Shown here: piece by piece, positions 1-46,641 of the stretch | How positions within the stretch are numbered: position 1 is the stretch's first letter | Layout: each line of letters begins with the position of its first letter | Assembly: GCA_905480425.1 (NCBI GenBank) | Contig: CAJQQG010000049.1 | Span: 1 to 46,641, forward strand | Reading direction: 5' to 3' | Source: an uncultured Flavobacteriaceae bacterium | GTDB lineage: Bacteria > Bacteroidota > Bacteroidia > Flavobacteriales > Flavobacteriaceae | DNA length: 46,641 nucleotides | The notes under the pieces: generated by a model | What the model saw: the letters and a program-made list of their open reading frames with translations, nothing else | What the model was told of the DNA's origin: nothing | The model's database searches: none | Program-made: the position numbers and the translations under genes

Positions 1-635
1 TGCAATCCACCTCCTTGTGAACCCATAAGTAGGGTTATTAAATTAATATCCCCATGGGCTGCAGCACGTTCTGCTTCTTGAGGCACTTGGGTAATCGGGG
101 GGTAGTGAATGGCTCTTAAAATTGAATTTCCCTCAAGAATGTAACGGTCAAAATAATGCTCTTCTAAACCTAAGTAAAGGGCAATTGCTTGTAGCAATAC
201 TTCCGCTGTTTTTTCTAGCTTTTTATATACCTTATCTCCAGTAATGTTAAAATGCTTTAGCTCTGACACCTCAATATTTTCAGGATATATTTCCTTAAGA
301 TGCATATGAACCTTTAGGTCCTGGCCAAAATGCCAAAACTCTTTTAGATCTCCAGTTGTTCTTCCTGCCGCATGTTCTTTTCCAAAACCGGTATAACCTC
401 TCTGACCTCCACCTCCTTCGATTTCATAGGCTTCTTTATTGGCTGTCGGTAATGCAAAAAAAGCATTGATTTCACGATATAAATCTGCCTGTAAGTCTTC
501 CTCTAAAAAATGTCCTCTTAAAGCCAAGAACCCTATTTCTTGAAATGAAGCACCAATAAATTTAACAAAATCTGATTTTTGTTTTGGGTCTCCAGAAAGG
601 AATTCATTTAAATCAGCTTGCGGAATATTTTTCAT
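1..635 (-). CDS. 2OG-Fe(II) oxygenase, isopenicillin N synthase-like (3' end outside window)
   Basis: Translating the minus strand from the ATG at 635 gives 211 uninterrupted codons that run off the left edge, so the C-terminus is missing. The N-terminal part (about residues 5-115) resembles the DIOX_N region of isopenicillin N synthase-like dioxygenases (FQEIGFLALRGH, RGYTGFGKE). The jelly-roll core begins near residue 170 (LRAIHYPP). It shows the first two iron ligands as H194-x-D196 in AAAHGDINLITLL, followed by the family's GGL at 209-211. The distal His and the 2OG-binding Arg would lie beyond the edge. The family uses Fe(II), 2-oxoglutarate and O2 to oxidise small molecules; the substrate here cannot be told. 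The start lies 15 nt downstream of a terminator-like hairpin (651-674), so expression may depend on read-through from the small unit upstream, or on an unrecognised promoter. Confidence 0.85.
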   Translation of the reverse strand, partial: MKNIPQADLNEFLSGDPKQKSDFVKFIGASFQEIGFLALRGHFLEEDLQADLYREINAFFALPTANKEAYEIEGGGGQRGYTGFGKEHAAGRTTGDLKEFWHFGQDLKVHMHLKEIYPENIEVSELKHFNITGDKVYKKLEKTAEVLLQAIALYLGLEEHYFDRYILEGNSILRAIHYPPITQVPQEAERAAAHGDINLITLLMGSQGGGL

Positions 636-650
636 AGAAATAAATTAAAA

Positions 651-674
651 AAAGCGGACCCATCGGTCCGCTTT
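651..674 (-). terminator. Perfect 10-bp terminator hairpin after the 20-codon ORF
   Basis: AAAGCGGACC at 651-660 and its exact reverse complement GGTCCGCTTT at 665-674 enclose a 4-nt loop. Read on the minus strand, the stem is followed by a run of T residues (645-654 region), as in an intrinsic terminator. It lies 18 nt after the stop codon of the small ORF at 693-755 and 15 nt before the oxygenase start at 635. It therefore either ends a short transcript or acts as an attenuator for the oxygenase gene. Confidence 0.8.
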
Positions 675-692
675 GTATATAGATAAGGAATA

Positions 693-755
693 TTACAGTG
701 GTCCTAGAGTAGGTACCTGCTGTTTATTATTCCCAAAATGATTTTCATAAAACAT
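693..755 (-). CDS. 20-residue small ORF with extended Shine-Dalgarno sequence
   Basis: The minus strand encodes MFYENHFGNNKQQVPTLGPL followed by TAA. The ATG at 753-755 sits 5 nt after a 12-nt Shine-Dalgarno sequence (761-772). An in-frame TAA a few codons upstream rules out a longer ORF. The peptide has no signal or membrane segment, no Cys, and no run of one amino acid as in classical biosynthetic leaders; Asn is commonest (4 of 20). I do not recognise it. The case for translation is the ribosome-binding site, the consensus promoter upstream (818-825) and the terminator directly downstream. It could be a leader peptide, a free small protein, or a site whose purpose is ribosome binding rather than the peptide. 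Confidence 0.6.
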   Translation of the reverse strand: MFYENHFGNNKQQVPTLGPL

Positions 756-760
756 AAGAT

Positions 761-772
761 ACCTCCTTTCTA
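761..772 (-). promoter_or_regulatory. 12-nt perfect Shine-Dalgarno sequence
   Basis: On the minus strand this reads TAGAAAGGAGGT, the exact complement of the ACCUCCUUUCUA tail expected for Bacteroidota 16S rRNA. That tail is known from the group and is not in this window. The spacer to the ATG is 5 nt. No other gene start I inspected in the window has such a site; their upstream regions are AT-rich, as usual for the phylum. Confidence 0.8.
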
Positions 773-788
773 CATTAAGTTAAACTTA

Positions 789-802
789 GCTGCTGTCGCA
801 GC
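789..802 (-). repeat. Short hairpin in the 5' UTR of the small ORF
   Basis: GCTGC (789-793) and GCAGC (798-802) form a 5-bp GC-rich stem around a 4-nt loop. It lies between the inferred transcription start (about 811-814) and the Shine-Dalgarno sequence, so it may shape access to that site. The structure is seen directly; its role is inferred. Confidence 0.4.
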
Positions 803-817
803 CCGAACTTCTCAATT

Positions 818-825
818 CAAATATA
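818..825 (-). promoter_or_regulatory. -7 promoter element (TATATTTG) for the small ORF unit
   Basis: TATATTTG on the minus strand is an exact match to the Bacteroidota -7 consensus TAnnTTTG. A clear -33 TTG at the right spacing is not visible. A start about 4-7 nt downstream would give a 5' UTR of roughly 55-60 nt before the ATG at 755. It lies just after the end of the antiporter gene (stop at 851), so the small unit probably has its own promoter. Confidence 0.5.
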
Positions 826-850
826 ATAATTGAAGTGTTTTATTTCTAAA

Positions 851-2119
851 TTATTTAACAATTTTTTTCAACGTAAGTCCTTGTACTAAAATAGTGAAGA
901 GTACTACTCCATAAGTTAAAATTAAAATAAGCTCTTTTCCTTCACCAATAGAGTCTGGAAGGTTTAGTGCCAGGGCAATACTTAGTCCCCCTCTTAAACC
1001 ACCCCATGTTATAATCAGAGCAGTATTTTTTTCAAATACCTTTTTAATGGATAGCAGTTGTATTGGAACAAACACTCCAACCCCCCTTGAAATAACTACC
1101 AAAACAATCACAAGCAAAATGATAATTATGTAAGACATTTCGAAGTTTTGAAGAATTGGTATTATTTCCAATCCAATCAAAATAAACAATATAGCATTTA
1201 AAGTTTCATCTAACAGGTGCCAGAATTTGTAGACATAATCTCCCATTGCTCTTTGAACTCCCTCTTTATTTTTATCTGAATCAATATTTTGATTTAAAAA
1301 GAGTCCCATAACAACAACGGCAAGAACAGCAGAAAAATGAAATACGTGTGAAATAACCGGTACTAAAAGAACCATTGAAAGGGTTATTAAAACCTCTAAC
1401 TCGATATGATCATTTTCAATATATTCTACCAATTTCAAGCCTAAAAAGCCCAATAGAGCCCCAAGAAATAATCCACCGACAACTTCTTGAGCAAATAATG
1501 CACCAACACTTTGAACGGTAATATTATCAATACCTTCAATTTTAATACTTAAAAGAGTAAGAAAAACAACTACACCAATTCCATCATTAAAAAGCGACTC
1601 TCCTGCAATTCGAGTTTCGGTAACTTTAGAAAGATTCATTTTTTTGACCATTGCTAAAACAGCAATAGGGTCAGTAGGTGCAATTAATGCTCCAAATAAT
1701 AAACAGTCTACATAACTTAGCCCCAGAGAACTAAGACCAAATAAAGGTTGTTCAATAAGCCAAAAAAGACCGGAGCCAACAGCAAACGTTGAGAAAATAA
1801 CTCCAAAAGTAGCAAGGAACAAAACGGTAACCTTGTCCTTTAACAGCTCATGAACATCTACACTAATTGCTCCTGCAAAAAGCAGAAAAGGTAGCATTAC
1901 ATCAATCAGTAAAACACTAAAGTCGAACTGCTTGGTTAATGTAGTAACATAGCTAAGAAAATCTGGAGAAACCAGTCCTGTAATCATTATAACTAATGAC
2001 AGCACTATAGCCAATACCATCAAACCAATTGTTTGTGGAAGCTTTAATATTCTCAAGTTGATAATCGAAAAAATGGACGCTAAACAAAGTAATAAAGCGG
2101 AAAGTTCAAGTAAATTCAT
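851..2119 (-). CDS. Cation:proton antiporter, CPA1 (NhaP-like)
   Basis: A 422-residue integral membrane protein with about 12 hydrophobic segments and almost no soluble tail. Family motifs are the TDPIAV stretch near residue 148, the ion-site FNDGIG stretch near 177-182 (ND motif of CPA1 exchangers), and a conserved Arg-rich segment WGGLRGGLSIALAL near 373-386. Such proteins exchange Na+ (or K+/Li+) for H+ across the inner membrane and serve pH and salt homeostasis. The length matches bacterial NhaP without the extra C-terminal domain of eukaryotic NHEs. The ATG at 2119 is 29 nt downstream of the ribE stop, and a TATATTTA box (2135-2142) could supply a promoter of its own. Ion specificity cannot be read from sequence. 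Confidence 0.9.
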   Translation of the reverse strand: MNLLELSALLLCLASIFSIINLRILKLPQTIGLMVLAIVLSLVIMITGLVSPDFLSYVTTLTKQFDFSVLLIDVMLPFLLFAGAISVDVHELLKDKVTVLFLATFGVIFSTFAVGSGLFWLIEQPLFGLSSLGLSYVDCLLFGALIAPTDPIAVLAMVKKMNLSKVTETRIAGESLFNDGIGVVVFLTLLSIKIEGIDNITVQSVGALFAQEVVGGLFLGALLGFLGLKLVEYIENDHIELEVLITLSMVLLVPVISHVFHFSAVLAVVVMGLFLNQNIDSDKNKEGVQRAMGDYVYKFWHLLDETLNAILFILIGLEIIPILQNFEMSYIIIILLVIVLVVISRGVGVFVPIQLLSIKKVFEKNTALIITWGGLRGGLSIALALNLPDSIGEGKELILILTYGVVLFTILVQGLTLKKIVK

Positions 2120-2148
2120 TTTAGTTAATTTTTATAAATATATATAAA

Positions 2149-2736
2149 TTAACTGATAGAATATAGTTTAGCAATGTACTTGCCAATAAGATCAAACTCT
2201 AAATTAACGATTTTATCTGGTGCAAGGGTATGGAAATTGGTGTGGTCATAGGTATATGGAATAATTGCTACAGAAAAACGATCTTTTTGAGAATCAACAA
2301 CAGTAAGGCTAACTCCGTTTATAGTTATAGAGCCTTTTTCAATAGTTATGTTTCCTTTTTTTGAATCATATCTGAATGTATATAACCAGCTTCCTTCTTT
2401 ATTTTTAGCCTGAATACATGTTGCGATTTGGTCAACATGGCCTTGAACCATATGGCCATCTAAACGATCACCTAATTTCATTGCACGCTCCAAATTCATT
2501 AGATCATTAATTTGAAGAGTTCCTATGTTACTTTTGAGAAGTGTTTCTTCAATAGCAGTTACCGTATAAGTTTTCTGATCACATGCTACAACAGTTAAGC
2601 AGACACCATTATGGGCAACACTTTGATCAATTTTTAATTTTTTGGCAAGGTCACTTTCCAAAGTAATGTGGAGGTTAGTCGATTCTTTTTCTAAACTTTT
2701 AACCGTTCCAAAAGCTTCTATAATTCCCGTAAACAT
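2149..2736 (-). CDS. ribE: Riboflavin synthase, alpha chain
   Basis: This 195-residue protein is made of two lumazine-binding repeats. The first opens with MFTGIIEAFGTV and carries SVAHNGVCLTV; the second has GHMVQGHVD and GSITINGVSLTV. The length equals that of typical trimeric riboflavin synthase. The enzyme dismutates two molecules of 6,7-dimethyl-8-ribityllumazine to riboflavin, the last step of vitamin B2 synthesis, in the cytosol. It is divergent from pdxA, with 51 nt between the start codons. The antiporter gene follows on the same strand. Confidence 0.97.
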   Translation of the reverse strand: MFTGIIEAFGTVKSLEKESTNLHITLESDLAKKLKIDQSVAHNGVCLTVVACDQKTYTVTAIEETLLKSNIGTLQINDLMNLERAMKLGDRLDGHMVQGHVDQIATCIQAKNKEGSWLYTFRYDSKKGNITIEKGSITINGVSLTVVDSQKDRFSVAIIPYTYDHTNFHTLAPDKIVNLEFDLIGKYIAKLYSIS

Positions 2737-2751
2737 GCGTTTTAATTTAGT

Positions 2752-2759
2752 TACATTTG
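2752..2759 (+). promoter_or_regulatory. -7 promoter element (TACATTTG) for pdxA
   Basis: An exact TAnnTTTG match lies 28 nt before the pdxA ATG, giving a predicted 5' UTR of about 22-24 nt. It falls in the short divergent gap between ribE and pdxA. No strong -33 element is evident. Confidence 0.5.
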
Positions 2760-2787
2760 CTTCAAAAATAAGTATAAAACCTCTGGA

Positions 2788-3801
2788 ATGAGTAAAATCT
2801 CAAAAATAAGAGTCGGAATTTCTGTTGGCGATCCCAACGGAATTGGTTTTGAAATTATTTTAAAAACCTTTGAGGACAAGCAAATTTTTGATTTCTTTAC
2901 CCCCATTGCTTTTGCGAATTCAAGAAACTTTATTGAGGAAAAAAAGAAGCTATGCCTTGCCACTAGTATTTTTTCTTTAAAAAGCATAAAAAATCCAAAT
3001 AAAGCTCAATTAAATGTAGTTGAAACTTGGGAAAAACCATTTCCTGTTGTTTATGGTGCAGAACAACTTGACGCAGGAGCACATGCTGTATCTTCTTTAG
3101 AAGCAGCAATAGCTGCCTTAAAACAAGGACAGATAGATGTATTGGTTACTGCTCCAATTCACAAAAAAAATATTCAGTCTGAAACCTTTGTTTTTCCTGG
3201 TCATACTGATTATCTTAATCAAAAGCTGGAAGGCAACAGTCTCATGTTTATGGTGACTGATTCTCTGAAGGTGGCCTTAATGAGCGATCACATTCCCCTG
3301 AGGGAGGTGGTTAGCTATTTGACAGAAGAAAAAATCACAAGTAAAATCAATCTTCTTGAAAAAAGTTTGCAACAAGATTTTGGAGTTCAATGCCCTAAAA
3401 TCGCGATATTAGGAATTAACCCTCACAGTGGAGATAATGGGGTTATTGGAAAAGAAGATGACACACTTTTACGTCCTTTACTCAAAAAACTACAAGAGAA
3501 AGGAAGTTTAGTTTATGGTCCCTACCCTGCAGATGGATTTTTTGGAAACCAATCGTACAAAAAATTTGATGCTGTATTAGCAACATATCATGACCAAGGG
3601 CTTATCCCTTTTAAAACCTTATCTTTTGGAGAAGGAGTAAATTTTACTGCAGGTTTAAGTCATGTGAGAACTTCTCCAGATCATGGAACTGCTTTCGATA
3701 TTGCGGGAAAAGGTGTTGCAAATCCCACTTCTTTTACTGCTGCAACTTACAAGGCAAGAGAAATTTTTATTCAACGTCAACACGCTTTTGATAAGGACTA
3801 G
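2788..3801 (+). CDS. pdxA: 4-hydroxythreonine-4-phosphate dehydrogenase
   Basis: A 337-residue protein matching PdxA over its full length. It opens with ISVGDPNGIGFEI, carries TAPIHK near residue 122, the metal-binding PGHTDYL near 138, and TYHDQGLIPFK near 266. PdxA oxidises 4-phosphohydroxy-L-threonine with NAD(P)+ in the DXP-dependent pyridoxal phosphate pathway, using a divalent metal held by the conserved His residues. The ATG at 2788 follows a good -7 box. The gene runs tail to tail into the BASS transporter and the two stop codons overlap by 4 nt. Confidence 0.96.
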   Translation: MSKISKIRVGISVGDPNGIGFEIILKTFEDKQIFDFFTPIAFANSRNFIEEKKKLCLATSIFSLKSIKNPNKAQLNVVETWEKPFPVVYGAEQLDAGAHAVSSLEAAIAALKQGQIDVLVTAPIHKKNIQSETFVFPGHTDYLNQKLEGNSLMFMVTDSLKVALMSDHIPLREVVSYLTEEKITSKINLLEKSLQQDFGVQCPKIAILGINPHSGDNGVIGKEDDTLLRPLLKKLQEKGSLVYGPYPADGFFGNQSYKKFDAVLATYHDQGLIPFKTLSFGEGVNFTAGLSHVRTSPDHGTAFDIAGKGVANPTSFTAATYKAREIFIQRQHAFDKD

Positions 3802-4718
3802 TTTTTGTTTTTAAATATACTCACAAAGATACTTCCAATCAGGGAATGAATTAAGCTTGAAATTGCAGCAGGAATTGCAACCATTGGGGATGAAAAATTT
3901 TCTCTAGCTAAAACAACCCCTAGACCAGAATTTTGCATACCTACTTCTATAGAAATAGTTTTTGCAACACTCCAGTTTTTAAACCATCCAAAACTAATAA
4001 GTAGACCAATTAAAAATCCTAAAAAATGAAGACAGATTAGGGCTAAAATTAAATTGAAGCCGGAATCTAAAATAATATCTTTTCCCTGACCAATAATACT
4101 GGCAACAATTAAGGCAATAAGCATTACTGCAACAGGAGGTGCAAAGGGTAAAATTTTGTTAGTTTTTTTAGGAAAATATTTATTTAAAACTACGCCTAAA
4201 ACAATGGGAATGAGTACCACTTTTAGAGTGCTATAAAATAGACCCTCAGCAGGAATATTCACATAGTTTCCTGACAGCTGACTGGTCAAAAAGGGCGTAA
4301 ATACAATTGCAGCAAGGGTAGAAAAAGTTGTCATAGAAACAGAAAGTGCCACATCTGCTCTTGCTAAGAAGGCAATTACATTTGAGGCAGTACCTCCAGG
4401 GCAACAAGAGACTAAAATGAGTCCTACGGCAAAAAAAGGAGGTAATTCAAATAATTTTCCTAGCCCCCATCCAAGTGAGGGCATCACAATGAACTGTAAA
4501 GCAATACCAAGCAGTACCCATTTAGGGTGGGAAATAATTTGTTTAAAATCAGATGTTTGAAGGGTGAGTCCCATACCCAACATAATCCCCCCTAATCCTA
4601 GGGTAATAAAGGGTCCTTGAAACCAAGTAAATAAAGGTGGATAGATCAGAGAAGAAATCGAAAATAAAGCCACAATCCACGGAAAAGCATTAGTTATTTT
4701 TTGTATTAAATATGACAC
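3798..4718 (-). CDS. Bile acid:sodium symporter (BASS) family transporter
   Basis: This 306-residue protein has about 9-10 hydrophobic segments. It carries family signatures GGIMLGMGLTL near residue 43 and SCCPGGTASNVIAFLARADVALS near 104-126, then GMQNSGLGVVLA near 259. Prokaryotic BASS proteins move organic anions with Na+; the PanS subgroup moves pantoate or ketopantoate, others 2-keto acids. The substrate here is unknown. The gene opposes pdxA and separates it from the DUF177-rpmF-fabH cluster. The ATG at 4718 directly follows AT-rich DNA with no obvious ribosome-binding site. Confidence 0.9.
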   Translation of the reverse strand: MSYLIQKITNAFPWIVALFSISSLIYPPLFTWFQGPFITLGLGGIMLGMGLTLQTSDFKQIISHPKWVLLGIALQFIVMPSLGWGLGKLFELPPFFAVGLILVSCCPGGTASNVIAFLARADVALSVSMTTFSTLAAIVFTPFLTSQLSGNYVNIPAEGLFYSTLKVVLIPIVLGVVLNKYFPKKTNKILPFAPPVAVMLIALIVASIIGQGKDIILDSGFNLILALICLHFLGFLIGLLISFGWFKNWSVAKTISIEVGMQNSGLGVVLARENFSSPMVAIPAAISSLIHSLIGSIFVSIFKNKN

Positions 4719-4866
4719 AAGTAATTTTTTAAATCAAGATATAGATTTTTTTTAACCTAGAGCCAAACAAACAAAGGGGCTGCAACAGGATTTAAAGCGA
4801 ACATCTAAATTATAGACAAGAAATTATAAACCCTACAATTTTAATGTGTTACGTTATTTTTTTTTA

Positions 4867-4874
4867 TAAATTTG
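4867..4874 (+). promoter_or_regulatory. -7 promoter element (TAAATTTG) for the DUF177-rpmF operon
   Basis: TAAATTTG fits TAnnTTTG exactly and is followed by GCCGC. The DUF177 ATG is at 4893, so the 5' UTR would be only about 12-14 nt. The region upstream (4719-4866) shows no gene. Confidence 0.55.
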
Positions 4875-4892
4875 CCGCTCAATTGTTAAGTA

Positions 4893-5414
4893 ATGGAAGT
4901 GTTAAAAGAGTTTACTATCCCATTCGTGGGTCTGAAAGACGGAAAACACGACTTTTCTTTTACAATTGACAGCACGTTCTTTAAAAATTTTGAGTACATC
5001 GATTTTGATCAAGCTTCTATTGAAGCTAAGTTGGTTTTAGATAAAAAACCTACTTTTTTAGAGTTAAGTTTTAATGTTGAAGGAATAATCGTTCTTCCAT
5101 GCGACATCTCTACTGAATTGTTCGATTTTCATCTTGATGCACAGTATACCTTGCTTGTGAAGTTTGGTCAAGTTTCAGAAACCATTTCAGATGAAATCAT
5201 CATCTTAAGCGAAGGGACCTATCAAATTAATGTGGCTCAATACCTTTATGAAATGATCATATTGGCTGTTCCACAAAAGCGAGTTCATCCTGGAATCAAA
5301 GACGGAACACTACAAAGCGAAATCGTTGATAAACTCAGAACACTAGAACCAAGAGAAGAAAGTTTAAATGGGGAAAAAGACCCCCGTTGGAATAAATTAA
5401 AAGACCTCCTGTAA
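4893..5414 (+). CDS. yceD: DUF177 (YceD-like) protein
   Basis: A 173-residue acidic protein directly upstream of rpmF, the classic position for DUF177/YceD. The central part contains LPCDISTELFDFHLDAQYTL, resembling the family's 'C-R-C' region, with only one Cys here. The C-terminus ends in a short DPRWNKLKDLL motif, as is common in the family. YceD homologues have been linked to 23S rRNA or ribosome maturation; the molecular role is not firmly settled. The rpmF ATG follows 24 nt later, so the two are very likely one transcript ending at the terminator at 5656-5682. Confidence 0.85.
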   Translation: MEVLKEFTIPFVGLKDGKHDFSFTIDSTFFKNFEYIDFDQASIEAKLVLDKKPTFLELSFNVEGIIVLPCDISTELFDFHLDAQYTLLVKFGQVSETISDEIIILSEGTYQINVAQYLYEMIILAVPQKRVHPGIKDGTLQSEIVDKLRTLEPREESLNGEKDPRWNKLKDLL

Positions 5415-5438
5415 AACAGGTCGCGTAAAACAAATATT

Positions 5439-5636
5439 ATGGCACATCCTAAACGGAAAATTTCCAAAACAAGAAGAGACAAAAGGCGTACGCACTATAA
5501 AGCGGCTGATCAACAGATTGCAACTTGTAACACTACGGGCGAAGCTCATTTATATCACCGTGCTCACTGGCATGAAGGGAAACTTTATTATCGGGGGAAA
5601 GTACTTATTGATTCTGTTGAAACTGCAGAAGCATAA
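5439..5636 (+). CDS. rpmF: Large-subunit ribosomal protein bL32
   Basis: This 65-residue, strongly basic protein begins [17 protein letters not shown], the hallmark of bL32. The part that forms a four-Cys zinc ribbon in many bacteria has only one Cys ([16 protein letters not shown]), so this is the zinc-independent 'C-minus' form. It sits in the large ribosomal subunit near the exit-tunnel side. It is co-transcribed with DUF177 upstream and followed at 20 nt by a strong terminator that separates it from fabH. Confidence 0.97.
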
Positions 5637-5655
5637 GCCAAAAAACATTTTATTT

Positions 5656-5682
5656 AGCTCTCCCATTGGGGGAGCTTTTTTT
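5656..5682 (+). terminator. Intrinsic terminator after rpmF
   Basis: AGCTCTCCC, a 3-nt loop (ATT) and GGGGGAGCT form a 9-bp stem with one G-T pair. The stem is followed directly by six T residues. It ends the DUF177-rpmF unit 20 nt after the rpmF stop. Confidence 0.85.
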
Positions 5683-5736
5683 ATTAGAAATGTTTTGTTT
5701 GGATTAAAAAACTATTATCTTCACTTAGTATTAATA

Positions 5737-5744
5737 TATATTTC
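5737..5744 (+). promoter_or_regulatory. Possible -7 element (TATATTTC) for fabH-accB-accC
   Basis: Because a terminator lies between rpmF and fabH, the downstream genes need their own promoter or read-through. TATATTTC differs from TAnnTTTG at the last base only and lies 15 nt before the fabH ATG. No convincing -33 element is seen. Confidence 0.35.
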
Positions 5745-5759
5745 TGCTGAAATTTTATA

Positions 5760-6764
5760 ATGAATCTAAAAGATAAAAAGCTGTTAAAAGCAGCAATTAC
5801 AGCAGTTGGAGGATACGTTCCCGATACAATTTTATCTAATAAAGATTTAGAAAAAATGGTTGATACTAATGATGCTTGGATTACTTCCAGAACAGGGATT
5901 AAAGAAAGACGAATTCTCAAGGAACCAGGTAAAGCCACTTCATATTTAGCCATTCAAGCCGCCAACGATTTAATTTCTAAAAAATCTCTCGATACTTCTA
6001 CTATTGATTTAGTAATTGTTGCTACCATTACTCCCGATATACATGTTGCCGCTACCGCGGCTTATGTTGCTTCAACCATTGGAGCTGTAAACGCATTTGC
6101 ATATGATTTAAACGCTGCCTGTTCTGGTTTTTTATATGGGATGAGTACTGCAGCATCACATATTAGTTCTGGACGCTATAAAAAAATATTACTTATTGGA
6201 GCCGATAAAATGTCGTCAATAGTCGATTATACTGACCGTGACACCTGTATTATTTTTGGAGATGGAGGCGGTGCTGTTTTATTTGAACCTAGCACAAATG
6301 ATTATGGTTGGGAAGACGAATATTTCAGAAGCAATGGAACTGAGCGAATGTCTTTAAGAATAAAAGCAGGAGGTTCATTACACCCTACTACAAAGGATAG
6401 TTTTGCTCAAGGAGATCATAATATATATCAAGATGGAAAAGTAGTGTTTAAATATGCCGTTTCAGAAATGGCAAATGCTGCTGAAGAAATAATGAAACGC
6501 AATGCACTTGACGGCAATACAATAGATTACCTTGTTCCGCACCAAGCTAATAAAAGGATAGTAGATGCTACCGCAAAAAGATTGGACCTAAACCAAGAAA
6601 AGGTCTTAATGAATATAGAGCGTTATGGAAACACGACAGCGGCTACTCTGCCCTTATTGTTAAACGATTACGAATCAAAATTTAAAGAAGGAGACAAGCT
6701 TATTTTCGCTGCATTTGGCGGTGGATTTACGTGGGGTGCTGCACACCTAACGTGGGCTTATTAA
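5760..6764 (+). CDS. fabH: 3-oxoacyl-ACP synthase III (KAS III)
   Basis: A 334-residue thiolase-fold enzyme with the FabH triad in place: the acyl-accepting Cys121 in LNAACSGFLYG, His in VPHQANKRI (near 261), and Asn in ERYGNTTAA (near 291). GFTWGAAHL closes the active site near the C-terminus. KAS III condenses acetyl-CoA (or branched short acyl-CoA) with malonyl-ACP to start fatty-acid synthesis. The next genes encode the biotin carrier and biotin carboxylase of acetyl-CoA carboxylase, which contribute to malonyl-CoA supply. No plsX is present between rpmF and fabH, unlike the arrangement in Escherichia coli. Confidence 0.97.
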   Translation: MNLKDKKLLKAAITAVGGYVPDTILSNKDLEKMVDTNDAWITSRTGIKERRILKEPGKATSYLAIQAANDLISKKSLDTSTIDLVIVATITPDIHVAATAAYVASTIGAVNAFAYDLNAACSGFLYGMSTAASHISSGRYKKILLIGADKMSSIVDYTDRDTCIIFGDGGGAVLFEPSTNDYGWEDEYFRSNGTERMSLRIKAGGSLHPTTKDSFAQGDHNIYQDGKVVFKYAVSEMANAAEEIMKRNALDGNTIDYLVPHQANKRIVDATAKRLDLNQEKVLMNIERYGNTTAATLPLLLNDYESKFKEGDKLIFAAFGGGFTWGAAHLTWAY

Positions 6765-6784
6765 TAATCAATTGAAAACTAACT

Positions 6785-7261
6785 ATGGATATTAAAGACA
6801 TTCAACACTTAATTAAATTTGTTGCTAAATCTGGCGCACAGGAAGTAAAATTGGAAATGGAGGATATTAAAATCACCATAAAAACCGGACCTGACAAACC
6901 TTTTGTTGAAAATTCAGGAATAGTTCAACAAGTTCAACCAATGCCAGTTGAAGCTCAAGTTCCCCCTGCATTCTCAGATCCAGAAATTGTTGCAGCTCCT
7001 GTCCAATCAGAAGAAGACAATAAAATCACTATTAAATCACCAATTATTGGAACTTTTTATCGTAAAGCTACTCCAGACAAGCCCTCTTTTGTTGAAATAG
7101 GACAAGTAATTAAGGAAGGAGATGTATTGTGTGTTATCGAAGCCATGAAACTTTTCAATGAAATTGAGTCTGAGCTAAGCGGTACTATTGTTAAGATTTT
7201 AGTCGATGATGCTTCTCCAGTAGAATTTGACCAACCCTTATTTGTGATCAATCCTTCTTAA
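6785..7261 (+). CDS. accB: Biotin carboxyl carrier protein of acetyl-CoA carboxylase
   Basis: This 158-residue protein has a short N-terminal helical region, a Pro/Ala/Gln-rich linker (about 45-75), and a biotinyl domain at about 80-157. The biotin-accepting residue is Lys122 in [10 protein letters not shown], the standard AMKL context. It carries the carboxyl group between AccC and the carboxyltransferase. It begins 20 nt after the fabH stop and ends 11 nt before accC, so the three are one operon. Confidence 0.97.
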
Positions 7262-7272
7262 AGAAATCAGGT

Positions 7273-8619
7273 ATGTTTAATAAAATATTAATTGCCAATC
7301 GTGGTGAGATAGCGATGCGTGTTATTCGAACATGCAAGGAAATGGGTGTTAAAACAGTAGCAGTTTATTCTAAAGCAGATGCGGATAGCTTACACGTTCG
7401 TTTTGCTGATGAAGCAGTTTGCATAGGACCTGCTGCAAGTAGCGAGTCTTATTTAAAAATACCTAATATCATTGCTGCAGCAGAAATAACCAATGCTGAT
7501 GCAATTCATCCAGGGTATGGTTTTCTATCTGAAAATGCCAAGTTTTCTAAAATTTGTGAAGAGCATAAAATTAAATTTATTGGAGCTTCTTGCTCAATGA
7601 TTGATCAAATGGGTGATAAAGCTTCTGCTAAAGCCACGATGAAAGCCGCTGGTGTACCAACCATTCCAGGATCAGAAGGTCTTTTGGCTTCATTAAAGGA
7701 AGCTACTTCTATTGCAAAAGAATTTGGTTACCCCGTTATGTTAAAAGCAACTGCTGGAGGAGGCGGAAAAGGAATGCGAGCGGTTTGGAAAGCTGATGAG
7801 CTTGAAAAGGCATGGGAAAGTGCTCGTCAAGAAGCTAAAGCTGCCTTTGGAAATGACGCTATGTATATGGAAAAACTTATTGAAGAGCCTCGCCATATTG
7901 AAATTCAAATTGTAGGCGATTCAACAGGAAAAGCGTGTCACCTTTCAGAGCGTGATTGTTCTATTCAAAGGCGTCATCAAAAACTAACTGAGGAAACCCC
8001 CTCTCCTTTTATGACAAATACCCTGAGAAAGAAAATGGGAGACGCCGCTGTAAAAGCTGCAGAACACATAAAATATGAAGGTGCAGGAACAATAGAATTT
8101 TTAGTTGACAAGCATCGAAATTTCTATTTTATGGAAATGAATACTCGTATTCAAGTTGAACACCCCATTACAGAACAAGTTATTGAATTTGATTTGATAC
8201 GTGAGCAAATTAAAGTTGCAGCAGGACAGAAAATCACCGGAAAACATTACCTCCCCAGGCTGCACTCTATTGAATGTCGTATTAATGCTGAAGATCCGTT
8301 AAATGATTTTAGACCTAGCCCAGGGGTGATAACAAACCTTCATCTTCCAGGAGGACATGGTATAAGGATTGACACTCACGTATATAGCGGCTATGTGATT
8401 CCGCCTTATTATGATTCTATGATTGCTAAACTTATTACTACTGCGCAAACTCGTGAGGAGGCTATTAGTAAAATGAAAAGGGCACTAGAGGAGTTTATTG
8501 TAGAGGGTGTTAAAACAACCATCCCTTTTCACCTAAAACTTATGAGTGATCCGACTTATGTTAAGGGCGATTATACCACTAAGTTTATGGAGAGTTTTTC
8601 TATGGAAATCTCGGAATAA
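7273..8619 (+). CDS. accC: Biotin carboxylase subunit of acetyl-CoA carboxylase
   Basis: A 448-residue ATP-grasp enzyme in the usual order: N-terminal Rossmann-like domain ([16 protein letters not shown]), ATP-grasp with the GGGGKGMR glycine-rich loop near residue 163-170, and a C-terminal biotin-carboxylase domain. RRHQK near 237, [11 protein letters not shown] near 290-300 and ECRINAED near 335 are conserved catalytic stretches. It carboxylates the biotin on AccB with ATP and bicarbonate. Its stop codon abuts the stop of the convergent prolyl oligopeptidase gene with no gap, and no terminator hairpin is visible between them. Confidence 0.97.
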
Positions 8620-10746
8620 TTATAAATTAATTTTTTCTGGTAATACTTTGAAACCCATATTGTAGAGTGTAAAACCAAAAATATCTGCATACTGTTCAAT
8701 AGTTTTAGAAACCGGGGTTCCAGCTCCATGTCCTGCATTAGTTTCTATACGAATAAGCACAGGATTATCGCCCTGTTGTTTGTCTTGTAATTCCGCAGCA
8801 AATTTAAAAGAATGTGCAGGGACCACTCTGTCATCATGATCTCCAGTAGTTATTAAAGTCGCAGGATAACGTGTTTCTTGTTTTACATTATGAACAGGAG
8901 AATAGCCCTTTAAATAATCAAACATTTCTTTCGATTCTTCTGAAGTTCCATAGTCATAGGACCATCCAGCTCCTGAAGTGAATTTATGATAGCGCAGCAT
9001 ATCTAAAACTCCAACAGCAGGTAAAGCTACTTTCATTAATTCAGGACGTTGTGTCATCACTGCACCAACCAAAAGACCCCCGTTTGACCCTCCACGGACA
9101 GCTAAGAATTCAGGACTTGTAATTTTTTCTGTAATGAGATATTCAGCCGCTGCAATAAAATCATCAAATACATTTTGTTTTTTTTGCTGGATTCCTGCAT
9201 TATGCCAGTTTTTTCCATACTCTCCACCTCCTCTTAAATTAGGGACGGCGTATACACCTCCTTGTTCCATCCAAATTGCATTCGTGATACTAAAAGAAGG
9301 GCGAAGACTTATATTAAAGCCTCCATAGCCATATAGAATGGTAGGGTTCTTTCCATCGTATTCTATCCCTTTTTTATGGGTAATGATCATTGGTACTTTA
9401 GTGCCATCTTCTGAGTTATAAAATACTTGGGTAGAGATATAATCGTCTGAGTTAAAATCAATTTCAGGAGTCCAATATTTTTTTGAGGTTTGAGTTTTGG
9501 GCTCATAAGAATAAATAATACCTGGAGAGTGATAGTTGCTAAAGCTGTAATAAAGTAAATCAACCTCTTTTTTACCATTAAAACCTCCAGCAGTTCCAAT
9601 ACCGGGCAGTTTAACTTCTCCCAGGTTATTCCCCTTACTATCATATTGAATTACTTTAGTAATTGCATCTACCATGTATTTAGCAAAAAAGAAACCACTC
9701 CCACTACTTGGTGATAAAACATGTTCTGTTTCTGGAATAAAATCCTTCCAATATTTTTCTTGAGGCCTTTTTGCGGTTGCCGTTACAACTTTTTGATTAG
9801 GGGCATTTGTATTGGTTACCATATAAAGAAGTGACCCTTCAGAGTCCATTAAATAACTATCAGTACTGTAATCTTGATCCATTGGAATTAATGGACTATC
9901 TGGGATGGTCAAATCTTTTAAAAAAGTAATATTACCAGAAGTTGTTTTAGATGCAGAAACAACTAAATAATGACCATCATCGGTTACAGAAGCTCCTACG
10001 TAACGATGTTTTTGCTCTGGAGTTCCGCCATAAATAAGGACATCTTCCCCTTGTGGATCTCCTAGTTTATGATAGTATAATTTGTGTTGATCGGTCATAT
10101 CCGAAAGTTCACTTCCATCGGGCTTATCATAGCTTGAGTAGAAAAATCCTTCCTCTAGTTTCCATTGAATCCCACTAAATTTTACATCCACAATCGTGTC
10201 TTCAATAATGGTGTTTTGTATAGCATCAAGCACAATTATTTTTCGCCAATCACTACCCCCTTCACTCACAGAATAAGCGACTAATTTACCAGAGCTCGAA
10301 AAACTAAGTCCCGCCAAAGATGTAGTGCCGTCTTTTGCAAAAGTATTAGGGTTTAAAAAGACTTTGGCTACTTCATCTTTTTTTTGCCGGTAGATTACAG
10401 ATTGATTTTGTAAGCCATCGTTTTTATAAAAATAAGTGAAGTCACCCTCTTTAAAGGGGGCTGATAGTTTTTCATAATTCCAGAGCTGTTCGAGTCGATT
10501 TTTTAATTGACTTCTAAAGGGAATGTCTTCTAGATAAGAAAAGGTCACCTCATTTTGCTTGCCTACCCAACTTTTAGTTTTTTTAGAATTATCATCTTCT
10601 AACCATCGATAACTATCAATAACTTCTGTTTCAAAATAGGAGTCTACTATTGGAATTTTTTGAGTATCTGGGTAATTCATTTTTCCTGAGTTATCTTGAC
10701 AAGAGGCCAAGGCTAATAAAAGTAGAAAGGGTATGGAGGGTTTCAT
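8620..10746 (-). CDS. Prolyl oligopeptidase (S9A), predicted lipoprotein
   Basis: A 708-residue serine peptidase. The N-terminus is a lipoprotein signal with lipobox LASC (Cys16), so the enzyme is expected to be exported and lipid-anchored. Residues of about 70-420 form the seven-bladed propeller that limits access to peptides. The C-terminal alpha/beta-hydrolase domain holds the triad Ser554 (GGSNGG), Asp639 (DHDDRVV) and His673 (AGHGAG). It cleaves short peptides after proline. Flavobacterial members of this family are often exported. The gene is monocistronic by context: a terminator lies upstream (10783-10826) and accC converges from the other side. I saw no clear -7 element in front of it. 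Confidence 0.95.
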   Translation of the reverse strand: MKPSIPFLLLLALASCQDNSGKMNYPDTQKIPIVDSYFETEVIDSYRWLEDDNSKKTKSWVGKQNEVTFSYLEDIPFRSQLKNRLEQLWNYEKLSAPFKEGDFTYFYKNDGLQNQSVIYRQKKDEVAKVFLNPNTFAKDGTTSLAGLSFSSSGKLVAYSVSEGGSDWRKIIVLDAIQNTIIEDTIVDVKFSGIQWKLEEGFFYSSYDKPDGSELSDMTDQHKLYYHKLGDPQGEDVLIYGGTPEQKHRYVGASVTDDGHYLVVSASKTTSGNITFLKDLTIPDSPLIPMDQDYSTDSYLMDSEGSLLYMVTNTNAPNQKVVTATAKRPQEKYWKDFIPETEHVLSPSSGSGFFFAKYMVDAITKVIQYDSKGNNLGEVKLPGIGTAGGFNGKKEVDLLYYSFSNYHSPGIIYSYEPKTQTSKKYWTPEIDFNSDDYISTQVFYNSEDGTKVPMIITHKKGIEYDGKNPTILYGYGGFNISLRPSFSITNAIWMEQGGVYAVPNLRGGGEYGKNWHNAGIQQKKQNVFDDFIAAAEYLITEKITSPEFLAVRGGSNGGLLVGAVMTQRPELMKVALPAVGVLDMLRYHKFTSGAGWSYDYGTSEESKEMFDYLKGYSPVHNVKQETRYPATLITTGDHDDRVVPAHSFKFAAELQDKQQGDNPVLIRIETNAGHGAGTPVSKTIEQYADIFGFTLYNMGFKVLPEKINL

Positions 10747-10782
10747 AAAAATGATTTTGAACCTTGAATGTACTCTTTTTAA

Positions 10783-10826
10783 TAAAAAAAAACCTTCTAA
10801 AAGTTCTTTTAATGAACGATAGAAGG
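10783..10826 (-). terminator. Terminator after the carbonic anhydrase gene
   Basis: On the minus strand CCTTCTA pairs with TAGAAGG (7 bp) at the base, and an inner GTTC/GAAC pair can stack within the loop. A run of nine to ten T residues follows. It ends the carbonic anhydrase transcript 27 nt after its stop and separates it from the oligopeptidase gene. Confidence 0.75.
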
Positions 10827-10853
10827 GTAGTTATCTTTGATTTGAAATTTACA

Positions 10854-11483
10854 TTATTTGTAAAAATTTACTATTCCTTTATTGATATCATACATACCAC
10901 CAATAATTTTAATTTCCCCTTTTTGCTCCATTTCAGCAAGAACTTCACTTTTAGCACGAATACTATCAATGGTCATTAGTACATTTTTCACTGCAACTTC
11001 ATTTACAAAATCAATATTCCCTGAATTTCTTAAAGCCTCCTCTTTTGGATCAATAACAGCCGCAACGGCTGGTTCAATTTTTTTAATTAACGCAGTAAGG
11101 TTTCCAAGACGAGCATGATCACAAGCTCCTTTTACGGCTCCACAAGCAGTGTGCCCTAATACTACTATTAGTTTTGTGCCTGCAAGTTTACTAGCAAATT
11201 CCATACTTCCTAAAATATCTTCATTCACAAAGTTTCCAGCAACACGAACGCTAAAAATATCTCCAATTCCTTGATCAAAAATCAGTTCTGAAGAAACTCT
11301 AGAGTCAATGCAACTTAGAATGGTCGAATGAGGATATTGTCCTGTGCTAGTTTCTTCTACTTGTTGCATAAGGTCTCTTTCAAGTTCCTTTTTTTGAGTA
11401 AAACGCTGGTTTCCATTAATTAATTCTTGAAGAGAAGAATCGGGGGTCATTTGTGCTTGCGTTTCTTTTGTATGTGCTTTCAT
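10854..11483 (-). CDS. Beta-class carbonic anhydrase
   Basis: This 209-residue protein has the beta-carbonic anhydrase zinc site: Cys58 with the Asp60-Arg62 dyad (SCIDSR), and His111-x-x-Cys114 (LGHTACGAVKGA). It interconverts CO2 and bicarbonate. No signal peptide is evident, so it is probably cytosolic, where it could feed bicarbonate to biotin carboxylase; that link is inference. The gene has its own predicted promoter (11555-11585), a 5' UTR of about 65 nt, and its own terminator, so it is a single-gene unit. Confidence 0.95.
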   Translation of the reverse strand: MKAHTKETQAQMTPDSSLQELINGNQRFTQKKELERDLMQQVEETSTGQYPHSTILSCIDSRVSSELIFDQGIGDIFSVRVAGNFVNEDILGSMEFASKLAGTKLIVVLGHTACGAVKGACDHARLGNLTALIKKIEPAVAAVIDPKEEALRNSGNIDFVNEVAVKNVLMTIDSIRAKSEVLAEMEQKGEIKIIGGMYDINKGIVNFYK

Positions 11484-11554
11484 AATAATTAATTTTTTTA
11501 CTTTAGAATTACTTACGCGAATCGTATCGTCAATTATTTCTATTTTTCAAGGTC

Positions 11555-11585
11555 TAAATATAATAGTATCATCAGTAATTTCAAA
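11555..11585 (-). promoter_or_regulatory. Promoter of the carbonic anhydrase gene (TTTG-N19-TATATTTA)
   Basis: On the minus strand TTTG (11582-11585) is followed after 19 nt by TATATTTA (11555-11562). Spacing and sequence fit the Bacteroidota -33/-7 promoter, with one mismatch at the last -7 base. It lies just after the end of asd. Confidence 0.55.
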
Positions 11586-11601
11586 ACCAAATAATTCCTT
11601 T

Positions 11602-12588
11602 TTACAGAACGTTTGCAATGAGATACTCTGCAATTTGAACTGTATTTGTGGCAGCACCTTTCCTTAAATTATCTGCAACAATCCATAAATTAACAGCATT
11701 AGGATGTGAAGTATCTCGTCGAATCCTTCCAATAAATACATCATCTTTACCTTCTGCATAAATTGGCATTGGGTAGGTGTTTGTTTCTGGATTATCCTGT
11801 ACAACAACCCCTGGGGTATTATGTAGCAGTTTTCTAATATCACTTATTTCAAAAGGATTTCCAAATTCAATATTTACAGCTTCACTGTGTCCACCGGCTA
11901 CTGGAATACGTATTGCAGTCGCTGTAATCCCCATGGTATCATCGCCTAAAATTTTATGGGTTTCGTGGACTAATTTCATTTCCTCTTTGGTATAATCATT
12001 TTCTAGAAAGACATCACAATGTGGGATGGCATTTTTATGAATAGGATAGGGATAAGCCATCACTCCTTTTTTCCCTTGAGTTTCATTATTTAATTGCTCT
12101 ACTGCTTTTACACCTGTTCCAGTAATGGATTGGTAGGTTGAAATAATAAGGCGTTTTATTTTGTACACTTTATGCAATGGAGCTAACGCCATAACCATTT
12201 GAATAGTAGAACAGTTAGGATTGGCAATAATTTTATCCTCCGACGTCAATTCGTTTCCATTAATTTCAGGAACAATTAATTTTTTAGAGGGATCCATTCG
12301 CCATGCAGAAGAATTATCAATTACGACGGTTCCTAAGGCAGCAAATTTTGGTGCCCATTCCAGTGAAGTGTCACCTCCTGCAGAAAATAATGCAATAGCT
12401 GGCTTGGCTGCAACTGCTGTTTCTAAACCAATAACCTTAAGTGTTTTCCCTTTAAAGGGAATCTCTTTCCCTACCGATCGTTCTGAAGCAACTAGCAACA
12501 ATTCTGTTATAGGAAGATTACGTTCTACTAAAACTTCTAACATTACATTTCCGACCATTCCTGTGGCACCAACCAGAGCAATTTTCAT
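11602..12588 (-). CDS. asd: Aspartate-semialdehyde dehydrogenase
   Basis: A 328-residue enzyme with the NADP-binding GATGMVG near residue 8-13 and catalytic Cys126 in NPNCSTIQ. The substrate-binding GGHSEAVN stretch with its conserved His lies near 233-240. It reduces aspartyl-phosphate to aspartate semialdehyde, the branch point to lysine/diaminopimelate, threonine and methionine. Its length is typical of the bacterial short form. The ATG is preceded by a TATTTTTG box (12605-12612), so the gene likely has its own promoter with a very short leader. Confidence 0.96.
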   Translation of the reverse strand: MKIALVGATGMVGNVMLEVLVERNLPITELLLVASERSVGKEIPFKGKTLKVIGLETAVAAKPAIALFSAGGDTSLEWAPKFAALGTVVIDNSSAWRMDPSKKLIVPEINGNELTSEDKIIANPNCSTIQMVMALAPLHKVYKIKRLIISTYQSITGTGVKAVEQLNNETQGKKGVMAYPYPIHKNAIPHCDVFLENDYTKEEMKLVHETHKILGDDTMGITATAIRIPVAGGHSEAVNIEFGNPFEISDIRKLLHNTPGVVVQDNPETNTYPMPIYAEGKDDVFIGRIRRDTSHPNAVNLWIVADNLRKGAATNTVQIAEYLIANVL

Positions 12589-12604
12589 TTTAATTAATTT
12601 TTAC

Positions 12605-12612
12605 CAAAAATA
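12605..12612 (-). promoter_or_regulatory. -7 promoter element (TATTTTTG) for asd
   Basis: An exact TAnnTTTG match on the minus strand, 16 nt from the asd ATG. It predicts a 5' UTR of about 10-12 nt. The -33 region is not distinctive. Confidence 0.45.
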
Positions 12613-12689
12613 GAATTAAAAAATACAGCGACCATAATTCATTATAAATTTAAATTAAAGCAATAATTTGTTTTAATTATAACAAATAA

Positions 12690-13781
12690 TTATTCATTAA
12701 TTATTCTCTTTATTCTAGGTCCTAATCCAGAAAGTATTTCATAGCTAATAGACTGACCCTGTTTTGAAAATGAGGCTGCTGTATTATGATTTGTACCAAA
12801 AAAACAGACAGTATCTTGAGGTTTACATTTTATGTTTGTGACATCAATCATCAGCATGTCCATACACACATTACCAACAATGGGCGCTTCTTCTCCATGA
12901 ATAAAAACATATCCTTTGTGATGCCCAAAGTGCCTTCCAATTCCATCTGCATGGCCAAGTGGGAGGGTTGCAATTATAGAATCTACAGGAGCTTTCCATC
13001 CATGATCATAACCTACATAAGAACCTTTTTTGACTTTATGAATTTGTGTAATCTCACTTTCCAGAATAGCAATGGGCTTTAAAAGGGCATCCCACTTTGG
13101 GTGATTTGCAAATCCATGAAAAGCAATGCCACACCGTACCATATCATATTGCAACTCAGGATAATTGAATATCCCCGAACTGTTTAGTAAATGGAATTTA
13201 GGTATTGAAGAGTTTTGCGTTGAATGCGCCTTTTTTATGGCTTCAAATAGTGCAATTTGCTGATCACATGATTGGGACGGTCGTTGGTCTTCTGAAGCTG
13301 ACAAATGAGAATAAACACTCTTTAAATTAAACTGATTGGATGCTGCTTGTGAAATCACCCAATCAGTGTCTTCAGGAGAAAACCCCACTCGGTATAAGCC
13401 AGTATTATATTTTATGTGAATAGGATACTTTGTCTTGTTTGTGAGCTTTAGAAGTCCTTTAAAGGCCATTAAAAGTGAGCGACTGTATAGGCATGGTTCC
13501 AATGCCTTCTCTATTATTGTTTTTAAGGAATTTACCTGAGGATAAAACACCATAATCGGAATTTTAACTCCACAACTGCGTAATACTTCTCCTTCTTCTG
13601 CATAGGCAACCGCAAGATAATCAACTCCTAGTGCCTCAAGTCTTTTTGCGACAGCTTCTGAATCGCTTCCATAAGCTCCTGCCTTTACTACAGCCACAAT
13701 TTGTGTTTCAGAATTCAGTTGTTTTTGAATCTGAGAATAATTATGATTAAGATGAGAAAGATGAAGGTTGAGTGAGTTCAA
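12690..13781 (-). CDS. alr: Alanine racemase
   Basis: A 363-residue fold-type III PLP enzyme. The PLP-binding Lys33 lies in VVKAGAYGS; most family members read K-A-[ND]-A-Y-G-H-G, so Gly35 and Ser39 are departures. SSGIFN (near 205), GxxFHG (near 218) and the C-terminal NVCMDMLMIDV with the second-subunit catalytic region are present. It racemises L- and D-alanine for peptidoglycan. It starts 9 nt after the tdk stop and is surely co-transcribed with tdk. Standalone length argues against the MurF-Alr fusion found in many Bacteroidota; whether a fusion copy exists elsewhere cannot be seen here. Confidence 0.92.
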   Translation of the reverse strand: MNSLNLHLSHLNHNYSQIQKQLNSETQIVAVVKAGAYGSDSEAVAKRLEALGVDYLAVAYAEEGEVLRSCGVKIPIMVFYPQVNSLKTIIEKALEPCLYSRSLLMAFKGLLKLTNKTKYPIHIKYNTGLYRVGFSPEDTDWVISQAASNQFNLKSVYSHLSASEDQRPSQSCDQQIALFEAIKKAHSTQNSSIPKFHLLNSSGIFNYPELQYDMVRCGIAFHGFANHPKWDALLKPIAILESEITQIHKVKKGSYVGYDHGWKAPVDSIIATLPLGHADGIGRHFGHHKGYVFIHGEEAPIVGNVCMDMLMIDVTNIKCKPQDTVCFFGTNHNTAASFSKQGQSISYEILSGLGPRIKRIINE

Positions 13782-13790
13782 GACGTTTGA

Positions 13791-14402
13791 TTAGATACCA
13801 CGATTATTATTTTTCTTTTTCTTTTGGGCTTTTTGGGCTTTGTTAAACGCTACTCTAGAAAGGGGTTCATAATTTTCTTTTTCACCTAAAAGAACCAAAG
13901 TATTATCTTCAGAGGTTCTAAAACTATTATGTGCCAACCTTCCTGTTCGTGTACAAATGGCATGTACTTTAGTAACATATTCTGCCGTAGCCATTAAGGC
14001 TGGCATAGGACCAAAAGGATTTCCTTGAAAATCCATATCTAAACCAGCGACAATAACACGCACACCATTATTGGCAAGGTCGTTACAGACTTTTACAATT
14101 TCATCATCAAAAAATTGAGCTTCGTCAATTCCCACGACATCACAGCCATCAGCTAACATAGGAATATTTGCCGCAGCCGGAACTGGAGTAGATGGAATTT
14201 GATTTTTATCATGAGAAGTGACTAACTCATCATCATAACGCAAGTCTATTGCAGGTTTAAAAATTTCAATTTTCTGCTTTGCAAATTGTGCTCGTCTAAG
14301 ACGGCGAATAAGTTCTTCTGTTTTTCCAGAAAACATAGAGCCACAGATCACTTCAATCCATCCAAATTGTTCGTTTGAGTTTACGGTATTTTCTAAAAAC
14401 AT
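13791..14402 (-). CDS. tdk: Thymidine kinase, type II
   Basis: A 203-residue protein with P-loop GSMFSGKT (Lys27), a DEAQFF stretch with the catalytic/metal acidic residues near 94-99, and the thymidine-lid region [21 protein letters not shown]. In Escherichia coli and human TK1 the lid is pinned by four zinc-binding Cys; only one remains here, so this form probably lacks structural zinc. It phosphorylates thymidine in the salvage pathway. The basic Lys-rich tail (AQKAQKKKK) follows the kinase domain. It heads the tdk-alr operon. Confidence 0.95.
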
Positions 14403-14448
14403 TTTGTAATTTTCAACTTGAAAAACAGATTTTTAAAGCCTATTTTAT

Positions 14449-14456
14449 CAAAGGTA
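14449..14456 (-). promoter_or_regulatory. -7 promoter element (TACCTTTG) for tdk-alr
   Basis: An exact TAnnTTTG match on the minus strand, 46 nt upstream of the tdk ATG, in the divergent gap between tdk and the hypothetical gene at 14489. The implied 5' UTR is about 42 nt. Confidence 0.5.
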
Positions 14457-14488
14457 TTAAAATCTAATGGGTTGTAGGGCTAAAAATC

Positions 14489-15169
14489 ATGACAGAACAA
14501 ATAAAAAACGCATTAGTTAAATGGGCGGAAAGGGTCCTAGATAACCATGAGCATTGGGATGCATTAGAAACTCATGAGGCTTTGCAAAAGTTATATGAAA
14601 TCTCTATCTATCATAAAATGACGGAAAGAGAGGATGTGAAAAACACAGAGCAATGGGAACTTCAACAAAACAAGCTTAAATCTGTAATAGATTCCTTAAG
14701 CGGGATTAGTGCTTCTAAAGGAAAAACGACTCAAGAAGAAAATATTGAAGTACCCTCTGTAATGGACACTATAAAAAATATGGTGACTGAAATGCCAGAG
14801 AGTGAGAGTTATGAGAAATTATTTAACACAGTTTCAGACACACCTACTTTTGTTATTAAAGATGAAAATAACGATTCTCAAACCGTTTCAGAAACATTAA
14901 ATGAAGAAGAAAAAGTAAATATTAATGACCTCTTTTCAAAGACTATAACTATTGATATAAATGACCGCCTTTCATTTATAAAGCATTTGTTTGAAAATGA
15001 TACAGCCTCTTATGAGCGCGTAATTTCTCAGATAATTTCCTTTGAAAGCTGGGAAGAGGTTACTGCATTTTTAAATCAAATGGTGAAACCTGAATATAAC
15101 AGTTGGAAAGGCAAAGAAGAAGTTGAAGCACGTTTTTTAACTATTTTACAAAATAATTTTACTGCATAA
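14489..15169 (+). CDS. Hypothetical acidic protein upstream of rsmI
   Basis: A 226-residue protein I do not recognise as a named family. Residues 1-70 look helical and charged (NHEHWDALETHEALQKLYEIS), residues about 75-145 are a Glu/Ser/Thr-rich, probably flexible linker, and residues 150-222 form a second compact domain (ITIDINDRLSFIKHLFEND...). That C-terminal part recalls a helical module found at the ends of uncharacterised Bacteroidota proteins. No signal peptide, membrane segment or Cys is present, so it is likely a soluble cytosolic protein. It is divergent from tdk and sits 37 nt before rsmI on the same strand. Confidence 0.8.
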   Translation: MTEQIKNALVKWAERVLDNHEHWDALETHEALQKLYEISIYHKMTEREDVKNTEQWELQQNKLKSVIDSLSGISASKGKTTQEENIEVPSVMDTIKNMVTEMPESESYEKLFNTVSDTPTFVIKDENNDSQTVSETLNEEEKVNINDLFSKTITIDINDRLSFIKHLFENDTASYERVISQIISFESWEEVTAFLNQMVKPEYNSWKGKEEVEARFLTILQNNFTA

Positions 15170-15206
15170 TAATAAGGCAGTAGCTTAATCCTTAAATTGT
15201 ACACAC

Positions 15207-15875
15207 GTGATCTATTTGATCCCTACACCCATTGGTAATTTAGAAGATATTACACTTCGAGCTATTCGTCTTTTAAAAGAAGTCGATTTGATTTTAGCGG
15301 AAGATACCCGGGTAAGCATAAAATTACTTAAGCATTTTGAAATTGGCACCCCCCTACAAAGTTTTCACATGCATAATGAGCACAAAAAAGTTGAAACGGT
15401 CGTTGAGCAGTTAAAGAATGGAAAAACAGTGGCACTAATTTCTGATGCAGGTACTCCAGGAATTTCTGATCCAGGATTTTTATTAGTTCGTGAAGCACTC
15501 AAAGAGGGGGTGGAGGTTCAATGTTTACCTGGACCTACAGCCTTAATTCCTGCTTTAGTTCAAAGCGGTATTCCATGTGATCGTTTTGTTTTTGAGGGAT
15601 TTTTACCTCCAAAAAAAGGACGTCAAACACGACTAGAACAAATGTCATTAGAAACCCGAACCCAGGTTTTTTATGAGTCCCCACATAAATTACTTAAAAC
15701 TTTAGAACAGCTCGTCACCTTTTTTGGTGCTAATCGATCTATAGCTGTGGTCCGAGAAATTTCAAAATTATATGAAAGTACCTTTAGAGGCAGTGCTCAA
15801 GAGGGGCTTGATTTTTTTGAAGTCCATCCTCCTAAAGGTGAATTTGTAATTGTCATTGAAGGTGTAAAAAAATAA
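15207..15875 (+). CDS. rsmI: 16S rRNA (cytidine1402-2'-O)-methyltransferase
   Basis: A 222-residue tetrapyrrole-methylase-fold protein starting with a GTG codon at 15207. The start is fixed by the family's N-terminus (MIYLIPTPIGNLEDITLRA). ISDAGTPGISDPG near residue 76-88 is the SAM-binding hallmark and LPGPTALIPAL near 105 follows. RsmI adds the 2'-O-methyl of m4Cm1402 in the ribosomal P site. Its length is shorter than the E. coli protein (286 residues) because the C-terminal extension is absent. It ends 2 nt before recJ. Confidence 0.95.
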   Translation: MIYLIPTPIGNLEDITLRAIRLLKEVDLILAEDTRVSIKLLKHFEIGTPLQSFHMHNEHKKVETVVEQLKNGKTVALISDAGTPGISDPGFLLVREALKEGVEVQCLPGPTALIPALVQSGIPCDRFVFEGFLPPKKGRQTRLEQMSLETRTQVFYESPHKLLKTLEQLVTFFGANRSIAVVREISKLYESTFRGSAQEGLDFFEVHPPKGEFVIVIEGVKK

Positions 15876-15877
15876 TA

Positions 15878-17572
15878 ATGCGCTGGAAATCTGTCCCCAT
15901 AGCCAATGAAGAATCTATAAATGCTCTTGCAAATAAGTTAACCGTCCCTTCAGTTATTGCGAAACTTCTTGCTAAACGTGGTATTACTTCCTTTGAACAG
16001 GCGAAATTTTTTTTCAGACCAGAGTGGTTACAATTACACGATCCTTTTTTAATGCAGGATATGCAGGTCGCTGTTGCAAGGATAGTTAAAGCGATTGATC
16101 AGCAGGAAAAAGTTATGGTTTATGGAGATTATGATGTAGATGGTACAACATCAGTTGCATTAGTAACTTCTTATTTTAAAGATAAAATCAATTATTTAAC
16201 CCCCTATATTCCTGATCGTTATAAAGAGGGTTATGGAATATCTATGTCTGGTATAGATGCTGCTAAAGAAGAAGGAATTACGTTAATTATTGCCTTAGAT
16301 TGCGGTATCAAAGCACATAAGCAGGTTATTTATGCGGCTGAAATGGGTATTGATTTTATTATTTGTGACCATCATTTACCCAGTGAAACTTTACCCCCAG
16401 CGGTTGCTATTTTAGATCCAAAGCGTGATGATTGTGGTTATCCTTTTAAAGAATTATGTGGTTGCGGTATTGGGTTTAAGCTTATTCAAGCTGTACAAAT
16501 ACATTTAAATCTTCCGCTAAAGATCTTAACAACTTATTTAGATTTGGTTGCTACTGCCATAGCTGCAGACATTGTTCCTATGGAAGGAGAAAACAGAACC
16601 CTTACTTTTTTAGGACTCCAGCAGTTTCAAGAAAACCCTCGCATAGGACTTCAATTTTTCCTTAAAACCCTTAAAAAGCCAATTAAGGTTACAGATTTAG
16701 TTTTTGTGATTGCTCCAAGAATTAATGCCGCAGGAAGAATGGACCACGGCTTAAGTGCTGTTAAACTTTTAATGACAGATAATCTGAAACTTGCATTGCC
16801 TAAGGCTCGCTCCATTGATTTTTTTAATACTGAACGTCGTTCTACAGAGGAGCGAATTACAGTAGAAGCATTACAGCAAATTGTTTTGAATGAAGAAACA
16901 ACCTGTTTTTCAACCGTTGTTTTTCATCCTTCATGGCACAAAGGTGTTATTGGAATTGTGGCGTCAAGATTAATAGAAACTTATTACCGACCAACAGTAG
17001 TTTTAACCGAATCTGAGGGAGTGCTTTCAGGCTCTGTTCGTTCTGTTTCTGGCTTTGATGTGTATCAAGCGCTAGAGGCTTGTAGCGAGTTTATGATTCA
17101 GTTTGGCGGACATAAATATGCTGCAGGGCTTACTTTAAAGCCAGAACAATTAACAGGGTTTAAGCAATGTTTTGAGGCCTATGCAGAAGCTCACTTATTA
17201 CCTGAACAGCTTCAGCCCACTTATAGCTATGATCTCGAGATTCATTTTGATGCATTAACGCCTAAATTATATCGAATCATTAATCAAATGGCACCTTTTG
17301 GGCCTAAAAATATGCGTCCAGTTTTTGTTACTCATTTATGTAAGGATGCCGGTGGAACAAGAGCTGTTGGAAAAGAAAATAATCACTTAAAGCTTGAAAT
17401 TATAGATGCCGGTGGTACGCGCTTTCAGGGTATTGCTTTTGGGATGGCACAACATCTTATTCAAATTAAAAATCAACAACCTTTTTCGCTTTTGTATACT
17501 TTAGAAGAAAATGAGTATAATGGAAAAGTGTCCTTACAATTAAAAGTTAAAGACCTTGTGTTTGCCCCATAA
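15878..17572 (+). CDS. recJ: Single-stranded-DNA-specific exonuclease RecJ
   Basis: A 564-residue DHH-superfamily nuclease. Motif I DYDVDGTTS lies near residue 81-89, CDHH near 162-165 and the DHHA1 part with SGSVRSV near 390. A C-terminal OB-fold region follows (about 450-564). RecJ degrades single-stranded DNA 5' to 3' in recombination and mismatch or base-excision repair, using Mn2+/Mg2+. The length matches the bacterial core enzyme. The ATG is 2 nt after the rsmI stop, so the two are translationally close. The stop codon runs straight into a terminator. Confidence 0.96.
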   Translation: MRWKSVPIANEESINALANKLTVPSVIAKLLAKRGITSFEQAKFFFRPEWLQLHDPFLMQDMQVAVARIVKAIDQQEKVMVYGDYDVDGTTSVALVTSYFKDKINYLTPYIPDRYKEGYGISMSGIDAAKEEGITLIIALDCGIKAHKQVIYAAEMGIDFIICDHHLPSETLPPAVAILDPKRDDCGYPFKELCGCGIGFKLIQAVQIHLNLPLKILTTYLDLVATAIAADIVPMEGENRTLTFLGLQQFQENPRIGLQFFLKTLKKPIKVTDLVFVIAPRINAAGRMDHGLSAVKLLMTDNLKLALPKARSIDFFNTERRSTEERITVEALQQIVLNEETTCFSTVVFHPSWHKGVIGIVASRLIETYYRPTVVLTESEGVLSGSVRSVSGFDVYQALEACSEFMIQFGGHKYAAGLTLKPEQLTGFKQCFEAYAEAHLLPEQLQPTYSYDLEIHFDALTPKLYRIINQMAPFGPKNMRPVFVTHLCKDAGGTRAVGKENNHLKLEIIDAGGTRFQGIAFGMAQHLIQIKNQQPFSLLYTLEENEYNGKVSLQLKVKDLVFAP

Positions 17573-17600
17573 AAAAACCCTCACTACTGTGAGGGTTTTT
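17571..17600. terminator. Bidirectional terminator between recJ and a TonB receptor gene
   Basis: CCCTCAC (17578-17584), a 4-nt loop and GTGAGGG (17589-17595) form a 7-bp stem. It is flanked by an A tract before and five T residues after, so the A/T tracts can extend the stem and it can end transcripts from either strand. It serves convergent recJ (plus) and the receptor gene (minus, stop at 17620). Confidence 0.85.
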
Positions 17601-17619
17601 GATTTCAATGAAAATTGAT

Positions 17620-20157
17620 TTAGAAGTTATAGCGGAATGCTGCATTCCAAGTTCTTCCAAATCCAAACCATACTGAATTATTAACATCAACACCATTCCA
17701 TTTAGTTGAGCTAGCGTCTGCATGAATATTTGTATTTGATTCTGCGATGTAAGTAGTGTCAAATAAGTTGTTAACGTTTAATCTGAAGGTTAACTGATTA
17801 TCTGGATTTTTCTTTGATAATTTTATCGGAATAGAAGCTCCAAAATCTACCAGTCCAAAAGAAGGTAATTTTAATGCTCCTGGATTATCTGGTGATAAAA
17901 ATGCAGAGTCTACAATACTATAATCAGCATATAGACCATCTACAAATCTGTAGTTTGCATCAAGGTTAATACTACCGATTCTATAATCAGCACCCAAAGA
18001 CATCGTAAATTGAGCAGCATCACCAACTTTTGCTCCTTTGGTGTAGAGTTTACCTGTACCGATTAATTGCTGCTGGTCATCAAAAATATTAGATTCGAAG
18101 TCTTTTGTGTATTCCCAATCACCAATTGACAACATGCCAATAAGTTTAAGACTCCCTGAGGGTCTCCAGCTACCTTCAAACTCAATTCCTTTGTGAAGAA
18201 CATCCACGTTAGGAAATTGAGCCGTTCCATCAACACCTTGAGAGTTGGACAAAGAACGTGTTACAAATCTGTTCCCCCAGTTGGTAGCATATACGTTCAC
18301 ATTTAATCTCACTGAGTTAGAGATGTATCCGTAACCCGCTTCAATTGAAGTAATTTTCTCATTCTGTAAATCAGGATTTATTTCATTACCAAAGTTTGGA
18401 AAAACTGCTCCAAATTGTGGTTGACGAGAGATATAACCTGCATTAAAAAATACATTAGATGTTTCCGTAAAGTTGAAGTTCGCACCCCCTTTTAAATATC
18501 CACCCCCTTGATTTTGAGTATCTGATAAAGGATTAGTTGGTTGGTCAAATAAATCTTCACGCTGGAAAGATTGATTTGATAATCCAGCTTGAAGTACAGC
18601 AGTTATTTTTTCACCACCATATTCAACTAAACCATTAACCCCTTGCCATCCTACATATCCAATATTAAAGTAATCAATTTTAGTACCGTTTTTAAGACCT
18701 GTACTTTGGAAAGGGCTCGCCTCAATTGTAGACTCAACGATTTGGCCAGCACTATTTTTGTTTCCTGTTGAGTAGTATCCGTCAAGGCCCATAAGGTTAT
18801 TCAATACTCGGTAATGATAACCTGTGTAAGAACGTAAATCAACACCTAAGGAGTATTTCATTTTACCTGACTGAATATTTAAGTTAGAGATTGCTCCAAC
18901 CCAATCATGAGAGTTCATAGAGGCGCGACGCACTAAAATCTCTCTACTTACACCGTCGTCTCTAAATCCGTTTGAACCAATGCTCAATCCTCCATATCTT
19001 GAAATATCTCCCGAATAAGCTCCTACTGATTGATTTGAATTAACGATTGCATCGAAGTTGATTGATCCGTCAGCATTTCTAGTTCCTCTTCCATTTTCTG
19101 CATAATGTTCTGTAAGATCTTTTCGAAAAGGCAAAATGTCTGTTGTAGAATTTCTGAAGTTATTTCCTCTTGGACCAGTTCCACCACCTCTTCCTGCTGA
19201 AGCATAGAAAGAAGTATTTAAATCAATGTTATCTGCTACTTTATAATCCCAGTTAAAGGTGGCCAAAGGCTTATTATAAAAGTTTCTTCTCATGCTGAAT
19301 TCTTCTCCATTTAAAGTTCCACCATTGGTATTCCATGTTCTGTCAATCCCAACATCTCCAAAGTTTTGATAATCTCTAATGGACACCCAAACATCTCTTT
19401 GGTGGTGCCATTGTGCAGCTCCCAATACTGATAAGTTAAAAGAATGATTAGACCCTTCGGGTGTATAGCCAACAGCAAAGAAATAAGTAGTACCTTCTCC
19501 AGAAGTATTATTGATGTATCCGTTTCCAGACCATCTAGATATTAAATAAGAAGAAGACCATCCTTTGTCATTTACTCCAGTGTTATAAGCGGCTGTGGTC
19601 TTGTTGTAACCATTATTACCAAACATTTGACCAAAGGATCCCCCTTGAGCTTTCTCAGCACTCTTGGTGAAAATTGAAACAGTACCCCCTACTGATGGTA
19701 CAGCAAGTTTTGAAGCTCCTAGACCTCTCTGAATCTGAATTCCCGAAGCTACATCTGTTAAACCTTGCCAGTTCGACCAGTATACCCTTCCGTTTTCCAT
19801 GTCATTAACAGGTTGTCCATTAATAAGAAATGAAGTATTTGTTTGATCAAAACCACGAAGTGAAATACGGCTATCGCCATAACCTCCCCCTTGTTTTGTA
19901 GCATAAACGCCAGGAGTGTTGTTCATTATCTCTGGAAATTCTTGATTTCCAACTTTGAGCAGAATTTCTTTAGCAGTGATTTTACTTACTGCAATTGGAG
20001 TTTTTCTTTCTTTGGCAACATCAATTACACCTGAAGAAACTACAACTTCTTCAAGGTTTTGATAGGTGCCTAAAGTATCCGTTGCTTTCTCATTTCCTTC
20101 TTGGGCAAAAAGAGGAAAAATAGCAATTGAAAATGCGATTAATAAATTTTTTTTCAT
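17620..20157 (-). CDS. TonB-dependent receptor (substrate unknown)
   Basis: An 845-residue outer-membrane receptor. A Sec signal (MKKNLLIAFSIAIFPLFAQ) is followed by a TonB-box-like LEEVVVSSG near residue 33-41. The plug domain covers about 55-165 (NTPGVYATKQGGG, ISLRGFDQTNTSFLINGQPVND). The rest is a beta-barrel ending in aromatic FRYNF, as outer-membrane proteins do. It has no N-terminal carboxypeptidase-like domain and no SusD partner next to it, so it is not an evident polysaccharide-uptake pair. The substrate cannot be inferred from the neighbours. It is bounded downstream by a terminator and upstream by pgi, 139 nt away. Confidence 0.92.
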   Translation of the reverse strand: MKKNLLIAFSIAIFPLFAQEGNEKATDTLGTYQNLEEVVVSSGVIDVAKERKTPIAVSKITAKEILLKVGNQEFPEIMNNTPGVYATKQGGGYGDSRISLRGFDQTNTSFLINGQPVNDMENGRVYWSNWQGLTDVASGIQIQRGLGASKLAVPSVGGTVSIFTKSAEKAQGGSFGQMFGNNGYNKTTAAYNTGVNDKGWSSSYLISRWSGNGYINNTSGEGTTYFFAVGYTPEGSNHSFNLSVLGAAQWHHQRDVWVSIRDYQNFGDVGIDRTWNTNGGTLNGEEFSMRRNFYNKPLATFNWDYKVADNIDLNTSFYASAGRGGGTGPRGNNFRNSTTDILPFRKDLTEHYAENGRGTRNADGSINFDAIVNSNQSVGAYSGDISRYGGLSIGSNGFRDDGVSREILVRRASMNSHDWVGAISNLNIQSGKMKYSLGVDLRSYTGYHYRVLNNLMGLDGYYSTGNKNSAGQIVESTIEASPFQSTGLKNGTKIDYFNIGYVGWQGVNGLVEYGGEKITAVLQAGLSNQSFQREDLFDQPTNPLSDTQNQGGGYLKGGANFNFTETSNVFFNAGYISRQPQFGAVFPNFGNEINPDLQNEKITSIEAGYGYISNSVRLNVNVYATNWGNRFVTRSLSNSQGVDGTAQFPNVDVLHKGIEFEGSWRPSGSLKLIGMLSIGDWEYTKDFESNIFDDQQQLIGTGKLYTKGAKVGDAAQFTMSLGADYRIGSINLDANYRFVDGLYADYSIVDSAFLSPDNPGALKLPSFGLVDFGASIPIKLSKKNPDNQLTFRLNVNNLFDTTYIAESNTNIHADASSTKWNGVDVNNSVWFGFGRTWNAAFRYNF

Positions 20158-20296
20158 CGTTTATTATAGTTTAATGATTTATTAATCTAAGTTACTTTTT
20201 AAGCAATTACTACTTTCATTTAGAAACAGTGAAACCCAAGAGTTTATTAAGAAAATGTTAACAACTCTAATACTTGAGTTATTGAAAAAAAGAAAA

Positions 20297-21934
20297 CTAA
20301 GTAATTGCTTTTAAAAGCGCTTTTGTTGAGGGGTCATGCTTATGGTTGCTTATACCTTCTATGTCTTCTAAAACTGCACTTGCAAGTTGTTTTCCAAGCT
20401 CAACACCCCATTGGTCATAGCTATAAATATTCCAAAGAATACCTTGAACATAAATTTTATGCTCATACATTGCAATTAAGGCCCCTAAAGAAGAAGGCTT
20501 AAGAGAATCAATAAGAATACTATTAGTAGGTTTATTTCCTGTGAAAACTTTGAATGGTGCGATTTTTTCTTGTTGATCAGCGGACATTCTACTGGTGCTC
20601 AATTCTCCTTTTGCTTGTGTAAGCGATTTCCCATTCATAAGAGCTTCTGTTTGGGCAATAAAATTTGCTAATAATTTATTTTGATGGTCTTTATTGCCAT
20701 ATAATGATTTTTTAAAACCAATAAAGTCAGCAGGAATCAGTTTGGTTCCTTGATGAATTAATTGAAAAAAGGCATGTTGGGCATTGGTTCCTGATGCTCC
20801 CCAAATAATGGTTCCTGTTTGGTAAGTTACCGGAATACCGTCACGCCCAACACTTTTACCATTACTTTCCATTATTCCTTGCTGAAGGTAGGCAGGAAGG
20901 TTTCTTAAATATTGAGTGTAAGGAATAATGGCTTCACTTTCTGCGCCATAAAAGTTGTTATACCAAATACTTAGAAGCGCCAGCACAACAGGTATGTTTT
21001 TCTCAAATGGAGTTTCTTGAAAATGACGGTCCATTTTTCCAGCACCTTCCAGTAGACCTTCAAAATTTTTTGGCCCTACGGCTAAACAAATACTAAGTCC
21101 AACCGTACTCCACAATGAAAAACGGCCACCAACCCAATCGTTCATTGGGAAGGTATTTTCAGAAGAAATACCAAAAGCTACTGTTTTTTGGGTGTTAGTA
21201 GAAACGGCTACAAAATGATTGACAATAGCACTTTCAGGAGCATGGTTTAAAAACCAAGCACGAATACTATTCGCATTACTTAGAGTTTCTTGTGTTGTAA
21301 ATGTTTTAGAAACAATCACAAAAAGTGTAGTTTCTGGGTCAAGATCTTTTATTATTTCTTGATGATGATCTCCTTCTACATTAGAAATAAACCGAAGGGC
21401 TAAATGATTTTTATAATGTTCTAAAGACTCTACCACCATCGCGGGACCAAGATCAGAACCACCAATTCCAATATTAACAACATGCGTTATAGTTTTTCCT
21501 GTATGGCCTTTCCATGTTCCAGAAATCACATCATTACAAAAGGAGTACATTTTTTTTTGAGTTTCACCAAGAGCAGAAAGCACATTTTCTCCTTCAATTA
21601 ATACGGGCTCTTTTTTTATTGATCTTAAAGCAGTATGAAGAACAGCACGATTTTCAGTGACATTAATTTTAGCACCAGAAAATTGTGAATCTATGGCGGA
21701 TTTAAGCCCACTTTCTTCTGCTAGCTGAAGTAGTAAATCAAACCCCTTTTTATTAATACGGTTTTTAGAAAAATCAACATAAAAATCATCCCATTGTATA
21801 ATAGAATAATCTAAACGATTTGATTCATTTTTAAAATGCTCCTCAATAGATATTTGAGAGGTTTTTTTAAAATGTCTTATAAGTGCGTCCCACGCTTTTA
21901 GTTGAGTGGGATTTTTATTAGGAAGGGTCTGCAT
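20297..21934 (-). CDS. pgi: Glucose-6-phosphate isomerase
   Basis: A 545-residue sugar isomerase with PGI signatures: NIGIGGSDLGPAMV near residue 154-167, the FTTQETLSNA stretch near 211, the catalytic Glu in GIMESNGKS near 345, and a C-terminal DQWGVELGKQLA. It interconverts glucose-6-phosphate and fructose-6-phosphate in glycolysis and gluconeogenesis. The ATG at 21934 lies inside the last codons of the M23 peptidase gene, with a 17-nt overlap, so the two are translationally coupled. Confidence 0.97.
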   Translation of the reverse strand: MQTLPNKNPTQLKAWDALIRHFKKTSQISIEEHFKNESNRLDYSIIQWDDFYVDFSKNRINKKGFDLLLQLAEESGLKSAIDSQFSGAKINVTENRAVLHTALRSIKKEPVLIEGENVLSALGETQKKMYSFCNDVISGTWKGHTGKTITHVVNIGIGGSDLGPAMVVESLEHYKNHLALRFISNVEGDHHQEIIKDLDPETTLFVIVSKTFTTQETLSNANSIRAWFLNHAPESAIVNHFVAVSTNTQKTVAFGISSENTFPMNDWVGGRFSLWSTVGLSICLAVGPKNFEGLLEGAGKMDRHFQETPFEKNIPVVLALLSIWYNNFYGAESEAIIPYTQYLRNLPAYLQQGIMESNGKSVGRDGIPVTYQTGTIIWGASGTNAQHAFFQLIHQGTKLIPADFIGFKKSLYGNKDHQNKLLANFIAQTEALMNGKSLTQAKGELSTSRMSADQQEKIAPFKVFTGNKPTNSILIDSLKPSSLGALIAMYEHKIYVQGILWNIYSYDQWGVELGKQLASAVLEDIEGISNHKHDPSTKALLKAIT

Positions 21935-23204
21935 TCTTGTTTTGGTTATTATTTATTACAATTTCGTCTGTTGTTGATGTTTTAAATGGAATGCAATCTA
22001 GTTTAGTTTTATAAGGAATAATGTACTTTGAAAATTCAGCTTGTAATTTTTTAGAAATAGGCTTAGCATCTGGAAGTTTTTGTTTGAAGGGATCTACTTG
22101 TCTTCCATTTTTCCAAAAGCGATAACACACGTGAGGTCCTGATGTATTACCAGTCATTCCGACCCATCCTATAATTTCTCCTTGTTCTATAAATTGCCCC
22201 GTCTTTACCTTTCTTTTTTTCATATGAAGATATTGAGTAGAATAGGTACTGTTATGCTTTAAGGTTACATAATTCCCGTTTCCTTTGGTATAACCAGATT
22301 TAATAACAGAACCATTAGCAGTTGCTAAAATGGGAGTACCTACTGATGCTGCAAAGTCAGTTCCTTTATGGGGACGTATTCGGTTTCCATAATATGCAAT
22401 TCGTCTTTTTAAATTGTAACGTGAAGAAACCCTATTGAATTTTAAGGGTCCTTGAAGAAATGCGCGACGTAAGCTTTTTGCATTATCATCAAAATAATCT
22501 ACAATTCCTTTATTGGGGTCACTTATATATTCAAAAGCATAAAGCGGTTTTCCTTTGTGCTCAAAGTAAGCGGCTTTTATTCGTTCTATACCGATCGAAA
22601 TGGAATCATCCACAAATTTTTCAGTATAAATAATTTTAAAACGATCGCCCTTTTGAAGTCTAAAAAAGTCAACAGTCCAAGCGTAAACATCAGATAAGTA
22701 ATAGGTTAAATCATCATTAATACCACTGTTTTTCATGGTCTCATACAATGAGCTTTCAATAATTCCAGAAGCTTCCAGCTCTACCAAGCGAGAGGGTTTA
22801 ATAATTTTATTTCCGTATAAACTATCCTGTAAGTGAATTACTGTATACCCAGAAAAACTCGGATGATAAACAAAATATTCAGGCAGCGCAATACTGTCAT
22901 TAGAAAAGAAAAGGCTGTAGGGCTTTCCTATGGTTAGTTTTCGAACGTCAGCTTTTCCTTTTATAGCTTCTAAAATTGCATATACTTGTGGATAGTCAAT
23001 TCCGTTGGTTTCAAGAATTTTGCCAAAGGTATCACCTCTTTTAATTTTATGTTTTTTTACCTCAAAATAATTTAAGTCAATCCCATAGTGGAGATTAGGA
23101 ATAGGCGCAGAAATTTTGACAGACTCTTTTTTCGCTAATTTTTCTCCTTTATTATCACAAGAAATTAATAGTAAAGCAGAAAAAATCACAAACGCACGAA
23201 GCAT
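21918..23204 (-). CDS. M23-family peptidase, LysM-like, predicted lipoprotein
   Basis: A 428-residue envelope protein. The signal peptide ends in a lipobox LLLISC (Cys16). A LysM-like segment lies near residues 47-100 (HKIKRGDTFGKIL), and the M23/LytM domain spans about 250-375. Zinc-site residues seen are His279 and Asp283 (HKGTD), with His327 in QYLHM. The usual C-terminal HxH reads His358-Val-Cys360, so Cys replaces the zinc-binding His. Active family members cut peptidoglycan cross-links; others are EnvC/NlpD-like activators. Here Cys could still bind zinc or the protein could be inactive. Its 3' end overlaps pgi by 17 nt. Confidence 0.9.
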   Translation of the reverse strand: MLRAFVIFSALLLISCDNKGEKLAKKESVKISAPIPNLHYGIDLNYFEVKKHKIKRGDTFGKILETNGIDYPQVYAILEAIKGKADVRKLTIGKPYSLFFSNDSIALPEYFVYHPSFSGYTVIHLQDSLYGNKIIKPSRLVELEASGIIESSLYETMKNSGINDDLTYYLSDVYAWTVDFFRLQKGDRFKIIYTEKFVDDSISIGIERIKAAYFEHKGKPLYAFEYISDPNKGIVDYFDDNAKSLRRAFLQGPLKFNRVSSRYNLKRRIAYYGNRIRPHKGTDFAASVGTPILATANGSVIKSGYTKGNGNYVTLKHNSTYSTQYLHMKKRKVKTGQFIEQGEIIGWVGMTGNTSGPHVCYRFWKNGRQVDPFKQKLPDAKPISKKLQAEFSKYIIPYKTKLDCIPFKTSTTDEIVINNNQNKNADPS

Positions 23205-23259
23205 ATAAATATTTTTAACAAATTTCTAAACTAAATCAATATAATATAAAAAGAGCTCA

Positions 23260-23267
23260 TAAAGTTA
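23260..23267 (-). promoter_or_regulatory. Possible -7 element (TAACTTTA) for the M23-pgi unit
   Basis: TAACTTTA on the minus strand differs from TAnnTTTG at the last base. A TTG lies 23 nt further upstream, at the end of the DUF3108 gene. It would give a 5' UTR of about 50 nt. Confidence 0.3.
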
Positions 23268-23285
23268 TCCTCATTTTTTATACAG

Positions 23286-24083
23286 TTAGTCAATAGTAAT
23301 TTCAAAAGGGTGTTTTAAGTTTTTAAAATTTTCCAAATCAGCTTTTATTGAACCCACTAAAATATCTGCTTGAATTCGAATAGGAAGTTTGTTTTTATCG
23401 TCAGAGACCCACAGAGTTACACTTTCCTGCTCTTTAAAGACCCTTCCTGACTGAACAACAGGGCGAAATTTCAAACAATTTATTTTACCAAACTTACTAT
23501 TAACAATTTCCTTACCTAAATACTTTAGTTTGAACACATAGTTTTCTTGATCAAAAAACATGTTAATGTCAAAACTTTCATTAATCTCAATATCTTTTTC
23601 AGGATAAAAGTGGCGCAGGTAATAAAAACAAGAAATTAAGTCTTGCACTTTTGGTTGAGTATCAAAAACCTGAATTGTATTTTTTTTTAGATTATTTACT
23701 TCAGCAGTATTAAGCCCTTGATCAAAGTCAATTTCAATTTTTTTTGTGTAGCCTCCTTCATTAATATCTCTAATAAATTTATAGGGTAGATTTGTTATTT
23801 CATCAAAATAACTTTCATAATAATCTTCTACCTTAAAAAACCAATTTGCTATACCTGTAGTTTCACCATACGCTTTTGCATGAAAAACAGGTCTTCCTTT
23901 TAGGGTGTCTCGCTCTAGGGAAAGGGTAGCGTAGCTGGCATTAAAAATACCATAATGAATTCTTAATTGAAACCATTCACCCTGCTTAAAAGGAGGTGAG
24001 TTTATTGTTTTTTTATCAGAATTAGCTTGAGAAAATGAAGTAAAAATCCCAAAAAGTAATCCAAAGAGTATACCCTTAATCAT
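23286..24083 (-). CDS. DUF3108 domain protein, exported
   Basis: A 265-residue protein starting at the ATG at 24083. An upstream in-frame TTG (24113) would add ten residues ahead of the signal, and a -7 promoter box lies between the two, so the ATG is preferred. Residues 1-20 form a Sec signal (MIKGILFGLLFGIFTSFSQA). The mature part (about 28-265) carries the DUF3108 pattern: an early GEWFQLRIHYGIF segment and a late VTLWVSDDKNKLPIRI strand. DUF3108 proteins are periplasmic and related in fold to lipoprotein-carrier-like half-barrels; no activity is established. The M23 gene follows 81 nt downstream on the same strand. Confidence 0.85.
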   Translation of the reverse strand: MIKGILFGLLFGIFTSFSQANSDKKTINSPPFKQGEWFQLRIHYGIFNASYATLSLERDTLKGRPVFHAKAYGETTGIANWFFKVEDYYESYFDEITNLPYKFIRDINEGGYTKKIEIDFDQGLNTAEVNNLKKNTIQVFDTQPKVQDLISCFYYLRHFYPEKDIEINESFDINMFFDQENYVFKLKYLGKEIVNSKFGKINCLKFRPVVQSGRVFKEQESVTLWVSDDKNKLPIRIQADILVGSIKADLENFKNLKHPFEITID

Positions 24084-24087
24084 AGCA

Positions 24088-24095
24088 CAAAGGTA
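24088..24095 (-). promoter_or_regulatory. -7 element (TACCTTTG) almost touching the DUF3108 start codon
   Basis: An exact TAnnTTTG match ends 4 nt before the ATG at 24083. With a normal start 4-6 nt downstream of the element, transcription would begin at or within the ATG, giving a leaderless mRNA. A TTG occurs 15 nt upstream of the box, slightly closer than the usual -33 spacing. Confidence 0.5.
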
Positions 24096-24139
24096 ATAAA
24101 TACCTTTTTGCAACTACTAAACTGTAAGTTTATAAAATG

Positions 24140-25990
24140 TTAAATGTCTCCTTTGGTATGAAGCCCATTATAAACTTTATCGCCATTTAGTTTTCCTAGC
24201 ACTTTTGCCAAATTTTCTTTAGATGCTTTTTTAATTCGTTTCAGTGATTTAAAATGACCTAGAAGCTTATCTCTTGTGGCTGGTCCCACACCAGTTATTT
24301 GATCTAATTCTGAATGCAAACTTCCTTTACTTCTTTTTTGTCTGTGAAATATAATTCCAAAGCGGTGTGCCTCATCTCTTGCGCGCTGTAAAATTTTTAA
24401 ACTCTCAGATCGCTTGTCTAGGTATAAGGGAACCGGATCTTCTGGAAAGTATATTTCTTCCAAGCGTTTGGCAATACCGACAATTGATATTTTACCTCGT
24501 AAGCCGAGTAAATCAAGACTTTTTACAGCTGAGGACAATTGTCCTTTTCCACCATCTATTACAATAAGTACAGGCATAGAAGCCTCTTCTTCCAGAAGTC
24601 TTTTATAACGTCTGTAAACAACTTCTTCCATAGAGGCATAATCATCTGGACCTTCAACAGTTTTAATATTATAATGCCGATACTCTTTCTTGCTAGGTTT
24701 TCCGTTTTTAAAAACAACGCAGGCCGCTACAGGAGTACTTCCCTGGATATTTGAGTTGTCAAAACACTCAATGTGAAGAGGAGGTTTTGGAAGCCTTAAA
24801 TCTATTTTCATTTGACTCATAATGCGTGAAGTGTGTCGCTCTGGATCGACTATCTTCATTTGTTTAAAACGGTCCATCCTAAAAAACTTTGCGTTACGAG
24901 TTGAAAGATCTACAAGTTTTCTTTTATCTCCTTGGAGTGGCACGCTAATTTTCAATGCTTCTCCTAATGGCACTAATTCTGGAAGAAAAACTTCTTTAGC
25001 ATCACTCTTAAATAATTGTCTGATTTCAATAATCCCCAATTGTAACAGAGTTGCATTAGATTCATCTAACTTCTTTTTTACTTCTAAGGTATGAGACCTC
25101 ACAACAGAACCATGTGAAACTTGAAGGTAATTAATGTATCCATAATCTTCATCAGAAATAATACTGAATACATCTACATTATTAATTTTAGTATTTACAA
25201 TAGTTGATTTCGCCTGAAAATTATTGAGTGATTGAATTTTTTCTTTTACCAATTGAGCTTTTTCAAACTCCATAGCCTTTGCATGGCCTTTCATTTGATT
25301 TTTAAAGGTGTTCAAAGAGCTCTTAAAATTTCCTTTAATGATCTCTCTAATTTCTTTGATATTATTATTATAATCGGATTGATTGATTTGACTCGTACAG
25401 GGAGCAAGACAATTACCCATATGATATTCTAAGCAAACTTTGTATTTTGCGGAATTAATTTTTTCATCACTTAAGTCAAATTTACAGCTACGAAGGGGGT
25501 AGAGCGACCTGATAAGTCCCAAAAGAGTCATGATTGTTTTTTGGTTTGTGAAAGGGCCAAAATATTCAGAACCATCTTTAATAAGCTTTCGGGTATAAAA
25601 GACCCGGGGAAAAGCTTCTTTTTTAATACAAATCCAAGGATAGGTTTTGTCGTCTTTTAAAAGAACATTATAGCGGGGTTGGTGTTTTTTGATGAGATTG
25701 TTTTCTAGCAACAAGGCATCCATTTCCGTATCAACTACTATATGCTCAATACGAACAATATTTTTTACAAGAACATTCGTTTTTTTATATTCATGAACTT
25801 TATTAAAATAGGAACTAACTCTTTTCTTAAGGTTTTTTGCTTTCCCGACATAAATAATACGATCAGATTTATCGTAATATTGGTATACTCCCGAAACTTC
25901 GGGGAGACTTTTTAATTGTATTTCGATGAGATCAGGTTTCACAAAACGAAAATATTGATTTTCTTTGGGTCTAGAAACTGTTCTAGACAT
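24140..25990 (-). CDS. uvrC: Excinuclease ABC subunit C
   Basis: A protein of about 616 residues with UvrC order: N-terminal GIY-YIG nuclease (GVYQYY ... IIYVGKAKNLKKRV), a Cys-containing region (YHMGNCLAPC), a UVR motif near residue 240 (AKAMEFEKAQLVKEKIQ), the RNase-H-like nuclease domain (IECFDNSNIQG, IDGGKGQ), and a C-terminal helix-hairpin-helix (ITGVGPATRDKLL). It makes both incisions in nucleotide excision repair with UvrB. The start is uncertain. The ATG at 25990 gives an unusual 17-residue extension, while a GTG at 25942 begins VKPDLIEIQLK, closer to typical UvrC N-termini. It is divergent from the folate gene at 26003. Confidence 0.95.
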   Translation of the reverse strand: MSRTVSRPKENQYFRFVKPDLIEIQLKSLPEVSGVYQYYDKSDRIIYVGKAKNLKKRVSSYFNKVHEYKKTNVLVKNIVRIEHIVVDTEMDALLLENNLIKKHQPRYNVLLKDDKTYPWICIKKEAFPRVFYTRKLIKDGSEYFGPFTNQKTIMTLLGLIRSLYPLRSCKFDLSDEKINSAKYKVCLEYHMGNCLAPCTSQINQSDYNNNIKEIREIIKGNFKSSLNTFKNQMKGHAKAMEFEKAQLVKEKIQSLNNFQAKSTIVNTKINNVDVFSIISDEDYGYINYLQVSHGSVVRSHTLEVKKKLDESNATLLQLGIIEIRQLFKSDAKEVFLPELVPLGEALKISVPLQGDKRKLVDLSTRNAKFFRMDRFKQMKIVDPERHTSRIMSQMKIDLRLPKPPLHIECFDNSNIQGSTPVAACVVFKNGKPSKKEYRHYNIKTVEGPDDYASMEEVVYRRYKRLLEEEASMPVLIVIDGGKGQLSSAVKSLDLLGLRGKISIVGIAKRLEEIYFPEDPVPLYLDKRSESLKILQRARDEAHRFGIIFHRQKRSKGSLHSELDQITGVGPATRDKLLGHFKSLKRIKKASKENLAKVLGKLNGDKVYNGLHTKGDI

Positions 25991-26002
25991 CAATTCAAGT
26001 TA

Positions 26003-26569
26003 ATGAAAGAAACGAAAGAAAATTTACGAACTCTTTTTTTAGAAAAACGTTTAATACTCTCTCGAACAGTTCGCGAAGAATCAAGTTTAGCTATCGCAAA
26101 TCAATGCTTGAAATTACCTGTTTGGGGGTTTGAATATTTTCATTTGTTTTTACCAATCACAAAAAAAGCAGAGGTAAACACCTCCTTTGTATTAACTCTT
26201 CTTCAAGCACGAGATAAGAATATTGTTTTACCAAAAGTTAATTCTGACGATTCTCTATCGAGTATTCTTTTGACTGACTCAACTAAGATTATAAAGAATA
26301 AGTGGGAAATCCCTGAACCTGAAAGAGGTATAACAATTACTCCTTTAATGTTAGATGTTGTTTTTATTCCTCTTTTGGGGTATGATACTTTTGGAAACAG
26401 AGTTGGATATGGAAAAGGGTTTTATGATGATTTTTTAAAAAGCTGTAAGCCGAATATTTTGAAAATTGGTCTTTCTTTTTTTGAGCCTATCAGAAAGATT
26501 CATGGAATACGTCCAGAAGATATAACTTTAAATTACTGTGTTACACCTGAGAGGATTCATTATTTTTAG
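26003..26569 (+). CDS. 5-formyltetrahydrofolate cyclo-ligase
   Basis: A 188-residue enzyme starting at the ATG at 26003 (MKETKENLRTLFLEKR); an upstream open stretch overlaps uvrC and is not needed. Family motifs are a basic N-terminal helix for folate/phosphate binding and the glycine-rich GYGKGFYDDFL near residue 135, which binds ATP. It converts 5-formyl-THF to 5,10-methenyl-THF with ATP, returning a storage or inhibitory folate to the one-carbon pool. It ends 7 nt from the stop of lspA on the opposite strand. Confidence 0.92.
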   Translation: MKETKENLRTLFLEKRLILSRTVREESSLAIANQCLKLPVWGFEYFHLFLPITKKAEVNTSFVLTLLQARDKNIVLPKVNSDDSLSSILLTDSTKIIKNKWEIPEPERGITITPLMLDVVFIPLLGYDTFGNRVGYGKGFYDDFLKSCKPNILKIGLSFFEPIRKIHGIRPEDITLNYCVTPERIHYF

Positions 26570-26576
26570 ATACTTC

Positions 26577-27224
26577 TTACATAAAAACTTTTTTATTAAA
26601 AACAATCATAATTCCCACTCCTGCACTAATAGCAGTATCTGCAATATTGAAAATATATTGAAAAAACAAAAAAGTATTACCACCTATTATTGGTAACCAA
26701 GAAGGCCAGGTCCATTCAATCAAAGGAAACTGTAGCATATCAACAACATGTCCGTAAAACACTGGGGCATATCCTCCTGTCTCAGGTAAAAATGTTGCGA
26801 TGCTATTATAACTACTTGAAAATAAAACGCCATAAAAAACAGAATCAATAATATTTCCCAGCGCCCCTGCAAAAATTAAGGCCAGTGCCCAACTTAACAA
26901 TAACGGACTTTGTTTTTTTATTGTGTCCCAAAGCCAGTACCCCAGTCCAACAATAGCTACTAAACGAAAAAGCGTTAGGAATAATTTGGCAGTATCCTCA
27001 TTAATAAAAGGGATGAAGTCATTTAATTTAGTTCCCATTGCCATACCTTTATTTTCAACAAAAAGTAATTTAAAAAACCCAATATCTATGATAGGGGGAA
27101 CCCCATAACCAGAAAGGGGATAATGCAACTTAATATAAATTTTACTCCATTGATCAATAAAAAGAATACCGATAATAATTAGGAGTATCCACCAATAAGT
27201 GGAATATGTTTTTTTAGCAGTCAA
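26577..27224 (-). CDS. lspA: Lipoprotein signal peptidase (signal peptidase II)
   Basis: A 215-residue membrane protein with four main hydrophobic segments. The two catalytic aspartates are visible in GALGNIIDSVFYG and NIADTAISAG. DQWSKIYIK near residue 24 is the family's N-terminal conserved stretch. It cleaves signal peptides from prolipoproteins after diacylglyceryl transfer. It is longer than the E. coli enzyme (164 residues), mostly through an extra loop at about 135-165, as is usual in Bacteroidota. It follows the DksA-like gene by 17 nt in the ileS-dksA-lspA operon. Confidence 0.95.
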   Translation of the reverse strand: MTAKKTYSTYWWILLIIIGILFIDQWSKIYIKLHYPLSGYGVPPIIDIGFFKLLFVENKGMAMGTKLNDFIPFINEDTAKLFLTLFRLVAIVGLGYWLWDTIKKQSPLLLSWALALIFAGALGNIIDSVFYGVLFSSSYNSIATFLPETGGYAPVFYGHVVDMLQFPLIEWTWPSWLPIIGGNTFLFFQYIFNIADTAISAGVGIMIVFNKKVFM

Positions 27225-27241
27225 AATAGGATCTTTAAAAC

Positions 27242-27625
27242 TTATTTTTGCATATTTTTTGCCTCAATGCTTAAGGTGGCATGTGGCACAAGAAATAAAC
27301 GTTTTTTGTTAATAAGCTTGCCAGTCACTCTACAAACTCCATATGTTTTATTTTCAATTCTAATCAACGCGTTATTAAGGTCACGAATAAATTTTTCTTG
27401 ACGAATCGCAAGTTGTGTATTAGCTTCTTTAGACATTGTTTCAGAACCTTCTTCAAAAGCTTTGAATGTTGGCGAAGTATCTTCAGTGCCATTATTTCCA
27501 TCATTCATGTATGAACTTCTCAATAATTCGAGATCTACTTTTGCCTTTTTAATTTTTTCTTCAATTAAGGCTTTGAACTCTAGAAGTTCGCTATCACTAA
27601 AACGGATTTTTATTGTTGAACTCAT
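27242..27625 (-). CDS. TraR/DksA-like protein without full zinc finger
   Basis: A 127-residue protein from the ATG at 27625; the GTG just before it is a possible alternative start. Residues of about 10-45 form a predicted coiled coil (LEFKALIEEKIKKAKVDLELL). The C-terminal globular end reads YGVCRVTGKLINKKRLFLVPHATLSIEAKN, which aligns with the DksA zinc finger but keeps only one Cys and one His. E. coli DksA inserts its coiled coil into the RNA polymerase secondary channel with ppGpp. A similar role here is plausible but unproved. It sits between ileS and lspA with gaps of 3 and 17 nt. Confidence 0.88.
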   Translation of the reverse strand: MSSTIKIRFSDSELLEFKALIEEKIKKAKVDLELLRSSYMNDGNNGTEDTSPTFKAFEEGSETMSKEANTQLAIRQEKFIRDLNNALIRIENKTYGVCRVTGKLINKKRLFLVPHATLSIEAKNMQK

Positions 27626-27628
27626 CAC

Positions 27629-30600
27629 TTATTTTTTTTTAATTGTAATAGATGTATTTATGTCTTCAAATTCAAGTACCAATCCCCCTTCCATAGAAGA
27701 TTGAAATGTTAGGTTCTCTGTCAAAGTTTCAGACAATATATAACTTTTATTTTCTAAAATGGCGGCTTCTAGTTTTGGTTCCTTTTTCAAGAAAACATCA
27801 ATTTTATCAGTAACCTCTAGTCCACTATCTTTCCTGAAATTCTGAATTCTATTGATTAACTCTCTAGCAATACCTTCTCGAATCAGTTCAGGAGTTAGTG
27901 TCATGTCAAGTGCTACAGTCATTCCATTGCCGTGAGCTACTTGCCACCCCTCAATATCCTTAAAATAAACCTCAACATCCGATCGCTCTAAAATAATATT
28001 TTTTTCGTTTAGTTCAACCTTTAGCATGTCATTCTCCTCTAACTGAGTAATTTGGTCGTTACTTAAGCCCTGAATAACATCAACTATTGCCTTCACATCT
28101 TTTCCAAAACGAGGTCCTAATGCTTTAAAGTTAGGTTTCACTTCTTTTACTAACAATGAGTTTGCATCATCTAAAAATTCAATGATTTTAATATTAATTT
28201 CTCCTTTTAACTGTTCCGTAATACCTTCAATTTGTTTTTTTTCTGTAGTATTTTTTACCGGAATTATCATTTTTTGAAGTGGTTGTCGCACTCTAATTTG
28301 TTCTTTTTTACGAAGGGATAACGCCAAGGAAGTAATGGTTCGTGCTTTATTTATTTGGTCTTCTAAAGAGAGATTGATGTTCTCTAAATTTACAATTGGA
28401 AAATCCGTTAAGTGAATTGACGTACTAGTATTTTGAACCAAATCTTGGTACAATCTATCCATAAAAAATGGCGCTATGGGGGCAGCCAATTTTGAAACAG
28501 AAATCAAGCATTCATACAGAGTTTGGTATGCAGCAATTTTATCAGGGCCATATTCACCCTTCCAAAAACGTCTTCTACAAAGGCGAACATACCAATTACT
28601 TAATTTTTCTTGTACAAAATCAGAAATAAATCGAGCTGCTTTTGTGGGTTCATAATCTTCATAAGCTGCATCTACTTCCTGAATTAAACTGTGTAATTCA
28701 GAAAGAATCCAAAGATCTAATTCAGCTCTTTTTTTCAAAGGTATTGCCACTTCTTTTTTGGGGTTAAAAGCGTCAATATTGGCATACAAGCTAAAGAATG
28801 AGTAAGTATTATAAAGGGTACCAAAAAATTTTCGTTGCACTTCTGAAACTCCCTCAGCATCAAATTTTAAATTGTCCCAAGGATTAGTATTTGAGATCAT
28901 ATACCACCTTATTGCATCTGCTCCAAATTGATCAAGAGTTTTAAAAGGATCCACCGAGTTTCCTATACGTTTGGACATTTTCTGTCCAGCTTTGTCTAAC
29001 ACTAATCCATTTGAAATAACATTTTTATATGCTTTTTTCCCAAAAACTAATGTTCCAATAGCATGCATAGTATAAAACCACCCTCTTGTTTGGTCTACTC
29101 CTTCGGCAATATAATCAGCAGGGAAGCTTTCACCAGCATCAATTTTTTCTTTATTTTCAAAAGGATAATGCCACTGTGCATAGGGCATTGAGCCTGAGTC
29201 AAACCAAACATCAATTAAGTCAGATTCTCTACTCATTGGTTGTCCATTAGAACTAGAAAGAACCAGTGCATCAACTATATTTTTATGTAAATCAACAAGA
29301 TTGTAATTTTTCTCAGAAAAATCCCCTTCTATAAAATCAGCAAAAGGGTTTTTATCCATTAGTCCTTTACTTACAGATACTGCTATAGCTTCTTTTAATT
29401 CAGCAATAGAACCAATCACTTTTGTTTCTTTCCCATCTTCTGTTCGCCATACTGGTAGGGGAATTCCCCAAAAACGTGATCTAGAGAGGTTCCAGTCATT
29501 GGCATTAGACAGCCAATTACCAAAGCGACCTTCTCCAGTAGATTTTGGTTTCCAATTAATTTCTTTATTTAACGATACCATTTGATCCCTCACCTCAGTT
29601 ACTTTTATAAACCAGGAATCTAGCGGATAATATAAGATAGGTTTGTCGGTACGCCAGCAATTAGGATAAGAGTGAACATATTTTTCAACTTTGAATGCTC
29701 GATTTTCTTTCTTTAACTGAATTGCAATTTCCACATCGGTGGATCGCTCTGGCACTTCTCCCTCTTGATAGTATTCGTTTTTTACAAAACGACCTCCAAG
29801 TAGCCCTACTTCTTTCCTGAAACGCCCTCTAAGATCGACAAGTGGAACTGTATTTCCATTTTCATCTAAAACCAGTAACGGTGGAACTTCTGGAGACGCT
29901 TCTTTGGCAACTTTAGCATCATCTGCACCAAAAGTTGGGGAGGTGTGAACAATTCCAGTACCATCTTCAGTAGTAACAAAATCCCCAGCAATAATTCGAA
30001 AAGCGTCTTCAGGATTGGTTAAAGGTAAGGGTGCTTCTGTCCAAAGCTGTTCGTATTTGATATGAAGTAATTCACTCCCTTTTAATTCTCTTTCAATACG
30101 GTAAGGAATATTTTTATCACTCGATTTATAGGTTGATAGCTCATCTTGTAGTATGAATTTTTTTCCAAGTTGTTTCAAGATTAATGCCTTTGCAAGCACA
30201 ACACGGATTGGTTGATAGGTATATTGATTAAAAGTAGTAACGACTACATAATCAATATTTTTTCCAACTGTGAGTGCTGTATTAGATGGAAGTGTCCATG
30301 GTGTAGTAGTCCAGGCAAGAAAATACAATGGTATTTCACCTTTAAGAGCAGAAGGAAGACTAGATTCGAGTGCTTTAAACTGAGCAGTTATAGAGGTGTC
30401 CGTTACATCTTGATAGGTTCCAGGTTGATTTAGTTCATGCGAACTTAAACCTGTTCCAGCCATAGGCGAGTATGGTTGAATGGTATAACCTTTATAAAGA
30501 AGTCCTTTTTGATAAATTTGCTTGATTAGCCACCAAACAGTTTCCATATACTTTGAAGTATATGTAACATATGGGTCTTCCATATCAACCCAATAGCCAA

Positions 30601-31012
30601 TTCGTTTTGTAAGTTTATTCCAAACATCTGTATAGCGCATTACAGCCTTTTTACAGGCTATATTATATTCTTCTACTGAAATAGTTTTTCCAATATCGTC
30701 TTTTGTAATACCTAATTCTTTTTCTACACCAAGTTCAACGGGAAGTCCATGGGTGTCCCACCCTGCTTTTCTGTTGACTTGAAATCCTTTTTGAGTTTTA
30801 TAACGACAAAAAACATCTTTAATGGTACGTCCCATTACATGGTGAATACCTGGCATTCCATTCGCAGAGGGAGGACCCTCGTAAAAGACAAAATCAGGAT
30901 TACCTTCCCTGTTTTTAACGCTTTTTAAAAAGGTATCATTTTCTTCCCAACAATCCGAAATTTCGGCAGCTATTTTTGGTAAGTTTAATCCTTTATATTC
31001 ATTAAATTTCAT
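27629..31012 (-). CDS. ileS: Isoleucyl-tRNA synthetase
   Basis: An 1127-residue class I synthetase. The HIGH-type motif is PGIHH (residues 54-58, in PPSANGMPGIHH) and the KMSKR loop is GQKMSKRIGN near 680. A CP1 editing domain lies between them (TTPWTLPSNTAL, DGTGIVHTSPTFG), with a tRNA-binding helical domain from about 770 and a long C-terminal extension. The length and 'PPSANG' signature mark the long, eukaryote-like type that is common in Bacteroidota and often linked to mupirocin tolerance. That link is family knowledge, not shown here. It heads the ileS-dksA-lspA operon and has an AT-rich 5' region (31013-31198) with possible hairpins. Confidence 0.97.
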   Translation of the reverse strand: MKFNEYKGLNLPKIAAEISDCWEENDTFLKSVKNREGNPDFVFYEGPPSANGMPGIHHVMGRTIKDVFCRYKTQKGFQVNRKAGWDTHGLPVELGVEKELGITKDDIGKTISVEEYNIACKKAVMRYTDVWNKLTKRIGYWVDMEDPYVTYTSKYMETVWWLIKQIYQKGLLYKGYTIQPYSPMAGTGLSSHELNQPGTYQDVTDTSITAQFKALESSLPSALKGEIPLYFLAWTTTPWTLPSNTALTVGKNIDYVVVTTFNQYTYQPIRVVLAKALILKQLGKKFILQDELSTYKSSDKNIPYRIERELKGSELLHIKYEQLWTEAPLPLTNPEDAFRIIAGDFVTTEDGTGIVHTSPTFGADDAKVAKEASPEVPPLLVLDENGNTVPLVDLRGRFRKEVGLLGGRFVKNEYYQEGEVPERSTDVEIAIQLKKENRAFKVEKYVHSYPNCWRTDKPILYYPLDSWFIKVTEVRDQMVSLNKEINWKPKSTGEGRFGNWLSNANDWNLSRSRFWGIPLPVWRTEDGKETKVIGSIAELKEAIAVSVSKGLMDKNPFADFIEGDFSEKNYNLVDLHKNIVDALVLSSSNGQPMSRESDLIDVWFDSGSMPYAQWHYPFENKEKIDAGESFPADYIAEGVDQTRGWFYTMHAIGTLVFGKKAYKNVISNGLVLDKAGQKMSKRIGNSVDPFKTLDQFGADAIRWYMISNTNPWDNLKFDAEGVSEVQRKFFGTLYNTYSFFSLYANIDAFNPKKEVAIPLKKRAELDLWILSELHSLIQEVDAAYEDYEPTKAARFISDFVQEKLSNWYVRLCRRRFWKGEYGPDKIAAYQTLYECLISVSKLAAPIAPFFMDRLYQDLVQNTSTSIHLTDFPIVNLENINLSLEDQINKARTITSLALSLRKKEQIRVRQPLQKMIIPVKNTTEKKQIEGITEQLKGEINIKIIEFLDDANSLLVKEVKPNFKALGPRFGKDVKAIVDVIQGLSNDQITQLEENDMLKVELNEKNIILERSDVEVYFKDIEGWQVAHGNGMTVALDMTLTPELIREGIARELINRIQNFRKDSGLEVTDKIDVFLKKEPKLEAAILENKSYILSETLTENLTFQSSMEGGLVLEFEDINTSITIKKK

Positions 31013-31140
31013 CTCTTTGCTTTATTTTTTTAAGCTCATTCAAAGGTGTTACTTAAAACTATTTTTATAGTTAATACCATAAGGAAAGGGGCTTTATATT
31101 ACTATGCCCTCTTTATTTTTGTGTTTCAATGCGAAAGTAA
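31013..31140 (-). promoter_or_regulatory. Leader and promoter region of ileS (ambiguous)
   Basis: Upstream of the ileS ATG are two candidate -7 elements on the minus strand: TTACTTTCGC (31131-31140) and CACCTTTG (31041-31048), each one base off the consensus. If the distal one is used, the leader is about 118 nt and holds two possible stems, GGGC...GCCC and AACTAT-AAAA-ATAGTT. I see no T-box signature. A regulatory function is a guess. Confidence 0.3.
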
Positions 31141-31198
31141 TTAATTTTCAATAAAATAGTGAGGCAAACCTTTACGGATTAACTCAAGGAATACTTTT

Positions 31199-33679
31199 CT
31201 ACTGAAAAGAAATATTGAGTCCAATTTTAATATTTCGACCAGGCGCTGAAATTCCAGAGGCAAAGGTTCGGTAGTGAACATCAAAAATATTATCTACACC
31301 AAGACGAAAATTGATATTTTCTTTAAGCTTATATTGAGTTAATAACGAAAGATCATTCCAAGAGGGTGTTCCAGAATAAAGCATTAAACTTTCTGATAAT
31401 AATGGAGTTTCTTCAAGACCATCTTCTCCACCCAAGCTATAGTTTTCAGGGCTTTTATTACCACTAAATTGAAATCGAAGAGATGCATGCCAGGCTTCTT
31501 TCTTTAATATCAATAATAGATTTCCAAAAAGGGGAGAAATGGAGGGAAGTGGCCCGTATAATTGGTCTTTTATAGCCTTTATATATGATAAATTCCCTTG
31601 GGTTGAAATAGATTCTGTAAAGGAATAATAATAGTCCATTGATGCACCAAAAAGATACCTATTCCCTAAATTATTATTCGCAAAGGTCACTAATTCTTCT
31701 TCATTGTAAATGATGGTATTTAAATTCTCTGTTGTTTTGTCAGCAAAAATAACATACTTGTCTCGTCCAATATGACGTGAGATTAAGGTGCTAAATCCGC
31801 GAAGAGAAATATAATTTTTCGATTGTTTTAAGTAGTTTGTTAAACCAACTTCAAAATTATAAGCATATTCTGGATAAAGAAATGGATTTGGTACCACTAA
31901 AACTCCTCTACTCTCTCTTATTTTACCAATATCATCAATATTAGGATTTCTAAAACCATTTGAAAAAATGGCATTCCATTGTGTTTTTTTTGAGGGGCGG
32001 TAAGTAAGAGCAATTGTTTCCGTTAGTGCTTCAGAATTATTTATTACTGAAGAAAGGAACGCGTCAATATTATTCCACTCTTTCCAACTTGCATTTAAAC
32101 CTGTAAAGGTAAGTCTTATCCCTGCATTTAATGTTAGTTGCTCATTGAAGTCCCAAATCCAGTTAATAAAAACCGCAAAACTCCTGTAGGAACTTCCTGC
32201 GCTTGGGTAGCGGGTTGGGATAGGTAAATTAGGATCATAGCCAATAATCTGATTTTCATCAAGAATCAAATCTTTTTTAAAGGCAAAAGAACTGACTCTA
32301 TTATAGGTTCCCTCAAAGCCATAAGAAAAGGAATGATCTTCTTTGAAATCAAACTCAAAATCCCCATTCAAACTTAATACTTTTACTCCTTCTCGCTGAT
32401 AATTTCTTGTTAGGCTTCCAAAGCTTCGATTAATTCTTGATTCTTCAATATCTTGATAAGCAAATACTATTTTTCCTGAGTTTAAGAAGCGTCGGTTTTT
32501 AAAAAATTTGTATTGTGGAGATATTAATATCCTTTTTTGAGGACCATAAAACCATTCTGCATATCGTAAACTTCCATTGCGTTCCTCTTGAAGTTTATCA
32601 TATCTTGAAATGTCTGAAGAGTTTGAGTATTGAAAGTTAAAGATCAGCTGATTTTGCCCATTTAGTTGGAATAAAAGTTTTTGAAATAAATCAATCTGAT
32701 TATATCCGGTATTTTTTTGAATCAAAGGATTCTCATTTTTTAATGGAGCAGGACTGAATCGAGACCTACTATTTTCTGAATAGAAATCAGTTAGGCCCCA
32801 TTTTTTATACCCATGAGGTCTGTTTTTACCCATTCTTAGATCACCAAAATTTGAATAATTAACACTAGTGAGACTTGCCCATTTTTTAAAACTAACCTCA
32901 GTGGAAATTGAATTAATGGTGGCTTGGTCTGCAGATGAAAAATTACTAGAAAATTGAGAGATTACTTTCTTTTCACTGTTAATTAATGGATTGCGCGTGT
33001 AATAATGAATCACACCTCCCAATGCATCTGAACCATAACCCACAGAGGAAGATCCGAACACCACTTCAACACGTTCAACTATATTAGGGTTTACAGTAAT
33101 GGCATTTTGTAAGTGACCACTTCTATAAATAGCGTTATTCATGCGAACACCATCAACAACTAATAACAGTCTATTAGCCTCAAACCCCCTTATTACAGGA
33201 CTTCCCCCGCCACCCTGTGATTTTTGAATACGAACTCCAGGACTTAACCCCAATAGATCAGCGCCATTTGCAGGACGTTGTAATTTAATTTCATCGGATC
33301 CAATAATATTTACTTTTTCTGCAATTTTCTTTCGAGAAGTTGCTTTTCTTGCTACCGATAAAATGACCTCATCGAGCGTTTGTTCTTCTTCTTTCAAAAG
33401 AATTGTTATACCACTATCGAAGTGTTCTTGTAAAAGCTCTAAAGTATAGCTTTGGTATCCATAATATTGGATGTATAATTGATCGTTTTTGGAAAAAATA
33501 GAAAGGTCTGCTTTTCCATTTTCATTTGTTAAAGTGTATTTTTTTTTAGAGGATTCATATATTGATGCTCCCTCTATGGGATCATTTGAAGTTGCATTAA
33601 GTAATAGTAATTCCTGTCCAAGAACCCCAAAGGGCAGAATGAATACAAAAAACAAGCTAAAACTACTTAAAAACTTCAT
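31199..33679 (-). CDS. TonB-dependent receptor, heme/haemoglobin-receptor-like
   Basis: An 826-residue outer-membrane receptor. A Sec signal (to about residue 21) precedes a carboxypeptidase-regulatory-like beta-sandwich (about 22-95, DPIEGASIYE...YYGYQSYTLEL). The plug is at about 110-235, with VIRGFEANRLLLVVDGVRMNN and YRSGHLQN, then a 22-strand-type barrel ending GLNISFQ. The MNNAIYRSGHLQN stretch resembles receptors of the HmuR/HemR group, which bind heme or haemoglobin, and FRNPNIDD recalls their FRAP/NPxL region. The substrate call is tentative. Its ATG overlaps the recO stop by 17 nt, so it is expressed from the gdhA-recO direction unless an internal promoter exists. Confidence 0.88.
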   Translation of the reverse strand: MKFLSSFSLFFVFILPFGVLGQELLLLNATSNDPIEGASIYESSKKKYTLTNENGKADLSIFSKNDQLYIQYYGYQSYTLELLQEHFDSGITILLKEEEQTLDEVILSVARKATSRKKIAEKVNIIGSDEIKLQRPANGADLLGLSPGVRIQKSQGGGGSPVIRGFEANRLLLVVDGVRMNNAIYRSGHLQNAITVNPNIVERVEVVFGSSSVGYGSDALGGVIHYYTRNPLINSEKKVISQFSSNFSSADQATINSISTEVSFKKWASLTSVNYSNFGDLRMGKNRPHGYKKWGLTDFYSENSRSRFSPAPLKNENPLIQKNTGYNQIDLFQKLLFQLNGQNQLIFNFQYSNSSDISRYDKLQEERNGSLRYAEWFYGPQKRILISPQYKFFKNRRFLNSGKIVFAYQDIEESRINRSFGSLTRNYQREGVKVLSLNGDFEFDFKEDHSFSYGFEGTYNRVSSFAFKKDLILDENQIIGYDPNLPIPTRYPSAGSSYRSFAVFINWIWDFNEQLTLNAGIRLTFTGLNASWKEWNNIDAFLSSVINNSEALTETIALTYRPSKKTQWNAIFSNGFRNPNIDDIGKIRESRGVLVVPNPFLYPEYAYNFEVGLTNYLKQSKNYISLRGFSTLISRHIGRDKYVIFADKTTENLNTIIYNEEELVTFANNNLGNRYLFGASMDYYYSFTESISTQGNLSYIKAIKDQLYGPLPSISPLFGNLLLILKKEAWHASLRFQFSGNKSPENYSLGGEDGLEETPLLSESLMLYSGTPSWNDLSLLTQYKLKENINFRLGVDNIFDVHYRTFASGISAPGRNIKIGLNISFQ

Positions 33680-34388
33680 TCAATATTTCAGTTGATTTAG
33701 GAGGTTTGAATTGTTGTAAGTGCAGTTGAAAATAACGGACAACGTATTTTAATAAATCCGATTTTTCATCTTTTGAAAGTCTAATATTTTCAATAGCATC
33801 AAATTTCGCGCCAAATAAATTTATCCAATAATCTTTTAATTTTCCTTCAAGAAAATCAGGATGTGTCTTTGTAGATACCATACAACCAGTTTTCAAGTCA
33901 AAAAAGGGAGCATTTATTTTGGTTAAGTTTGGATAAAAACCAATAAATTTTGTTAAATCTATCATCATTTTAATATGAAAAAGTCCAACTTGGTCCTCTG
34001 TGTCCAACCATAGTAATCTTGTTTTTAAAAAATCATATAGACCAAGGTTAATCTCTTGCTCTTCTTTAACTACTTGACTAATTACTTCAGCTAAAAAAAA
34101 CAAGAGTGATTTTTTTCTTAAATCAAAAGGAATTGATTGATAGGGGTAATGGAGTTTTGCTTCTCTTATATAACCTAAACGATCTTTGGAATTTTTAGGA
34201 ACCTCTAACTCAAGAAGATTCAGTGGCTCAAATAAAGATCTAGAGATTCTTTTATTATTACGAGAAGACAGTATGCCTTTAAGCATATATGATTGAAAGC
34301 CATACTGTCTTGTGAAACAAGCTAAAATTAGACTTGAATCTCCATATTTTATGGTTGTAAGTGTAATGGCTTCAACAGAATATTGCAC
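33663..34388 (-). CDS. recO: DNA repair protein RecO
   Basis: A 241-residue protein with a GTG start at 34388; no in-frame ATG fits the family's N-terminus (MQYSVEAITLTTIKYGDSSLILACFT). The first 80 residues form the OB fold typical of RecO, followed by a helical domain. RecO loads RecA on SSB-coated single strands with RecR. It begins 11 nt after the gdhA stop and overlaps the TonB receptor start by 17 nt. A zinc-finger Cys set as in some RecO proteins is not seen. Confidence 0.93.
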   Translation of the reverse strand: MQYSVEAITLTTIKYGDSSLILACFTRQYGFQSYMLKGILSSRNNKRISRSLFEPLNLLELEVPKNSKDRLGYIREAKLHYPYQSIPFDLRKKSLLFFLAEVISQVVKEEQEINLGLYDFLKTRLLWLDTEDQVGLFHIKMMIDLTKFIGFYPNLTKINAPFFDLKTGCMVSTKTHPDFLEGKLKDYWINLFGAKFDAIENIRLSKDEKSDLLKYVVRYFQLHLQQFKPPKSTEILNEVFK

Positions 34389-34399
34389 TTGTTTTTGTG

Positions 34400-35743
34400 T
34401 TAAACTACCCCTTGAGCAAGCATGGCATCGGCAACTTTTACAAAACCTGCAATATTGGCTCCTTTTACATAGTCTACATATCCATGTTTATCTTTCCCAT
34501 ATTCTAAACAAGATTCATGAATATCTACCATAATAGTTTGAAGACGTTGATCAACCTCTTCTCTAGTCCAGCTATAACGCAATGAATTTTGAGCCATTTC
34601 AAGACCTGAAACAGCAACTCCCCCTGCGTTAGAGGCTTTTCCTGGTGCAAATAATAGTTGATTTTTTTTAAATAATTCTATTGCTTCTGGAGTACATGGC
34701 ATGTTAGCACCCTCGCCAACGCAAATACAACCATTATTTAATAAAATTTCAGCATCGTCACCGTTTAATTCATTTTGAGTAGCACAAGGAAGTGCAATAT
34801 CACATGCTACCTTCCAGGGAGTTTCTTTTGCATGGAAAGTTGCTTTTGGGAATTTTTCTATAAATAAACTAATGCGGCCTCTTTTCACGTTTTTTAAGTC
34901 CATTATAAAGGCTAATTTTTCTTCATCAATTCCATCAGGATCGACTATGTAGCCGGAAGAGTCTGACAACGTAAGTACTTTAGCACCCAATTGAATACAT
35001 TTTTCTGTTGCATATTGCGCAACATTTCCAGAGCCTGAAATAGTAATTTTTTTACCTTTCAAGCTATTTTTTTTATACATTAACATTTGCTCAGTAAAAT
35101 AAACTACACCATAACCAGTCGCCTCAGGGCGAATTAATGATCCGCCAAAAGAAGCTCCTTTTCCAGTTAAAACCCCTGTAAATTCATTTTGCAGTCTTTT
35201 ATATTGTCCAAATAAATAACCTATTTCTCTTCCTCCAACACCAATATCTCCTGCAGGAACGTCACGATTAGGACCAATATGACTGTAAAGTTCTGTCATA
35301 AAGCTTTGACAAAAACGCATAACCTCAGTATCTGATCTTCCTTTGGGATTAAAGTCTGAACCTCCTTTCCCCCCCCCCATAGGAAGCGTTGTCAAACTAT
35401 TTTTAAATGTTTGTTCAAATGCCAAAAATTTCAAAACACTTAAATTTACACTAGGATGAAAACGCAAACCTCCCTTGTAAGGACCAATGGCAGAATTCAT
35501 TTGTACTCTATATCCTCTATTTACTTGAATTTCTTCGTTATCATCAATCCAAGCAACGCGAAATGATAATACACGTTCGGGTTCAACCATTCTTAATAAA
35601 ATATTTTGCCCATAGTAAATATCATGTTCAACAATATAAGGGATAACAGTTTCGGCAACCTCAGTTACTGCTTGCATAAACTCAGGTTCGTTTTTATTTT
35701 TGGCACTTACTTCTTCAAGAAATTGCTTCACAATCTTGTCCAT
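34400..35743 (-). CDS. gdhA: Glutamate dehydrogenase (NADP-type, hexameric)
   Basis: A 447-residue enzyme of the hexameric GDH type. It has the catalytic-region stretch PMGGGKGGSDFNPKGRS near residue 122-138, GGREIGYLFGQYKR near 170, a Rossmann segment SGSGNVAQYA near 237, and C-terminal SNAGGVAVSGLEMAQN. It reductively aminates 2-oxoglutarate to glutamate, assimilating ammonium; NADP preference is inferred from similarity to the 447-residue GdhA of E. coli. It is upstream of recO by 11 nt. A possible -7 box TATCTTTA lies at 35766-35773. Confidence 0.96.
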   Translation of the reverse strand: MDKIVKQFLEEVSAKNKNEPEFMQAVTEVAETVIPYIVEHDIYYGQNILLRMVEPERVLSFRVAWIDDNEEIQVNRGYRVQMNSAIGPYKGGLRFHPSVNLSVLKFLAFEQTFKNSLTTLPMGGGKGGSDFNPKGRSDTEVMRFCQSFMTELYSHIGPNRDVPAGDIGVGGREIGYLFGQYKRLQNEFTGVLTGKGASFGGSLIRPEATGYGVVYFTEQMLMYKKNSLKGKKITISGSGNVAQYATEKCIQLGAKVLTLSDSSGYIVDPDGIDEEKLAFIMDLKNVKRGRISLFIEKFPKATFHAKETPWKVACDIALPCATQNELNGDDAEILLNNGCICVGEGANMPCTPEAIELFKKNQLLFAPGKASNAGGVAVSGLEMAQNSLRYSWTREEVDQRLQTIMVDIHESCLEYGKDKHGYVDYVKGANIAGFVKVADAMLAQGVV

Positions 35744-35765
35744 AGAAAACTAGTTTAAGTCTATA

Positions 35766-35773
35766 TAAAGATA
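35766..35773 (-). promoter_or_regulatory. Possible -7 element (TATCTTTA) for gdhA-recO-receptor
   Basis: TATCTTTA on the minus strand differs from TAnnTTTG only at the last base and lies 22 nt before the gdhA ATG. A TTG lies about 15 nt further upstream, slightly short of the usual spacing. Confidence 0.35.
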
Positions 35774-35797
35774 TTGTATTTTACAACACAAGCTTCT

Positions 35798-37150
35798 TTA
35801 AAAAAGAAAATCAACTAGATTTTCTACTTTAGAAAAGGCTTTAATTTTTATAGATTTAGGGGTTCTTCCAAGTTTAGAAAATTTTGACACCACAATTTGT
35901 TCAAAGCCTAATTTTTCAGCTTCTTGAATTCTTATTTCTGCTTTAGCAATAGGACGAATCTCTCCAGATAGACCAATTTCAGCAGCAAAACATATTTTTT
36001 GTAAAATAGGAATATCATGATAACTGGATAAAAGGGCAGCTACAACAGCCATATCTAAGGCAGGATCTTCAATCGTAATACCTCCTGTGATATTGATAAA
36101 AACATCTTTACTGCCAAGGGAAAAACCCGCTCTTTTTTCTAAAACAGCCAAAAGCATGTTTAAGCGTTTGGCATTAAACCCCGTACTACTTCTTTGTGGA
36201 GTTCCGTAAACCGCACTACTTACAAGGGCCTGAACTTCAATCATTAAAGGCCGAATACCCTCTACAGTTGCTGCTATTGCATGGCCACTTAAGGCTTCTT
36301 CTTTTTCAGAAATCAACACTTCGCTAGGATTGGTAACTTGGCGTAATCCTTGAGAAATCATTTCATAGATTCCAATTTCAGAAGTAGCTCCAAAACGATT
36401 TTTTTGTGCTCGAAGTATTCGATAAATATGATTTCTGTCTCCTTCAAATTGAAGAACCGTATCAACCATATGCTCTAAAATTTTAGGCCCAGCAATGTTT
36501 CCATCTTTGGTTATATGGCCAACTAAAATGACGGGTGTGTTAGTATTTTTTGCAAATTGAATTAATTCTCCCGCGGTTGCTCTAATTTGAGATACACTAC
36601 CAGCACCACTTTCAATATGATTGCTGTGTAGGGTTTGAATAGAGTCCACAATCAAGAGGTCCGGTTTTATTTTTTGAATTTGCTGAAATATTTTTTGTGT
36701 TTCGGTTTGACTGAGCACAAAACAATTTTCTCCAGAGAGACCCATTCTGTCTGCACGAAGTTTGATTTGTTGTTGACTTTCCTCTCCAGAAATATAAAGT
36801 ACATTAGTATTTAAACTAAGCGAGACTTGAAGCAGTAACGTTGATTTTCCAATACCAGGCTCTCCACCCAAAAGAATAACTGATCCAGGGACTAAACCCC
36901 CGCCCAATACTCGATTTAACTCTTCATCGTTAGTTTTTATTCTAGGAGCTTGAGTTACATCTATTGCATTTATTGGGATAGGTACTGTGTTTTGTTGTGA
37001 AGCATCTGTCACCCATTCTTTAGGAGTTTCTTTTTCGATAATTTCCTCTACCAAGGTATTCCAGGCTTTACAAGCATTACATTGTCCTTGCCATTGAGCA
37101 TTTTGTGCTCCACAACTTTGGCAGAAAAAAGCTTTTTTTACTTTGGCCAT
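35798..37150 (-). CDS. radA: DNA repair protein RadA
   Basis: A 450-residue RecA-like ATPase with all RadA parts. The N-terminal four-Cys zinc finger (CQSCG ... CNACKAW, residues 9-30) is intact. Walker A is GEPGIGKST near 95-103, the RadA-specific KNRFG lies near 251, and a Lon-protease-like C-terminal domain covers about 270-450. It promotes branch migration in recombination. It begins 19 nt after the membrane-protein gene upstream, at the end of the panC-panD-membrane protein-radA run. Confidence 0.96.
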   Translation of the reverse strand: MAKVKKAFFCQSCGAQNAQWQGQCNACKAWNTLVEEIIEKETPKEWVTDASQQNTVPIPINAIDVTQAPRIKTNDEELNRVLGGGLVPGSVILLGGEPGIGKSTLLLQVSLSLNTNVLYISGEESQQQIKLRADRMGLSGENCFVLSQTETQKIFQQIQKIKPDLLIVDSIQTLHSNHIESGAGSVSQIRATAGELIQFAKNTNTPVILVGHITKDGNIAGPKILEHMVDTVLQFEGDRNHIYRILRAQKNRFGATSEIGIYEMISQGLRQVTNPSEVLISEKEEALSGHAIAATVEGIRPLMIEVQALVSSAVYGTPQRSSTGFNAKRLNMLLAVLEKRAGFSLGSKDVFINITGGITIEDPALDMAVVAALLSSYHDIPILQKICFAAEIGLSGEIRPIAKAEIRIQEAEKLGFEQIVVSKFSKLGRTPKSIKIKAFSKVENLVDFLF

Positions 37151-37169
37151 AACTTATGAATAAACGTTT

Positions 37170-38132
37170 TTATTTGCGATTAACTAAAGGTAGTGCAAAA
37201 AAGGAAAGACTTCCAAAGACAATTATCATAAAGGTTTGTGCGGTCCAAGTGATCCACCCAAAAGCCAATCCCGATTCATTTGTAACACCAAATGTTGCAA
37301 GCATTAAAGCTACTGAAAAAGGATAAATTCCAATTCCACCATTAGAAGCAGAGATTGCTAAACCACCAATAGCAAAAGCAGGTAATAAAGCATTCAAGTC
37401 AAGTGTTGATGTTTCAGGTACAGTCCATTTCACAACATAAAACATCGCTATATACATTATCCAAATAAATAATGTATGTGCAATAAATGCCCCTTTATTA
37501 GGCATTTTTTTTAGGCTAAGAATTCCTTCAACCAATCCTTTCAAAATTTTTTTAATTTTCATAATTAAAGGATATTTCTCTTGTTTTAACAAAAAACGAA
37601 TTATATAAATAACAGGAATTAAACCCCCAAAGAACCAATACAATAGTTTTGTCATCGAAACTTGTTTCTCTATTAAAAAACTCCAAATAAGTTCAAATTG
37701 TAGACTAAGTACCAGTAAAATTAGACTGATTAAGATAATCATGTCAACTAAACGCTCTGCAATTATAGTTCCAAATGTCTTTTCAAAAGGAATTTTTTCA
37801 TAGGAACTGAGGGTGGTGGCTCTCAAAATTTCTCCTGAACGAGGGATTCCAAGATTGGCGATATAGCCAATTAATACAGAAAGGAAAGTATTTATAAACC
37901 TAGGTTTATAGCCCAGTGGTTCCAACATAAATTTCCAACGGTATGCACGTGAAAGATGGCTCAAAATTCCAAAAAAAACAGACAGAAATAAAAAGCGGTA
38001 ATCTGCATTTTTTATATAAGTATAAATTAGTTTTCGCTCTTCATTTGAAGTTGCATTTACTGTTAGAAAGATAAAAAATAGACCAATACTTAGAGGCACT
38101 AAAATTTTTAAAACAGCTTTTAGTTTTTCCAA
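37170..38132 (-). CDS. YbhN/LPG-synthase-like flippase domain membrane protein
   Basis: A 320-residue protein with about eight hydrophobic segments and no soluble catalytic domain. The pattern FLSVLIGYIANLGIPRSGEILRATTLSSYEKIPFEKTFGTIIAERLVD (residues about 83-131) is the signature of the YbhN/UPF0104 family, the same fold as the flippase half of MprF. A lipid- or polyprenol-linked substrate is likely, but unknown. It starts 3 nt after the panD stop and ends 19 nt before radA. Confidence 0.88.
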   Translation of the reverse strand: MEKLKAVLKILVPLSIGLFFIFLTVNATSNEERKLIYTYIKNADYRFLFLSVFFGILSHLSRAYRWKFMLEPLGYKPRFINTFLSVLIGYIANLGIPRSGEILRATTLSSYEKIPFEKTFGTIIAERLVDMIILISLILLVLSLQFELIWSFLIEKQVSMTKLLYWFFGGLIPVIYIIRFLLKQEKYPLIMKIKKILKGLVEGILSLKKMPNKGAFIAHTLFIWIMYIAMFYVVKWTVPETSTLDLNALLPAFAIGGLAISASNGGIGIYPFSVALMLATFGVTNESGLAFGWITWTAQTFMIIVFGSLSFFALPLVNRK

Positions 38133-38135
38133 AAT

Positions 38136-38486
38136 TTAATTTAGTTGGTTTGTAGTTTCGTTTGGAAAAATAAGATTGGGATTAAATTTTTTAGCAGCCT
38201 CAAACTCCATCTGAGCGTAACTTATAATTATTATAATATCCCCTTTTTGAACTTTTCTAGCCGCGGGGCCATTTAAAGTAACTTCTCCTGAGCCAGCTTC
38301 ACCTTCAATTACATAAGTTTCTAGCCGCTCGCCATTATTAATATTTACAATTTGAACCTTCTCCCCTGGAATTATATTGGCAGCATCAATGAGATTTTTA
38401 TCAAGCGTTATGCTCCCGATGTAATTAAGATCGGCATCGGTTACAGTAACACGGTGAATTTTAGACTTTAGCACTTCTATTAACAT
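38136..38486 (-). CDS. panD: Aspartate 1-decarboxylase (self-processing)
   Basis: A 116-residue pyruvoyl enzyme precursor. The self-cleavage site is Gly24-Ser25 (NYIGSITLD), where Ser25 becomes the pyruvoyl group, as in E. coli. [10 protein letters not shown] and [13 protein letters not shown] are the usual conserved stretches. It makes beta-alanine for pantothenate and lies 12 nt downstream of panC, whose product joins beta-alanine to pantoate. A -7 element (38491-38498) ends 4 nt before the ATG, so panD may have its own leaderless transcript. Confidence 0.96.
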
Positions 38487-38490
38487 CCGG

Positions 38491-38498
38491 CAAAGGTA
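38491..38498 (-). promoter_or_regulatory. -7 element (TACCTTTG) almost touching the panD start codon
   Basis: An exact TAnnTTTG match fills the 12-nt gap between panC and panD and ends 4 nt before the panD ATG. The expected start point coincides with the ATG. This mirrors the arrangement in front of the DUF3108 gene. Confidence 0.5.
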
Positions 38499-39344
38499 TT
38501 ATATTCTCCCTAATTTTAGGGTATCAATAAGCCTAGTTTTCCCAGCATTAACCGCCACAAATATTCGATAGGTATTTTGTTTTTTTAGACTTTTGACGGG
38601 TATTAGAGTTGTTTCTTCTGCCACGAAAAAATATTCCACCCTTAAAAAAGAATTTTTTTCTACACTTTTTTTAAAAAAATGGGTCATGTAGTTCACATCC
38701 CATTGATCACTATTTTCACCTATTTTTCGAAGGGTTTGAAATATGATAGGTGCTGTGTCACGTTCTCTTTTATTCAGAAGTTGATTGCGAGAGCTCATCG
38801 CAATACCATCGATTTCTCTAATAATCGGGCAACCTATAATTTCTATTCCAAGGTTTAATTGATCATTTAAGACTTTTATTATTTGCAATTGCTGAAAGTC
38901 TTTTTCACCAAAATAAGCTCTATCTGGCTTTAAATTCCGAAAAAGCGCCTCTATGATTGTGGCAACACCATTAAAGTGATTGTCTCTAAAAGCACCTTCC
39001 ATGTGTACAGCAAGACTTCCAAAATTATATTTTTTAGCATTTATGGCTTTAGGATATAAGTCAGAGTCATCAGGGGTGTAAACGATAAGCTTTGTATTGT
39101 ATGGAGTCAGTAATTCAAGGTCTTTTGCAGTATTTTTAGGATATTTGGTAAGATCGTTAGCATTATTAAATTGAGTAGGATTAATAAAAATACTTACTAA
39201 AACCCAATTATTATTTTCAGCAGCTTTTTGAACTAAAGAAAGGTGTCCTTTGTGCAATGCACCCATTGTGGGAACCAAACCTATACTACCTGTTTGCTTT
39301 TTTAAGAAGCTACGAAGCTCACTATGAGTAGTAAATACATACAT
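38499..39344 (-). CDS. panC: Pantothenate synthetase (pantoate-beta-alanine ligase)
   Basis: A 281-residue enzyme of the HIGH-type nucleotidyltransferase fold. It has VPTMGALHKGHLSLV near residue 23-37, FINPTQFN near 53, GEKDFQQL near 142 and the KMSKS-like SSRNQLL near 179. It condenses pantoate with beta-alanine using ATP. It is divergent from the glycogen-synthase-like gene, with 97 nt between the ATGs holding candidate promoters for both directions. Confidence 0.96.
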   Translation of the reverse strand: MYVFTTHSELRSFLKKQTGSIGLVPTMGALHKGHLSLVQKAAENNNWVLVSIFINPTQFNNANDLTKYPKNTAKDLELLTPYNTKLIVYTPDDSDLYPKAINAKKYNFGSLAVHMEGAFRDNHFNGVATIIEALFRNLKPDRAYFGEKDFQQLQIIKVLNDQLNLGIEIIGCPIIREIDGIAMSSRNQLLNKRERDTAPIIFQTLRKIGENSDQWDVNYMTHFFKKSVEKNSFLRVEYFFVAEETTLIPVKSLKKQNTYRIFVAVNAGKTRLIDTLKLGRI

Positions 39345-39360
39345 TTAGTAAATTATTAAC

Positions 39361-39412
39361 GTTGCTAAAGTAGTTAGTTTTTAAGTATGTGTGCATTAAT
39401 TTTGTATTTTCG
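39361..39412. promoter_or_regulatory. Divergent promoter region between panC and the GT5-like gene
   Basis: On the minus strand TACTTTAGCAAC (39361-39372) resembles the Bacteroidota -7 element and its usual GCAAC neighbourhood, and would serve panC with a short leader. On the plus strand TATTTTCG (39405-39412) would serve the gene at 39442. Both depart from TAnnTTTG by one base or more. Confidence 0.35.
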
Positions 39413-39441
39413 CATGACTTTTCCCATTGGAAATTATTTAT

Positions 39442-40242
39442 ATGAAAGACAAGAAAGTATTAATCATTTCATCTGAGGTAGTTCCTTACCTACCCCAAAC
39501 CGATCAAGCACTGAATTCGTTTCAAATCCCCAAAAAGATTAATCAGAAAGGAGGCCAAACACGAATCTTTATGCCTCGTTATGGACTAATTAACGAAAGA
39601 AGGCACCAGTTACATGAAGTGATTCGTTTGTCTGGAATGAATTTAGTTATTAATGACATGGATATGCCATTGATAATTAAAGTTGCCTCTATTCCAAAAG
39701 AGCGTATGCAAGTTTACTTTATTGATAATGAAGAATATTTTAAGCGGCGTGCACTATTACATGATGCTGAAGGAAAATGCTTCAAAGACAATGATGAGCG
39801 CATGATTTTTTTTACTAAAGGTGTTGTAGAGACTGTTAAAAAACTAAACTGGTCTCCAGATATTATTCATTTACACGGTTGGTTTACTTCACTTTTCCCA
39901 TTATATCTAAAAACTTATTATAAAGATGAACCTCTTTTTGCAGGAAGTAAAATTATAAGTTCTCTTTACGGGCCTGATTTCGAGGCTCCTTTTTCCAAAA
40001 AATTCCATGAAAAGGTTGCTTTTGATAAAATTGATCCAGAACATATTGAGGAATTAAAAAAGGCTAGCTATGAAGCACTTGCTTCTATAGCAATAAAATA
40101 TTCTGACGGTGTTATAATGGCAGATGAAAAGATTCCTGACATGGTAGTTTCTGAAGTTAAAAATAGTAATAAACCTAATTTAGACTTTACTCAATCCAAA
40201 GATGAAAAGGTTTATATTGATTTTTATAGCCAAAAATTTTAA
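39442..40242 (+). CDS. Glycogen-synthase-like (GT5 N-terminal) protein, probably not catalytic
   Basis: A 266-residue protein starting at the ATG at 39442 (MKDKKVLIISSEVVPY); a TTG 15 nt upstream is less likely. It aligns with the N-terminal half of GlgA: SSEVVPYL, RIFMPRYGLINERR, FTKGVVETV, DIIHLHGWFTSLFPLYLKT. It stops after this Rossmann domain, whereas true glycogen synthases have about 470 residues. The ADP-glucose-binding KxGGL that normally follows the N-terminal strand is absent, the segment reading LPQTDQALN. A non-catalytic or regulatory role is therefore likelier than glycogen synthesis. It lies 16 nt before the DUF4270 lipoprotein gene. Confidence 0.88.
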   Translation: MKDKKVLIISSEVVPYLPQTDQALNSFQIPKKINQKGGQTRIFMPRYGLINERRHQLHEVIRLSGMNLVINDMDMPLIIKVASIPKERMQVYFIDNEEYFKRRALLHDAEGKCFKDNDERMIFFTKGVVETVKKLNWSPDIIHLHGWFTSLFPLYLKTYYKDEPLFAGSKIISSLYGPDFEAPFSKKFHEKVAFDKIDPEHIEELKKASYEALASIAIKYSDGVIMADEKIPDMVVSEVKNSNKPNLDFTQSKDEKVYIDFYSQKF

Positions 40243-40258
40243 AAGTAAAAAACAATTA

Positions 40259-42085
40259 ATGCGTCTCACAACAAATCTATTTGTAAGCCTAGTTTTTCTC
40301 CTACTTTATACTTCTTGCAATCAAGACTATACTCCAGTTGGAGAAAGTTTATTTCAGGATCAAACTATAAAATCGCTTAAAGAAGTTGTACCTGCTTTTA
40401 CGTTTCAAAAAAAACTTAGAAAAGTTCAAACTAATGGCCTTCCTTTAGCCCAACTAGGTAAAATCAATCATCCTGTTTTTGGTTTGGCAGAGGCGAGTTT
40501 TGCTGCTCAACTAAACATTGGAAATAACCCATTTTTTGGAAATCACAGACAGCTTTTTGAAGATGAGCCTGACGAATCAGATCCAAATTTGATTCCAGAG
40601 AATGAAAGAGTAATATCAGTATACCTAGAGATTCCATTTTTTACCAATCAGCAAGATTCAGATTTCGATGGTGTAATAGATGATTTAGATGTTGACCCAA
40701 ATGATCCAGAGAGTAATTCTGATGGAGATGAATTAACGGACCTTATTGAGTCTCAAGCAGGATTGAATCCGTTAAGTGAAGATAGTGATGGGGATGGAAT
40801 TTTAGACCACAATGACAATGATAATTCAGGATATCAAATTGGAGATACTTCTTATGGAATTGATTCTATTTATGGAAATCGTGCGGCATCTTTTTCGTTA
40901 AAAGTATATGAACTTACGGCTTACCTTAACAGCTTAGATCCACTAGATAATTTTGAAACTAACCAAGCTTATTATTCTACTCAAGATTATTTTGAAGAAG
41001 GTTTTTATGACAGGGTTCTGTTTGATGATAAAATTCAATTGAATTTTGAGGAAACCCGTATCAATTTTGAAGAAGATGATCCTGATACAACTGATGTTGA
41101 TGAATCTACTCAGGTTGAGACAAGAATCACCCCTCGTATTAAGGTTCCTTTAGATATATCATTCTTCCAAGAGAATCTTATTGACAAAGAAGGGACTGAT
41201 GATCTTCTTACCCCTGATTCTTTTCAAGCAGCTATGCGAGGACTTATTATTCGTGCTGACGATTTTTCAGATGATTTATATATGCTTTTAGATATTCAGA
41301 ATGCTGAAGTAAAAGTAACATATGAATATGATGTTTATCAAACTCAAGGAACCTTGAGTGATCTTAGTGACGACACTATTGAAGTGTCAGAAAAGGATTT
41401 TTCATTAATATTTAATGGTATTCGAATAAATACTTTAAAGAATACTCTTTTTGATGTAGCTATTCAAGAAAGAATCATGTCTTCTAACAATAATACACCC
41501 GTAGATAAAATTTACATTCAAAGTGGAAGTTTGATGGGAAAAGTCCGTCTTTTTTCTCAAGAAAATCAAAATGAAAACGAATTGCTAGAAGATTTAAGAA
41601 GCAAACCATGGTTAATCAACGAAGCTAATTTGATTTTTTATATCGATCCAACAACATCAAATATAGAAGAGTTATTAGCCCTTCGTTTATATCTTTTTAA
41701 TTATAATTCTGGAGCACCACTTTCAGATTATATAAGTGATGGATCTATTTCTAATTTTGGGAGAAATGCTAATAAAAAAGTTTTTGGTGGTCTTTTAGAA
41801 TTTGATGATGCAGATCTACCTTTTCGTTATAAGTTTAATATCACGGATCATATTTCTAATATTATTAGAAATGATTCCACCAATATTGATTTGGGATTGG
41901 TTGTTAATGCTGACATCAATAATCTAACCCCTTTAAAAGCAATTACTGAATTTTCAGAAGAAGATTTATTATACCCCTTAACAGCAACCCTTAACCCAAT
42001 TGGAGCTATTTTGGTGGGGTCTCATCCCGATGAGCTTTTAGATGATAAAAGAGTTCGATTAGAAATCATTTATTCTTCTTACTAG
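40259..42085 (+). CDS. DUF4270 lipoprotein with a TSP3-like Ca-binding insert
   Basis: A 608-residue protein starting at the ATG at 40259; the further upstream in-frame ATG would place extra residues before the signal and overlap the preceding gene. The signal ends in lipobox LLYTSC (Cys20), so it is a lipoprotein. DUF4270 features are the early NQDYTPVGESLF stretch, repeated beta-rich segments and a DELLDDKRVRLEI end. Residues of about 132-191 are an Asp/Asn-rich insert with DSDFDGVIDD, NSDGDELTD and DSDGDGILD units, like calcium-binding thrombospondin type 3 repeats. Function is unknown. It is co-transcribed with the GT5-like gene. Confidence 0.88.
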   Translation: MRLTTNLFVSLVFLLLYTSCNQDYTPVGESLFQDQTIKSLKEVVPAFTFQKKLRKVQTNGLPLAQLGKINHPVFGLAEASFAAQLNIGNNPFFGNHRQLFEDEPDESDPNLIPENERVISVYLEIPFFTNQQDSDFDGVIDDLDVDPNDPESNSDGDELTDLIESQAGLNPLSEDSDGDGILDHNDNDNSGYQIGDTSYGIDSIYGNRAASFSLKVYELTAYLNSLDPLDNFETNQAYYSTQDYFEEGFYDRVLFDDKIQLNFEETRINFEEDDPDTTDVDESTQVETRITPRIKVPLDISFFQENLIDKEGTDDLLTPDSFQAAMRGLIIRADDFSDDLYMLLDIQNAEVKVTYEYDVYQTQGTLSDLSDDTIEVSEKDFSLIFNGIRINTLKNTLFDVAIQERIMSSNNNTPVDKIYIQSGSLMGKVRLFSQENQNENELLEDLRSKPWLINEANLIFYIDPTTSNIEELLALRLYLFNYNSGAPLSDYISDGSISNFGRNANKKVFGGLLEFDDADLPFRYKFNITDHISNIIRNDSTNIDLGLVVNADINNLTPLKAITEFSEEDLLYPLTATLNPIGAILVGSHPDELLDDKRVRLEIIYSSY

Positions 42086-42090
42086 GGCGC

Positions 42091-43422
42091 CTACATTGCA
42101 GTCCAAATTGTATGTCCAATAAGCACTACTATTATTCCTACTGTGCCTTGAAGTAAGGTGCCAACAGTATGGGTTCTATAGGCAGTTTTAACATCCATAC
42201 CACTCATTTGTGATACTATCCAAAAATAAGAATCATTGGCATGTGATACTGTCATTGATCCAACACCTAAGGCCATAATGGCCCAAACTTTTCCCATTTC
42301 GCTATCTAAGCCTAAAACAGAAAGTAACGGAAATATAATGGATGAAGTTGTTATAATGGCAACAGTAGAGGAACCTTGAGCTGTTTTGAGTAAAGCGGCA
42401 ATCATAAAAGGAATTAATATTCCAAACCCAGAAAAAGTTGAAACTTCAAGTGCATAATCTTCCAAAGGAATGGTCTGAATAACCCTTCCTAGTGCTCCTC
42501 CCATACCCGTTATAACCAGTATGGGAATAGCTTGTTTAAAGCCTTTTTTTATTACCGTATTAATGTTTTTTTTGGGTTGGTTAATTAGCAGTCTAAAGGC
42601 AAAAAGCAATCCTATTCCCAAAGCAGCTGAAGGCTTAGTCAGAAATATTAAATATTCTAGTCCAATAAAGCTGGGGAGTATTTTAAGTAAAGTACCAAGG
42701 CACATTAAACTAATTGGTATTAGTATAGGTAGTATTGCTTTGCTAAAGTTAGGTAGTTCAATTATTTTTTCTGTATGTGGATTTTTCGATGATTCATTTG
42801 ACTCTATGTATTTGTTTTTTTTAATGAGATAATTCCCATACCAGCCTCCAACAAAAATCAATATAAGTGCAATTGATCCACCTACTCCAATAAGTAGGAT
42901 AAGGTTTTCTAAATTAAGATTAGCAGCTGCAGCAAGAGGCCCTGGTGTTGGTGGAACAAGAACGTGAGGAGCAAATAACCCTGTTGACAACGCAACGGTG
43001 AGTCCCACCATAGGTGTTTTAGTTTGATAAGAAAGAGTTTTGTTAAGTTGTGATAAAATCACAAAAGCCGCATCACAGAAAACAGGAATTGAAACTAAGT
43101 AACCAATACAACTTACGGCATATGGAAGGGGTAATTTTTGTAATGACTTTATAATTCCTTTTGCAAGTGAAAGGGTTCCATTTGATTGCTCTAAAGCAGT
43201 TCCTATTATCGTTCCAAAAAGTATTAGTAAACCTATATTCTTAATTATTTTGAAAAATCCTTTAAAAATCAGTCCTGTTGCATCAAGTGGTCCTATTCCC
43301 AAAAGAATTGATAATATGATTGCTGCAATTAGTAAGACAATAAAGGGATGAAGCTTAGTAAAGGAGGTGCCTAGAATAATCCAAACAATTACAATGAAAA
43401 TACTAAGGAGAGAAAACATCAT
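42091..43422 (-). CDS. GntP-family permease (possibly glycerate)
   Basis: A 443-residue membrane protein with about 12-14 hydrophobic segments and GntP features: PVFCDAAFVILS near residue 113-124, LVPPTPGPLAAA near 156-167, and ALLKTAQGSSTVAIITTSSI near 341. GntP members carry gluconate or related hydroxy acids with H+. Glycerate kinase lies directly upstream with a 5-nt gap, so glycerate is the likely substrate by context. It runs tail to tail with the DUF4270 gene, stops 5 nt apart. Confidence 0.9.
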   Translation of the reverse strand: MMFSLLSIFIVIVWIILGTSFTKLHPFIVLLIAAIILSILLGIGPLDATGLIFKGFFKIIKNIGLLILFGTIIGTALEQSNGTLSLAKGIIKSLQKLPLPYAVSCIGYLVSIPVFCDAAFVILSQLNKTLSYQTKTPMVGLTVALSTGLFAPHVLVPPTPGPLAAAANLNLENLILLIGVGGSIALILIFVGGWYGNYLIKKNKYIESNESSKNPHTEKIIELPNFSKAILPILIPISLMCLGTLLKILPSFIGLEYLIFLTKPSAALGIGLLFAFRLLINQPKKNINTVIKKGFKQAIPILVITGMGGALGRVIQTIPLEDYALEVSTFSGFGILIPFMIAALLKTAQGSSTVAIITTSSIIFPLLSVLGLDSEMGKVWAIMALGVGSMTVSHANDSYFWIVSQMSGMDVKTAYRTHTVGTLLQGTVGIIVVLIGHTIWTAM

Positions 43423-43427
43423 AACAT

Positions 43428-44552
43428 TTAGTTTCTTTTATAATCGTTAAGCACTTTTTCTAATGAAACATTTAAATTTTCAGTTGCTTGTTGCATTGCA
43501 TTTTCAATGGACATATTTTCAGGCTTAGTTTCATAAACCTTCAGCTGTGGAAATCCTGACACTTTCATAAGACTAGCTTTTCCAGTAAAAAGTAAGGTGG
43601 GTATATTGTGTTTTTTTGTGAGTTGCACAATTTTATAGGGTAATTTTCCATAAGTACTTTGAATGTCAAAGTTTCCTTCTCCTGTAAGAACTAAATCCAT
43701 TTTTTTTAGAATGCTTTTTAGGTTTGTTTGCTTTGCTAATAATTCAAAACCCTCTTCTAATTTTGCATCAAAAACTCCAAATAAGCCAGCACTAACCCCA
43801 CCTGCTGCACCACCGCCCGAAATTAGATCTATTTTTTTTCCAAACTGGCGCTCTACAACATCAGTGAAATTTCTCCCCCCACTTTCTAATTGATTAATCA
43901 TCTCTGGCGAGGCACCTTTTTGTTTTGCGTAAGTATGAGCAGAACCATTTCTTCCAAGTAAAGAATTTTGAACATCACACGCGATAATGAATTTTGTTTC
44001 ATAAACTCTAGGATCCATTTTGGAAAGGTCTATACTTTCTATGTTAATTAAATTTTCTCCATTTGGAAAAACCTCTTTTCCCTTTGAATCAATCAATTTT
44101 CCACCTAGCGAATTTATAATACCTGTTCCTAAATCATGCGTAGCACTCCCTCCAATGCCCAGGTAAATCGTTGAACACCCTCTACTTAGAGCATCAACAA
44201 TAACTTTTCCAGTACCTATAGTTGACGTCTTTAACGGATTTCTATCCGTCTTTTTGATTTTTGTTAGTCCAGAGGTTTTTGATAATTCTATCCAGGCACT
44301 ATTTTCTTTTTTAAACAGAAAATATGATGCTTTTATGAATTTACCCAACGCATCCTGAGCTTCACAATTAATCAAAGTTCCCGAAGCATGATCCTCCAAT
44401 ACATTTAATGCACCTTCTCCACCATCAGAAAATGGCATAATATGAGAAATGCTTTTTGGGAAAATTTGAGTTACTTTTTCCTCCATTATTTTGGCAACTT
44501 CTCTCGCTGTTAAGCTTCCTTTAAAAGAATCTGGAATAATGAGTATGTTCAA
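43428..44552 (-). CDS. Glycerate kinase, type I (GckA/GlxK-like)
   Basis: A 374-residue enzyme if it starts at the TTG at 44552 (MNILIIPDSFKGSLTAREVA), which fits the family's N-terminus and length. The open frame continues upstream to an ATG at 44687, but that part overlaps the reductase gene and has no family likeness. Motifs are PDSFKGSLTA, MPFSDGGEGAL, GIGGSATHDLGTG near 150-162, and GGGAAGGVSAGL near 268. It phosphorylates D-glycerate to 2-phosphoglycerate (or 3-PG in some members), feeding glycolysis. The GntP gene follows after 5 nt, and the YpdA-like gene ends 40 nt before the TTG. Confidence 0.93.
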   Translation of the reverse strand: MNILIIPDSFKGSLTAREVAKIMEEKVTQIFPKSISHIMPFSDGGEGALNVLEDHASGTLINCEAQDALGKFIKASYFLFKKENSAWIELSKTSGLTKIKKTDRNPLKTSTIGTGKVIVDALSRGCSTIYLGIGGSATHDLGTGIINSLGGKLIDSKGKEVFPNGENLINIESIDLSKMDPRVYETKFIIACDVQNSLLGRNGSAHTYAKQKGASPEMINQLESGGRNFTDVVERQFGKKIDLISGGGAAGGVSAGLFGVFDAKLEEGFELLAKQTNLKSILKKMDLVLTGEGNFDIQSTYGKLPYKIVQLTKKHNIPTLLFTGKASLMKVSGFPQLKVYETKPENMSIENAMQQATENLNVSLEKVLNDYKRN

Positions 44553-44592
44553 TATTTTTATTTTTATGTAAGGTAGTAAATCGAGTGTTTTA

Positions 44593-45561
44593 TTAAAGAT
44601 CTTGTTTTTGATGAATGTGTTCCATGATCTTCTTGGCATGGTCTCGAGAATTTTCAATAAACCATTTATTGGTTTTGTAACCACCACAAACTACCCCAGC
44701 TAAATATACCCCCTTAGTATTTGATTCCATACTTTTTTTTGAGTATTTGGGTGTTTTAAAAGCATCTTCTTCAAAGCTTACATTTAAGTTTTCTAGTAGT
44801 TCGAAGTTTGGCTGATAGCCAGTCATTGCTAATACAAAATCATTGGGAATTTTATGTGTCTTTTTAGGATCTTTAAATTCAACAGATGTTGGACTAATCT
44901 CCGTAATATCAGCTTCAAAATACGCCTTAATACTTCCTTCTTTGATTCTATTAATAATATCAGGGCGTGCCCAATATTTAACATTTTCACCTACTGTTTT
45001 TTCACGAATAATCATGGTAACACTTTTTGCTCCTTTTCTGTAAGTTTCTAAAGCTGCGTCAACAGCTGAATTTGCTCCACCAATTACAGCAACATCCATT
45101 GCAAAATAAGGATGAGGCTCCTTGTAATAGTGGCGAACCTTATCAAGATTTTCTCCTGGTACATTAAGTAAAAATGGGCGGTCATAAAATCCAGAAGCAA
45201 CGATGATGTTTTTTGATTTATAATGACCTTTTGAAGTTGTTACCTTAAAACATGTAGGATTAGTTTCTACATTTTCTATTGCTTCATATAGATTTATATT
45301 TAGCCTCCAGTGTGAGGTCACTCTTCTGTAATATTCTAATGCCTCAGCGCGAGTTGGTTTTGGATTATGAGATATGAAGGGAATATCACCAATTTCAAGT
45401 TTGTCGGACGTTGAAAAAAAGGTCATGTTTAAAGGGTAATGGTATAATGAGTTTACCAAAGTTCCTTTATCAAATATTGTATATTTTAAGCCTTTTTTTT
45501 GAGCCTCTACACCACAAGCAAGTCCTATAGGTCCTGCTCCAATAATAATTACATCTTGCAT
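44593..45561 (-). CDS. ypdA: YpdA-like FAD/NAD(P)H disulfide reductase
   Basis: A 322-residue flavoprotein. It has FAD-binding GAGPIGLACG near residue 8-17, a second Rossmann motif GGANSAVDAALE near 160-171, and a C-terminal GVYLAGVVCGGYKTNKWFIENSRDHA. The early SLYHYPLNMTFFST stretch is typical of the YpdA group rather than thioredoxin reductase, and no CxxC redox pair is present. YpdA reduces bacillithiol disulfide with NADPH in Firmicutes. Whether this organism makes bacillithiol cannot be seen here. The gene heads the reductase-glycerate kinase-GntP run. Confidence 0.88.
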   Translation of the reverse strand: MQDVIIIGAGPIGLACGVEAQKKGLKYTIFDKGTLVNSLYHYPLNMTFFSTSDKLEIGDIPFISHNPKPTRAEALEYYRRVTSHWRLNINLYEAIENVETNPTCFKVTTSKGHYKSKNIIVASGFYDRPFLLNVPGENLDKVRHYYKEPHPYFAMDVAVIGGANSAVDAALETYRKGAKSVTMIIREKTVGENVKYWARPDIINRIKEGSIKAYFEADITEISPTSVEFKDPKKTHKIPNDFVLAMTGYQPNFELLENLNVSFEEDAFKTPKYSKKSMESNTKGVYLAGVVCGGYKTNKWFIENSRDHAKKIMEHIHQKQDL

Positions 45562-45671
45562 TTTACTAAATTACAAATACTCAGCTTAATTATAATATAT
45601 TTTAATAATCTATAAATAAATCATTATTAATAATATTTACTTATAATAGTTAATAATTAAAAGATTTAAAA

Positions 45672-45686
45672 AGGCTTTTATAGCCT
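45672..45686 (-). terminator. Weak terminator after the acyltransferase gene
   Basis: AGGCT, a 5-nt loop and AGCCT form a 5-bp stem. On the minus strand it is followed by a T-rich tract (45660-45671). It lies 32 nt after the acyltransferase stop. The rest of the 156-nt gap (45562-45717) is very AT-rich with no gene seen. Confidence 0.4.
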
Positions 45687-45717
45687 ATGTTATAATTATT
45701 AATTATGGTAAAATTAA

Positions 45718-46641
45718 TTATGATAGAGAAATCCTTTGTTTTAATAATAATGTGAGAGTGCATATCAATAGATAGGTTGTCATTACTCTGTTTCCATATA
45801 TATATGCAATTGTAATCGAAGTAGCAAGCCACCAAATTGGGAATAAAAAGACACCCAATACATATTTTAAAGAGCTAACAAACACGATATCCTCAATTTT
45901 CCCAATTATTTTTCTACTAATCCAAAGGGGAATAATATTGGGTAAACTTAGCAAGAAGATTAAAACTTTTCTTGTCTTGCTCTTTTGTTTGATTTCAGGC
46001 ATTTTATTATAGTTGTTTTGCAAGGCCGATTTAAGTGTTTTGAAATCCACCTGAGTTGTATGTCTATTTATTTTTTTCTTTTGAATAGAGTAATTTTCGT
46101 TATTATCTGGGAGCCAAAGACAAGCTTTCATTCTATTTTGAAGTTCTAGTTTAAGGATGTTTATATTTTCTACATCATTTAATTTTAGATCAATAAAACC
46201 AGAAACTTCAATGGGTTGACCGTAAACTAAATGTAGTGTGCATTGGGGTTGTTGATGGTGACCATAATTTATACCTACAGGCTGTAAATAAATATTCTTT
46301 CCTGGATTTTCTTGGGCCGCTTTAAAGGCAAGGCGACTACTTCCTTTTGATAGATTCTGGAGATAGTATTCATTGTGATGACGACCCTCTGAAAACATTA
46401 ACATAAACTTTCCAAGTCCTAGTAAATTATAGCATTTGGCGAAGATTTCATCATTTTTCTTTAAATTACTATAGCCATTTCTTATTCGGTAAACAGGAAG
46501 CATATAAAAAGCATCTAAAAACCATTGAAACGGTCCACCAAAAATATCACTTCTAGTGAGAGATGTTATTTTACCTTTGGTTAGTGATGCTAGGACAAGC
46601 GGGTCAAGTAATGCGCCTTGGTGATTAGGAGAAAAAATAAC
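45718..46641 (-). CDS. PlsC-like acyltransferase (5' end outside window)
   Basis: The open frame continues without stop to the right edge, so the N-terminus is missing; an internal Met at 46503 is not the start. The first visible residues are VIFSPNHQGALLDPLVLA. They carry the acyltransferase NHxxxxD motif (His and Asp of the catalytic pair), followed by YRIRNG and the second motif FSEGRHHNE (FPEGxxS/T-like). The C-terminal part (from about residue 230 of the visible 307) has two or three hydrophobic segments. Such enzymes acylate lysophosphatidate or related glycerolipids at the inner membrane. The exact acceptor is unknown; this long form with C-terminal membrane segments differs from the compact PlsC. 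Confidence 0.88.
   Translation of the reverse strand, partial: VIFSPNHQGALLDPLVLASLTKGKITSLTRSDIFGGPFQWFLDAFYMLPVYRIRNGYSNLKKNDEIFAKCYNLLGLGKFMLMFSEGRHHNEYYLQNLSKGSSRLAFKAAQENPGKNIYLQPVGINYGHHQQPQCTLHLVYGQPIEVSGFIDLKLNDVENINILKLELQNRMKACLWLPDNNENYSIQKKKINRHTTQVDFKTLKSALQNNYNKMPEIKQKSKTRKVLIFLLSLPNIIPLWISRKIIGKIEDIVFVSSLKYVLGVFLFPIWWLATSITIAYIYGNRVMTTYLLICTLTLLLKQRISLS

Follow-up and report, generated by a model that had tools for sequence, protein, structure and literature searches.

The window, a 46,641-nucleotide stretch of DNA from an uncultured Flavobacteriaceae bacterium, carries on its minus strand a very small gene, conserved in relatives, in which an extended Shine-Dalgarno (SD) sequence shared with rpsU precedes an ORF of constant length and several helices covary, as judged from the sequences compared. 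We suggest, with slightly less than even confidence, that the gene yields a small RNA translated by ribosomes whose 16S tail is free, and that the act of translation is what matters, the RNA acting as a sensor or a sink for such ribosomes in competition with rpsU.

Layout and distribution of the gene

The elements lie in the order promoter box, 5′ hairpin, extended SD, ORF, post-stop box and terminator, with two further elements inside the ORF:

818..825, minus strand: promoter box TATATTTG (TAnnTTTG), a Bacteroidota-type −7 box upstream of the 5′ hairpin
789..802, minus strand: 5′ hairpin GCTGC-GACA-GCAGC with loop GACA, showing covariation
761..772, minus strand: extended SD TAGAAAGGAGGT, 12 nt
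760-756, minus strand: spacer ATCTT, 5 nt between TAGAAAGGAGGT and the ATG
693..755, minus strand: 20-codon ORF with product MFYENHFGNNKQQVPTLGPL, ATG at 755, TAA at 695-693, stop included
728..734, minus strand: SD-like element GGGAATA inside the ORF, the 5′ strand of helix P3, covarying with the post-stop box
712..717, minus strand: GGTACC within the ORF, able to pair with GGTATC (763-758; end of the SD plus spacer) as helix P2
680..692, minus strand: post-stop box TATTCCTTATCTA, complementary to both the ORF element and the SD
641..674, minus strand: intrinsic terminator with a 10-pair stem (674-651), GATG loop (664-661) and tail TTTTAATTTA

The motif TAnnTTTG, which we take to be the consensus of the Bacteroidota −7 promoter box, was used to identify TATATTTG at 825-818. 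Of 78 unique relatives, 64 have this motif, and in 56 of these it stands 17–18 nt before the TG(T/C)GACA of the hairpin. With a promoter and a terminator of its own, both recognised by sequence only, the whole unit, roughly 165 nt long between its predicted transcript ends, appears to be a small RNA gene complete in itself. The first-pass annotation had picked out TAGAAAGGAGGT at 761-772, the 5-nt spacer and the 20-codon ORF, all of which we read in the same way on the minus strand; it had overlooked the promoter box, the 5′ hairpin, the post-stop box and the terminator.

A DNA similarity search detected the gene in 33 of the 37 genomes of its genus, and the four that gave no match are 56–82% complete. 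All 34 places read in the genus (30 + 4) have GAAAGGAGG and the ORF, neither of which was demanded by the search, and this conservation rules out a chance origin of the SD site. Two more matches of the same search (a second one in G033 and one in G042) lie inside long protein ORFs and were discarded.

A scan of 84,980 species genomes for a pattern of hairpin and SD returned 85 stretches, every one of them labelled as flavobacterial or as Bacteroidetes (Flavobacteriaceae, Flavobacteriales, Flavobacteriia, Crocinitomicaceae, Cryomorphaceae, Candidatus Arcticimaribacter, MS024-2A and Bacteroidetes), and many of the record titles suggest an origin in seawater. Although the search pattern did not include the terminator loop CGATGG, 81 of the 82 matches not cut short have it (the remaining one has TGATGG), which argues that the matches are specific. 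Model R2 matched 18 of 397 Flavobacteriaceae genomes, of which 17 were accepted, in 9 of 237 genera (the eighteenth, L231, was judged a chance match); across 395 genomes of the order it matched the window's genome only, and in both R2 searches weak matches were lost to the strict filters. The accepted genomes measure 1.3–2.2 Mb as assembled. Most of the sampled Flavobacteriaceae are without the gene, and the group can therefore do without it. Another search matched 24 genomes, 11 of which carry the gene (three of them of the same genus); here eight new and four chance loci were read, and nine were judged from the printed match. Model R1 gave 30 places outside the genus, 29 of them with a locus, none of which combines SD, hairpin and box; these resemble ordinary terminators and were rejected, as were two viral-contig matches, chance matches in long protein ORFs.

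The search of relatives proposed in the first-pass annotation thus bears out the site, the ORF and the surrounding RNA, but not the peptide, whose sequence is without clear selection.

Two individual cases were noted among the relatives. In L171 the ORF stops after 7 codons at a homopolymer run, where sequencing error and real loss are indistinguishable. L144 and L147, both from UBA11891, are copies within one MAG, each characteristic of a different lineage, so that a mixed bin seems likelier than two genes.

The extended Shine-Dalgarno sequence and the 16S tail

The short SD core is of ordinary frequency in the window, where AGGAGG-N3..10-ATG occurs 3 times against 1.95 expected; it is the extended form that is unusual, AGAAAGGAGGT having a single exact match there. 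Throughout the genome (1.85 Mb, 85% complete) the pattern GAAAGGAGG-N3..9-ATG occurs exactly twice, before rpsU (bS21) and before the 20-codon ORF, and its reversal gives 0 matches, which agrees with the earlier suggestion that the ORF is a second message of this kind. In this genome rpsU has the same extended SD, GAAAGGAGGTG, the small RNA gene reading GAAAGGAGGTA. A search of nine genus members for the same pattern gave 18 matches, against 10 for the reversed pattern. Both rpsU and the small RNA gene carry the extended SD in seven of the nine, with three other sites overall; of the remaining two members, one has the site at the small RNA gene only and one (56% complete) has neither. Among genus members, L187 (G002:C9:5678-5695) is a lepA-like gene, assigned by eye, with GAAAGGAGG six bases before its ATG and a TATATTTG box upstream, and is possibly another SD-bearing gene in this one genome.

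Among relatives found by the model, and not by the SD, GGAGG is mostly kept. Six of these were read: GAGAGGAGG in two members of g180, AAAGGAGG in two of g166, and GAAAGGAGG and GAAAGGAAG in one each of g153, the g180 and g166 members being exceptions that diverge upstream of GGAGG. In a divergent copy, L230 (G669, genus g153), GGAGG is replaced by GGAAG and the hairpin is altered, and the intact form is found in another genome of the same genus (L220); L230 is possibly a decaying copy.

Searches for the 16S rRNA itself gave nothing to compare: the 16S tail pattern matched nowhere in 40 genomes, the 16S model found none in the window's genome, and a shorter tail pattern had 6 matches in 18 genomes, none of them rRNA-like. 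We think that the rRNA is missing from the searched sequences, the alternative being a different tail. That the SD would match the whole 16S tail is predicted from the Flavobacteriales tail, which we take to be TCACCTCCTTTCTA, and from the presence of the same GAAAGGAGGTG at rpsU. With this assumed tail, the computed pairing of the SD amounts to −20.0 kcal/mol.

Helices, covariation and a possible action in trans

Covariation was assessed in alignment A2, in which 46 of the 78 unique sequences remain after a redundancy filter at 0.93; the 78 themselves exclude any sequence that contains N, is cut at an end or has its T run after GATGG interrupted. The 5′ hairpin is paired in 100% of cells, with 2 pairs changed on both sides, and helix P2 in 97% of cells, with mostly G-U exchanges and one pair changed on both sides, while the terminator stem has 7 pairs changed on both sides. 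Taken together, these three helices are paired in 99.1% of cells with 10 pairs changed on both sides, and in four of five measures none of the 500 shuffles comes as high, the exception being further pair types (163/500).

Helix P3, formed by the element in ORF codons ∼7–12 and the post-stop box, covaries across lineages, with exchanges between AGGAA:TTCCT, AGGAG:CTCCT, AAGAA:TTCTT and AAAGAG:CTCTTT. Element and box of the same sequence pair at −9.00 kcal/mol, against −7.10 kcal/mol when swapped between sequences, with 0 of 2000 permutations as good (45 sequences, uncorrected for ancestry); a control region gave 1993 of 2000. P3 is unequally clear, as the automatic search picked another place in several rows, and a helix of codons 11–15 with the last codons is also better than swaps. 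The 25-codon row L096 was left out of the swap comparison, the P3 search and the SD-opening and ensemble analyses, leaving 45 sequences.

The post-stop box also appears mostly to stay complementary to the SD. The mean for SD:box is −10.1 kcal/mol against −6.0 kcal/mol for shuffled boxes, and in 28 of the 46 sequences the pairing is stronger than that of 95% of the shuffled boxes. No SD:box pair is changed on both sides, shuffles being uninformative here as the SD hardly varies, and flank covariation between SD and box is weak. A clade of eight members has P3 paired in 96 of 96 cells, two of its pairs having changed on both sides, a level that 41 of 500 shuffles reach; SD:box pairing holds there in 80 of 80 cells, and all of its changes are one-sided. 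The post-stop box of three of these eight members is TCACTCCTTTCTA, which is the tail assumed above minus one C, and that of the other five is one base off TCACTCCTTTCTA. It was also observed that one lineage (L109, L125, L137, L141, L149, L159, L160 and L176) has TATATTCAT where others have TATATTTG, together with a post-stop box that closely resembles the 16S tail.

Folding of the middle domain is somewhat more favourable than that of its shuffles, with a mean z of −1.88 over 45 sequences. Opening of the SD costs 4.55 kcal/mol, against 5.06 kcal/mol with the rest of the domain shuffled, and lies above this control in 18 of 45 sequences; energetic masking of the SD as a special feature was accordingly dropped, opening being no costlier than in the shuffled control. 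Predicted ensembles assign high probability at the same time to SD:box (mean 0.76) and to a pairing between the element and post-stop regions (0.72), so that mutual exclusion of the two is unsupported. A possible switch would be closed when the box lies on the SD and would leave the SD open when the box lies on the SD-like element of the ORF, and a translating ribosome would have to melt both pairings.

The main rival to the sensor or sink reading is a trans-acting small RNA, whose GACA and GATG loops and post-stop box would bind RNAs or a protein, for example the SD of rpsU, the ORF merely coupling the RNA to ribosomes. Both loops are nearly invariant, as such binding would predict, although both were selection criteria for those rows; the terminator loop was counted independently (81/82). 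Moreover, the box retains TCTA where the SD has lost its partner TAGA (12 genus rows). The targets are hypothetical, though, and a pure antisense RNA needs no constant ORF length, and we regard this explanation as unlikely. Inspection by eye gave no support for a kissing interaction between GACA and TGTC or for the box pairing with the SD of rpsU.

The ORF, the neighbouring genes and a possible role of translation itself

The first stop falls after 20 codons in 57 of the 78 unique sequences, after 21 in 20 and after 25 in one; the other two frames stop at scattered places. Among 80 bacterial matches, 74 have 20–21 codons, the six others being three cut at an end, one with Ns, one of 25 and one of 7 codons, and the g166 members have 19. 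The length is kept with all three stop codons in use (TAA 16, TAG 13 and TGA 3 in 32 sequences), and in alignment A2, by eye, gaps inside the ORF are of three bases, those outside it being otherwise.

Selection on the peptide sequence was undetectable by pN/pS over 36 pairs, which gave 0.63 in frame, 0.64 one base off and 1.04 two bases off, RNA pairing also constraining the same bases. The peptides are polar and variable by eye, and Pfam gave 0 families for the 3 peptides searched. Conservation thus seems to extend to translation and ORF length but not to the product, in sequences that share ancestry and whose bases are also constrained by RNA pairing. A functional peptide of about 20 residues would account for the constant length and for the recurrent M-[SF]-Y start, and RNA constraint could mask some selection upon it. 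We consider it improbable, as the in-frame pN/pS hardly differs from that one base off, the C-terminal half varies freely, and the SD-like element lies in different frames in different clades.

Improbable, too, is a structured RNA whose SD region is bound by a ribosomal protein or another ligand in autogenous control of the ORF, in the manner of the classical pseudoknots in ribosomal-protein mRNAs. Because P2 crosses P3, the SD could lie in stem 1 of an H-type pseudoknot. The exchanges in P2 are mostly G-U, P2 is rarely predicted in pseudoknot-free folds (mean probability 0.19), and there is no constant downstream gene to control.

The neighbouring genes vary. The next minus-strand gene starts at 635, past the terminator, and reads by eye as a 2OG-Fe(II) oxygenase; the upstream gene at 851-2119 reads by eye as an NhaP-type antiporter. 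With the window's two neighbours as queries, and with five of the 85 stretches too short on each side, a relative of the oxygenase was found within 900 bases downstream in 41 of 80 testable relatives and a relative of the antiporter within 700 bases upstream in 59 of 80. The small RNA gene thus persists without either neighbour. A leader peptide, as the first-pass annotation had considered, or an attenuator of the oxygenase-like gene is hardly credible and was rejected: that gene does lie downstream on the same strand in the window, but the terminator intervenes and 39 of the 80 relatives keep the RNA gene with no oxygenase relative within 900 bases.

As the peptide appears free to vary and no neighbour is fixed, the outputs that remain are ribosome engagement itself and the RNA in trans. 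We return to the former, a small RNA for which translation is the point. Transcribed from its own promoter, the gene would behave as a minimal mRNA: the 16S tail would pair with the extended SD and the ribosome would translate the ORF of 20–21 codons, the peptide itself appearing unimportant. Since Bacteroidota ribosomes normally bury the 16S tail in a pocket of bS21, bS18 and bS6, translation would fall mainly to free-tail ribosomes, for example those without bS21, which are those that read rpsU.

The closest known system is the autoregulation of rpsU by ribosomes lacking bS21 in Flavobacterium johnsoniae (PMC9976891); it is the rpsU of the window's genome that shares its extended SD with the small RNA gene. 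According to the same paper, loss of bS21 in F. johnsoniae raises reporters with a strong SD, that of rpsU included, and Flavobacteriales typically have one exceptional strong-SD gene, rpsU (PMC9976891). The F. johnsoniae work is consistent with the idea that exposed-tail ribosomes are sensed or absorbed by such a message (PMC9976891). An ORF of 20 codons would probably be overlooked by a survey of annotated genes. SDs are otherwise hardly used in this group, but rpsU and the small RNA gene both have one at start-codon distance, with a TATATTTG box a short way upstream of it. However, rpsU encodes a ribosomal protein, whereas the small RNA gene, with rpsU located elsewhere, does not encode bS21 and specifies a peptide of 19–21 residues without detectable sequence selection; unlike rpsU, it adds the hairpin, the post-stop box and intramolecular pairing.

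Other systems are more distant. The pseudoknots of E. coli rpsO and the alpha operon resemble it in a possible pseudoknot that includes the SD and early codons, but here no ribosomal protein gene lies downstream, and pseudoknot and ligand are hypothetical. Type I toxin mRNAs, for example that of Helicobacter pylori AapA1, have a very short ORF, an SD and complementary segments that can hide it, whereas the present peptide, polar and variable by eye, does not look like a membrane toxin. Coding small RNAs share the small transcript, terminator and short ORF, but not the extended SD in an SD-poor group, and any target here is hypothetical. At gathering score Rfam gave 0 matches for the window and 0 for 11 relatives, with 13 matches below it (E up to 5), and no description of the gene was found among the open-licence papers listed by the literature searches. 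Within that scope, the gene would represent a form of extended-SD control and belong to an RNA family that we did not find described.

It would be bolder, and we think it somewhat unlikely, to see here the first autonomous RNA selected for translation itself, in which a copy of the anti-SD chooses between a true and a decoy SD and which measures or absorbs bS21-deficient ribosomes alongside rpsU. The covariation suffices to design tests by point and compensatory mutations. To our knowledge, few natural examples of specialised ribosomes are available in bacteria. An evidently selected, very small strong-SD gene besides rpsU would provide a second natural read-out of free-tail ribosomes.
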